From Sinohyriopsis cumingii (lineage: Eukaryota > Mollusca > Bivalvia > Unionida > Unionidae): 64,000 nt of DNA. Below are positions 1 to 64,000 of this stretch, in pieces. The notes under the pieces are model-generated. The model saw only the letters and a list, made by a program, of their open reading frames with translations. It ran no database searches and had not been told where the DNA came from. The DNA lies in assembly GCA_028554795.2 (NCBI GenBank), contig CM068842.1:24400590-24464589 (forward strand), read 5' to 3'. The translations under genes were made by a program, and so were the position numbers. Position 1 is the first letter of the stretch; every line of letters begins with the position of its first letter.

Positions 1-279
1 TTTGTAATTTAACGTAATTTAAAAACACGACTCCACTCAAATTATACCTAAAACAACAATAAATTATTCCATCGGTTTAAGAGTGATAACTTTTTTCATG
101 ATGTCTTTTTTTTTACTTCTGTTTTGCTTTCATTTCTTCTTGTCTGGGAGTGGAGGATGGCCTCAGCAAGGATGCTGCATCCTCGCTAGGTATTGCAGCA
201 GACGGAGTTTCAAACACTTATCATATGTCTTTTACTTTCTCCATTTAAGTGTATATGCCTGTCTTGGCTGCCTTTGGTT

Positions 280-1900
280 AGTTACGACTCTAGGTTTTGT
301 AACAGAAAGAAAGCGACACCAACACCTTAAGTAAAATCAACAAGCAATTCTTTCTCCACAATACAAAGTGACAATTCAGGAGTGATTATTGTGACTTAAA
401 TCCCAAATAATCATATATGTCCTATCACAAGTCCTAAAATATAGAATGTTCCGAATGAATTCCAGTGGTCTTGAATATCACGATATAACACAATGCTGCA
501 ATCCGCAATGTCTTTGAACGAGTTTTCAGTAATCCGATGTAGTGTGTGTAAATCCGAAAAGTGAATGAGCTGTATTAATCCATAAGCGAATGAGCACTTT
601 ACTAATTCAAATTAATATTTCAAATAAATAATTCATCTCGAATTATATATGAACACAACTGTAAATTCTGATGTTACGACTCAAGGTCTTTAAGTGTGTG
701 TGTGCGTGTGTGATTTAGATTTTTAACGTAGCTTTAACAGTTTCAGTCATATCGCTACAATGTCTGCAATGTGGCAGCTTATATTGATGTCTAGCACTTG
801 GACATCATGTGGTAGACATGTAGCATAAAGTCTCCCACATTATCCTGACACCATGTTGACCAGTACTAACATTAACATCTTATTGCTGAGCGCCAAGCGA
901 GGTAGCTGATAGTACAAATTTTAAAAGTCTTTGATCTGACTCTGGTGGGTTCGAACCACAAGGTCTTTAACCGAGTAAGAGAAAGAAGCGAAACAGACAA
1001 GATTATTACAATTAGCAAACAAAATTCTAAGTTACAAAGCGAAGAATTTAGTGAAATAAATCCCATATAATTATAAATGTTCTATCAAATATCTTAAAGT
1101 TTATAATTTTCTGAATTAATTCCAATATTTAATGTCTTGAATATGTCGATGTACCAACAGTCTTAATGTATAACAGTTACATCATCCAGATTGTTTTGGA
1201 ATGAATTCACAATAATCTCCAAATAGTTCAGTTTAAATAGCTAACAACCCTCAACCAAGACAATAGTCAGGTAGGCCAGAACTCTTCCTTCAATCACGGA
1301 TAAGAAGTAAAAGCACACAATATAAGTTAAATGTAGATAACAATTTAGTCTTTTATTTTGCTTCTGACATGGCTGAAAGAAATGCAAGCCTAACCAGAGA
1401 ATATTTTTTTTACAGTTGTGATCACCATTATCAAAGTCAGAAAAAACGGGACAAATGTTGTTGTTGAGTTCAGAGGAAAGGTCGAAAGACTATCTGAAAG
1501 AAGTACTGTTACGGTGGTAAGAAACTTAAACCAGGTAACAAGAAAGAGCGATAACCAACACGTTTCGTATAATTTAAAATATTAATGTGTTTTCCTATAA
1601 TACAAAGTGAAGGAATTGAAAATAACTTACATTTGTTAATGATTTCCTATAAATTCTAAACTTTCTATAAATTCCAATAGTTCAAAGTAATCCAAATACG
1701 TTCGAAGGTATTCCGAATGATAGCTGTAGTGTCATGATGTAGCAACACTATACAAGAATCAATGTTTTAAATCCAAATGTCCTTTAAATACATTCACAGT
1801 AAATTCAACAGACCTATAAATCTAAATGCCCTTGAATTCCATGCATATTAACCCAAATAGTCTTTAAATGTTTCACAGTCAATCCATATCGCTATTATAT
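280..1900. repeat. Degenerate ~0.6-kb direct repeats (three diverged units)
   Basis: Three stretches (about 280-600, 950-1240 and 1510-1900) share the same order of short words: an AGAAAG-rich segment, then ACAAAGTGA or ACAAAGCGA, then AAATCCCA, then TGAATTAATTCCA-like text. They look like old copies of one sequence in direct orientation. No coding potential is seen in 1-2600 apart from this. The assignment rests on reading by eye and is weak. Confidence 0.3.
694..915 (-). repeat. Dispersed repeat family 1, copy 1 (SINE-like, CA-rich tail)
   Basis: Read on the - strand this begins GTACTATCAGCTACCTCGC, continues through TGGTGTCAGGATAATGTG, and ends TTAAAAATCTAAATCACAC followed by a CA-rich tail. 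Copies at 22731-22996 and 35292-35529 share the whole order of blocks. The microsatellite tail on a roughly 230-bp body suggests a SINE or similar retroposon. I recall very similar text as abundant in bivalve genomes; this was not searched. A GGTTCGAACC word just outside (948-957) resembles a tRNA B box but is missing from the other copies. Confidence 0.6.
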
Positions 1901-2030
1901 ATCCAAAAGATTCCTTGAATGAATGTTACAGCAATGCAATTCCAACGAATGGTTATATTAAATAAAAGAACATATCACCTCACCATCTCTTCCAAGACCA
2001 CGAGTAATTACTAGAATAAATGAATCCGCA

Positions 2031-2430
2031 CAATAATTCACATATTTAATAAACTAATCGCAGTAGCTGGAATGGAAAGCAAAGCTTTGAATGATTCATG
2101 TGGTATTTCGAAATATTGATTGCAGTAATTGAAATCAGTTGTTCCAGTTTTAGCCAACTAGGTCAGACTCACCCCTTTAACCAGTACCAACGCTCTTGTT
2201 GGATCCCTTTGAACCGTTGCAGGATATCGACTTTGGAATGTTATGAATGTAAATAATTCACATATTTACTAAACTAAACGTAGTAGCTGGAATGGAAATT
2301 GCAGTAATTGAAATAAGTTGTTCCAGTTTTAGCCAACTAGGTTAGACTCACTCTTTTAACCAGTACCAACGTTCCTTGTTGGATCCCTTTTGAACCGTTG
2401 CAAGACATCGACTTTGGAATGTTATGAATG
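2031..2430. repeat. Direct duplication, about 180-220 bp unit
   Basis: Positions 2031-2249 and 2252-2430 are near-identical tandem copies sharing AATTCACATATTTA, AGTAGCTGGAATGGA, GTTGTTCCAGTTTTAGCCAA and GACTTTGGAATGTTATGAATG in the same order. The first copy holds about 50 extra bases (about 2080-2118). High identity implies a fairly recent local duplication. No coding function is seen. Confidence 0.8.
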
Positions 2431-2742
2431 AAATCGAACTACGCGCTATACATGACTCCTCTCTAAAGATGCAAGCAACGAAGTTACAATATTGTCATTT
2501 AAAATGTCATTAACTAAATGATCCTTACTAAAGTCCTTAATATGAAAATAATATACATGATATAGATATACATAAAAGTCAATACTCTCATCTTAAAGAC
2601 AAAATTTTAAAAAATGGTATAATGACTTGCGTGACCATCATTTACCTCTATTGACTTATCTGGAGACGAAACGCATTAAAGCTCTCTTGCAAGAAAAAAT
2701 AGCGGATATCTGGGTAACTCATTACCGTCTGACTCAAGTTTC

Positions 2743-3066
2743 ATGTTTAACCCTAATGCAACCCTAAAGATGTTCATTACGGAGAAGAGTCATCGTTCAG
2801 GAACCTATTGGGAAGCTGTCAATGTTCTCTACGATCACAGTGTGGAATATTCTGATTCTTGTGGAGTATCTCCTGCGGAAGAAGACGTTACAGATTTAAT
2901 GAAAAGAAATGCTGTATCGACTAAATGCAATAATGTGAAATTCTGTGAACCAGATTCCATGGTGTGTGGACAATATTGTGATTATTTTCTTCATCAACGC
3001 ATCTTTGATTTCCCTAAGAACACACTGGTCAACAGTGAAATCATTACTGACTTGAAAAGGCCCTAA
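2743..3066 (+). CDS. Unrecognised 107-codon ORF, probably a gene fragment
   Basis: An open frame of 107 codons with protein-like composition, containing several Cys and acidic residues (for example CGVSPAEEDVTDLM). I do not recognise it. Just upstream, another frame (about 2634-2765) is also open and protein-like (it contains TKRIKALLQEKIADIW) and runs into this one with a frame change, which suggests one decayed gene read in two frames. Its last 40 codons overlap sequence weakly similar to the inverted right flank of the neighbouring element, so it may be part of that mobile unit. No signal peptide or membrane segment is evident. Function unknown. Confidence 0.3.
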   Translation: MFNPNATLKMFITEKSHRSGTYWEAVNVLYDHSVEYSDSCGVSPAEEDVTDLMKRNAVSTKCNNVKFCEPDSMVCGQYCDYFLHQRIFDFPKNTLVNSEIITDLKRP

Positions 3067-3073
3067 TCTGTAG

Positions 3074-3131
3074 TATTTTGGTGTGCCGAACACGAATATA
3101 ACCGTGAAAAATTTGTATTGGCTCTCGTTTT
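3074..3131 (+). repeat. Left inverted repeat of the 562-aa element
   Basis: Contains GTGCCGAACACGAATATAAC and, 14 bases later, ATTGGCTCTCGTTTT. The reverse complement of 5302-5362 reads GTGCTGAACACGAATATGAC, the same 14-base spacing, then ATTGGCTCTAGTTTT. Confidence 0.7.
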
Positions 3132-3256
3132 GAAGATATTCATATACCTCATTTTCTATGTTTCACTGTGTAAATTCCTCCAGTAGGACTGCAGCAACAT
3201 CCGGAATAATGATGTAACATTGCATAATACCATCATGCTCACATCATCCACAGTTG

Positions 3257-3279
3257 ATTGCATCATTTTCTGATGCAAT
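3257..3279. other. Perfect 9-bp stem hairpin upstream of the 562-aa gene
   Basis: ATTGCATCA (3257-3265) and TGATGCAAT (3271-3279) form a perfect stem with a five-base loop, just before the duplicated promoter module. It may be a protein-binding palindrome or chance. Confidence 0.4.
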
Positions 3280-3282
3280 GCA

Positions 3283-3403
3283 ATACTAATGCCATGCGGC
3301 TGCTGAAGTAAGTTGACGTCAGCAGTGTACTATACATGTGTAGGCCTATTATACTAATGCCAGGCGGCTGCTGAAGCTGACGTAAGCAGTGTACTATATA
3401 AAG
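3283..3403 (+). promoter_or_regulatory. Duplicated promoter module with CRE and TATA box
   Basis: A roughly 52-bp module occurs twice, at 3283-3335 and 3351-3402. Each copy reads ATACTAATGCCA(T/G)GCGGCTGCTGAAG, a CRE-like word, then AGCAGTGTACTATA. Copy 1 has a perfect CRE, TGACGTCA (3314-3321); copy 2 has TGACGTAA (3378-3385). Copy 2 ends in CTATATAAAG (3394-3403), a good TATA box about 115 bp before the ATG at 3517. A start of transcription near 3421-3430 is inferred, leaving a roughly 90-nt leader. The arrangement suggests the element carries its own RNA polymerase II promoter. Confidence 0.6.
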
Positions 3404-3516
3404 CCCAATCAGATAGGTTCAGCATTTAAAATATTTTAGACGTTGTGCGAGACAGTTCAAGCTACTGTTACATAAAACTTATTATTTTATCCATTTACGT
3501 ACAATAAAGAACAGTA

Positions 3517-5205
3517 ATGCCTCGAAAGTGTGTTAATACCGCGGACAATTTTTGTTATATTTGTGGGGAAGTGACATTTGCCAACCAGAAGAAAAGTATC
3601 AATTCTCAAGTGAAGAAGGCATATCATCTTTACTTCGGATGCAAGGTTGGTGACCAAGACAAGCCTTGGGCTCCGCATATATGCTGTGCTACATGTACAA
3701 CACAGCTTTCACAGTGGTTGAATTGCAAAAGGTCATCAATGCCGTTTGCAGTCCCAATGGTGTGGAGAGAGCCAAGCAACCACCTAAATGACTGTTACTT
3801 CTGCTTGGTTCCTCCTCTTTCCGGCGGAATAACGAAGCGAAAGAAGTCGAGAATAGTCTACCCAAACATTCCGTCTGCATTGAGACCAGTTCCACATGGT
3901 GAGGGACTTCCTATTCCAGAACCTCCAGCAGAATATTCTCTTGATTCATCTGACGAAGACAAAGGTGAGTCGACCTGTTCTTCTCCTGGTCCATCAGCAT
4001 GCAGTGATCCAGATTTTCACTGTGGTGCATCATCAACCCCACACAGAATAACACAGGAAGAACTAAATGACCTGATTCGTGATTTGGACTTATCAAAGAA
4101 CAAGGCAGAATTGCTAGGATCAAGACTCCAACAATGGAATCTTCTAGAAGAAGATGTCACAATTACTGCATATCGAAAGCGCCACCAGCAATTGGAGCCT
4201 TTCTTCAGAAAGGAAAGTAATCTGATATTCTGTTCCGATATTGAGGGCCTCATGAATGCTTTAAAAATCACTCATGACCCACAAGAATGGAGACTATTTG
4301 TGGACTCTTCGAAACTGAGTCTCAAGGCTGTGCTTTTGCACAATGGAAACATTCTTCCATCTATTCCAGTAGCGTATGCTGTCCACATGAAAGAGACATA
4401 CGATAACTTAAGGCAGCTACTGAATTCCATTGAGTATAACAAGTACAGCTGGCACCTCTGTGGTGATTTGAAGGTAGTTGCCCTTTTAATGGGACTGCAG
4501 CAAGGATATATAAAATACATGTGTTTCTTATGCGAGTGGGATAGCCGAGCAAGGGAAATGCACTACATGAGGAAGGAATGGACTCACAGGCAGAATGTAG
4601 CCATTGGAGAGAAGAATATCCAACACCCAGCTCTGGTTGAGGCTCAGAAAATCTTGCTACCACCCCTTCACATCAAACTAGGTTTGATGAAGAACTTCGT
4701 GAAAGCCATTGACCGGACTTTGCCAGCATTCCGATACCTGCATGAAAAATTCCCTCGACTCAGCGAAGCAAAGATTAAAGAGGGAGTTTTTGTGGGTCCT
4801 CAGATTCGAGAGCTTTTCAAAGATGACCGGTTCAACAACTTGCTGGAAGGTGACGCGAAACAAGCATGGAATGCTTTTCGCCTAGTTTCTACAAACTTCC
4901 TCGGAAATGTTAGGGCAGAAAACTATAAGGAACTAGTAGAAGACATGTTGATGAAGTATAAGAAACTTGGCTGCAATATGTCTCTAAAGATTCACTTCCT
5001 TCATTCCCATTTGGATTTCTTTCCTAGCAACTGTGGTATTGTTAGTGATGAACACGGCGAATGTTTTCATCAAGATATCGCAACAATGGAACAAAGATAC
5101 CAGGGAAAATGGTCCACTACAATGCTGGCTGACTACTGCTGGACACTCCTCAGAGATGCTCCCGAACAGCTGTACAAGAGACAGGCGAAGAAATCTAAGA
5201 TGTAG
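3517..5205 (+). CDS. 562-aa zinc-finger, probable transposase-like protein of unnamed family
   Basis: An intact, intronless ORF. The N-terminus is cysteine-rich, with CxxC pairs at 13-16, 57-60 and 93-96 and further Cys at 5, 42, 56 and 70; the 13-16/57-60 spacing resembles a ZAD-type zinc domain (inference). Residues 140-175 are a Ser/Asp-rich linker. The C-terminal 350 residues hold the conserved-looking blocks LFVDSS (D263), CGDLK (D317), CFLC (336-339) followed by EWDSR, LHIKLGLMKNFVKAI (384-398), and a tail with FHQDI and ERYQGKW-like text (here EQRYQGKW, 525-532). D263, D317 and a later Glu could form an RNase-H-like DDE centre, which is unproven. I recall close relatives as uncharacterised multi-copy proteins in hydra, insects and molluscs. 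They usually have Arg where this copy has C516 in the SDEHGE-C-FHQD stretch. The start is the first ATG after the TATA promoter and leads straight into the cysteine domain. Its function in the host is unknown. Confidence 0.85.
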   Translation: MPRKCVNTADNFCYICGEVTFANQKKSINSQVKKAYHLYFGCKVGDQDKPWAPHICCATCTTQLSQWLNCKRSSMPFAVPMVWREPSNHLNDCYFCLVPPLSGGITKRKKSRIVYPNIPSALRPVPHGEGLPIPEPPAEYSLDSSDEDKGESTCSSPGPSACSDPDFHCGASSTPHRITQEELNDLIRDLDLSKNKAELLGSRLQQWNLLEEDVTITAYRKRHQQLEPFFRKESNLIFCSDIEGLMNALKITHDPQEWRLFVDSSKLSLKAVLLHNGNILPSIPVAYAVHMKETYDNLRQLLNSIEYNKYSWHLCGDLKVVALLMGLQQGYIKYMCFLCEWDSRAREMHYMRKEWTHRQNVAIGEKNIQHPALVEAQKILLPPLHIKLGLMKNFVKAIDRTLPAFRYLHEKFPRLSEAKIKEGVFVGPQIRELFKDDRFNNLLEGDAKQAWNAFRLVSTNFLGNVRAENYKELVEDMLMKYKKLGCNMSLKIHFLHSHLDFFPSNCGIVSDEHGECFHQDIATMEQRYQGKWSTTMLADYCWTLLRDAPEQLYKRQAKKSKM

Positions 5206-5301
5206 TCAATGACTTGATTTTTTATAGGTAGGCTATTACAGTTGACCTTTTACTATTGGAATGCATTTCGTTATGTAAACATTAATTTCTTGCAGATTAC
5301 A

Positions 5302-5362
5302 AAAAAACTAGAGCCAATTTTGCAATTTGACTGTCATATTCGTGTTCAGCACATAAAAATTG
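5302..5362 (-). repeat. Right inverted repeat of the 562-aa element
   Basis: The inverse partner of 3074-3131. It starts about 95 bp after the stop codon, so part of the repeat may be transcribed as the 3' untranslated region. Confidence 0.7.
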
Positions 5363-5965
5363 ATAAGAATTGACTAATTTTTTTTCAGTAACATGACTTT
5401 TGTAAAAATTTGTTGTCCAGTGACATCTACAAGTCGAACGGCACTTTTTAGAGCCACCTATATGTCAAAAAAAGAAGAAATATTAATCGTATTTGCTAAC
5501 ACAATTTGTGTTTGTACGTTTGTGTTTGTGTTTGTAAATGTTCTCGTCTTTTCGCACACAAAAGCAAAATAAAACCTAGAATGTCTTTATGCTTTCTCTT
5601 GTGGATGTATCTATGACAAGGTATAGTAGTATCTACAAACACTTCATACCCTGTATTTGATGGTATGTTTATGTGCATAGTGTGCGTGTATCAATACTCC
5701 AACCCTTTTCATTCGATAGTAATGGTGTGCTTGCATAGTAATCAAAAAATGGGTGCTGGATTGTAATAAAAACGTTGGTGCTGGATAGTATATATGGTAT
5801 GCTGGATTATGATCAAACATCGGGCGACGGATACTATATATAGTGTACTGAATTGTAACTAAAAATTCGGGTGCTTTGTAGTATGGATCGTAATCAAAAA
5901 GTAGTAGATGAATTGTAGGGTACGTGTTGGATTGTAAGTTAAAAAAAATGTATTCAACATTACCG

Positions 5966-5966
<1 letters not shown>

Positions 5967-6040
<74 letters not shown>
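5967..6040. repeat. (TA)n microsatellite
   Basis: About 37 uninterrupted TA dinucleotides. The tyrosine/isoleucine-rich open frames across it are artefacts of the repeat. Confidence 0.97.
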
Positions 6041-6044
<4 letters not shown>

Positions 6045-6219
6045 CATAATGATTAAATAACGTAAGAATGTTAACTTTCATCGTCCATTTAGTAATTAAA
6101 TAATTTTAAAGCATCTCATTCACTTTTGTGCAAAATTTAACTAGTTTATTGTATTGATAAGTAATAAAATTATTAACACTGAAATAATTCGTTAAATCAG
6201 GTCTTATGCAGTAAATTTG

Positions 6220-6283
6220 TGTCTCTCTTTTCTCTCTTTCTTTCTTTCACGTACACACACACAAACACACACACACACACTAC
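6220..6283. repeat. CT-rich run followed by (CA)n microsatellite
   Basis: A TCTCTTTCTTTC-type pyrimidine run leads into an ACACAC run with two interruptions (about 6252-6281). Confidence 0.85.
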
Positions 6284-6348
6284 ATATATGCAAATGTTGA
6301 TGTGACTTTGGTGGTCTGTGTAGTGGTGATGTGCCATTAGTCTTTTGT

Positions 6349-6596
6349 TGTTGTTGTTGTGAGGTTTAACGCCATTTTTCAGCACACGATAGGCTATACA
6401 TGGCGGCCAGTATTAATGGTGGAGGAAGATCCCGGGAAAACCCCGGAAAGAACCACCGACCCTCGAGAAGCTACTGGCAAGCTTTCTCACATACCCACAT
6501 TGGCTGAATCTTAGACTCGAACCGCCGCAGACAGAGGTGAGATGGCAGTGATCCGTAACGAAGAGCGCTTTAGACCACTCGGCCACTCGGGGCCCC
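6349..6596 (-). mobile_element. tRNA-derived SINE, full length, with perfect 15-bp target duplication
   Basis: On the - strand the head reads GGCCCCGAGTGGCCGAGTGG, containing a perfect A box (TGGCCGAGTGG). It is followed by a B-box match (GGTTCGAGTCT), a tRNA-unrelated body (AAGCTTGCCAGTAGCTTCTC, then GTATAGCCTATCGTGTGC) and an (AAC)n tail. The head resembles a Leu/Ser-class tRNA. Direct repeats CCATTAGTCTTTTGT at 6334-6348 and 6597-6611 are identical over 15 bp, marking a clean and relatively young insertion. Related copies lie at 18044-18191 and 43760-43998. Confidence 0.93.
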
Positions 6597-6611
6597 CCAT
6601 TAGTCTTTTGT

Positions 6612-7039
6612 AAGATCACAATAACAAAAGAATATGTCTGTATTTGAAATTACACTATGAATTCAAGTTTCTATTTCTTAAAATTGTTTTTTTTTATGAG
6701 CACTTTGTATATCAAGTGTATAGAATTTATTCTGAATACATGAAATTCAAGCCCCAATGAAACTATGGGCACAGCCATAATACAATCAATTTTTCTCAGA
6801 TCTCAAAGCACATATGAATAAAAAAGCAGCATGATATAGTTCACTACTTGACCTTCGTTCACAAGTAGCAGTTTCTTTTTTTTTTAAACAACAACAGAAA
6901 ATAACATTCTAGAAGGTTTCTAAGTTTTGAAGAAAAACAACGTAGTTATAATGGGAAGTCTATTACTAAAATTATAGTATAAAATATAGTAAACAATATG
7001 CAGACCCGGCAATTTATTGGTAATTTCCTAAGGTCTGGA
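6612..7039. other. Spacer, nothing recognised
   Basis: AT-rich sequence with poly-A/T runs; no ORF, RNA gene or repeat was recognised. Confidence 0.5.
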
Positions 7040-9332
7040 CTTCGAGTGAGATAAACATGTTTACATCCTCGATATCCAAATAATTTCACTGGTGCTTGTT
7101 TAATTTCTTAGAAAAATTGCATACTGGATCATTTACACCATTTTTGTTTTCTTGAATCAATTCTGCACCAACCCGAACATCACTTGTATCAACAGACATT
7201 TCAAATGAATGACTGATATTTGGAACTGAAAGAACTTACTCTTAAGCATGGGTTTAACTTATCAAAAGCCCCCGGACATTTTTTCAGGCCAATTTAACTT
7301 TGTTTTCTTACTCAATAAATTTGTCAGGGGTTCAGAAATTATGGAAAAAAATTGGAGATAATGTCAAACGGTATCTAGCCACACCCCAAAATCTCATCTG
7401 TTGCTTTTTACTGATAGGTACATGGAATTCAGAGATAGCCTTGACCTTAGAAACTATAGGTTTAACTTGTACATGTCCCACAATATGGCCCAGAAATGTA
7501 ACACAAGAATGGTAAAGTTCACTTTTGGATAAATTAGTTGTTAAATTTTCATTAGTGAGTATATCAAATAATTTCTGAATTGCCTCTAAGCGATATTTCC
7601 ATGTGTCTTTATAGGTGATGACATCACCAACATTGCATCACAATTATCTAGAGCAGATGTAATCATGTTCATTAAACATTGAAAAGTACAAGACGAACTT
7701 TTCATCTCAAACGGCATCATTTTATATTGACAAAGTCCATCTGGAGTCACTACTGCCGAAATTTTCTTTGCCCTTTCCGCCAGTGGAAATTGTCAGAAGT
7801 CTTTCAAAAGGTCAAATTTGGTGACATATTTTGCATTTCCAATTTTATCAATGCAGTCATCTATTCTCGGCAATGAAAATGTACCTGTTTGGTTAACACT
7901 GTTAACCTTTCTATATAATCTCTGCACGTGCGCATTCGCAAAGTATTATCTGGTTTCGATACAAGTATACATGGTGAACTCGAATCAGTTTTACTTAGTT
8001 TAGGAAGCCATTCTCTAGCAAATGCGGTATATCTTTCTTTCCCCCCAAACGTTTCTGTTTGCGAGGATTCATCCTGTACGGATGTTGTTTCACAGGTGTG
8101 GTCTCGACAATTTCAAGGTCATGGTAGATCTTCTTTGTTCGTGTAGGAACATCTGGAATCCAGCGCTCATATTCAAACAATAGCTGTTTTAGTTATTCAT
8201 TTGTTGCTGCTGAAGATGTGAAAGATTCTGGACCAGAATATTCATAATTTCTGAATTCCGAAGACTGGTTATACCAGAGTCACAACAGTCCGATTGCATT
8301 CCATCGCTTAAATCCTCGCTGTGTGGGACGTGTACAACTAACTTGATTGCATGATTAACCTGGCTATCTCTATCAAAATACTGGTACTCCTTTACAATAT
8401 TTACATCCCAGGAGCGTAACAAGATCCAAAGTATTTACAAATGTCACTTTTACTTTTGGTATATTAAAGGGATGCAAGATCTTGTGATAAGTCTTATTGA
8501 ACCCTAAATCACCAGACAAAGGTGTTTCATTGGCTAAAGTAGAATTTCCTGTATATACGATTTTGGAATTCACAGTTTAATAGTTAACCGACCATTCGGC
8601 ACCAGCAGGCACCTCAGTGATCTACATTTTCTAACCAATAACCCTATTTTTAACAACAACAAAAACAAACAGTTACTTCTGTGACTTCAGTTTCTCTAAT
8701 AACCCTTTGAAACAAACAGGAGATTTCAGAATCTTGTTCCTGCTCGAAGACAATTGTTTTCGTTTGTCTTACTGATTAGAATAAAGAGAACGATTAGTTA
8801 AAAGAGGGTCACTTTGATCAATACCCGTCGATAGATCCAGACGAGAAATAAGAATGACCACATAAACAACCTGACCAATACATGTGTCAGCTAAAGGAAT
8901 AATTTCCTGATTAACATCATTCTTAAGAGCTTTCTTCGACATAACTCTAGTAATTGCACAACCTGTGTATAACTCAGGGATTTCTTTTCAACAGGATCGA
9001 CTTTTTGTTTTTATCCAAACAAGGCTTGTTATTTACAAGTGAATTAACCACAACCTTATCTACAGCCAGGTGATTGCCAAGTAATAAATGAATACCTCAA
9101 TGGGTAAAGAAATTAATGTTCCGACTGTCACGGATCCTGAGGCTATGTCTGATGGCAACTTTACACAATGAAGAGGAATATTAACGAAGCCGAACTCTGC
9201 TCGCTGAATAAGAACACTCTCATTAGTAGATGACTTCTCAGAAAAAGGCAACGTACCTGATAAGAAAAGACTCTGAGAATCTCCTATGTCCCCTAAAATT
9301 TTAATTGGGATAGGATTGGAAGAATCACTCAT
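7040..9332 (-). pseudogene. Eroded Ty3/gypsy-type retrotransposon pol
   Basis: Reading the - strand from high to low coordinates there are three pieces. First is an aspartic-protease-like stretch (about 9060-9332), where the expected DTG/DTGA active-site motif reads DIGD. Second is a linker with leucine-zipper-like text (8189-8573). Third is a reverse-transcriptase region (about 7290-8180) with recognisable blocks such as TTPVKQHPYRMNP, a VGDVITYKDTW block in the position of the YxDD active-site motif, and FLGHIVGHVQVKP. An RNase-H-like start follows at about 7040-7260. Frameshifts and stops break the frame many times, and the catalytic YIDD-type motif is not intact. LTRs and integrase were not found. 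It is a dead copy. Confidence 0.8.
9060..9332 (-). pseudogene. Aspartic protease-like piece of the gypsy element
   Basis: A 90-codon open frame with KILGDIGDSQSLFLSGTLPF near its start, the layout of a retroelement protease N-terminus. The catalytic D-T/S-G triad is replaced by D-I-G, so it should be inactive even if translated. This is the longest unbroken stretch of the remnant. Confidence 0.6.
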
Positions 9333-11398
<2,066 letters not shown>

Positions 11399-11880
11399 CC
11401 CCAGAATAACTTGGACTTTCTGAACATACAAGTGTAGCTCTCCAGTTTTTTCTTTTTGTTGCGCAATACTGGTGTAGGTTCCTTGATTATTGCTTTTTCC
11501 CCGGCGATATAAAATCACCAAATGGTAGTGCGGGTTCTGATCCTTTTTGGCGTACAATATACCATTTGAATCCGCTTGGGCTGATTGAGTAGATTTTGTT
11601 TAGGCACTCTGGGTTCTGTACTTTGATTGCTATCATGACTGCAGATACTCCCTTCACTCCAGAAATGATCCTTCATTGGTCTATATTCTGCTTGTGTTGA
11701 AATATTTCTCTAGTTCCCTTACTTCTCTATTTGCTCGTTCAGTCGCCATCTTTTCTCGTGCGTTTCGTGCTGCTTGCGGAAATTGTTCCATATTATATAT
11801 GTTCGGTAGATTTTCTACTCGTGTTGATGATGTTTGTATCTGTTTGATTCTTAACTCGTAAGTGAGGTATCAGTAAGTTA
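11399..11880 (-). pseudogene. Coding-like frames, broken, downstream of H3-tail ORF
   Basis: Two protein-like stretches lie on the - strand in different frames. About 11735-11875 encodes a charged, helix-prone segment (MEQFPQAARNAREKMATE, then REVRELEKYF). About 11468-11660 encodes a second segment with SGVKGVSAVMIAIKVQNPE, then SPSGFKWYIVRQKGSEPALP. Neither is in frame with the other or with the ATG at 11949. The pattern is that of one decayed gene or mobile element; family not recognised. Confidence 0.35.
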
Positions 11881-11898
11881 TCTTGCATAGTTTCTGCT

Positions 11899-11949
11899 TC
11901 AAAACATCTGTCCGGTGGACTTTCTTGCGGTTTGCTTTGTACATGCCAT
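11899..11949 (-). CDS. Short ORF starting with a histone H3-tail-like peptide
   Basis: The - strand ATG at 11949 is followed by codons for MACTKQTARKSTGQMF and a stop. Residues 1-13 match the canonical H3 N-terminus at 12 of 13 positions, with Cys instead of Arg at residue 3 (counting Met as 1). The match includes the TKQTARKS segment that chromatin readers bind. Similarity ends abruptly after STG and the frame closes two codons later. It lies 187 bp from the RFC2 ATG, divergently oriented. It could be the broken start of a gene with an H3-mimic tail, a fragment of an H3 gene, or a piece of a mobile element. The peptide match is directly visible; any function is not. Confidence 0.45.
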   Translation of the reverse strand: MACTKQTARKSTGQMF

Positions 11950-12113
11950 TGCCGAGACTTTACTTCTCAAGAAGGAGTATCAGAATCTATACATTATTTA
12001 CATTCAACGTCTTTTCTCTCTTAAGTTCAACTTATCCAGCCTAAAGAATTTGAATTGAATTCAATTGTCAGTGGGTCTTCAGCAAAATAACAGTAGTAAA
12101 CCAGTCAGTCATC

Positions 12114-12121
12114 GCGGGAAA
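12114..12121 (-). promoter_or_regulatory. E2F consensus site at the RFC2 start
   Basis: GCGGGAAA, the exact inverse of the E2F site TTTCCCGC, ends 14 bp before the RFC2 ATG. E2F control of DNA-replication genes, including clamp-loader subunits, is established in animals. In an AT-rich setting an exact match at this place is unlikely to be chance, but use of the site is inferred. Confidence 0.7.
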
Positions 12122-12135
12122 TCGAAAAAGGACAA

Positions 12136-12200
12136 ATGGAAGTAGACAATCCCTCTTCTCAAAAGCAAGAAATCAGCAAATTTGACTTTGAATCTCCGTG
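12136..12200 (+). CDS. RFC2: RFC2 exon 1
   Basis: Encodes [21 protein letters not shown] and the first two bases (TG) of Trp22. The donor is CCGTG|GTAAGG. The N-terminal tail is poorly conserved in the family, but the Pro-Trp just before VEKYRP is typical. The split Trp codon joins correctly to the leading G of exon 2. Confidence 0.88.
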
Positions 12201-15200
12201 GTAAGGGAAATGTCTGTTAAATGGAAACAATGCTAAACGATAATGGTTACATGTTGTATAATAATGTGTATCGTATGAACTGTCGAGTCACCCATTTGTC
12301 AGCGTCACGTAAATTGGAGTCATAGCTATGCGCATGGTATTTTGAAAACGAGTTTTCAAGCTGTGTCATTAGTTTCTTTGGGTTTATCATGGTCTCATAA
12401 TTACCTATTTATATTTTTTTGTATATAAACTCTTAGATATTACGCCGGGAGCTGTAAAAAAATTGGAAATGTAAAAAATAACTGGTCGTCAAACATTTCG
12501 ACTTTTGGAGATCAAGATCAACAGTTCTTTCCTTAGTCCTACAAAGTAAGACACATCACCCGGTATTTTTGTTCTTGGGGGTGATGGGTATTACTGCCAT
12601 ACTAACTGCGCTGTGTGTAACGAAAGTAAAATTTTCAGGAATATCACACAAAACTGGCAACCTAGTCCTATAATGTAAAACATAGCACATTATTTTTGTT
12701 TTAGTACTGTCTTACTTTCCAAATAATGGCCTTGTATAGCCTGTTCCGATATCCATTGACATTGGAATGAGTAGTCAGAGTTTCAGGAATGTCTCACACA
12801 CTTGGCTGTCTATATTTACAATCTTCCACTAATTTGTGTGTAATTATTATACTTGAGTTACTGTGCTTCTTTATCCTGGTGGAATGAAAATATGACACTA
12901 GCAAATGGACATATTTTCATGTTCCATTGACATACATTTGAATTTCTTGCAATGTGACGGTAGTCGAGGTTCGCTAAAGTATGTTTAAGTAGGTTCATGT
13001 GTTGGATATGCTTCTTGAACGAAAAGAAACTTTCATTACAGTTCGAATAGGCATAATGTATTTTTATTCATTTCATTAAAGAATTTCAACTTAACCTGAT
13101 TTCAGCATTATCAGCTTTCATGGCTTTCCAGCCAACTGAAATGTAGACCAACGAAACTTGAAAACAGGTCCATTTCTTTTGTGAGAATTTGAGTCTATTA
13201 GTAAAAAGACATAAGGGTAAGTAAAGTCTGGCAAAATGTTATGACTTTGTAGAACAGCATTGTTATTGGTTGCCAGTAGTGTGTGTCTTATGTTATAGGT
13301 CTACTGGCAACCAATAACGACACTTTTCTGGCATGCTCTTTTCTTACCCAATTTTGTACCTGGCCACGATTGTAAAGTCCTTAGTGATGAAAAATTTTCA
13401 TCTGGAAGTTTCTTGATGACATTTACAGTGCCAAGTGTTCAATAATCAGGATTGAATAGATTTTGTTTAAACTATATTGGTATTAAATTTTAGAACAACT
13501 AATATTTTATTTGAATAAATGTGCCTTCATAACTACATTAACATACATTATAATATCCATGGTTTGTGCCCTTGATGTGAAATTGTAACTCTTATGTAGT
13601 GTGACTCTACTGAAGCACGCACTGTTATAACATGAATTCGGATATGACGTGATCATGGCATGTCCCCCAAAATTACGTATACATATATTTTTCTCATACA
13701 TGAAGAAAATTCTTTAAGAGCCCGAAAAAAATCATGTGAAAAGTTATCATTTTTGGGTAGAGATAGTTTATGATTATAATACATTAAGATGCCAGTGGAT
13801 AATAACCTGGTAATAAAATGGACAACTGGGTACTCCTTTAAAAAACACAAAAAGAACCCCATGTTTTCTGGTTTGATTGTGACAAAGAATAATGATTACA
13901 ATTCGAAACTCAAGTCATGTGTATATTTATTCATTATTGCAGGGGCTCGTAGTGTTACCTATAATTTACTTGTCATATGTGTACCACATAATAATACAAA
14001 GAAGAGCATTTCTCTCCTTTCTTGTGTGACCTATTTAAGAATCAAAGATGACATTTCAAACTAGAATTTGCTTAGCGTAATAAATTTGGTACCAATGCAA
14101 AGCTCAGGTATTTGACTTTGCTAATACAAAGTTTGGTTTGCTATCATACCTTTAAGGAATGTCAGACCATTTTCCCATGCTACCGCTCAACATTGCCATG
14201 ATTGCGCCTGTTTAGTATGCAAGCACAACTTGGTGAATGGAATATTGCCCTCTCATTGGCCAAAGGAAAATGACTGAGTGTTAAATTGGAAACAATGATA
14301 CGGGCCCCTGTGTTCATTGGTAGACCTTTGTCATGTTTCCTTATTTTCTATTTTTAGTATGTACTTCAAACAGAACCAAGAAAACAGATGGGTTTCTTGA
14401 ATGTGAAACCACGTCACTCTATTTTGATACCACATACATAGTGGACAATTCTAAACTGAAAATAAATGGCACCAGATATCCAAATAAATGGGCTCTATCA
14501 ATCTGACTGGTGGATGTTATATTGCTGAAAAATATTAGAGAGGGATTTTGTTAAACTTAAAAATATGTTACATCTGGAAAATGACAAATCAATAGCACTT
14601 AAAAAATTTGAAATAAGAATTCAACAGTGATATAATAAAACAGTCATCATTTGTGGGCTTTACGACTATTTGCAAAAGTTACTGTTGACATGTAGACTAA
14701 TTAAAGTGGATGTTATATATCAGTTTTCCTTTTTTGTCTATACTCTTGTGCTAACTACTAATCCACATGGATTTAGCCTATTTGTGACAAAAAATGTAAC
14801 TGTAGATCCAGGTAAGTAGCAAAAATAGATTTACTTTTTCATAGTTTTTCGGTTACTGTGGCAAATAATATATAGATTGTTCTTTTTATGCTCAGATTTC
14901 TCATTTTTGTCATATATTACTAATAATTCTGCTTATACTGCTCTTGGGAATTGGCATGTGTGAACCTACCACAAAGTAGTTTAGGTTTCATATTTAATAC
15001 AAGTTCCCTTTGATTGTATACCTGGGTAACCGATCATTAGGATCAGCAGGTACCTGGTAGAAGTTTCCTAAAATGTTGACATCTCTACTCGTCTTGTGGC
15101 TTGGATCCTGACATTTCATATACATGTATTTTTCTTGTACATGAAAAAATAGTTTTACTAAAAGTATGAAAAATAACGTGTAAAATGATTATTCATGGAT

Positions 15201-18200
15201 TGCATTGGGCATTGTCATTGGCAAGAAAAGATAATATCTCGTGATTTGTTTTGCAACATTGTTGGCTGTTTAAAGTTATATATATGATCTTAGGTTTGGA
15301 TTGGAGAAATTCAGATGCACCATAAAAGGAAGCCACAAACTTTATATAGAATGCACTGAAATCTGTCTATTGTTACATAAAAAATTCTTTGTTGATATTA
15401 ACAAATGATCTTAACAGTGTATTGTTGTATCATAATCCACTTATGCTGATATCTTTCCCGAGTACTGGTACTGGTACTGGTACTGTGTGATCTCAGCATT
15501 GCGTTTTTGTGTGGTTTTGTTGCCATTTTTGGTAGCAGAGATCAACCAGATGAGGCACTATCTCATATTTAAACTTTCGGATGAAATAGGATTGGACTGT
15601 CCACCGCTTGTTAATAATTTATATATTTATTTAGATTGACCTTTGTATGTGGATGGTAAGTAAAATTCCTCTTTTCACTTGTAGAATTAAATCGTTCAGA
15701 ATGCTCACATTTTCTCTACTAATTCTGTCAGTACAGAACACCTGTGTATCCATTGTCTGTTGACCTTTTTAAATTTCTGACATATATGCAAGGCAGCATT
15801 ATTCCAATGTCAGAAATGTTGATTAAAAAAAAGAAGAAAAAATCTTGATCTATCCAATAGTTATGGTTTTGGGACTAGCTACATTTGAAAGCAGAACAGT
15901 AACTGCTACAATTGACCAAACAGCTGCTAATCTTGTTTTTAAAAATGTACCCAGAAAAAATATTTTTGCTGAAACTTTAAATAAAACTGATTACTTTTAA
16001 AGCACTGATCATTCTGTGCATATACTAAGCAAATGAGAAAATAAAATTCAGTCTCAGTTAATGCTATCAATGTTTGATCCTCTGAAGCTGTCCTTCATTG
16101 GTGACTTCAATAACACATGCACCCTTCATCAAAGAAAGCTGACTGCACTCTTCAATAAAAGCAATGGAATCTGATGTATTGGTACATTTTCTAAAGTGAC
16201 AGTTACTGTGCTGTGAAAGTTTCCTTTTTGCAGGAAAAAAAAGTTTGTTTTCCAATCTTTTGAAACCAGCAGTATCTGGCTGTCAAGTTGCCTGAAGATG
16301 GATTATCTCACGATGTTAAACTTTTTAATTTGTTCACGTTTTCATTTCCCTATGAATAGCATTTTCCCCAGGGTATCCTCAGCAAGATGATTGCTGTCTC
16401 CAGCTGATCAAATTCTAGGCCAATTTAAGTACAAGTAAACGTAGCATGTAACCAACTATATCCATGTGCTAATTGTGATAATAAAGTGAACTGTTAGTGA
16501 AAATCGTATATAGGTAAAGCAAGGACTGCCATTTGTTTTAAATATATGTATTTGTTTTCTAATTGGATGTGACAGATACACGAAATTTTGGCTAGCTCCT
16601 GGTATAATACAGGGCCTCTTCTAAGCTTCGCATTTGGCGACAGATGCGAAAGAATTTTTTACTGACTGGCAAAGGTTGCTGGAGAATTTTTTTTAAAGTA
16701 AATTTTTTTTCCTTCATTGATATAAGTGACTCAACCTACTTAATACCTGTTTTCACAATTGACTGCAGTCAGTGGATCTTGTCAATAGACAATGAATAGG
16801 ACGAAGAAGTAATTAAAAGTGATTATTAGGAAAAAGGAATGACCATCTGATATACTCGATTGTTGAACAGGTTGGCAAAATGATTCGGTGTCATTTGCAC
16901 TTGTTAAATTATGTTTATTGCAAACTGAGTGTGTGAGACACACTTGGAACTGCTTAGTGTTTTTAGGATTATTTACTTCGATAACATGTTTTTGTGGTGT
17001 GAACTTGACTGATTTACACAGGATGCTGCTACAAGGATGCCAGTAAAGGGTCTGAGTCTCTTATATCAGTGACAAATTAAAAATCTACTTTCTGTCAAAT
17101 ATTGCTAATCTATCTCAGAAAAACAAAGATTTATAGCCATCTGCATCTGACACAGCTACCAAGTTATTGTTGCCCTTATTTCAATTCCAGACTGAGAGGG
17201 GGTTCAGTCACTAGAATCTGTCATCAAAACAAACTTCAGAAATTCTATGGGTATATCTACTCTGAAAAATTTTATGAGAATTTCTGTTGATGGGCTCAGT
17301 GTTGAGAATGTTGATTTCAGGATGGCATTTAAGAAATGGTCTTGGAAAAAAATGAGGCAGATATTGATGAAGTGTCAGTGACATTGTTCATAAAGACTAA
17401 GCAGTATTTTGTATTATCAGTTATAAAGAAAGATTATTCATTCTTGCTTTTCATATGCTATATATTGAACTTCACGTGTATATAATGGTTTTATATTTAT
17501 TAATAATTATTCTTGTGCTTTGAAATGTAATTAAAACATGTAAGAACTATTTTATTGTCCTGTTTATATAGATTAAAAATAGGGCCAATATAATATTAAG
17601 CACAAGTCCCTGCATCATTGCATAAAATGGCTCCTATGGATAAAAAGTGGTTAAATTTTTAAATTTTGCAAATTTCATGGAGCGAAGAAAAATATATCAA
17701 AGGAAGGCCCTGTAATGTCTGAGGGTGTATGGGGGAAAGAAATATATGTATAATATTATGATGCCATATTAAATCAAAAAAGTTAACATTATTTTTTGAA
17801 AATGCATCTTTCAAAATACCAGGAGTACTGCTAATGACGGTCTGTATTGACACTGCTGTACAATTAATTAGTCAGACATGACTTACTCTAATGTCTTTTT
17901 CCTGATGGAATCAAATTCTGGAACAAATAAGTTTTCTAGTACTGTTGTCACACATTCAGTTAGTTGACATTTGATGCTAAAAGAGGACTGCCAAAGTCAG
18001 CTGAAGTGCAACTAAGATTCTCTAATGAAATGAATCTGATCACGGAGAAAGCTTGCCAGTAGCTTCTCGAGGGTCGGTGGTTCTTTCCGGGGTTTTCTCA
18101 GGTTCTTCCTCCACCATTAATACTGGCCACCATGTATAGCCTATCGTGTGCTGAAAAATGGCGTTAAACCCTATAACAACAACAACAACTGTCTGATCAC

Positions 18201-21200
18201 ATTCAGTATTACTGGCTTACATTCTGCAGCAATGTCAGTATGGGCTGCCATGTACATGAGATATTCTTGAAAACTGGCTCTGTAGTTGTGAGGCTGACTG
18301 ACCTCAACATTCTGCAGAGCAAGGCTTCCCTTGCAGTAAGACATTGTCCCTTTCCTATCATAAATGTCATAGCTGACATCTTTCATTCAGACATGGCTTT
18401 TCTCCATTTTAATTGTAAATCTGCTTTTCTCCATATGAGAAGAAAAAGATTCTCGATGTAGTCTGCGTTTTATAGTCTCCAATCCAGGTTTTTAAAAATG
18501 GCCATTCCATCCCATTTCGCAGTGATAGTTGCAAAGAGTATTTTGATTGGTCAAAGGTTTCTACTTCTCCAGTGAATCTTCATGAATAGAAACTGAAGGA
18601 AATAGAAAGAATGAAGCGTGCTTGCAAAACATGGCATCTTTGAGAGAGAACAGGATGCCAAAAGGTTTGGATAAAGGTTTGAAAATGTGTGGGAATTGGA
18701 TGGCTGAAATAGAAATTTCATAATAAAACTGAACACCAGAGGACTAGCATTATGTGATCTTTGCAAGAAAGATTTGATTTATGCTAATCATGGTTGTTAG
18801 ATACTGGTGCAGCTAGCTGTGATGTCGCAGCCTCAACATGGTAGTAGTAGGTATTAGTATTTCAGAAGCTGCATACAGAGAAGTTGAATATCAGAAGCAC
18901 AGTTTACAGCCAATACAATGAGGTGTTTGAAAGGGGGAAAAAAATCCATGTTGAGAAAATAAAGACAGTTGAACACTGAGCTAAGAACATCATTGGTGAC
19001 AAAAAGGAAACGAAAAGAAATTTTTATTGAGGCTGCAAACAGAGCATGGCTGGCATATTAATATCAACAGATTATGTCCAGTGGGGGAAAAGACAAGTGA
19101 ATTTATGTGATTATTTGTATATAGTTGATGTATTTTGGTGTTTCACAAATATTTTCTGAAAGGAGGAAAATTGTAATATAATATTTGTAGCAAAAATTGA
19201 CAAATCATTGTGACTGAATTACTGTGTGAACACTGAAATGCACATGAAATAACATACCACTAATATTATTGGAGAAGAATTTGGTGTTACAATGAATATT
19301 GTGGAATTCAAGTAAAGTTGAAATATTTTGGTAAGTTTATTAATTTTTCAAATGATTATTTACCATATATATTGGGACAGTATAGAATCATTTTTTCCTG
19401 TCCCCTTATTTAGGGTGAAACTTTCTTTTATCCAAGTCATGTTTCCCAAGACTTGAGAAATGAAATAAAATTTTGTTGAATTTGCACCTCCCCCCACTGC
19501 ATGTTGCAAGAAAATAAACAAAACACTTATTTGATAAGAAAATGAAAGAAACTATATCATCATATATTATTCTTCATTCATCATGAGCAATTTATTAAAG
19601 AAAAAAAATATATCCACAAACTCCACATGTATCGCATAAGCATCCATACTGCAATGCATATCACTTAAACTCAGATGACACAACATATTATTCATGGACT
19701 TGAATATAGAGAAATGAATTGTATTTGCTTGAATATGTTATCAGACTGAAAACTATCCAACAAAATTGCAAATGAGAGATAAACCTATTGCTTGAGGCAC
19801 CTGTCATTCATGCATGTCACAATGTAAGGTGCAAAATAGCCAAGTTTTTATGATGTCCAGGTTAACTACAGTATGTGACAGTATCTCGCAAATAAATGCA
19901 AGTGCAGATGATAATCTTTTTGTTAGCACAGGTTATAAAAGTATTATTAAAGCAAGTTATTGCTGTGTATACTATTTACCCTGCAGACATTGATGCCTGT
20001 TTGTATCAGGTATAATTACAGACAGCAAGCAAATAGAAACCCAGGTGGTAAATAAACATAATTGGCAGAGATGCAGTAAACTCATTGTTTGAACTTACTG
20101 ACGGGATATCAGATACAAAGGTTATTTTATTACAAAGCAAGTGGACCTTGTTAGATGACTTTAGATTCTTTTAAGCATGCTGATTATTTTTATCACTTGA
20201 ATTTTGAAAATAACTTGAAACAGTGGAAAAGTTTTTAAAGTGACACAATCTGGTGCTTCATGCATGGACATTGATTCCCAGTGTAAAAATTAAATTATTC
20301 GATGAATTTGTGAAGGCCAGAAGAGAAGCTGATTTCACCGACGTTATGATCATTAACATGGATGAAACTCTGGTGTACTTTGATCTGGATGGACTGTCAC
20401 TAAGAAGGTGGCTAAAGTGTAACAATTTGCATGGCTGGTGCAGATAAAAAATCTTACTTTAGTCCTTGCAGTTTTTGCTTCAAGAGATGTGTCTCCAATG
20501 ATAATTTTTAACTGCTTGAGGAAGCTTAAAAAATATTCATGCACCCAAAGTATGGATCATATGTGTGCAGTAGAACGGTTGGGTTGATGAGAAGATGCTG
20601 CAGTGGATTAAAATGTATCTTAAGTACACGCTTTAATATTTTTAAAAAAATGAAATTTAAGTTTTAAAGCAATTTTTGGTATGTTATTTTTGAATGAATT
20701 AAAAGGTGTGTTACAACTTACGAGTAAACAAAAAAGACATGTCCCAGTACATACAGTGCACAAAAAAAATTGCTTGAACAGTTAATTTATGGTGACCCAA
20801 TATACGGTAAATATGGTAGTTAATAGTATGATAATAAGGTCCACCAGGAGCAGTTTTTTTAAATTGTAATATGCTTTTTTGGCAGAGAAGGACCAAAATC
20901 ATATCTGTTCATTGTAGGACTAGTTTTGGTAGTGAAACAAGAATCACATATAGCAGGAAGGATAGCAGTAGTCTGCTCAAGTGAAACAAGAATCACACAC
21001 AGCAGGAATCATAGCAATAGTCTGCTTGAGTGAAACTAGAATCACACATAGCACGAATCATAGTTAGCAATAGTCTGAGTGAAACAAGAATCACAAAAAG
21101 CAGGAATCATAGCAATAGTCTGCTTGAGTGAAACTAGAATCACACATAGCACGAATCGTAGTTAGCAATAGTCTACTTGAGTGAAACAAGAATCACACAT

Positions 21201-24200
21201 AGCAGGAATCATAGCAATAGTCTGCTTGAGTGAAACAAGATTTTTTTTTAGTGCCATTTAAGATGAAGACTGGTTTTAACAGAGGAGTACCATAGTTGGC
21301 AGAACTAGGGTTTAATTCTTTTTAATGAAATGAATATATCTAATTACATTTCACTTAAGTCCCCGCTCAAATTTGTTCAATACCGACCGACTCATTTATA
21401 CTTAAGCAATATACTAGTCATTACAAGCGATGTGAAGTCCAAATGCCTTGGCCTTAATCCAGTTGCAGCTTAAACAAAACTGTTATATAATATTGGTCAG
21501 AATTACACTGGATAAGGCATTGGCGGCTTGCTTGTGAAATTCTGTGAAACTACAAAATATACATCAACATTTTCATTTTATTCCACTCATGAGAACCAAT
21601 CTATCCAAGAACATGGGAAGTAACAAACAGGCTTTGTACTCTTGCATTCCTCATCATTGAAAATTTTTTTTTGACTATGCCTTTTGGTTCAGCGGCTTTT
21701 CGGCAATTGAATCACCCCTAACCAGAAACCTCCATATTTGATGATTGAACTTAAACAATTACTTTTCATATTATCATTAATATATTATTATGTGTAACTG
21801 ATCTCTCTGGCGTCAGTCAACTTGTCCACGTGGGAATTGTCTTTATATGGTAGCCATTGCCCCACATGCTGATAACATCAACAATTGCATTTGGTTCAGT
21901 TTAAAACTTGACATTGTCATTTAGCTAACATCAGCGAAGAAAAATAACTGTCAGATGCTCTACATCAAAACAGCCATGTCTTTGACAGACCAGTAAGTGT
22001 ACTACTAGATCAGAACTTCAACAAGCCACGTTGAAGATCAAAGGAACTGCTGTCATGTCGGTGTGTTGACAAAAGGAAAACATTTGTGAGTCTTGTTTCT
22101 TTAATGGAGTCACCCTAATGTGATATTCTACTATTGACTGATTCATTAATAGGTAATGCACATTCAAAATTTTTGAATTAGTATTGTCTTTTATCGATAA
22201 CAATCACCCAGCATGCCTATTGAATGGAAATAATTGACGTATCTTGCAGTATGCAAGTAAATATCTTGAGGACATCAACATTAAATGTTCACTGTAACAC
22301 TTCACATTATTGGTTTTTAATATATTTTTAGGTTTCCAGATGGGCTTTCATATTGGGGAAAATGTTTGCCCAACATTACTTTGTAGTTGTCCTAGTTTCC
22401 TTGGATTTTCTGTCCTGGCATGGGATAAAAAGGTCATGTTCAGTTCAAAATGCTTTGTTTTATACACCGTGAGTACACCATGAACTCGCCATTGTACATG
22501 TATCTGCACCTTTATTTCATGTTTATATGCTTCATTTACATAAACACCTTCAATTTCAATCATCTGTTGATCCTTTATTTTCTAATAAATAAAAGTCCAC
22601 CACTTTCATCTTCTAGTAATGTTAAAGACACATGTATTTTCTCATGCAGATAATGTTTGTACTTACTGTTTTGAAGTATTTTTTACAAATAGGGAATACA
22701 TATTTATATTTTAATTTGTCAATTAAAACTGGTACTAACAGCTGCCTCGCTAGGTGCTCAACATTAAGAGGTTAGTGTTAGGACTGGTCGGACTGGTGTC
22801 AAGATAATGTGACCAAATGCTAAATGTCTGTGGCATGATGCCCCAGTGCTAGACAGTACTATAAACTGCCACACTTCAGACATCGTAGCAATTATGAATG
22901 ACTTTTTAAAAAATCTGCGTTAAAAATCCTAATCACATGCATACATACATACATACGTACGTACATACATACATACATACATACATACATACATACAGTT
23001 TATCAATTAAATATTTTTCATAGTATTTGTAAGTATACAGGATTTGGCAACTTTCAACACAGGCAGCCACTGAATTGATTCCTCTCTATGCATTATCAAG
23101 GGTTGACAAATTTTCAGAGGACTACTTGTCGGAAGTTGTCCTGCTTGGCAAATGACTTAAACTTTTACTTGTCCTGCATCAGTTTCCCTCGTATACTGTA
23201 TATAATACTGAATCTGCCTACAGTGCTACTGTCCAGTAGGATGAACATCTTGAAAAAGGGACTTATCCTTTCTCAGCCACTGCTTTTAAATACAATTGGA
23301 TGAGTGGAAGTTTTTGGAGTCCTATTTATGCTGGCAGTGAGACCGCCTTTCAACTTTCTACCCCAATGAAATATGCTGAGCTTGCGGACTCAAATGTTGG
23401 CTTGGGAAAGGTTGTTTTGCTGCATCAATCCAGTTTAAAAGTTCTTAATTGCAAATGACACAGACTGTGAAATCTATGTTACAGATGTGTTTGGAAATAA
23501 GATGGATTTGTTTCTAGTGATTTTGCCACATGATAAAAATATATCAAAGTATCAACCATGTATGATGGTGTTGATGATCAATTATTTTTTCAGTTGAAAT
23601 TAAATGAGACTGATACATTCTGTGTTGCTTACAATTATATGGATAAAAATAGATTTTCTTCATTTTGGTGTCTAAATAAATAATTACAAAACCATTAATT
23701 TCCACGTCACCCTTTCATTATTGTTCATGTAGTTCAAGAGATGAGTTTTTTTTGGGCATATTAAGGCAAAAGATATGAAACATCATGAAGTTTCCACCAA
23801 CAAATGAGGGTATATAATGTTCAGTCATACTGGGGTAATTAGTCTGGACTGAGATTCCATTGTCTTTTTTATATATGGTTATTATTATTCTCTTGAGAGA
23901 AGCAATATTTTATAATCTTTGTCCAGTATTGTGCTGTAAAACTCATCATCTTGAAAAGTGACACTTGCATTGTAGAAACACCAAGAAACAGTAGTATAGG
24001 CATTTACATATCTTGGAAATGGGTAGACTAGAGCCATCTTTAGAAGGTATTTTACATGTAGAGACAATAGCACTGAATCCTTAAGCTATCATTCCAGTGT
24101 TGTGCAGCTTCATAAAATACAGATACAAAAGTCAAAATGATGTTGTATAAAACAGACCAACAAGATAAGTACTTGATTCAGTCCAGAAAACTGCCTCATG

Positions 24201-27200
24201 TACACATAAATATGTGCCATTGACTTTTTGTCACATTAAACATGCACTAGATTTCCACTGCTGCTGGTACCTTGTATTAGCAAGGATGGAAAAAGTCATT
24301 ACAAGGACATATTTTACTTGTAGAAATGCAAATCATCCTGTCTAGTCAATGCATGTTGTATCATTTGCATAAAAGAGGGAAATACTTTGGAGAAAGAAAA
24401 TGAAATGAAGATTTTTTTATACCTTTTCAGGAGGTGTGTTGATAAGGCATTGTTTCTGTCACTAACGAACTTAATCCACACAAAATTCAACATGGCTTAT
24501 AGATCACATGATTTATGGTCATCCTATAATAGAATGTGGCAAAATCCAAGCTGTTCTGGTCTCACAGCAAACAAATGTGGTTATTGTTCTAAACAAGAAG
24601 AAATTAGAACTTGGAATAACAACTTTGAAGCAGAAAGAGAAGTGCAGCAAGTAATCACACAAAATACTGGAAGGAGGGTTGGCTTGTCACTTTGATGGCT
24701 TCAGGCATTGTTTTGACAATAACTACACATGATGAAACTCGAAGCTTCCAATTTGATTAGCTGCAGCAGCACTTCAATACTATATTTTATTTATTTGATA
24801 GCCATTGGAGTGACAGCCCAAACTGTAAGTTGTCCATTTCAACAGATTAGTGAGGTAGGATATACCTTATATATGTACCATTATACCACCTGAAGCCGTC
24901 AAAGAAATAAGCTGACTCTCCTTCTGGTGCTGTGTTGTTGCTGTCAATCATTGATCAAAGTTGGCAGGTATATAGAACTACATTTGTATGAAAAGGATAA
25001 GTCAGCTTCTGACAGACTTTGATATTGAGACATTTAACTGTCAGGACTTCAAACACATTTTACAGTTTATCAATACATGAATACATTCTTCTTTTTTCAG
25101 GATGAGGTCAGTTTTATTGGTCAGAATCCCAGCCTGTACGAGCGTAACAGAATCTCAGACTTTCACTTCCCCTTTGTCCATTTTAAACCTCTAAGGCCTG
25201 CCCCCATGTAATGGATCAAAATGAACCTCTAAGGCCTGCCCCCATGTAATGGATCAAGATGAACCTCCAAGGCCTGCCCCATGTAATGGATCAAGATGAA
25301 CCTCTAAGGCCTGCCCCCATGTAATGGATCAAAAATAAAGCTCTAAGGCCTGCCCCCAAATAATGGATCAAAATGATATTTGGGTCATAAAGTGGTTTTG
25401 GTAGATTGTTGGCAAATGATAAGAGAGAAAACAGATTGGATATGCTGCTTTATAGCCACGTTTTACATGTAATTGAAATGAAATTACGATAACTATTGTT
25501 CTGATACTGCTTTCAGGGTTGAGAAATACAGACCCACAAAGCTGAATGACATCGTTGGCAATGAGGAGACCATAACTAGACTGGAAGTATTTTCCAGAGA
25601 AGGAAATGTACCTAATGTCATTATTGCAGTAAGTATTGCTTACTCTTATTTGGTTCAAGATTTTTTTTGATTTTGCATGAGTTTTCTCTGTTTCAAATGA
25701 TCCAAGATGTTTACACAGTTAAGCCCTGTGGAAAACTCAACCCACCAGCTTAGAATCATCTTCGCTAGCCAAGGTTCTGATAACCTGTCTACACTTTGGC
25801 ATATCGAGCAGATATTTCTGAGCTTTTGGTCTGTGAATTTCATTGGATGTGGCAGCAAGCCACTGCATCCAATCAAAATCAAGTTGTTCAAATTTTAACA
25901 CTTTTCCTACCTGATCGAGACAAGGGGAACACTCAACTTGAATGTACTGATAGAAAAGCAATTTTCCAGAGTTGGTCCTTTTTAGGTCAGTTGTAACCAC
26001 TGTTTTCAGCAGATGTACAATATACCACACTATTGGTTAGTTGTCATTACATACTAAGGGAGTTAACACATGAAATCCAATAGATGTCGCTAGGACAAGC
26101 ACCAGTATAGCTATTCGATCCGCCAAGGTGTAGATAGGGTTATCGGAACCTTGGCTAGTGAAGATGGCTTAGAATGCACAGTTTCCCAATTTGTTGTCTT
26201 TGGTCTGACGAGGTGTGGGACTTTATATAAAGATGCCACATGATTAAAAGGAGGAGGACAGGCTCCTCTTCATTCTTGTCTTCAGTGGATGACTCCCTGT
26301 TCCCAGGATGGGTATGGATTCCTTCCCATGTTGGGAAAGACTACAGCCCCCATTGGGCAAGAACATTCTTTGACCTCCAAGATTTAGAGATCTCCTAGGG
26401 ACCAAGGATGATTGATGATTGTTAAGAAGCTATCAGTGGAGGTGAAAGTTCCATCATTGGCAGTTTCCTAGGGAGTAAAAACACTTAAGAGCAAGTTGTA
26501 CCCCCATCCCCCCTTTATGACTGAGATTATCCAATTGCACCTTCCTAAGAGGGAATACCAACGATCTTGTTCAGATAAATCTGATGTGTGCAGGTCCATC
26601 AGACTGTCACAGTCCGACTGGGCACAGGTCATCAGAACCAGTCATCCATCTATCACTGACCAGGTTTTTCATTATTGGTTTTGGAAAAGAGATTGTGTAG
26701 ATACCTCCCCATTCCTGTGTTATTATTTAAGCCAGATAGGGAGTCATGTTGGACTCGCCTAAATAGTGCGGGAGATTGGATTGGCATCCCTCACCCCTGT
26801 GTTCCCTTTTAGTCCTTTTGCAAAGTGGGTCTTCCCTCCCTGTATAGCACCCTGAATGTCTCCCTTGGTTCCAAAAGGTTGCAGGAGCATGGTGATTTGT
26901 TGACATGCACATCTTCATTTGATGACCATGGTACTGACCAAGTTTCACAGCAATCCATCAGAGCTATTGCATTCACAGGATGGAAAGATAAATGACCACA
27001 GGAATCCTATTTACAGGGTATCCATGCTACTAGGTAATCAGGAACAAGCTGTAAGAAAGATTAGGTTTGTTTCGAAGACAAAAAAGTCCATTATTTTGCA
27101 AATAGTAGAGAAAAATGGGTAAATTCAGCGGTAACTAGATGGCAGATTTTCTTTTCTACATAAATGACTTACAATTGAACTGATCCCAGATTAAATTGTA

Positions 27201-30200
27201 TGGAGTTCTTACCCAAATTTACAGAGGTTGCAGAACTCTTCAGTCATTTGAGATACAATTGCTTTATGGATGATGCTTAGCATAAACATATTTGTATAGT
27301 TAATCCAAGTACTCATGTGATTGGATTGGTCACATAGACTACTTATCCCTTAATGTGCTCCTTATAGGTATCTTTTATTATGTGGAAGAAAAGAAGACCA
27401 GTCTCGCATCAAAGTGTGCTAATAGTTTGTCTGCAATTTGTGATCTCCGTAAATGTTGGAGAAAACTTGTAAAGCTCATCTTCCCCAGTTTTCTTTTAAT
27501 CTGAAAATGTATTGTGATAAATCATTGCTTATTATTTTGTAGTTCACACTGGGAACAAGGTGTTCAGCATTGTCATCAGTAGTAACCTTTGACAAACTTT
27601 CCTTTGTGGTGCATTTTAGTATCAGATCTTGTTACGTCATAGAAATATACTGACTTTTGGGGCAATCACTTGCTCTGGATGTGCATGACATTGCATTCAT
27701 TATACAGTCTATATTGAGTAGATGGAAGGGCACCAATCAGACAAAAGCAGGCTAAGGGAAACCACTGTTCTTCTTGCTCTTAAATAGTAAAAATTGGTTG
27801 TGCCAAGGAAAAATTTACTACCTATTTGGCCCCGTGCCAAGTCGATGCAAATTCACACCTTTAGAAAATTGGTATACATTTTGTAACTTGAACAAGCTCT
27901 GAAGCTCAGCATTTCTTAACATCTAACAGCCATCAATTATCGATTGTCAATTTTTTCCTGCTTGTTGTCAATAGTTCAGTATTTGTTTTAGCTGTACTGG
28001 TCATAGACCAGACGAGCTTACAGGATGGTCTGTTGTCCATCTATCTGTTAGTGCAAGTTTGTTATTGCTGCTCCTCCTGAGCTACTTGGAGGATTGTCAT
28101 GAAACTTTACACACACATTCATCCATTGGTCGGGTTGTTCCAACATGAAAACAGTGCCCCTTGGGCATCCAAATATGGTGGTCACCAGATTTTCTTGAAA
28201 ATCTTATCTCAACTCCTCCTAAACTATCATATTAAGATATGGTTTTCAGTCATGATGACTAAGTTGGTTTTAAAGAAAATGGGGTAGATCTTAATTACAT
28301 TATGACTGCCACAATGACCATCTGTACAAATTTGTTATTGCTACTCCATTTGAATGAAAAGTTTTCACCAGAAGACTTTTTATGATGTGTAGTTGGTCCA
28401 GAATGAAAATGGTGTCCGTCAGATGTTCAGCATGGCAACCACAGCGGCCATCATGAAAATATTGTTGTCCCTTCTCCTGAATGAATGGTCATATGAAAAT
28501 GGAGACTTTACTTAACTTCTTATGATATTTAATTGGTCTTAATTGTGTCATTCAGACATTCATTGTGCCTGCCACAGTGATCATCTAGAAAATCTTGTTA
28601 TCACTACTTTTCATAGATGGTTGGTCGTATTGCCATCAAGTTTTTACCAAAATACTTATGATGTCTTGTTTTTATGAAATAGAAATTATGTCAGTTTGAT
28701 AACTCCAGACAAACATGACAGCTAATTTGCCATGAGTGGTCACCTAACTCAAAATTTCTGGTTTTGCTGCCTTTAATTTTCATTGAAAAATACATAATTT
28801 AATTATCTTTAATTCCATTCATTTTGGACATTTGCAACTTTTTTTTATTTTAGACAAATAGTTTCCTTATTTTTTAGAGTTCACAAATTTTTTTTTATAT
28901 AAAGAAAAAGGTCATACATGTACAATGCAAATTTTGCCGAAGTCACCATCTTGTAGATCAGTGGATACCTGTACTTGGTTTTGTTGCATTTCTCCTCTTT
29001 GCACCACTTTCCAAATGGAAATCTATAACCAGTTTTTCTTAAAGTCGTTTCATATTAGTTAAGGTGACTGACATTGAACTCAAATGTTGTTTACTACATA
29101 CAGTTTTGACATTTTTATGTTTGACAGGGTCCACCAGGTACAGGCAAGACCACAAGTATTTTATGTCTCGCTCGAGCATTACTGGGAGCCTCATACAGAG
29201 ATGCTGTCTTGGAATTAAATGCTTCAAATGATAGGTAAGTGTTAAATATAGATTTTAAAGATATTCTTGTGGTGATTGTTGATTCTGAATGACATGTATG
29301 AAACTAATTTATTATGCAGCAATAAATCTTAATAAAACATTTTATGAAATATGTACAGATTTCTTTGCTCTCTAGAGTAAATTCTGTCATCCAAGCTAAC
29401 ATGAGGCTCCCAGGGTGCACAATCATGTGATTCACACAAAATTTGTGCAAATTCAGTGATTCGTGAGAACTCCCACAAATTAATTCAAATTAATTCAGTA
29501 TGCGCATATGAAAATGTACTTGATGCTGTGTTCAACTTTGTTCAGCCACTCACCCTTAAAGTGCTTGTAGAAATATTGTAGCACTTTCCAAGTGTAATTT
29601 TTTGTAACAGTTACTGTTTACACATCTGGTTTCTTTGGCTTGACATGAATGGTTGTTAAAGTAAATTTGATTTGATTGGCACATTGGGACCCATAACAAA
29701 CATTGTGTCGAGGTTCGAACCTTGCATCAAAGCTATCAAGAAGACCAAAAATGGCTAATTTCCAGCTTTGTTCATCTTTATACGATGATTTAGTTGAGGA
29801 AATATTGGCTGATCTTAGTAATTAAGGCAGTTTATTTTTAAAGTTAGAAAATACATCAGATTATAGGAGCAGGGGAAAGTGTTAATGGAGATACCAGTGG
29901 CTAATTTTGTACCAAACGATGGTATTAAATATGATTCCAATGTACATACTGGATGGACAAAAACAGATGTCAAGGTAAACCCTTCATTTTTGTGGTATTT
30001 CAAAATTAAATGTAGCAAAGACAAATCAGATATACAGACAATTTAAAAGTATAGTTTACTTTTCATTTTATTTCTTTTCTTGTCATAATTTAGCCCTGTG
30101 GGATCATGTGCTACAAAACCTTATGGCCCTAGCATAAAGATTATAACATTTAATAAATAAGAGTCTAAAATGAAGTTAAAAAGTAAAGATATTCATTTGA

Positions 30201-33200
30201 TCAAAACCCCTCGGTTTGAACAAGTAGACTAGGGTATTAATGGACTCAAAATCCTAATACAGCATTGTGAAATAGTAACTCTGGCATAGTCAGTAGAGTA
30301 CTAATTCAAGAAAGTTCAACTTTAGCAAAGCTTATATTTGTGAAAATCTTGTTTTGAAACAGAATTATACAAAAGACAGCACCTGTAACATAAAAAAAGG
30401 GGGTGTTCACTTTGCATTACAGAGCAGTATTCATCCACAGATAAGAAACAGGTTAAGCTGAGAAACTATGAACAGATTAATGCTTATCCAACTAGAGGCA
30501 ACATCTCAGTGGATGAGGAAGAAAGAGAGATGGAAATTGAAGTGTTATTAAATTTGAACCATTGCTATTTCTCCCACCCTCATTCATTTTTGTTTTTATC
30601 CCCACTTATTTTTGTGACAATGGGGGACCCCCCCCCCCCCCATGATAAAATCCTTGGAACATCTCTGATGAGTAATATCAGACCCACTTGGTCTTCGGTT
30701 ATAGAAGTGGAATCTTTTACTACAAGAATTTCACATCACATAGATTCGGATGTCATGCAGGATGGTCCATGTGACTTTTTGTGGAGCCTGTTTGCAGGAA
30801 AAGATTCCAGTGTTGCCTTCCTCAACAGATAGTGAATAACATGTTCCCCATGACATGTACCTTAACACAACTTTTCTTGCATCCTTGTTAGCAGGAAAGT
30901 GAGACATAACAGTTTCTTCACCACCTAACAGTGGCATCTACATTTTCTTAAAATTTGGGTCAAAGTTGTGTGTTTGCATATGTTTCCCAGACCTGCTGAT
31001 AGATTCTCATCATACTTGGCATGAATCATTATAAAGCTACGACAATTCTTTCTGTGATATACTCACTTGCTCCTTTTTGACCTTGGGTTCAAAGTCAGCC
31101 CATCATAAGGAAAAACATAATGCTGTGATTTTTGCACAATAGCTCGAGTTTGCCATAAAGTGCTATTACCAAACTTAAAAGAAGTTGGCATTGGTAACAA
31201 GGAAGAAACAATTTCTAGCTGAAAAGTTCAAATTTCATGGTCACATGGACAGTGTTATGTATATTTAATTTTTATTATTTGTTGGCCTTTCTTAATGATT
31301 AAATGTTACATACATCTGTATTTGGTACTCGACCTTTTCCATAATCAAGTTCTGACTAGGGACATTTATTTTGTAAACAATTGAGTTCATGACGCAGAGG
31401 TCTTGGAAATGCATATTTGGATGCATATTTTTTTATCTGGAATGCAGAAAATCACTTACGCAGGAGCCCTCCATACGCTTGCAATAGCTGGGCAGCAAAT
31501 TCAATGACTTGCCATATATGCCAACCATTATGCTTTTGGCATAATTCTTATGCTTTTTTTCCCTAAATTATGCCTTTCACATAAATGTATTCGGATTATG
31601 CGTTTTTGATATATCCCCCTCCAAATTAATAATTTGTTTTCTCATTTTTATTAACATCCCATTAATACACAGACAGAAAAGACGGCTTCTAACTACGACA
31701 TAAGAGTATTCTTGTCTGTAGACTCACATGCACTTTCCTAACAGTATTATGTTCTATTTATAGCAGCTGCCTTATTTCAAAGAAACAGGCTGGTTCTACT
31801 TTCACACCTTTGACCTCGGTTTCTATTTATAGCAGCTGTATGGCTTAGGGGAGAACAGACTGGTTTTCTAACTTGTAATCTTTGTTTGCAGATTCTTTGT
31901 TCAAATTAATATCTGGTACAGAACCAGTCTGTATGTATTTGGTCCTAAAAGTCAAGTCGGATGTATTGTTGTTGATGCATGTGTTAGAGCAAAAATGTTT
32001 TCAGATAATTTCACAGATGGAGTAGAAAAGACGAAAAATCTATTCAGAGATGAATACATGAATTACATATTACAGTGTTCCATTCTAGGGTAGCTTCAAG
32101 CCCCTTGTAGGCTGTGTGGAAAGGATTTTAATATTGGTCATGGTAAAACAAAGAAACTTGAATTAGCTCATTTTACTAACTCCAATACTAAGGTAACTTC
32201 TTCTTTTTTTTACAGCAGAACTAAATTGTGGACATGAATTTTATAAATGTAGAGTTGTTATATACAGAGTTCTTAATAGAACACGGACTACCCCTAACGG
32301 TAGAAGACTACATTGGTCCTTTGTTCAAATGGATGTTTCCTGAAAATATGCATGTGCAAGAACAAAATCATCTAACATTGTTAGGTGTTAGCAGAAGATA
32401 CTTAACTTAAAATTGCAGAAGCCATGAAAATTGGGTCGTTTAATATTGCAACAGACAGGAGCAGTGATTATGACAAAAGTTGTACCCAGTCTGTGTAAGA
32501 AAGTGACAACGAAAAGGGCAAAGTCAGAGTGCTCTTCCTTCATTACCAGAATGAACAGTTGATTCCACTGGAAAAAACAATTTTTTATTTGCTTGATAAT
32601 GCTTTGAATAAATATAAGTAGGCAGAACTGTATGGGGTTTTCAGCTGATGCTGCATCAGTGATGACTGGAATTCATAAAGGAGTTGCTTTCTATATTTTG
32701 AAAATTGTCTCCATCATTGTTCTTATCAGGTTGTCTCTGTCATATGATGCACCATGCTGCAGGGAAGGCTGCTGATAAATTAGAAGGAGAACTCTGGAAG
32801 TATCAAGTTGGCATGCTACCTAACAATGTACTTCATGTGGACAGAGTTAATTTTTTTCATCTTATTTCCCAGCTAAAAGACCCAGTAAATGGAAGATGTA
32901 AATTTCCTCTTCTATGTCAGGTTATGAAAGGAATATTGGTTCTTTATCTTTCTAATGCTGACTGAGAGATTGTTTGGAATTGTAGTGAATTCAGACCAGA
33001 ACATTTTTGGACTATATTGTGATACATCAAAAGACAGTACATCATTACACTTAAGGCCATTGGCATATTACCACATTCAAGACTACAGGCTCATCAACAA
33101 ATTCAATATTGGAAGTTATTTAGAATGCCACTGAATTTTTAAATTAGAACTTCATTGGTTTGGACTTGGGATTGAACTTTTCGGACTATTGGGGATTTAA

Positions 33201-36200
33201 TCACAATACTACAAGTTCATTTTAAGTTTTTCACTTTGTATTCTAGAGAAGTAAATTATTTGTTGAATTTTACAAAACTTTTTGTTTTTAGTTCTTTTCT
33301 GTTACTTAGTTTATGACCATTGAGTCATAACAACTGAAAGAAGGAAACCTATCCACAGAATAACTCAATCTCTACATCAGGTACAATAATGGAAATTTAG
33401 AAATAGTTGGCAATTGATGTAAGAAAGATGCATTGATTTGGTTACAATAATTCTTTGAAGAAATATGGCTTATGTACAGTGTCTTGAGTTCATTATAACC
33501 TATCTTGCCCAGATTTTATGGCTGGTTTGAATTTGAGACATAGAAGATACATATTCATTCTGGGGTCAAAAGTTGAGGTAACAGAATTAATGAAGAAATA
33601 AAAGATTTCCACAAAGCTACATGATTTTTTGCACCAAATGCATCGACTAAACTTTTCAAATGGCTTGCATTTGAGATGAAGACACCTATTGATTTTATTC
33701 TTTAAAGGTCAAAGGCCAATGTCAGATGTACTCCAGAAATTAAAATGGTTTTCACAAAATTACTTATTCATTCTGGGGTCAAAAGTTGAGGTAACAGAAT
33801 TAATGAAGAAATAAAAAGATTTCCACAAAGCTACGTAATTTTTTGCACCAAATGCATCGACTTAACTTTTCAAATGGCTTGCATTTGAGATGAAGACACC
33901 TATTGATTTTGGTCTTTAAAGGTCAAAGGCCAATGTCAGTTGTACTCCAGGAAGTAAAATGGTTTCCACAAAATTACTCAAGTCCTTTTCCAACAACCAT
34001 AAACAAACTTTGTGGATAGCTGCATTTGAGACATAATAGACACTTATTGATTATGGGCTAAATATGTCAAAGATCAAGGTCGCTGAGACTAAATAATAAA
34101 ATAGCTTCTGTAATATAACTTGTGTTGGTCAGAATATAATGTAGCATTTGTGGTACTTTTGTTTTATTTGCCTGCATTTCATAAACCAATTCTTAGTGAA
34201 TTTTGTTCATACCTATGGTTAATCATTATGAAACTGCAACATGTTGGCATAACCTTGTGATCATTGAGTCATGGTTGTAGAGAAATGCTTTGATTTATAG
34301 CTCAGTGCACAGGCCTTCTTGTTTGGATAATCACTTCGCTCATTTGTAAGTCAAGTTAAACTGCAAACGAGAATGATCAGGCTCTGTCATAGCATAATGC
34401 ACTTGCAAATCAGGGTCTGTGTTGTTTGTTCTACTGACTTCTCCTAAATGCACACACCATAATCTGTCAGCACATTATGCAACAGCAGATCTATATGCAG
34501 TTTGCAGTTGGACTCATCTTATAAGTGAGTACATATATAGTATATTTCTGTCACTTGTGTATATAAGATAGAAAATGCAATGATCATGAAATGATTGCAT
34601 TATTGTTACAGTACATGATCTTTTGTTTTCCAGAGGTATTGATGTGGTAAGAAACAAGATCAAGATGTTTGCTCAGCAGAAAGTAACCTTGCCGAAAGGT
34701 CGCCATAAGATTATCATCCTAGATGAAGCAGACAGGTTTGCATTTTTTTAAAACCTGGATTTTAAAAAAGTATCCATTTAAAACGAAGAAGCTAAAGTGT
34801 TCATACAGCTTGTTGAAAATGAAAGCAGACTCAAATACTGAAATGATTGCCATGAATCATTATAACTATTGCCGTTATGAGTTGTTAAAATGCAGTTTAC
34901 TCATTGAGACATATGTGCCCCATCTAGTCATAAAGTAGTAGCGTAATTATCACAGGCACGTATGATGCAGAGTTGCTAATTTATTTACTTTTTCCATCAT
35001 TATATATGTAAAGTCAGTTGTTGAGTCAGACTGTGGCATTTTTTCTGTTTACATGGCTATTGTTCTAGACACAATTATTTTAGCAGACAATGAAATTGTA
35101 GAAAACAGTGGTACAGTCTGACTATGCAGCAACTAATTTAGATTATAGAATGTTGGAAGTGAATATTTAATGCAGAAATTATTAAATCCACTGCCAGAGC
35201 ACCTGTGTTCATTATAAGCCTTCCCTTAATTTCTCATGCTCATATACCAGTCTTTGAACCCAGGCAGAGTATACCAAAGAGTTATAAAAATGATACTAAC
35301 AGCTGCCTTGCTAGGCGCTCAGCATTAAGAGGTTTGTGTTAGGACTGGTTGGCCTGGTGTCAGGATAATGTGACTGGGTGGGACATAATGCACATGTCTG
35401 CGGCATGATGCCTCAGTGCTAGACATCACTATAAACTGCCACACTGCAGACATCATAATAATATGATAGAAAAATTGTTAAAGCGATGTTAAAAATCCAA
35501 ATCACACATAAACACACACACACACACACCAGTCCTCTCTTCAACATTTTTATAAAACAGTTGAGTCTGCATTTTTTTCCTTCTTGTAAGCTGCTATAGA
35601 ATTAAGATGGAAGTGATTTTTGCTGAATAAATATCTTCATAGCATTTCTCTTCCTGACTATATGCTTTACCTAGTGCCCGTCAATGAGCAATGGTGTTCA
35701 TATCATCCCATGAAATTGATCCTCTTGTGCATATTTTGCTAAAAGTGCACACTATTCAGCATGCACAAGTCATTCAGACTAAAATAAACCCTTATGATTT
35801 TTATCTTATTCTCTGAGGGGGGAAGGCAGGTTTAAGTACTGGTGCCATGGGGGAAACTTTCTTGTACCAAACATAACCAATATGGATCAATGCTTCAAAG
35901 ACACAGCAAAACAAGGAACTCTGATGTTTGGTGTTAAAGATCAAAGGCCGAAATCACAATGATTAAAGAAGAAAAATGGTTTCTACACAATAACACAGTT
36001 CTACATCACATACCTATATCAACCTGGCAAGGAAGAAAAATGTCAGATTTCAAAGTCATAGGTCAGTGCCACTTTGGATAGAAAATTGTTTCTGCACAAA
36101 ATGTCAGTTCTTAACCAGTACCTTCACCAAAGGTTCATTGTTGACTTGACACATTGTGTAAGAAAATAGCCTACCGATTTTTGGGTGAACAAGTCAGAAG

Positions 36201-39200
36201 TCAAGAACACTTTGACTTCGAAGACATGGCTTTTGCATAATAAGTTTTAGAATGTGTATTTTGACATAGTTTGTTTAATTCTTACAATTAAGACATGAAA
36301 AAGAGGTCTGTTGATTTTGGGGTCCAAAGGCAAAGATCAGTGTGGCTCAGAGAAAAATGGAGTTTACAGAGTAATCTTTGTTTTAGAGAAAGTTTCTTGA
36401 CCAAACTTTGTGAAGGGGTTTATCCTTAGGGTTGTAAAGAAGTCTATAGGGTGTATTGATCAGAGAAAATAATAGTTTCTGCACTGTAGCTTTACTTGGA
36501 GACAACATTGAAACCCACTGGTTAATAATCTGTCAAAAATGTCCTGCTAGTGCATAAAAATAAGGGGAGTGTGCATTTAATGCTTGTTCACAAGCCCATT
36601 ATTATGTAGTTTATGACTTTGGGTGGGGGTGGGGGTAATGTTGAGGGCATATTCAAGCTCAGATGTTGCAATAATGAAAGACAATGAACCCTTTATTATC
36701 AAATTGACTCGAGTCACTTTTGTAAAACAAAATTTATTCATATTTTTTCAGTATGACAGATGGTGCACAGCAGGCCCTGAGGAGAACTATGGAAATTTAC
36801 TCCAAAACTACACGTTTTGCTTTGGCATGTAATGCATCAGATAAAATCATAGGTGAGGGATTAAGTCTTTTTTGTCAAAGATATACTTGCCTGATAGAAA
36901 GTTAATTCCTAATTCTCTGATGCTTACTTTATAGGTTTGATCAGTTGTTTCATTTCTCACATACATTATCGGATGACATTAACATTAGGAAAAAATATTC
37001 TCATCTACCTCCAAATCCAGCCATCCATGAAAGACAAAAATACTTTCTATCTGCATATGATATAAGTGAGCAAAAGTAACTTTTTCTGATTAACTCCGTT
37101 TGTTCCTGCTAGATAACCATCTATATCCTGGATGTAGGAAGTTTAAAATTTCATTTGCAATAGTTTCATCATAGGTAACTTCCTCTTAAAACAAGGGGGA
37201 GGAAATCATCGGACAAGAAGTTGTCCAACACGTACAAAATCGTCTGCTGCCCAACATGTCAGCTTGCCACTAGAACAAGATTCTCACAAAATTTCCCAGT
37301 GTATAGTCTGTTTCTAAATTCTTTAGTATTTTTTCCCCATAAACAAGACGTTGTAAACACATTACACCCTATTAATTGTTGTTTCTCTTCCACTTAATAG
37401 TTCATTTTTTAAAATATAAAATATTGAATTTTACTAATTTTTTTTACAAGATTGGTTTAGTTGGCTTAATATCGTTTGCCATTTATTGGCATTATGGTTC
37501 ATTTTTGTAAAACTAGCTATAAACCTGATCAAATTACTCGACTGAACTGCTGACAGAAACGGTCCAAAGTAATGTATTTCATTTCTATAGCCCGATGGAT
37601 AAACATTACATCTTTTCAAAGCTGTGCGCAGTATTGGCCGACAGATCGTGAGTCATGAAAACACGGTGGTGGTATCCTGTGTGTCCAAAAATAATATCAT
37701 TTTGAACAGAATATTGTGGTGACAATTGCCTCTTTTTAAATGGTGAACATTACAGTATTTTATTTTTGTCAATTGGTCGAATTCGGTATGTTTTACTGCA
37801 GTATTGGAGACAGAAACCTTAGGTGAGCAGAAATGCCCGACAGCATTGTATATATTAATAAACGATATGAGCTCCTGTATCATTACATGTTTGGGAACTG
37901 GTTTAACGAATTACAAGAAAAGTTGATTTTACAGAAAATTCAGTCCTTGTTTATACAACAAGCATCTGACTTAAAATAATCGACTCATTCTTAACTGTAA
38001 TCAAGTTAGCAATGCAACCAAGGAAAACGTGTACTTCAAAAAATAAAGAGCTTGGTTTCACAGATGTGGACCATTGTGGGCAAGCGAGTTTCAGAGAATT
38101 CCTAACTGGCACTTAAGAGATATCCTTGAGGATGACAACATCAGTATTTTTACTAAAAGAACAATACAAAAATTGAGTTTTGACAGAGACGATTGTGAAG
38201 AAAGAAAGGGAATCTTGTTTGGTGCTGTATCAACAGTTAGTCTAGTTACCTGCTACTTTGACTCCCAACTGGCACTGTAAGTACCATTCCGCGAACCAGG
38301 CTAATCAACAAAACAAAAAGCAGTGACGTAATACACAGATATTTTCACATACACGAGAAGGTTGTTGAAACCAGTTGGAACGATCTTTCATATTTGATCT
38401 TTCATATTTGAACATTTTGAAAATAAATGCTATTTATACAGAATAACGAACAACTTCAAAAAGTTCAAAACACAGCTGCTTGGATCATACTTAGAGTACC
38501 ACGATTAGAGCACACCTCCCCGCTGCTCTGTACCCTACACTGGCTATCCATTCGATCCAGAAACAAACACAAAATTTGTTCTCTGTGCTACGTTTCACTG
38601 TCGGACTCTAGTCCAACATACCTATCCGACCTCACCTGTGTGTACAGACCAGCAAGATACTTACATTCCTCTTCTGACAATCATATACTCATTATTCCCA
38701 CTATGAAAACAAAGTCATATGGACAGCGTTCTTTTGCATACCAGGGCCCAGCAACGTGGAATGAATTGCCAACTGAACTTAGACACAAAGACACAGTGAT
38801 CACATTCAAGAGTGCTCTCAAAACTCACTTATTTCGACTGCAAGAACAAACTTAAAAACCTAATGTTTCCTACCTTAAATATTCTCAGCATGTTTTTTTC
38901 TATGTTTTCTAATTTCATGCTGTTTGTGTTTGTAATCACATTATGTTTTTTTTATCTTATTAGTGTTGTCTCATGTTGTAAAGCGCTTAGAGCTTCTAAA
39001 AATTAGGCGCTATACAAAGTCCTCATTTTTTTATTATTATTAGAAAAAGCACGTTATTAACAGTTATTATCGATGTGATTGTAAAACGAGTATTTGGTCA
39101 TTAAATAGACCAGTTCCCTATCCTTATCTCCCCCCCACCAGTTTTCTCGATATCTAAGTGGAAGTTTTTCAATTCTTTTGAGGTCTCTCAGTAACTCATG

Positions 39201-42200
39201 CCCTTGCTTATAGTGCCATCTATGTTTGTGTACCCCATTGTGCATGAATTATCAAGGGAAAGGTGTAATAATCTGTTTGATTTATTATATTCTACCATGC
39301 AATCACACTAAAACAGAAACTTTTTCAAAAAAATAAAATAGCAACATTTTCAAAATTATACATGCATCAAAGGGAAACATCACCAATTGTGAACCACAAA
39401 TAAAAATGTAAGAATGTGCAAGGAATCTGATTTAGATAATCATGGCATTATCTAGATAATAACAATGTACAGTATTGTTTATTCATTCTGTGTTTTAATC
39501 AGCACAGTTAAACCATGTCTTTTTAAGATGTACTGGTAATTATTTCTCTACTGAACAACAAATAACTATAACACTACCTTTATGCAGTGACTAATCACTA
39601 TATGTAAATGACAAAATATTTGATGTTTTTAAGAAAAGTTTAAGGTTTGAGAAGAAATAAGTTTGAGCATGTATGTATATGTATATATATAGACATGCAC
39701 ACAAGATAACTCTAGTCAACAAACTAAAGGACATCTTCCTATCCACAGGTGACACACTGGTAACATCATTAAATACCATATACACTTGCTTACAAGAAAA
39801 GTCAAACTGCAAAAAAAAAAAAATATTTAGCTTTCGCACTTAATCTACAATTGTCTAGCCAAGATATCTGAATTTGTGTGGATAGAGCTAATATGTGAGT
39901 GATCTATTAAGGCAAGCACCCTAGACTACTGGAGGCCCTCAAACATTTTACAAAAGCCTATTCATTTCCCTTTCTTTCTCTGACACTGGCCTGTTTGTTA
40001 TATGACCTGTCATAACTGAAATTGTCCTACAATTATTATTGAAAGCATAGGTACAAGTTTGATTCAGTTATTTCATCATCAGCATTCCAAACTGATTCAT
40101 GCTCATCAGGGCGAAGCTTGCTATTCAGTATAACTGGAAAGTTGCGGGTCCAGTGTAACACTAAATTCTTGCTTTCTGTAACTGCCATTTTTCATTATTT
40201 TGCTAGAAGCATCTTTGTTTTTACAACATACTGTAAACACCTAACAAGCTGCTCCTAAGGACTAAATATGCTGAGACTTATTAATTCTTAAAGAAAAACC
40301 CATCAGACTGCATTCAGGGGTTGCTAGAATTTAGTATGTAGGATTTGCATGCCTTTTAACTTTTCTTTTATTCAGCTTTCTTTATTTGATTCAAAGACGT
40401 AATAATAATGATAATGCAAAGGAGGCCAGCTTTTAATTCAGTGCAACAATAAAACAAGTACTTCTGCAAGTCAGTTATCAAAACACAGCACTTAATTAGG
40501 TTATAGCTGTTACGGTAGAATTACACATTTTAGGTTTAAATACACATTGCATTTATAATGATTACACTTAAGAGGAACTAAAGATAGAATTAAAACACAA
40601 ATTTCATCATATGAAGATTATTTGATTGGCATTTTAATATTGATGTACTGCATACACTAGGTGTAAGTGACATTTTCATTGATGAAAATTTCCTTGAATA
40701 TCTTGAATTATGGTGTTCAAAGAATGTCGTTTAGAAAGAAAATGTAGCCAGTTATATGCTTTCTTATTAAAAGTTGATAATTAAAAAAGTTTGATTAAAA
40801 TTTTCAGGTCCTATCTACCGTTTTCAACCATAAAACGAGTAATATATTGATGTTTCAGTTACCAATTTTGATTAAAATTTTCTTCAGGTTCAGGAAATAG
40901 GGATAAATGTTTTTGGTATTTCATGGTTTGAAAAATGGGATCCTCACCTGACCCCATGTTATAAGTGGGTTCACAAGTTTTCAGGGTGCATGTTATCGAG
41001 GGAGTGGTTATTATGATTACCCTTAATTTCAGAATATACAGATGAAATTTCACATTTACTGAAATAAATCTTTAAAAACTCATCAAAAGTATTACGGATA
41101 TTAAGAAATGTTGGAAATATTTACATTTTCTCCATCCTTTCTTTCTTCATCTGTCATCAAAACTCCAAAGAGTTGGTGTAAATAATTAAAGGACAGAATG
41201 CTCCCACCATGCTTTGGGTTTATTACATAGTTGAATTAGTTTCAAAAGTCCAAAAGTTGTATTCTTCCTTTGTGATAGAAACTATTCTTTACCAGTAACA
41301 TGTTTTGAGACTACCATGCTCGTGTCAGTTTGCTTTTGTATTTCAAAATGGGGAAAATGCAATGTTTTATGATTGATGATAAACCAATGTGCATATTTGC
41401 TAATCTATGATTATCCCATTGCTTTAAGTGGAGATATTGTGATAACCTCCATCTGGTCTTCCATCCATCTGTCTATCCATTATTTCACAAGTGCTGGGTA
41501 GAACTTCACTCAGCTTTGTTGCTATATTGTCTTTGTGCTTATAGTTACCATTAGCTAGCATAGTATCATTTTGGTTCTTGTATGTGGAATTCCATTGAAG
41601 AGGTTAATGCTAAAACGTATTTTAAACAATTCTGGTGCGCAGACATTTTTAAATAAGTTCTGGCCAACTTTAATATGCAGTCGCAGCAGATAGATGCACT
41701 GTACATGTAATGAATGTTGTTTTATAACCCCTCAGTCACCATCTTGTAATATTGGGGTGTACCAAAAGAGGGAGTTGGAATAAAATGCATGCATATTTGC
41801 AGTAGCATACCATTGCAGTTGTTCTTGCATTTAGTTAGCATGTGTAAACAAATAGTAAGACATAGTTATGAACTATTCCTACAGTGATGACTGGATGCAA
41901 CATTTTTTAAGAATATGTGCAATGGTGAGAGCTATTTTCATACTGATAAAGCACAAACTATATTTGAGTTCCTTTTTTGCAAAATCACCAAACATCAGAG
42001 CATGTTATGTTACAATGGTCGTTGTGCATCTGCTGCCAGTTTCGCTTCTGCTCTGTAACTTGGTTTTCAACCATCAATAGTTACCAAACTTTGTGATCAG
42101 AAGGTCAAAGGTCAGTGTCACTGACTGAAAAAAATGAAAATGGTTTCAACACATCATAATTTTTACATCACATACCTGGACCAAACTGGATGGTTTACAT

Positions 42201-45200
42201 TTGGGCAGAACTCCTGGTTATGGAAATCAAGTAAGAAAACATGGTTGTGCTACAGCATACATCTACTTCAAGGCTACATACTTTAACCAAAGATCTTGGT
42301 CATTAAGACCTGTTGATTAGTACAGATACCTACATAGAGGACAAATAAACACAGGGGTGGAGTTTAATATGCTATTTTTGGTGCTTTTGTTATTTAAAAA
42401 AAATTTGAAAGAAGAGTTTTTTCATATTCATGTTCTTTATTGAGTTACAAAACATCCTTGCCTCCACTTTTTATACCATGATCAAAGTTCCTGGAACACA
42501 TGTTAAATTTTGTTTCTGAGTCAGAACCTATACAGTCCCGTTGTGCAGTGCTACGATATTCCAAGCTGACAGATGGACAGGTTTTGAAGCGGCTCTTGGA
42601 GGTGTGTGAAGCTGAAAATGTCAGTTACACAGATGATGGTTTGGAGGCCATTGTTTTCACAGCACAAGGAGATATGAGACAGGTAAAGATGCAATCAGTT
42701 TTGATAAATAGAGACTTATTGGCCTATTTTAAAAAAGCTAAATGTTTTTTTTAAAAAAATTTTTAAAACCAGTTCTAACAAACAATTTCAAGCTCTATAT
42801 GTGATCTAGATGGTGGGGAAAAAGTGGTTTCTTATATTGAGGAGACCGGAGGACCTGGAGTAAAGCACTGATCTTGCATAGGTAACAGGTAATCCTCACA
42901 TGTACATTGGATTAAACCTGGATTCAGAGTTGAAGAGCCGGTTAAACACAATACAAAGTGACCAGTCTCCCCTAAAACTTGTGACTAAAAGGGGTCAGTG
43001 ATTTGATGTTAGCTAAATAGACATCAGAATTTTTAATTGATTCTGAATTTGAAAGTGTTTTTTCTTATAAATATTTCATGACCACATTGTCATTGCAATG
43101 TTTTTGTGATTAATAATAATAATAATAATAACTTTATTTAAAGAGGGTAACACTATTAGCTGAAGAGCTAATCTACCATGAGGCCCTCATACAAAGGAAT
43201 TTTAGCAATTTTAAATGTATCTCTGAAGTCATAGGATGTATTGGGTTCGGAAGAAGGAAATAGACTGAGCATTTCTAATGTCAGCTGGAATACTATTCCA
43301 GAGCAAAGTTCCAGAGTATTGGAAACTTTTTGAATATTTCCTTATTTGGTTTGGGAATTTTATACTGTTTGGTAGACATGGATCGCTGTTAGGAGCATTA
43401 CCAGGTAGCCTCTACTGGAATAGTGATTGTAATTATTCAGTAGCACCATTATTGGATATCCTGTACATTAATTTGGCTTTTCTCATCCAGATTCAGTCTT
43501 TAATACGTAATATTTTTAACTTGGCAGCTAAATTTTCTTTGCTGTCTTTCTGAATCAATTTTATTCCAAATGCTCTTTTTTGAAGGTGCGCTAGCTTGCT
43601 ACATTTTTATCATTTGATTTACCCATACTGTATTACAGTAATCTAAATAGGGTTGAATGTGACTGTTATAAAATACTTTCTGTGCCTTTCATTTTTAGAC
43701 AATGTCTTATTCTGCTGAGAAGCCATAAACTTTAACTTTTTTACTGATATGTGGGATATGTTGTTGTTGTTGTAGGGTTTAATGCCATTTTTCAGCACAA
43801 GATAGGCTATACATGGTGGCCAGTATAAATGGAGGAAGAACCCGGGAAAACCCCTGAAAGAACCCCTGACCCATACAAAGCTACTGGCAAGCTTTCTCAC
43901 ATACCCACATCAGCCGAGCCTGAGACTTGAACCCATGCAGATAGAGGTGAGATGGCAGTGATCCGTAATGGTGAGCGCTTTAGGCCACTCGGGGGCCCTG
44001 TGTGATGTATTCAATCCATGATAGATTATTATCAACCAAAACACCAATGAGTCTATCATGACAGACCATTTGCAAATTTTTATCCTTCCATGTCAGACAT
44101 AGTTCATCACTGTGAAGATTTGTTCTTTTCTGCCACGCTGAGATAAGTAATATTTTAGTTTTACCAGTATTTACCACCATGCCATTGCATGTGCACCAGT
44201 TTTCCAGTTTGTTTAGAGCATCCTGTAAAAAAAATTCCAGTTCATGCTTTGTGTTTTGGAAGTCTGACAATGAGACATTTGATCCCATCTGACGGTCAAT
44301 CACAAGTGTAATAAAATTGCATGTTAACAATCAATGGTGATTCAACAGTAACTAACAAAATACATATTTGAAATCTTTTTAGTTGTAAAATGTATAAAGG
44401 TCCTTAACAAACACAAAGGCTACAAACAATGGTCTTCTTGTGTTTGTGCAGTTTTTACATTTATTTAACAACATTGCCACAGGTTTCTGCTGATTTTATT
44501 GCAGCTTTTTGTTTGTCAATCCAAGATAATTGATGCATCATTGTGAAAAATTGCATTATTCTTGTATGCATCTGCTTGTATCCACTGTCTTTGTTTGAGG
44601 CAGTTTACAATGAACAGTAATTGGATTTTTGTGCATTTTCAAATTTCTTCTCAGTATGTAGTAGGATTTCAGTTTTGATAATAAACTTAGTTTATTATTA
44701 CCTTTCTAAATTTTGGCATTTAATGAAAATACTGCTCCATCTTTATACATGGTATTAGATATAAATCAAATCTCTTTTTTCAGGCATTGAACAATTTGCA
44801 GTCAACATACCAAGGATTTGAACATGTAAACAGTGAGAATGTATTCAAGGTATTTATTCCCTTTTGATTGTAGTAGACATAATAAAAAATTTGGAACCTC
44901 AGGGAAAGGCTCTTTTAATGTGTAATAGTCATCCATGGATTCAATTTAGAAATCTATATTGTTTTTATATTAACTCTGTGAGTAATCCCAATACCCTGGG
45001 ATACATTTTTGGAAAGAAAGTTCCTTCCCTAGGTATTTTATGTTTATATGGAACAGTCCTTGCACAGAAAAGGCAAACAACAATCATTCTTATCACTAAA
45101 GTAATATTCGTTGTTATATATTGAATTTTTCAGTTATACTTTCCTTTCATTCCCAAATTTTTCAGTTTAAGGAGTGAAACATGGTATAATTATATATCAT

Positions 45201-48200
45201 CACTAAATGGTATGTCACATTGTGGATCCTGTCTTCAGGGTCAAAATCACAGCAATTGCTCAGGTTGGAGTAATATTTACCCTTCTATGTTCTAACTTGA
45301 CAGCTGTTCAAGAAAAATGTTTGATGCTTTTTATACTTGTATATTGCCATTCGAAAATGTGTCGCATTGCATGTTCAAGGTTATACCCAAAGGTAAAGGT
45401 CACAGGTTAATATTTCAATTTTTTTGTCTCAAATCTATAGCATTTTTGAGGTACTGTGATGAGCTATGCATTGTAGACTCATGATTCTTGTTTTGATTGC
45501 ATCTCGTGTATCGTAGTCATGGTTTTATTGTTGAGGTCATTGATCAGGGCTTTTTCACCACCTTTCTGCACTTCTCCAGTGCTTTTTAAGAAAGAACTGC
45601 CCCATAACTTTGCAGCTCAGTTTTAATGCTCATTGTCAGATTTTATGGGTGTGACTGAATGATGTTAGATGGGGGACCCAAAAATACTCTGAATTTACTT
45701 GTTTTACTATTGGATTTGAATGTTTACAGCATTGCTATTTTATTTTTTTTCTTTACTTCTTTATTGATGGAAACTTTTTAGGGTAACAAGCCCTGAATTG
45801 TCTTGCAGTTGAATCTTGGGAATATAAATGTATATATGTTGTAGAATTTTACGGCACTTCAGCACAATCGCTGCTGTATGGTGCCAGGTAAAGATAAAGT
45901 TCAACAAAAAGAGAAAAAAGGAATAATTGTACCAAAACTTTTAAGAATATGATCCCTTCCAAATAAATGAAAATATGAAGAACAACAAAATAAAAATATA
46001 ACAAGATGTTAAAGTTCTGTAAAATGTGTATAAAATAAAGGTAATAAGTGTAAAATCCTTAAAACATGGTCAGAGGTTTGATTTGGAATCAACTGAAACA
46101 CACAGGATGACAGATAGGAGAACAGAACTCCTCAGGGGTCCAGTGTGAGAAAAAGAATGGTGAGTCATATGTATTATTTTAATGTTGGCACTGTTTGTAG
46201 TGTTGGCATCTTAATTTAGTCCATTTGTAGCTTAGTCCTTCTGCCAGTCCATCCCAAGAAGCTGTTCAGCAAAGACAGGTGAATTTGTCCAGCATACTGT
46301 AAAGACTATACAGCAGTGTTGCATGTGGGATGGGGAGGTCCTGTCGATATGTGATTGGCATATTTTTTGAGAACAATCAGCAAAGAATTTCTTTGGCAGT
46401 GAATGCAGCTAACTCGGATGTTATAAATACCTGTATCTGTTATGTGATTTTCCTAATGTATATTGTTTTGAGCCCATGATTGGCTAATGTTTTCCTCACC
46501 ATTACTGTTCAGTTTAATGTGGTGTTGAACCAAAATTAAAATTATAGATGCAAATAATAAATGTATTAGTATTTCAACGTGTAGTAAATAAAACTGATTT
46601 GATCAGTTTATTTCAGATAAGGGAGGGGGATGTAATAAGTAAAATCATTGTATATAAATTATTTCCTTGACATTATAAGCATGCAGCTTTAAGTTTTATA
46701 TAGCAAGAGTTGAAAAAAGGTAAATTGCCCATATTAAGATTTATTGATCTGAAATTTTCATATTCCATCATTCTATTTGGAGGAATGGTTTGCACTTAGG
46801 GCTATTCCATTTAAACATACTCGGGGGTGGGGGGACAGAGAAGGCACATTCAAAAATGGGTGACTACCCATAGAAGTGATTTTTTCCTAACCATCACCAG
46901 TCAAAGAAGAGAATTTTGGACACCCATGCCCATGCATAGAAGCAAATTTCTGAAATTCGTGACTGCATACAAATATTTATAGAAGTGTATTATACATTGA
47001 TCAATTTTTATTATTGGTAACTTTAATAGAAGTATTAAATGTAAATGTCAGAAATAAAATGTAATGGATCGAATTAATATTTATAATTAAAGATAATATT
47101 ATAAATATAAAATATTTTGTGAATAGAAATTAAAAAATGAGTCATTCATTTTTTATCGACTGGGTATTTGTGGTTGGTTTTCAAGTTTATGGATGAAACA
47201 TTGTCTTGACAGTTTATTTGGATTAAAACCCCAATTTTTACATGGTTTAAGATCAATATGTTTAAAAGCACATAAATAATAGTACCTAGAAATTATATAT
47301 GAACAAGGTAATATGTATTTTTTATGAAGGGATTAAAGAAATATTAAAAGCACAAGATGCCTGAATTACTGTTATTTTCAGTAAACAAGGAAAATGTTCC
47401 CCAACAGACTGTGCACATGCAACTTTAGTTGTCTTTTATAAAGATGAAACGTCTCTCACCTTTTTACACATAGTATCATTGGATACTCTGCCAAACCATT
47501 TGAAGTTTTTACATGTTTATATGTTCAAACAGACATTGCAAAACAAAAACATTACCATACTGGATATATATCATTTCAAATCTAAACTTTAACTCATGTG
47601 AAACATTTAGGCAGTACTTGCTGTCTTCAGATCAATAGACTGCAGAGATATTATTTTAGAGGAAATATTTCAAAACTCATGACTTTTTTATGAATGTTTA
47701 CGTTAACTGGCCAGAATTGGTCTTTTATCTTACAACTTGCAGGAGATTCAAGTAACAGTGAGTTACTTATGGAGAGTACCAAACTGTATTTGGCCAGCCA
47801 ATGGCAAACTCACAGTGAGTAAAAATTAGAATATCAAACACTCCAGCATCATCAAACTCATTTAGATATACATGTTTTGATGAAATCACACCTCCCTGGC
47901 TTAATGTATGGTTTTCTGCGGTGTGTACTCATTCAACACTGTAGTATTTTGAAGCACCTTCTGCCAAGCTCTGACATTTATATTTATCAAGGTCTAATAG
48001 ATACCTAATTAAAACATAGCGGAATTAGGTTATTTTATTTCTTGGTCTTTCATCACCTCCATCCACAGTGACTAGAATTTGAGACACTAACTCATGGTGT
48101 TCCTCTACAAAATGGTGTTTATACCTGTTCATTTACATTAGGTGCAACATTTCATGTCTGAATGCAGTTGTGTGTTCAAAGAAATTAATTTTGACAACAG

Positions 48201-51200
48201 AGGCCCCGTTTCTACATAAAAACCAGTAGTTCCAGTTCTTGACTGCAGATGAAGTTCTGAATCAACTGTTGCAACTTTAACAAACTGGTAAGTCGTAATA
48301 AAAAGTGCTCTGTTTTAATCTTTCTCCCATTCATGATCACTGTACCATACTCTTATCCAAGATTTAGACGGGCGTTGGATGACTTCAGCATCTATGTGCA
48401 CCATTTGCTTTGTCATCTCATGGTAAGATGCAATATTGTTGCATTGATCTGAGTGAATATTGCAAATCTGCCATGGCATAATGAATATGTATTGATAGAT
48501 GAGCAGTAATATCTCTGGTAGCCTTCCGTAGAGAGATCCCTGGATTAATGCTCTTCCCTTCATGGCGTCGTTTGGCCTGTAAAGATTTAGATCTGAAGTT
48601 TTCACTGTAGGTGTGTGCTGTTGATAAGGCTGTCAGTGTAGGTGTATGCTGTTGATAAGGCTGTCAATGTAGGTGTATGCTGTTGATAAGGCTGTCACTG
48701 TAGGTGTATGCTGTTGATAAGGCTGTCCGTGTAGATGTATGCTGTTGATAAGGCTGTCAGTTGGTGTGTATGCTGTTGATAAGGCTGTCAGTGTAGGTGT
48801 ATGCTGTTGATAAGGCTGTCCGTGTAGGTGTATGCTGTTGATAAGGCTGTCTGTGTAGGTGTATGCTGTTGATAAGGCTGTCAGTGTAGGTGTATGCTGT
48901 TGATAAGGCTTTCAGTGTAGGTGTATGCTGTTGATAAGGCTGTTGGAATGCTGGAAACCTGATTTCAAAATACTGACGGCTCTTGGCATATCAAGCTAGG
49001 ACTTTTCTTCAATAAACATTGTCTCACAAACTAGTCTTGGATGTGACTTAAGTCCTAAACTTGTGCTATCAAATAATGATAACAAACATGATGTCAGTTC
49101 TGGATATTCTGGAATGGATGGTTGTCCTGACCCAGGCAATTTATATGGCATTTCACATTTATGCTTTTTAGCCTGATATGCAATATATGAACATTGAGTG
49201 ATCTCTTCAGTTCATTTAATTTTTGCTGAGTTCTTGATAATGTTGTGCTGCAAAGTCTTCATGTCAAATTTCAGTTCACTATGCATTGAAAGATACGAAG
49301 TACCAGTAATAATAGTTAATACAAATTGTGAAAAGCTGTCTTTTTATGTGGCTGCAAACCTAAGAGCTGGCTTAATGAAATGCTGAACATGTTTCATGGT
49401 AAAGCTGTACCGATGTCACTTTTGCCGATTATGCCGATACAGCGTATAGCCGATTATTAAAAATGCCCATACCAATTATGAGGCCAGTTTTTTTTTCATT
49501 ATTTATTTTATAACAATGCCTGGTTCAGAAACATAAACCTATTAGGGTAATGCAAGCAGGTATTTTGCCGTGTGAGTTATAACATGGTTGTTTATGCGGC
49601 AAGTGAATTTGAACTTCTTTACAAAAACAAACAGAAACCAGATGAGAAGTACATTGCTATTTATAGAAAACAACTATCACACAAACATAAAACTTGAAAA
49701 TCTTTAAAACTAACACTGATAAAACTTACATACATGCCAACCAGTATGCTTTTGGCGTAATCATTACGCTTTTTCCGCTAAATTACACCTAAAGCGTAAA
49801 CGTTTAGGGATTACGCTTTTTCAATATATCAACCTTCCAAAAGAAATCAATTATTTGTTTTCTTCTTTTTATTAACATCCCATTAATCCCACAAACCGTA
49901 TTTTAGAAAAGACGTCTTCTACGTAACTACAATATAAGTGTATGCTTGTCCGTGGACTTGGTTGCACTTTCCTAACAGTATTGTTATTATTATATTATCC
50001 ATTACCAAGAAACATGCTGGTTCTACTTTCAAACTTTCGTCCTCGTATTCTGTTTATAGCAGCTGTACGGCTTAGTGAGGAGATAAGACTGGTTTTCTAA
50101 TGTTTAATCTTTACTCGCTTATTCTTTGTTTTAATTCATATTTAGTACAGAACCAGTCTAAAAAGTGGCACTAAAAAGTATTTTATTTTAGTCGATGCAT
50201 GTATGAGAGCAAAAATATCTCCTTTCAAATAATTTCACAGATGGATTAGAAAAGGCAAAAATAAACGTAACAAAAATAACAATCCTCCAATTATGAAGAC
50301 ATGATGGCAGCATCACGTGATGTCTATTGCAGGCCATGTGGAAAGAATTTTACTGTTTGGCGCTAAAAGTCTTCAGATGTATTCTAGTCGTTGTGTGAGT
50401 TAGAGCACATATTTTTTCCAAGAATTTCACAGATGGAAAGACAAAAAACAAGATAAAACGGATCCTCCAAAGATTCAAAGATGAATACATGAATGGCATA
50501 ATACAGTGTTCCATTCTGAGGCAGCATCATGCTCATTGCAGTCTGCGGAAATGATTTTAGTATTGGGCATGGTGGTAAATTTTATGTAGAGAAACACTTG
50601 AAAACATAGAAACACATCGAATTAGCTCGTCTTACGAACTCCAGTACTAAGGTAACTTCTTATTTACATCAGAACTCAAGTGCGGACATGAATGTTATAA
50701 ATGCAGAGGTGTTATTTACTGAGTTCTTAATAGAAAGATAATGAAGATTTTGCTATTGGTGCAGTTACTTATGGTTTGCCAATTCAAGATAAAAATGAAT
50801 GAAAATGTATTAAGCTAGTCTTTTAACTAGCATCCAGTGTTGCAGGTCACCATTACTAGATTTCAATAAATGACTAAAAAAATATTAATAACGATAGCCC
50901 AATAATAATTGAAATTAATAATACACATGCTTCAAGACTTGGAAACTGAAACCTGTGAGCGTTCCAGCAGCCAGATATGTCTTCTCATGGGAACAGAGGG
51001 CTGGCCAGATACAATTCAAGTATCTTGTCAATGGCGTCATCCATGTGGGTTGTTTCTTTGACAGTACGGACATTTTCGTCACAGGCCACAGAAAACAAAG
51101 CCCAGAGACGCGACATTGATAGTCCAGTGGCGTTTGTTTCGATTTTTCTTTTTTGGGTCGGGGGTTTCTCCTGCTTGTCAGTTGATGCAACTATGATGCA

Positions 51201-54200
51201 TTCTGCTCTAAGCCATTCTTTGGATCTGGTCACAAGTAATTCTTTGCTGAATAGGCGATGTTTGAGTCCTGGATCCAAGATGGTGGCCAAGACAAGCTTC
51301 TTGTTGTTGGCAACATCAGCAGAGTGCAGTGCATCCCCTAGGGGTGCAAGACTGAGAGTCAAAAATCTCCTTGGTGTCAAAACTGTGAGTCGGACTGAGT
51401 AAAAAGCAAACTTTGGTATCAAAACTAGGGGTCAAATTACAAATTTGGGGGTCTCTGAAGTGCAAATGAGGGTAAAGGGAAACACTGAGAGTGTGTTCAG
51501 TGATGTCAGCGTATCACGGCGCACTGTCTGAATACGTTGACTCGCTTCATGCTCTAGAGCCAGCAACTTTCAGAGCATTTTCAGCATAGGAAGAATGACA
51601 TATGTTGATGTTTGGCTATCACTTACTTCCTTGGTAATGTCCGCAAATGGGCCTAACGTGTTCACAATATTTTTAATCAAAACCCACTGTTATGCTGTTA
51701 GACTATCCAGGTCATAGAGAGTAGCCTAAGCTTCCAAGACTTTTTATTATTCATATAAAGAAACCAACATATTGTATGCAGAATTCCAGCGTGTCTGGAC
51801 ATCTTGGACGAGTTTCTTATGGGTAACGCCAAATTTTTCCTACTGCTGTTTGAGCTGCAGTGTGTGTGCAAGACAGCTGAAGCTGTAGATTTCAGCCAGA
51901 AACATTGCTTTAACCAAGTTTGCACTTTGTCACGCAGAAGAACATGGATATGAGTTTTGGGAATGTTGTATTCCTTGCATAATTTTTCCAGTTTGCTCGC
52001 CAAATATTCTCCTGTGTGATTCATCAAGAGGCGTTGCTGCAAAAATCACGTTTGCGCCATTGTGCTGCAAGACTCAATAAGGCTACGTTGATGGACAGGT
52101 CTGGCCATGCATCAAGGTCAAACTAAGGTCATATTGGGCAGAAAGTAAATCATGGACCTTGCTTAGTATTGCCTTATGCGTGCAGGTATCAAAGATGTGG
52201 AAAAGTACTTCAGAGTTGGAATTTTATAGCGCGGTTCTGCCTTGGACATCAGATGTAGAATTCATTGTCTTCAACAATGGAAATTGGTTGCACATCTACT
52301 GCTGTGAACTCTGCAATAGCTTTGTGGCAACTAATAGCTCTTGAGTTGTCAAATGCAAATGGTTGCTTCTGGTCCAGCATGGCATCAATAGTCAGAGTAC
52401 GAGGAGTTGCTGAGGTTAACTGCACAGCATCCTTTTCTTTTTTATCTGCCAGAAACAGGCCATGTTTGGCAGTGTGCTTGCAGTGCAAGTGCTAGAGAAG
52501 ATTTGATGTATAGTTTTTAGAATCCTTTCCACCTCTGGAAAGGCATGCTTTGCGAAGTGTGCAATTTGCTTTGGACTCGTCAACTGCATTTACTTTGAAG
52601 TAATTCCAGACCAAACTCTAGTGTTTCGAGTTCAGCGTTATGCATAAGCTTGGTAGTATATTTAAAAGTGTACAGTCACTTGTCAATATTAATAATCCGA
52701 TCAATTTGCACTCTTGAAACAATGTTTTAAATCAAGTAGGTTACTACTAAGTTGTCCACGTGCCTGGATGGATGCACACAGCTCAGCAGGTGGGGTAACA
52801 TTGCTGGTATGCCAATATCTATGCTGCATAATATTTGTTTGTCAGCGTTATGCTGCTTCAACGTCCGACCACTATTCGTTGATTAGCAGCATTGCAGGAC
52901 TGGCTAATGAACAGATTAATTATAGAGAGTCATAGTTTCATATTAGTTGGAAATTTCGCTAGCTATATAATCTGCCTGGCTATCTGTTAATCTGTATGCT
53001 GGAAGTTCAACAGCCACATGAAGCCTGATTGGCTGGTTGGCTGTTGTGATTGGGATGAGTGCATGAATGGTATTGATAATTTGTTGTGTGCAGACAATCA
53101 GCAGTAGTTCACAGTAAGTGTGTTTAAAAGTATTTACTTTTAAGAATATACTCTTTCAATTAACCCCCAAATCAAATGTTTATTCCTTAATTTCCACTAT
53201 TTAATTCTGATTTAAAATTTCGAGCCAACTCTAGATGAATGTTATGATTGAATTTATCTTTTGGAAATTTGTTTACGTTGGCACCTATTATTTCTGCCAA
53301 TACTGATTATACCGATTGTTCTAATAATCGACCTGATTATGAGTATGGCCAATTAATCGGTACAGCTTTATCTCATGGTTTGTTCTTTGAAATGAATTTA
53401 CCGGAGGCAATATTTATAAAACTCATAACGGCACAAAAACCTGAACTCAGCTCAACTGCTTAATAAAGGAATTATTTATTTAAAGTCAGGTCATTAGTAA
53501 GTATTTAAAGCACCATAGACTGTTTTTAGGCATTAACAGGTACATTCTGTGATTAGTGTTCAAGAACTCTTTTTAAAACTTTACAGCAACACTTTGCTGT
53601 TTTCAAAAGATGATTTAGAAAAGATGGTACTTCATTCTAGTCCAAGTTTTATGTTCAATAGACTGATTAGCCCATAACCTGCTAAGCACAGTTACTATGG
53701 CCTTTGTGACCATTGTAAACCCAGACCAGTCTGCATGTAGCTCAGATGGTGAACAGGGTTTACACTGCTTGGCCACTCATCAGTAATTTCTCCAATGCAG
53801 CTGTTTGTAACATATATGGAATGGTCCAGATTCAAAGAAAGAATAGTCCATTATTGAAATAGAGGTTCAGTGTTAATATGATCTCATAAGTATAAGCAAT
53901 TACACACACATATTTAGAGGAAAATTGCGATTAAGTTCTGATATCAGAGATTTATTCCTTTTTTAAATACCTTGAGTTTTACAACGGACACCGGAAACCT
54001 AGCTCTTTTTCCAAGGCTGGGAAAAAGGCTTTCAACTTCATATCATGCAAGGCCAGTAATGACAGTAAAAACAAATCTGATATTAAAAATTTTATTTGCA
54101 GTTCTCAATCACACATTCAAAACACTACTATGTAAAATATGTAAATTATTTTTAACAGTGCTCCAGATAGCATTCAGACTATTCAGGATGGTACAGGTCA

Positions 54201-57200
54201 ACATTGTAAGAAATCATTAATGGTATGGTACAGGTCAACATTGTAAGAAATCATTAATAGTATGGTACAGGTCAACATTGTAAGAAATCATTAATAGTAC
54301 GGTACATGTCAACATTGTAAGAAATCATTAACAGTATGGTACAGGTCAACATTGTAAGAAATCATTAACAGTATGGTACAGGTCAACACTGTAAGAAATC
54401 ATTAATAGTATGGTACAGGTCAACATTGTAAGAAATCATTAATAGTATGGTACAGGTCAACACTAAGAAATCATTAATAGTATGGTACAGGTCAACATTG
54501 TAAGAAATCATTAATAGTACAGTACATGTCAACATTGTAAGAAATCATTAATAGTACGGTACATGTCAACATTGTAAGAAATCATTAATAGTATGGTACA
54601 GGTCAACATTGTAAGAAATCATTAATAGTACGGTACATGTCAACATTGTAAGAAATCATTAATAGTATGGTACAGGTCAACATTGTAAGAAATCATTAAT
54701 AGTATGGTTCAGGTCAACATTGTAAGAAATCATTAATATTATGGTACAGGTCAACATTGTAAGAAATCATTAATAGTATGGTACATGTCAACATTGTAAG
54801 GAATCATTAATAGTATGGTACATGTCAACATTGTAAGAAATCATTAATAATATGGTACAGGTCAACCTTGTAAGAAATCATTAATACTATGGTACAGGTC
54901 AACATTGTAAGAAATCATTAATAGTATGGTACATGTCAGCATTGTAAGGAATCATTAATAGTATAGTACATGTCAACATTGTAAGAAATCATTAATAGTA
55001 CGGTACATGTCAACATTGTAAGAAATCATTAATAGTACGGTACAGGTCAAGATTGTAAGAAATCATTAATAGTACGGTACAGGTCAACATTGTAAGAAAT
55101 CATTAATAGTATGGTACAGGTCAACACTGTAAAAAATCATTAATAGTATGGTACAGGTCAGCCTTGTAAGAAATCATTAATAGTATGGTACAGGTCAACA
55201 TTGTAAGAAATCATTAATAGTATGGTACAGGTCAACACACAACTGAAAAGTTTAAAGTATAAGTTGTAACTGTGAATATGTGATCAGACGATGTTCAAAA
55301 TACTAGTCTAAAATTTGTATTTTATTTAGCAGCTGTATCAGTAAACTCATGTCAATCCTTTATTTGACCCTTACCTGCTGTAAATGAGGACGATGACTTC
55401 TGCCACCAGTGTAGACCTGGATCGGTTTGCAACTCAGTCAATAAATTCTCCGAAATGCCACTATGAGCCAATAACAGACTGATCCATTTTCAAAGAAAGA
55501 ACTTATTGTTAAAATACAGTAGGATAAGAGATAAGGGTTAATATTTGGAAACGCTCAATGGAGTTTTTCCAAACTAACACTATCTTAAACATTCTTTTAA
55601 TTTTGCTTTTAGTTAAACTCTGAATAAAATGTTTATTTCATGTTGATAGAGTGAATATCCTAACATATCTACACAGAAATGTATCGACTATGAGTTCAAA
55701 CAGTGAGATAAAATGAGCATGCTAATATGCTTAATAGAACCAAGTATACATTGATTTTTTTAAAAATCCCCCAACATTTACTTTTTTTTTAGAAACTTGA
55801 TTGGACAACCACTTAAAAATATACTTGTTGAGCAAAAATCAATATCTTCAGTTTCACTTACCTTTTCATCACCAAGAACTTTACGATGATGAAAGATTTC
55901 AAGATGAAAGATTTGGAAAGAAAACAATATATAGAAACATATATACTTTTTAGAGAGAGAAAGAGAGAGAGAGAGATGATTTATTTACTGAAGACCAGTT
56001 GAAACATTTTTACATTCAACCCATTTCCATGGTGACAAGTCGAGATTTTTAATAAAGTATCTCAACAAATGAGGTTTTTAATAAAGTAACTCAACAGACA
56101 AATTTGGGCATAGTAACACCTAGGGGCATGAGCCAGTTAATTTTATATCTCTCCGATTTTATGCCCTGGTCAGTATGAATATTTGGGACAGAAACAGCAA
56201 GATTTCATTTATATCCACATGAAGTATTTTCATTCTGTACTAATTAACAGAAATGTTAAATATGTACAAGTCAAGGCTTTTAATAAAGTAACTAAACAAC
56301 AAAAAATTTGGGAGTCGGTAGACAGTACCAATCAACAGATAAAATTGGCACACAGTCGTAAATATTAATAAACCCATAAGTGAAAAAGCCATGTAATGCA
56401 ACCATTTGGATCACAGTGCCAATTTTCCCTAGTTGATACGGAGATAGTCGAGTAGTTACGATTGGTATGACCGAATCGCGTACATTCAATGAAGAGTCAG
56501 TGGTACGCATAGTTGCTTACATTTTAATTATCAGTCATACATGCACTATAAAATACTACAAGGGAGGATACTTCTTTGCCTTCTCACGCTACCTTTTGAA
56601 GAATCATCGCTGATATTTTAAGCTAAACTGTGCATAGTGTAATACATTTGGTACCAATGTTTAGCTCAGGCATTCAACTTCATATACCTACTAAAACTTT
56701 TACTTAGTATTTATAAATTTACGGAATGCCAGACCATTTTTCTATGCTATCGCTCAACATGACCATGATTGCACACATTTAATATGCTAGTGCAATGCAA
56801 CAAATTGAATACTGTCCCCATTATAGTCAACTGAAAATCAGTTTATCCCTAGGTTCAGTGCCTCATTTTCGGTCAACCAGTGAGAAGACAGCATTCCATT
56901 CTGTATGTTGCCCTTGCATATTAAGTGGGCGCAATCATGGCCATGTCGAGTTATAGCATGGGGAAATGGCCTGGCATTCAAAAAATGAATAATAGTATGT
57001 CATAGTTTTAGTATGCATACAAAGTCAAATGCCTGAACTAAACATCGGTACTAAATTTGTTACACTATGCTCAGTTTAGCTTAAAAGGTCACGTGAGAAA
57101 GCGCATAATACGGTTTTTCGGAAGCTCGTGCTTGTCATAAAAAAGTTCTAACCAATCACATGGAAGCTAAGAGAATGGGACTTTTTCTAAGTTTGCGGAG

Positions 57201-60200
57201 TTTCAAATGTACGATTTTCAAACTTAATTCTGAGACTGAAGAATGTCTCAACCTTGTATCTGTCTATGGTCAAGTTCTCACCTCTAAAATTATCCACAGC
57301 TGACTCCAAGTCAACCAAGGTCAGCCATATCCCCACATCTTCGACAGACCACATGTATTGTCTTTCATGTTCTAAATATTCTGCTGCAGCATCCATACCA
57401 TATAAGGCTACATCCGAAAACTTCGGAGATCCACATTCAGATTGTTTTCGTATTCCCATTACAATTCACTGGAAATTGGTGGTTTAGTTTTTCTTTTCCC
57501 TGAAATTCCGTGAATTACAATGAGTAATCCGCAATAACATTTTTTGGGGTAAAAAAACGGGGGATAAAAGAAAACAAACAACGGTGGCATGACAGAAGCA
57601 CTTTAAAATAAAATAGGCACCACTGATAGAAGCATTTTTTGGTTTGATATGACATGGCACAGAAGTGATTGTTTATTGATGACCATGCATGGAAGTTTAT
57701 TTTGCCGTCTGTGGGCTAGTGGTATGTTTAAATGGAATACCCTTAGGGTAGGAAAGAACCCTATAGATGCTAGAGTCTTAAGAGATCAAGTTCATGGTGA
57801 GTCTGATACACACTTTGGGTGAAGATTGCATCTTAGTCCATTGGTCTGTAATCTCCAGCCAACCATGCCCTAACTATGTGTATATCATACCATTCCATTG
57901 GTCTGTAATCTCCAGCCAACCATGCCCTAACTATGTGTATATCATACCATTCCATTGGTCTGTAATCTCCAGCCAACCATGCCCTAACTATGTGTATATC
58001 ATATCATTCCATTGGTCTGTAATCTCCAGCCAACCATGCCCTAACTTTGTGTATATCATACCATTCCACTGGTCTGTAATCTCCAGCCAACCATGCCCTA
58101 ACTATGTGTATATCATACCATTCCAGTGGTCTGTAATCTCCTGCCAACCATGCCCTAACTATGTGTCTATCATGCCATTTATGGTATTCTTGTTTATGCA
58201 TTTTAACTTTTTGGACTTGACAAAACCTAGTTTGCACAATTAAGTATAAACCACATGACAAAATCCTAGTTGGTTACTGTTAAATATACAGGCACTTGAC
58301 AAAAACCTAGTTGCCACAATTAAGTATAAACCACTTTACAAAAACCTACTTGGCACTAGGGGTGAAACAATACATCTGTACCACATTTTGAGACTATTCA
58401 CAATAAGCAGCCTGTGAAACGATACATATTGATACACATAAGAACTTGATGGTCTTTCCATCTTTGGAAGGTAGGTGGTGCCCTTTCATGTATATTGACA
58501 TTCTGGTCCTATTTCCATTATGCAAACTACAGACGGACATATAGTTATCATATATTTACATGCAATTATCTTTGATGAGATGATAACAGTACTTTCAAAC
58601 AGACTACCTGTTGGTTGAGTGAGTTTTATTGAGCGTTTTAGGCCATTTAATGGTGGCTTCATTTAACTCTTTTGTACAACATGAATGATTTGAAAACATT
58701 ACCAATTTCGTTGTCTATATTTTAATTAGGCTCAGTATTCTGCCCTTTGTACTTTTAATTTTGAAATACCACTGAAAGGGTCATGCTGTCTATTTTTATC
58801 CATCCAGCATGTACATCTGACTCGTATTTAACACCATTTTGGGCTCATAATCATTCATTGGTATCTCCATTTATGGTTTCCCAGCTCCAATAATCTGATA
58901 TACTTCACAACTTTTATAAAAAAATTTACTGTCATCATCACTATCATCAGCAAGTATTTGCCGCACAGAATTGTAATGAACCTCACCAGGAAACAGATAT
59001 TTTGGGTTTCTTAGGTAGCCCATATTTTAAACACACATTTGTAAAACTTTCTTCATGAATGGTTTTAAACTACGCCATAATGCTTATTCCTGGGCATGTT
59101 GTACCAATCAAATTTGGTTTCACAACCATTCAAGTCATGCTTGAAGAACCCAGATGTGGAACAGTTGCTATCCAAAAAACAGATACTGTGACAAGAACAG
59201 TTATATAAAAAACGGTATACTTTGCCAAGCACATTTTCATATGTGGGGCTATCAATGATTTTGCAGGAGTTCTCGCATTTCACTGTTCTTCAAGTGCGCA
59301 AATTCATACAAATTTTGCATGATTCACAGAATGATACATCCTGACAGCATCTCCACATAAGTACTTAACATTATCTAATGACTTTTCAGCGAAGGCTATG
59401 TTGATTTCTGATTGGTGGTTATTGTTTGACCTGGACTGGAACAAGCAATAACCACAAATGAGAATTCAGTGTAACATATTTCACCATGCAATGAATCGGT
59501 AGCGTAGCTTTCAAATCCACCACATGAGTCAAGATACAATTCAAAGTAGAAACTTTGCATGAATGATGAGTAAAGTATTTCATTATATGTGTGTAACATG
59601 TTTGGAATGTATGCTAAATATACTTCTGGGTTAAGGTGATTAGCATTGGGGGGCCAGATTACAAACTGTCATTTTGTGTTAAGTTGTAGACAGTGAATTG
59701 GTATTCTTAGTCTTTTTTATATTTTATTAATAAACATGAGTGCCTGTGACTGCAAATGCTGTTTCAGATGGATCATAATTTTACAGAATAACAAGGCAAC
59801 TAATAATAATTATTCATGACTGCTGAAGACTAAAATAACATGCATGCAGTATCGTTTTGTATCGATATGTGTATTGTTTCAGCAAAAGTATCGATATATC
59901 AATGAATAGTTTCACCCCTTGTTGGCACAATTAAGTATAGACCACTTGTCAAAAGCCTAGTTGGCACAATTAAGTGTAAAGCACATGACAAAAGCCTAGT
60001 TGGCACAATTAAGTGTAAAGCACATAATGTTAAGAAATGAAATTTTGGATTCATGGTTGAATGTATCTGTCAAGAACCTCATTAGATTTTCATGTCGTTA
60101 CAGCAGATTCTCTTAATTTTTTCTGAAGTTTTGGTTTGGCAGTAGGACAATCATGTTTTACAGACTCGAATCTGGTGTTTCCGTCAGTTTCAAAGACAAT

Positions 60201-60679
60201 TTTATTATTACATGTAAATGTTTTTGAAAGTCACATAAGAAGATTTATGTTCTACCGACAATAGCACAAAGCAATCATAGTGCTGTTTATGTGTTCTGCA
60301 GAGATAGAGTTTTTAGCTTGTGCTGAAGATTAGCCAATCAAAAGTAATGATGCACAAGTTAGGTCCCTTACACTCAGTACAAAATCTAAAGTTCAAACTT
60401 CAGCTCATCAGTAATGTTTAACTTGCAGAACAAAGTATATATTTTGTCTGATATACTTCATTTCATGGACCTTTTGTATTGTAGGTTTGTGATGAGCCCC
60501 ACCCAGAGCTGGTTAAAGGCATGCTACAGCATTGTGTAGAGGGGAACATTGACGAGGCATACAAAGTGATGGCACACCTTTGGAAGTTGGGATACTCACC
60601 AGAAGATATCATCAGCATTGTTTTCAGAGTGTGCAAAAACCACAATATGCCAGAGTTTCTAAAGCTTGAATTTATTAAG
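12136..60679 (+). CDS. RFC2: Replication factor C subunit 2 (AAA+ clamp loader), 8 exons, 3' end outside window
   Basis: The coding join is 12136-12200, 25517-25628, 29128-29234, 34634-34735, 36752-36852, 42525-42682, 44784-44849 and 60485-60679. The total is 906 nt, or 302 residues, in one open frame. RFC2 is a small subunit of the RFC1-5 complex that uses ATP to load PCNA onto primer-template DNA in the nucleus; it also serves in the alternative loaders. Visible motifs are the entry block VEKYRP (23-28), Walker [10 protein letters not shown] (60-68), Walker B LDEAD (124-128), sensor-1 region ACNAS (154-158), the SRC arginine-finger motif (167-169) and sensor-2 GDMR (211-214). Residues 216-302 form the collar helical domain. 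Family length is about 340-355, so 35-50 C-terminal residues are missing, in exon(s) beyond 64000. The start is the first ATG after an in-frame TAA (12097-12099). Identity is very secure; exon 1 rests on frame, splice site and position. Confidence 0.95.
13262..13318. other. Perfect 18-bp inverted repeat with 21-nt loop
   Basis: GTTATTGGTTGCCAGTAG (13262-13279) and its exact inverse CTACTGGCAACCAATAAC (13301-13318) can form a strong hairpin. Flanking text shows no wider symmetry that I can follow. It may be the core of a small palindromic element. Confidence 0.75.
14070..14262 (+). repeat. Single arm of fold-back element family 2
   Basis: Shares ATTTGGTACCAATG, AGCTCAGG, GACCATTTTCCCATGCTA, GCTCAACAT and CCATGATTGCGCC with the arms of the inverted-repeat element at 56579-57102, in the same order. 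No opposite arm was found nearby, so this looks like a half copy. Confidence 0.65.
15460..15486. repeat. (TACTGG)n short tandem
   Basis: About four copies of the hexamer within GAGTACTGGTACTGGTACTG. Confidence 0.8.
18044..18191 (+). mobile_element. 5'-truncated copy of the tRNA-derived SINE
   Basis: Begins at GAGAAAGCTTGCCAGTAGC, so the tRNA head is absent. It continues through the same body as the 6349 copy and ends in an (AAC)n tail. TCTGATCAC directly flanks both sides (18035-18043 and 18192-18200). The 9-bp duplication shows insertion by target-primed reverse transcription after incomplete copying. Confidence 0.9.
18732..18797 (+). pseudogene. Zinc-finger-like fragment of a transposase (uncertain)
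   Basis: A 22-codon stretch reads [17 protein letters not shown], which resembles the CxxC half of finger domains found at the start of some hAT-like proteins. A stop follows at once and the flanks are degenerate. Only the short motif is visible. Confidence 0.3.
20222..20640 (+). pseudogene. Pogo/Tigger-like transposase remnant
   Basis: The best stretch (20253-20447) contains [18 protein letters not shown] followed by [11 protein letters not shown]. It matches the layout of pogo-type DDE transposases around the first catalytic Asp (in the MDET motif, 20358-20369). After a frame change come [19 protein letters not shown] (about 20453-20510) and, after a stop, [12 protein letters not shown] (about 20578-20613), in the order expected for the family. 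Several frame changes and stops make it non-functional. Confidence 0.65.
20931..21241. repeat. Minisatellite, 49-bp unit, about 6 copies
   Basis: The unit starts AGTGAAACAAGAATCAC and ends AATAGTCTGCTTG. Two variant units carry a GTTAGC insertion and CTAGAATCAC. The array ends at a T-rich run. Confidence 0.9.
21242..22730. other. Intronic stretch, nothing recognised
   Basis: AT-rich intron 1 sequence without recognisable genes or repeats. Confidence 0.4.
22731..22996 (+). repeat. Dispersed repeat family 1, copy 2, with (ATAC)n tail
   Basis: Same block order as 694-915: GTACTAACAGCTGCCTCGC, TTAGTGTTAGGACTGG, GTGTCAAGATAATGTG, GCCACACTTCAGACATCGT, TTAAAAATCCTAATCAC. It ends in an ATAC/GTAC microsatellite (22941-22996), where the other copies end in CA repeats. 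Confidence 0.75.
25186..25375. repeat. Minisatellite, 38-bp unit, 5 copies
   Basis: Exactly five units beginning AACCTCTAAGGCCTGCCCCC and ending ATGGATCAAAATG, with few substitutions. It ends 141 bp before RFC2 exon 2. Confidence 0.95.
25517..25628 (+). CDS. RFC2: RFC2 exon 2
   Basis: Acceptor TTTCAG|G, donor GCA|GTAAGT. Encodes [20 protein letters not shown] and the rest up to NVIIA (residues 22-59): the N-terminal AAA+ block that leads into Walker A. Ends in phase 0. Confidence 0.96.
25757..26167. mobile_element. 411-bp MITE with long inverted repeats and perfect 8-bp target duplication
   Basis: The left end, CATCTTCGCTAGCCAAGG followed by TTCTGATAACC, matches the inverted right end, CCATCTTCACTAGCCAAGG followed by TTCCGATAACC; the match extends about 55 bp. 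CTTAGAAT is directly repeated at 25749-25756 and 26168-26175. An 8-bp duplication fits hAT or a similar superfamily. No transposase is encoded, so it is a non-autonomous element. Confidence 0.88.
28010..28760. repeat. Degenerate tandem repeat, about 0.2-kb units
   Basis: Recurring words in the same order (CTGTTAGTGCAAGTTTGTTATTG, read as shorter blocks; TGAAAATGGTG; CCACAGCGGCCATC or CCACAGTGATCATC; GAAAATCTTGTTATCAC) show three or more diverged units. I recall similar text in bivalve introns. Confidence 0.5.
29128..29234 (+). CDS. RFC2: RFC2 exon 3 (Walker A)
   Basis: Acceptor GACAG|GGT, donor ATAG|GTAAGT. Encodes residues 60-94 with GPPGTGKTT, the ATP-phosphate-binding loop, and LELNASND. 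The Arg95 codon is split (AG|A). Confidence 0.97.
31513..33000 (+). pseudogene. hAT-like transposase pseudogene (element B, copy 1)
   Basis: A non-coding leader rich in ATTATGC-type words (31513-31620) is shared with a second copy at 49731. Then follow broken coding pieces: a finger-like stretch [13 protein letters not shown] (about 32110-32148); [20 protein letters not shown] and [12 protein letters not shown] (32228-32410); [12 protein letters not shown] (about 32445-32480), where ATD is the usual first catalytic Asp; [16 protein letters not shown] (about 32640-32690); and [17 protein letters not shown] (about 32738-32790). The order fits hAT-type transposases. Many stops and frame changes are present, so it is not functional. 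Confidence 0.7.
33552..33979. repeat. 213-bp tandem duplication of a degenerate repeat
   Basis: Two near-identical 213-bp units (33552-33764 and 33765-33977), each containing TATTCATTCTGGGGTC, TTGCACCAAATGCATCGAC and AAAGGTCAAAGGCCAATGTC. A third, older unit continues to about 34080. Diverged relatives with GGTCAAAGGTCA-type words lie at 35900-36500 and 42100-42300. Confidence 0.9.
34634..34735 (+). CDS. RFC2: RFC2 exon 4 (Walker B)
   Basis: Acceptor TTCCAG|A, donor ACAG|GTTTGC (a weaker donor). Encodes residues 95-129 with [17 protein letters not shown] and IIILDEAD, the Walker B/DEAD box. The Ser129 codon is split (AG|T). Confidence 0.97.
35292..35529 (+). repeat. Dispersed repeat family 1, copy 3, with (AC)n tail
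   Basis: Blocks match copies 1 and 2: ATACTAACAGCTGCCTTGC, GCATTAAGAGGTTTGTG, GGTGTCAGGATAATGTGAC, GCCACACTGCAGACATC, TTAAAAATCCAAATCACAC. It ends in CA repeats. Confidence 0.78.
35900..36500. repeat. Degenerate repeat related to the 33.5-kb duplication
   Basis: Repeated words such as AAAGATCAAAGGCCGAAAT, CATAGGTCAGTGCCACTT, GAAAAATGGTTTCTACACA and GGGGTCCAAAGGCAAAG recur at intervals. The array is highly diverged. Confidence 0.45.
36752..36852 (+). CDS. RFC2: RFC2 exon 5 (sensor 1)
   Basis: Acceptor TTTCAG|T, donor ATAG|GTGAGG. Encodes residues 129-162: [17 protein letters not shown], then [11 protein letters not shown]. This is the near-invariant core of small RFC subunits. The Glu163 codon is split (G|AA). 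Confidence 0.97.
36853..42524 (+). other. RFC2 intron 5 (5.7 kb)
   Basis: Contains a LINE 3' end (38442). Elsewhere there are AT-rich stretches (36853-38070 and 39044-42500) and an unrecognised 68-codon open frame (38074-38280); no other exon was seen. Confidence 0.85.
38442..39043 (+). mobile_element. LINE 3' end (reverse transcriptase C-terminus), CR1/L2-like
   Basis: About 138 open codons start with [18 protein letters not shown]. They include [14 protein letters not shown] and end [17 protein letters not shown] followed by [11 protein letters not shown], the usual C-terminal text of non-LTR reverse transcriptases. The 3' tail has TGTAAAGCGCTTAGAG, GGCGCTATACAAAG and a TTATTATTA end, typical of CR1/L2-type LINEs. 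It is 5'-truncated, which explains the open frame without the catalytic domain. Confidence 0.85.
42525..42682 (+). CDS. RFC2: RFC2 exon 6 (arginine finger, sensor 2)
   Basis: Acceptor GTCAG|AA, donor ACAG|GTAAAG. Encodes residues 163-215: [19 protein letters not shown] (SRC motif, R168 as the trans-acting arginine finger), then [18 protein letters not shown] with sensor-2 R214. Phase 0 at the end. Confidence 0.97.
43111..44330 (-). mobile_element. LINE fragment, - strand, interrupted by a SINE
   Basis: Read on the - strand, 44330-44009 encodes RT text such as [20 protein letters not shown] (about 44190-44240) and [10 protein letters not shown] just before the SINE. After the [13 protein letters not shown] and [10 protein letters not shown] follow with stops, then [14 protein letters not shown] (about 43290). 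The 3' end has CTCTTCAGCTAATAGTGTTACC and a (TTA)n tail (43111-43140), given here as shorter blocks: CTCTTCAGCTAATAG, then TGTTACCCTC. It is a 5'-truncated, decayed non-LTR element. Confidence 0.85.
43760..43998 (-). mobile_element. tRNA-derived SINE nested in the LINE
   Basis: Same SINE as at 6349, in - orientation, with a CGAGTGGCC head at 43998 and an (AAC)n tail at 43760. Flanks TGTGGGATAT (43750-43759) and TGTGTGATGT (43999-44008) match at 8 of 10 bases and are read as an aged target duplication. Removing the SINE and one flank restores an uninterrupted LINE frame across the junction (IEYITHISKK). Confidence 0.88.
44784..44849 (+). CDS. RFC2: RFC2 exon 7
   Basis: Acceptor TTTTCAG|GCA, donor TTCAAG|GTATTT. 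Encodes residues 216-237: [20 protein letters not shown] then FK, linking the AAA+ lid to the collar domain. Both ends are phase 0. Confidence 0.96.
46794..46826 (+). repeat. Possible transposon end (TIR-like word), left
   Basis: AGGGCTATTCCATTTAAACA is followed by TAC. The 18-bp core TATTCCATTTAAACATAC (46803-46820) recurs exactly inverted at 57722-57739. I recall similar words at ends of DNA elements in molluscs; unverified. Confidence 0.4.
48608..48943. repeat. Minisatellite, 31-bp unit, about 11 copies
   Basis: Unit TAGGTGTATGCTGTTGATAA then GGCTGTCAGTG. Units differ mainly in the last bases (CAGTG, CAATG, CACTG, CCGTG). Confidence 0.95.
49731..50740 (+). mobile_element. hAT-like element B, copy 2, inside element A
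   Basis: Parallels 31513-32290. It starts ACATGCCAACCAGTATGC, shares the TTTTTATTAACATCCCATTA leader, the GGTTCTACTTTCA and ACAGAACCAGTCT blocks, and the finger remnant [21 protein letters not shown] (50550-50610, quoted only in part: [16 protein letters not shown]). It ends near TGAGTTCTTAATAGAAAGA. It is diverged from copy 1 and inactive. Confidence 0.7.
50915..52620 (-). pseudogene. BED-finger hAT (ZBED-like) transposase pseudogene
   Basis: From 52620 downward on the - strand the pieces come in family order. First is a BED-finger remnant (about 52500-52610; [14 protein letters not shown], where the second Cys of CxxC reads Arg). Then come [21 protein letters not shown] (shown in part: [13 protein letters not shown]) and [12 protein letters not shown] (52249-52488), [20 protein letters not shown] (about 51950-52015), and [15 protein letters not shown] (about 51240-51290). 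Last are C-terminal pieces ending at 50915. Frameshifts and stops separate them. It is the former transposase of element A. Confidence 0.82.
54188..55237. repeat. Minisatellite, 37-bp unit, about 28 copies
   Basis: Unit ATGGTACAGGTCAACATTGT then AAGAAATCATTAATAGT. Two main variant sites (ACAGG/ACATG and TATGG/TACGG) are mixed along the array, showing exchange between units. Confidence 0.97.
55238..56578. other. Intronic stretch, nothing firm
   Basis: A short GA-rich run occurs near 55950-55975. No gene recognised. Confidence 0.4.
56579..57102. mobile_element. Fold-back (long inverted repeat) element, about 0.52 kb
   Basis: Left arm 56581-56820 and right arm about 56880-57102 are inverted copies. 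Both contain AAGCTAAACTG(T/A)GCATAGTGTAA, TTAGTACC/TTGGTACC, TTCAGGCATT/CTCAGGCATT, CATGCTAT and CCATGATTGC. The outer ends read TTCTCACGCTACCTTTT and, inverted, TTCTCACGTGACCTTTT; the left arm carries a 22-bp insertion after this. A single arm of the same family lies at 14070. Target duplication not identified; no coding capacity. Confidence 0.85.
57282..57459 (-). CDS. Possible exon with half of a SAM domain, opposite strand in RFC2 intron 7
   Basis: The - strand ATG at 57459 opens a frame of [20 protein letters not shown], then [20 protein letters not shown] and [16 protein letters not shown]. The W-S-x-E-D-V-x-x-W-L spacing followed by L-x-x-x-x-x-x-F-R is that of the first two helices of a SAM domain, a protein-interaction module. 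Coding text ends exactly at a good donor, AGAG|GTGAGA (57283-57280 region), in phase 1. No following exon was found, so this may be the first exon of a nested gene, a gene fragment, or chance. Confidence 0.4.
57722..57739 (-). repeat. Possible transposon end (TIR-like word), right
   Basis: GTATGTTTAAATGGAATA is the exact inverse of 46803-46820, with AGGG-type bases on the outer side in both places. Confidence 0.4.
57838..58179. repeat. Minisatellite, 57-bp unit, 6 copies
   Basis: Unit CCATTGGTCTGTAATCTCCA then GCCAACCATGCCCTAACTAT and a GTGTATATCATACCATT tail. As 57 is a multiple of three, frames stay open on both strands; this is not evidence of a protein. Confidence 0.95.
58217..60026. repeat. 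Minisatellite, 39-bp unit, split by a transposon
   Basis: Unit AAAAGCCTAGTTGGCACAAT then TAAGTGTAAAGCACATGAC. About three and a half units precede the insertion (58217-58356) and about three follow it (59921-60026). Confidence 0.88.
58357..59920. mobile_element. 1.56-kb non-autonomous hAT-type element (element C)
   Basis: The ends are TAGGGGTGAAACAATACAT and, inverted, AAGGGGTGAAACTATTCAT. Flanks CTTGGCAC (58349-58356) and GTTGGCAC (59921-59928) form an 8-bp target duplication with one mismatch, inside a minisatellite unit. Subterminal ATCGATAT palindromes occur near the right end. No transposase-like frame is present. Confidence 0.85.
60485..60679 (+). CDS. RFC2: RFC2 exon 8 (collar domain)
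   Basis: Acceptor TTGTAG|GTT. Encodes residues 238-302: [20 protein letters not shown], then [20 protein letters not shown] and ending LKLEFIK. It is the collar domain that joins the five RFC subunits. The exon ends in phase 0 at AAG before a GC-type donor. Confidence 0.96.
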
Positions 60680-60685
60680 GCAAGT
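60680..60685 (+). promoter_or_regulatory. Non-canonical GC splice donor of RFC2 intron 8
   Basis: Homology ends at LEFIK, coded ...ATTAAG, followed by GCAAGT. This is the standard context of GC-AG introns (AG|GCAAGT). No GT donor lies at the homology boundary. Confidence 0.8.
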
Positions 60686-63600
60686 TATTGTGTATAACAG
60701 TCTCACTCTAGTTTAGGATTTCATTCCCAGTTCTTGCATGTTTGCAAGGGAAAAACCCACATGACAGTATAGCTCTGCATTGTGATAGTGCAGTTATCAG
60801 GGTCCATAAATGCTTGCCATATTGTGCTGAACTGCATTAGAAAGATCCAGAGATAAAGAACTTCTTGTGTGTGTATGTGAAAGGAAGGATGTGGCAGTAA
60901 AAATGTTAAAAAACATGTAAAAAAAATAAATGTCACATAGTGCCTTCAAACCAGTCAGTAATCTTGTACGAAAATAACCAATTGTTACTGAAACTGATTG
61001 AATATAGACTCCTTTTACATCAGGAATCCTGATCATTCAGAAGACAATGGCAGTTTGCCACATTAAGTTTTGGCAATTCTATACTCGAATAAAACAGGTT
61101 TATAAATCTTGAAGTGAATGAATATTGGCAAGAGGACTTTCTCTTTGAATTTTTTTAATGTAGTTCAAGCCATGACTGCATTACATCCATATAATGAAGG
61201 GCAGTATGTTGAAGGAGAACTGTATTTATCTCCAGGCAAATCAATTTCACTGACAAAAGACCATGATCTTAAATTCAGTGGGAGTGCTTTATATTAGTTG
61301 TAAGAATGTTTTACTTATTCCACTCTGTAAAATAATTGAAATTTATACGATTCAAAAACATTCAGTTACAGTTGTGACCAAATATATTTATATGTGGTGT
61401 AATAAATTTAGGAAAGTAACATGTTGGAATTTGAGGAAAACTGTCTTGAATTCATGGATTAAGGGATGTTATTAATGGTGGTTTCACTGTTGCAAATGAG
61501 TTTTACTAGACAGGTGCTTCAGTAGAGCTGGTTAAATATTGGAAACTTAAACTACCACTAGAGTCCTCAAATCAGCAAGCACCGATAGCTATCCCCATTC
61601 TTGTACACTTGGGAAGTTTTTGTCAAAATTGGCTGAACGTGTTATTTTAATAGGAGCAATATATTACCTGCAATTTATATATTTTTTCTAAGAGTCTTAT
61701 GCCATCAGTTTGTTCAATAATATCCTTTTGCAAAAGTTGGCATGTATGGTCAAAGAAGGCATAATTGGACACCCTCACCACCAGTTTAGTGTTCACCAGG
61801 TGTGAGCACTTTGACTGATGCTCCTTTCTTTGCTTTGTGTGCAGACAATATATGAGATTTAGCTGAGAATCATCACCATTACAAAAGTAGGAAGATTGAA
61901 GTATCTTCTTTGTCTTGACAAATTGTACCAACATACATACACCACTCCTTTCCTTCAGGAAAGATTATTGGCACTCCTGGGAACAAAAAATTAAACTAAT
62001 TGATATCAGCAGAAATTGTGATCCAGAGAGGGAACAAGTAACCTACAATGCAAAGTGAGTTCTAACCTTTCAGCGCAAGGAAGGGGTTGTCTCTTTTTCG
62101 ACCAGCTTAACTTGGCATTCTTGATCATCTGTTGTTTCTAGTTTGGGTACCAGGTGTTGGGATAGAAACTTTTCTCATTATCTGCTTGACTGGTCCTAGA
62201 CCAGTGACTAGACTGCAATCACTGGATGCTGTGTTGAGACACCATTAACCAGTCACCAGTCACAAAGTAAAACTACAAATACCAGATTTTAGATACTGAT
62301 CATTGAGCAAAGCTTAAGATACTAAGCACCAGTCACAGATCAAAGGGACAGAAACCAGGACCAGGCACCAAGCTCAAGTTACTTAGTAGGTCATATACCA
62401 GGCATTAGTTACTGGGGAATATGATTTTCCCCCTGACACAATGGATGAGTTTTCCTTATCCCCTTTGGCTGGCAGATGGGGTGACCATGTGACCATTTCT
62501 TCAAGGAGAGTGGACCAGATAGTCTAGACTTGCCCTAACAGCAGAAAAAGAATGATGAAAGGTCCGTTTTAGGATAAGACACAAGTTGAATAGGCCCTTC
62601 CCTCCAGTTTGTGTTCTGTCTCCACCCTTTGTCTGTGAAGTGATGAAAGATGAGGTTATTTGGACTTTTTACAAGACCGCGAAATTAACTACCTTTTTTT
62701 TTTCTGGATCTTTGTCAGAAACCTTGTGGGTTATTGGGCATGAAAATTCTTTGAAGTTTAGAGACTCTTGAGTTCAAAAGAAAGCTGATCTGATGTTGCT
62801 TTGCTTTCGAAGACAGTAAAGGATATTGCTCAGAGATAAGCAGAAGGCCAAGAGGCAGCCAGACAACAGAGGCATTAGTTAGTCCCTTAGGCTGCCTAGC
62901 AGCCACTGGCGTCAGCGAGGAGTACAAGGTTCACTCATCCACTTAGCCACTTAAACCTCCTGGTCTGGATCGTCTCGGATAGGTATTTCCTTGCAGGCCT
63001 TGCATTGCATAACTGTTAAGACACTGAAGGCTATGGAGCTTAAGCCACTTTGGTCAATATAGTCATACATGCCACTTTGGTCAGTATAGTCATACATGCC
63101 ACTTTGGTCAGTATAGTCGTACATGCCACTTTGGTCAATACAGTCATACATGCCACTTTGGTCAATTTAGTCGTACATGCCACTTTGGTCAATATAGTCG
63201 TACATGCCACTTTGGTCAGTATAGTCGTACATGCCACTTTGGTCAATACAGTCATACATGCCACTTTGGTCAGTATAGTCGTACATGCCACTTTGGTCAA
63301 TACAGTCATACATGCCACTTTGGTCAGTATAGTCATACATGCCACTTTGGTCAATACAGTCATACATGCCACTTTGGTCAGTATAATCATACATGCCACT
63401 TTGGTCAATATAGTCATACATCCCACTTTGGTCAGTATAATCATACATGCCACTTTGGTCAATATAGTCATACATGCCACTTTGGTCAATACAGTCATAC
63501 ATGCCACTTTGGTCAGTATAATCATACATGCCACTTTGGTCAATATAGTCATACATGCCACTTTGGTCAGTATAGTCGTACATGCCACTTTGGTCAATAC

Positions 63601-64000
63601 AGTCATACATGCCACTTTGGTCAGTATAGTCGTACATACCACTTTGGTCAATACAGTCATACATGCCACTTTGGTCAGTATAATCATACATGCCACTTTG
63701 GTCAATATAGTCATACATCCCACTTTGGTCAGTATAATCATACATGCCACTTTGGTCAATACAGTCATACATGCCACTTTGGTCAGTATAATCATACATG
63801 CCACTTTGGTCAATACAGTCATACATGCCACTTTGGTCAGTATAGTCGTACATGCCACTTTGGTCAATACAGTCATACATGCCACTTTGGTCAGTATAGT
63901 TGTACATGCCACTTTGGTCAATATAGTCGTACATGCCAGTTTGGTCAATATAGTCGTACATGCCAGTTTGGTCAGTATAGTCGTACATGCCACATTGGTC
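60686..64000 (+). other. RFC2 intron 8, start only
   Basis: The terminal RFC2 exon (expected to begin with E-I-G-x-T/S-H-like residues) was not found up to 64000. Between 60686 and 63043 I see only unrecognised open frames (61647-61934, -) and a CCAGTCAC-rich stretch (about 62190-62340). Confidence 0.7.
63044..64000. repeat. Satellite-like array, 27-bp unit, over 35 copies, runs off the window
   Basis: Unit GCCACTTTGGTCAATATAGT then CGTACAT, with few changes. Two unit types (CAATACAGTCAT and CAGTATAGTCGT) often alternate, giving a 54-bp higher-order period. The length is a multiple of three, so several frames stay open on the - strand (for example repeated MYDYTDQSG, 273 and 317 codons). This is a by-product of the repeat and not evidence of a gene. 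Confidence 0.97.

Follow-up and report, generated by a model that had tools for sequence, protein, structure and literature searches.

The stretch of Sinohyriopsis cumingii DNA analysed here (the window; 64,000 nucleotides) contains an unbroken gene framed by inverted repeats, and the question raised by this locus is what kind of element it is and whether it belongs to any named family. The first-pass annotation had proposed an unnamed multi-copy family that no standard superfamily fits, in surroundings where every other transposon gene is dead; the latter agrees with the stop-to-stop list of reading frames, in which the window has no other non-repetitive frame longer than 148 codons. Our results indicate that positions 3023-5422 are very probably an autonomous cut-and-paste DNA transposon of the Chapaev3 group, part of the CMC (CACTA-Mirage-Chapaev) assemblage, with about 5,000 near-identical copies, the assignment being made by published hallmarks. 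The element is of a known kind, as a new member in an extraordinary state, and what sets it apart is scale, since a recent burst has left copies that are mostly intact, alongside relatives that are older and dead.

The complete Chapaev3-type element is a 2,400-bp unit on the plus strand (3023-5422), which starts with CACTGGTCAAC and finishes with GTTGTCCAGTG, its termini reading CACTGG..CCAGTG. The left terminal inverted repeat, CACTGGTCAAC, occupies 3023-3033 (plus strand) and its right counterpart, CACTGGACAAC, is read on the minus strand at 5412-5422, both being defined by inverted alignment; the target-site duplication ACA adjoins the element at 3020-3022 and 5423-5425. The flanking inverted repeats that had been noted earlier extend to a longer form, with 3023-3131 aligned against 5304-5422. 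The score of this alignment is only moderately unusual, being equalled or exceeded by 1 of 478 random window pairs, and it is the borders shared among copies that are decisive. About 60 bp inward of either element end lies a subterminal block, GCCGAACACGAATATAACCGT..ATTGGCTCTCGTTTT, at 3085-3131 on the plus strand, with its inverted copy at 5304-5350 on the minus strand. The block GCYGAACACGAATATRACNGT, picked post hoc, is confined to the two inverted-repeat arms and appeared in none of 100 shuffles.

Inside these ends, an imperfect tandem duplication (3283-3398, plus strand; repeat families D4 and D5) stands upstream of the TATA box and pairs 3283-3308 with 3351-3376, and 3310-3334 with 3374-3398. 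The TATA-type sequence reported before the gene is TATATAAAG at 3395-3403 (plus strand), about 115 bp upstream of the ATG, and its match to the consensus suggests a possible core promoter. The transposase gene occupies 3517-5205 on the plus strand as a single exon of 562 codons, unbroken by stop or intron, as had been described. It is the sole long open reading frame of the element, which indicates that no RAG2-like partner is encoded within it.

The genome (2.9 Gb in 1,138 contigs) was searched with patterns for the two ends and for a core segment of the reading frame, allowing up to three mismatches. The left 38-mer was found 5,105 times, the right 38-mer 5,087 times and the core 5,083 times, while the reversed-pattern controls for all three gave no match in the whole genome. 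The family numbers about 5,000 copies that are nearly identical, and the multi-copy nature that had been postulated for it is real. The equal counts of ends and core indicate that internally deleted derivatives retaining similar ends are rare and can account for no more than a small net share; derivatives whose ends have diverged further fall outside counts made at this mismatch limit. Among 40 sites listed with mismatch-free ends, 29 had a distance of exactly 2,400 bp between left and right end, and 34 in all one of 2,392-2,401 bp; four of the 40 left ends had no listed right partner and two had a distant one.

How intact these copies are was judged from two sets. Of 9,583 first-look candidates from a search with the protein, the best 77, which were scored and include the window copy, are all full-length, 99-100% identical and stop-free; being the best matches only, they form a biased sample. 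The 30 best copies were fetched (L001-L030, of which L001 is the window copy), and 29 of them span exactly 3023 to 5422 with 99.6-100% identity over 2,400 bp, the exception (L029) being without the first 210 bp. Three of these 29 full-length copies show no difference from the majority sequence over 2.4 kb. The second and less biased set, the positional sample, comprises the first 30 exact left ends on one contig (C1), and still favours that contig and copies with intact left ends. All 30 continue as the element with 99.2-99.8% identity over about 1.5 kb, 29 of them in one alignment each (including L045, with 8 gap positions), and L033 aligns in two parts because of an internal deletion. In 23 of the 30 the ATG is present and the first 348 codons are free of stops. 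The right end is reached by 19 of the first 20, and the complete 562-codon frame is open in 12 of these 20, so that perhaps 60% of copies carry an intact gene, as estimated from that one contig.

Comparison of the copies also settled the exact termini and the target duplications that the first-pass annotation had proposed to look for. The borders lie at 3023 and 5422. Of the 29 full-length best copies, the window copy among them, 28 lie between 3-bp duplications, as do 17 of 20 copies in the positional sample; 3-bp matches between loci arose by chance in 163 of 812 comparisons (20%). Exact shared termini and target duplications together identify the element as a transposon. The target consensus from 28 copies is A-TWA-T, with TWA duplicated between A and T (A in 21, T in 22, A or T in 27, A in 23 and T in 23). 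Exact TWA duplications occur in 17 of 28 best copies and in 10 of 17 in the positional sample, and the window copy itself has ACA; TWA is a preference here and not a rule in every copy. The sequence to the left of the window copy is also repetitive (1,864 first-look candidates, of which 40 were scored), and the element is inserted into another repeat. Two paralogues of this flank (L075 and L076) cross the junction without the element, although for 4 bases only, 3 of them identical, which makes their support for an empty site weak.

Older relatives of the family were found with a degenerate pattern search: of the 25 sites that it matched, 17 carry a sequence that is different and older. Thirteen of the 17 were fetched for comparison; in stretches of at least 40 residues they are about 35-72% identical to the window transposase, and all 13 have decayed through stops, frameshifts or deletions. 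One of them, L061, has a left end that reads CACTGGTC.ACAG and retains ATTGGCTCT..TTTT.AAGAT at the same distance from that end as in the window copy, while much of the sequence between the end and the ATTGGCTCT block is less alike; a right end was looked for in L061 and none was found. The retention of the ATTGGCTCT block amid less similar surroundings hints at a transposase-binding site, and the subterminal block may possibly serve as one.

These dead copies also allow the motifs of the transposase to be assessed, with the proviso that conservation is counted in rows that are alignment pieces, such that a single locus may count more than once. At the N-terminus (3553-3804, plus strand), a Cys/His-rich region with C13-C16, H37, C42, C57-C60 and C93-C96 could form a zinc-binding, DNA-binding domain, as judged from the residue pattern; conservation of these residues ranges from 6 of 13 rows (C60) to 8 of 8 (C13). 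Further along the plus strand, D263 (4303-4305) is the probable first catalytic residue and is D in 9 of 10 rows, whereas at D317 (4465-4467), the probable second, only 5 of 11 rows retain the D and 3 have N. These are followed by the C(2)C motif C336-x2-C339 (4522-4533; kept in 10 and 11 of 12 rows), the LH motif L384-H385 (4666-4671; H385 kept in 6 of 11), the H(4)H motif H493-x4-H498 (4993-5010; each His kept in 12 of 14) and the probable third catalytic residue, E512 (5050-5052; E in 10 of 13). E512 was placed through a visual alignment of the protein to the S-E block shared by HzTransib and RAG1, in which S-D-E-H-G-E lines up with S-E-E-A-S-E of HzTransib; in RAG1, the corresponding second D and the E are catalytic residues. 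D263, D317 and E512 probably form a DDE triad. The earlier suggestion that D263 and D317 are catalytic thus looks sound for the likely first two residues, and the CxxC that accompanied it would fit an insert between D317 and E512.

Two structure models were too poor for a fold test (mean pLDDT 35.9 and 52.7), and fold searches were uninformative. In the second, a short strand ends beside D263, and helices start beside D317 and at 511, before E512; such a placement would be compatible with an RNase-H core, but at this confidence it is no proof of one. The protein had no sequence relative in Pfam (searched with E up to 10, where the HMMER filters discard most matches above about 0.1), NCBIfam or PHROGs, and no credible one in the PDB, whose RAG1 and HzTransib chains gave no credible match even with family profiles. 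An alignment with RAG1 was marginal, its score being reached by 12 to 282 of 1,000 shuffles depending on the settings, and a global alignment left the later motifs out of register.

The earlier view that no standard superfamily fits is not supported, as the testable published hallmarks of Chapaev3 are all present at the consensus level. Zhang et al. (2014, PMC4079192) describe C(2)C, LH and H(4)H as motifs that characterise the transposases of Chapaev elements, and by position they fall in that order between the putative D317 and E512, with D263 ahead of them. As in the Chapaev3 elements Merrow, Garfield and Conan described there, the termini are 5'-CAC..GTG-3', the duplication is 3 bp long with an ATWAT consensus, and the motifs and DDE residues correspond, here by position only. 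The size also agrees: the Chapaev3 elements described are about 2.3-2.4 kb with about 560 aa, mostly in a single exon, and Garfield_BM has 2,289 bp and 556 aa (PMC4079192). Chapaev3 transposases are reported to have an N-terminal Chapa zinc-finger domain, to which the Cys/His-rich N-terminus of the window protein may or may not correspond. For the wider EnSpm/Mirage/Chapaev/Transib clade, Kojima (2025, PMC12730594) reports C(2)C and H(3-4)H between the second D and E, mostly CA..TG ends and duplications of 2-5 bp, all of which are seen here. The family departs from the described Chapaev3 elements in three respects. TWA duplications between A and T are reported for all the elements examined in PMC4079192 and are a mere preference in ours, so the rule fails copy by copy, although it may refer to the family consensus. 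Garfield and Conan have derived MITEs, whereas the window family has few deletion derivatives, and its roughly 5,000 near-identical, mostly intact copies set it apart from the elements of that report.

Several other affiliations have to be weighed against Chapaev3. Chapaev3 is reported to be a distant relative of Transib and RAG1, and of the transposon lineage that gave rise to the antibody-gene recombinase, and the window protein shares with Transib, RAG1 and RAG1L the order D, D, C(2)C, LH, H(4)H, E and an S-x-E block near the end. The second D and first C are 19 residues apart both in it and in the mouse RAG1 chain, and 16 apart in HzTransib. However, it has no significant sequence similarity to Transib or RAG1, and the 3-bp duplication, where 5 bp is reported as typical of Transib, excludes Transib as the family. 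Pfam models are reported for EnSpm (Transposase_21, PF02992), Mirage (DUF1258, PF06869) and classic Chapaev (DUF1280, PF06918). No Pfam family matched the window protein, and Mirage and classic Chapaev were rejected as this search, with E up to 10, gave no match to DUF1258 or DUF1280, respectively. An animal EnSpm/CACTA element, from the same CMC clade, would likewise have CAC..GTG termini, 3-bp duplications and the C(2)C and H(3-4)H motifs common to the whole clade (PMC12730594), yet the search with E up to 10 gave no match to Transposase_21, the ATWAT target preferred by the window element is one reported for Chapaev3, and the short single reading frame and 2.4-kb size fit Chapaev3 (PMC4079192); we therefore consider an EnSpm origin improbable.

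Slightly less probable still is a separate lineage within the CMC/Transib clade, outside every named group. The failure of the PDB chains of RAG1 and HzTransib to match credibly, family profiles included, the lack of any Pfam model and the looseness of the TWA target would all suit such a lineage, but the agreement at consensus level with the testable hallmarks published for Chapaev3 argues against it. That the locus is a domesticated or merely duplicated host gene, immobile in the genome, would accord with an intact reading frame behind a promoter-like sequence; about 5,000 copies that share their ends and carry locus-specific 3-bp duplications, together with insertion into another repeat, make this hardly credible. 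Membership of Chapaev3 is the reading we prefer.

We propose a mechanism for this Chapaev3 element that takes as its established basis the termini, duplications, target preference, copy number, open frames and motif positions. The 562-aa transposase would use its Cys/His-rich N-terminus to bind the terminal CACTGG repeats, and also the subterminal GAACACGAATAT/ATTGGCTCT blocks, and the bound protein would pair both element ends. A D263/D317/E512 site in a presumed RNase-H fold may then cut and join the DNA, in an order of cutting that is likewise presumed. The element would be inserted at A-TWA-T targets with a 3-bp stagger, which repair would turn into the target duplication.

The copies are recent and mostly intact. 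In the 30 copies of the positional sample, divergence from the majority sequence is 0.18% (84 substitutions in 46,038 bases), and individual copies differ at 0 to 6 positions (mean 2.8, variance 2.0), a spread that looks like one short recent burst and not like long steady activity; we infer that most copies stem from one such burst. If the octopus rate implied by a JC value of 0.09 for 25 million years (PMC13282606) were applied, 0.18% would correspond to about half a million years, although that rate may not be the host's. The transposon may be active, and its roughly 5,000 nearly identical copies make it a candidate for a still-working Chapaev3 member. We advance only tentatively, and consider rather unlikely, the proposal that the element is still jumping, with thousands of intact autonomous copies among which parasitic deletion derivatives have not accumulated.

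Because its copies run to thousands and many retain an intact gene, the family offers direct material for the study of DNA cutting and joining by such enzymes, and it may perhaps yield a tool for gene delivery. In most large bursts of DNA transposons, short deletion derivatives predominate, and their near absence in this family raises the question of how young the invasion is and what restrains it, if anything does. Should the element still be jumping, it would provide a naturally active element, related to the RAG1/Transib lineage, for the study of CMC transposition, and the genome of S. cumingii would have been caught during, or right after, an unchecked invasion.

The transposon, a 2,400-bp element of probable Chapaev3 type (window 3023-5422, + strand), has inserted into an open frame at window 2680-3063 (+) that ends in MVCGQYCDYFLHQRIFDFPKN. 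This interrupted frame belongs to another abundant repeat, for which a genome search returned 1,864 first-look candidates; of the 40 that were scored, the 39 other than the window's own were 73-81% identical. The frame gave no Pfam match, and its CGQYC..FLHQR stretch is reminiscent of an adenain/Ulp-type cysteine protease. Downstream of the stop codon, neither AATAAA nor ATTAAA occurs before the transposon's right terminus. Inside the element such signals are located at 3503 and 4774, and an AATAAA lies outside it at window 5568.

Elsewhere in the window, long tandem arrays occupy 63044-64000 and 54184-55238, where self-matches recur at offsets built on units of roughly 27 and 37 bp. The array at 63044-64000 creates open frames on both strands in the stop-to-stop list, and these are not likely to be genes. 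The sole host-gene exon noticed in the window is an exon-like frame at 42482-42751 (+), which we take to resemble replication factor C subunit 2.

Genome-wide, the transposon's left end, right end and core segment occur in equal numbers (5,105/5,087/5,083, with up to three mismatches), and therefore the burst of about 5,000 copies yielded few MITEs whose ends are similar. Of the 25 places in the genome that matched a degenerate search pattern, 17 hold older, decayed relatives of the transposon. These relatives, of which 13 were fetched (L061-L073) and one (L061) has a left end reading CACTGGTC, indicate that this genome was invaded before.
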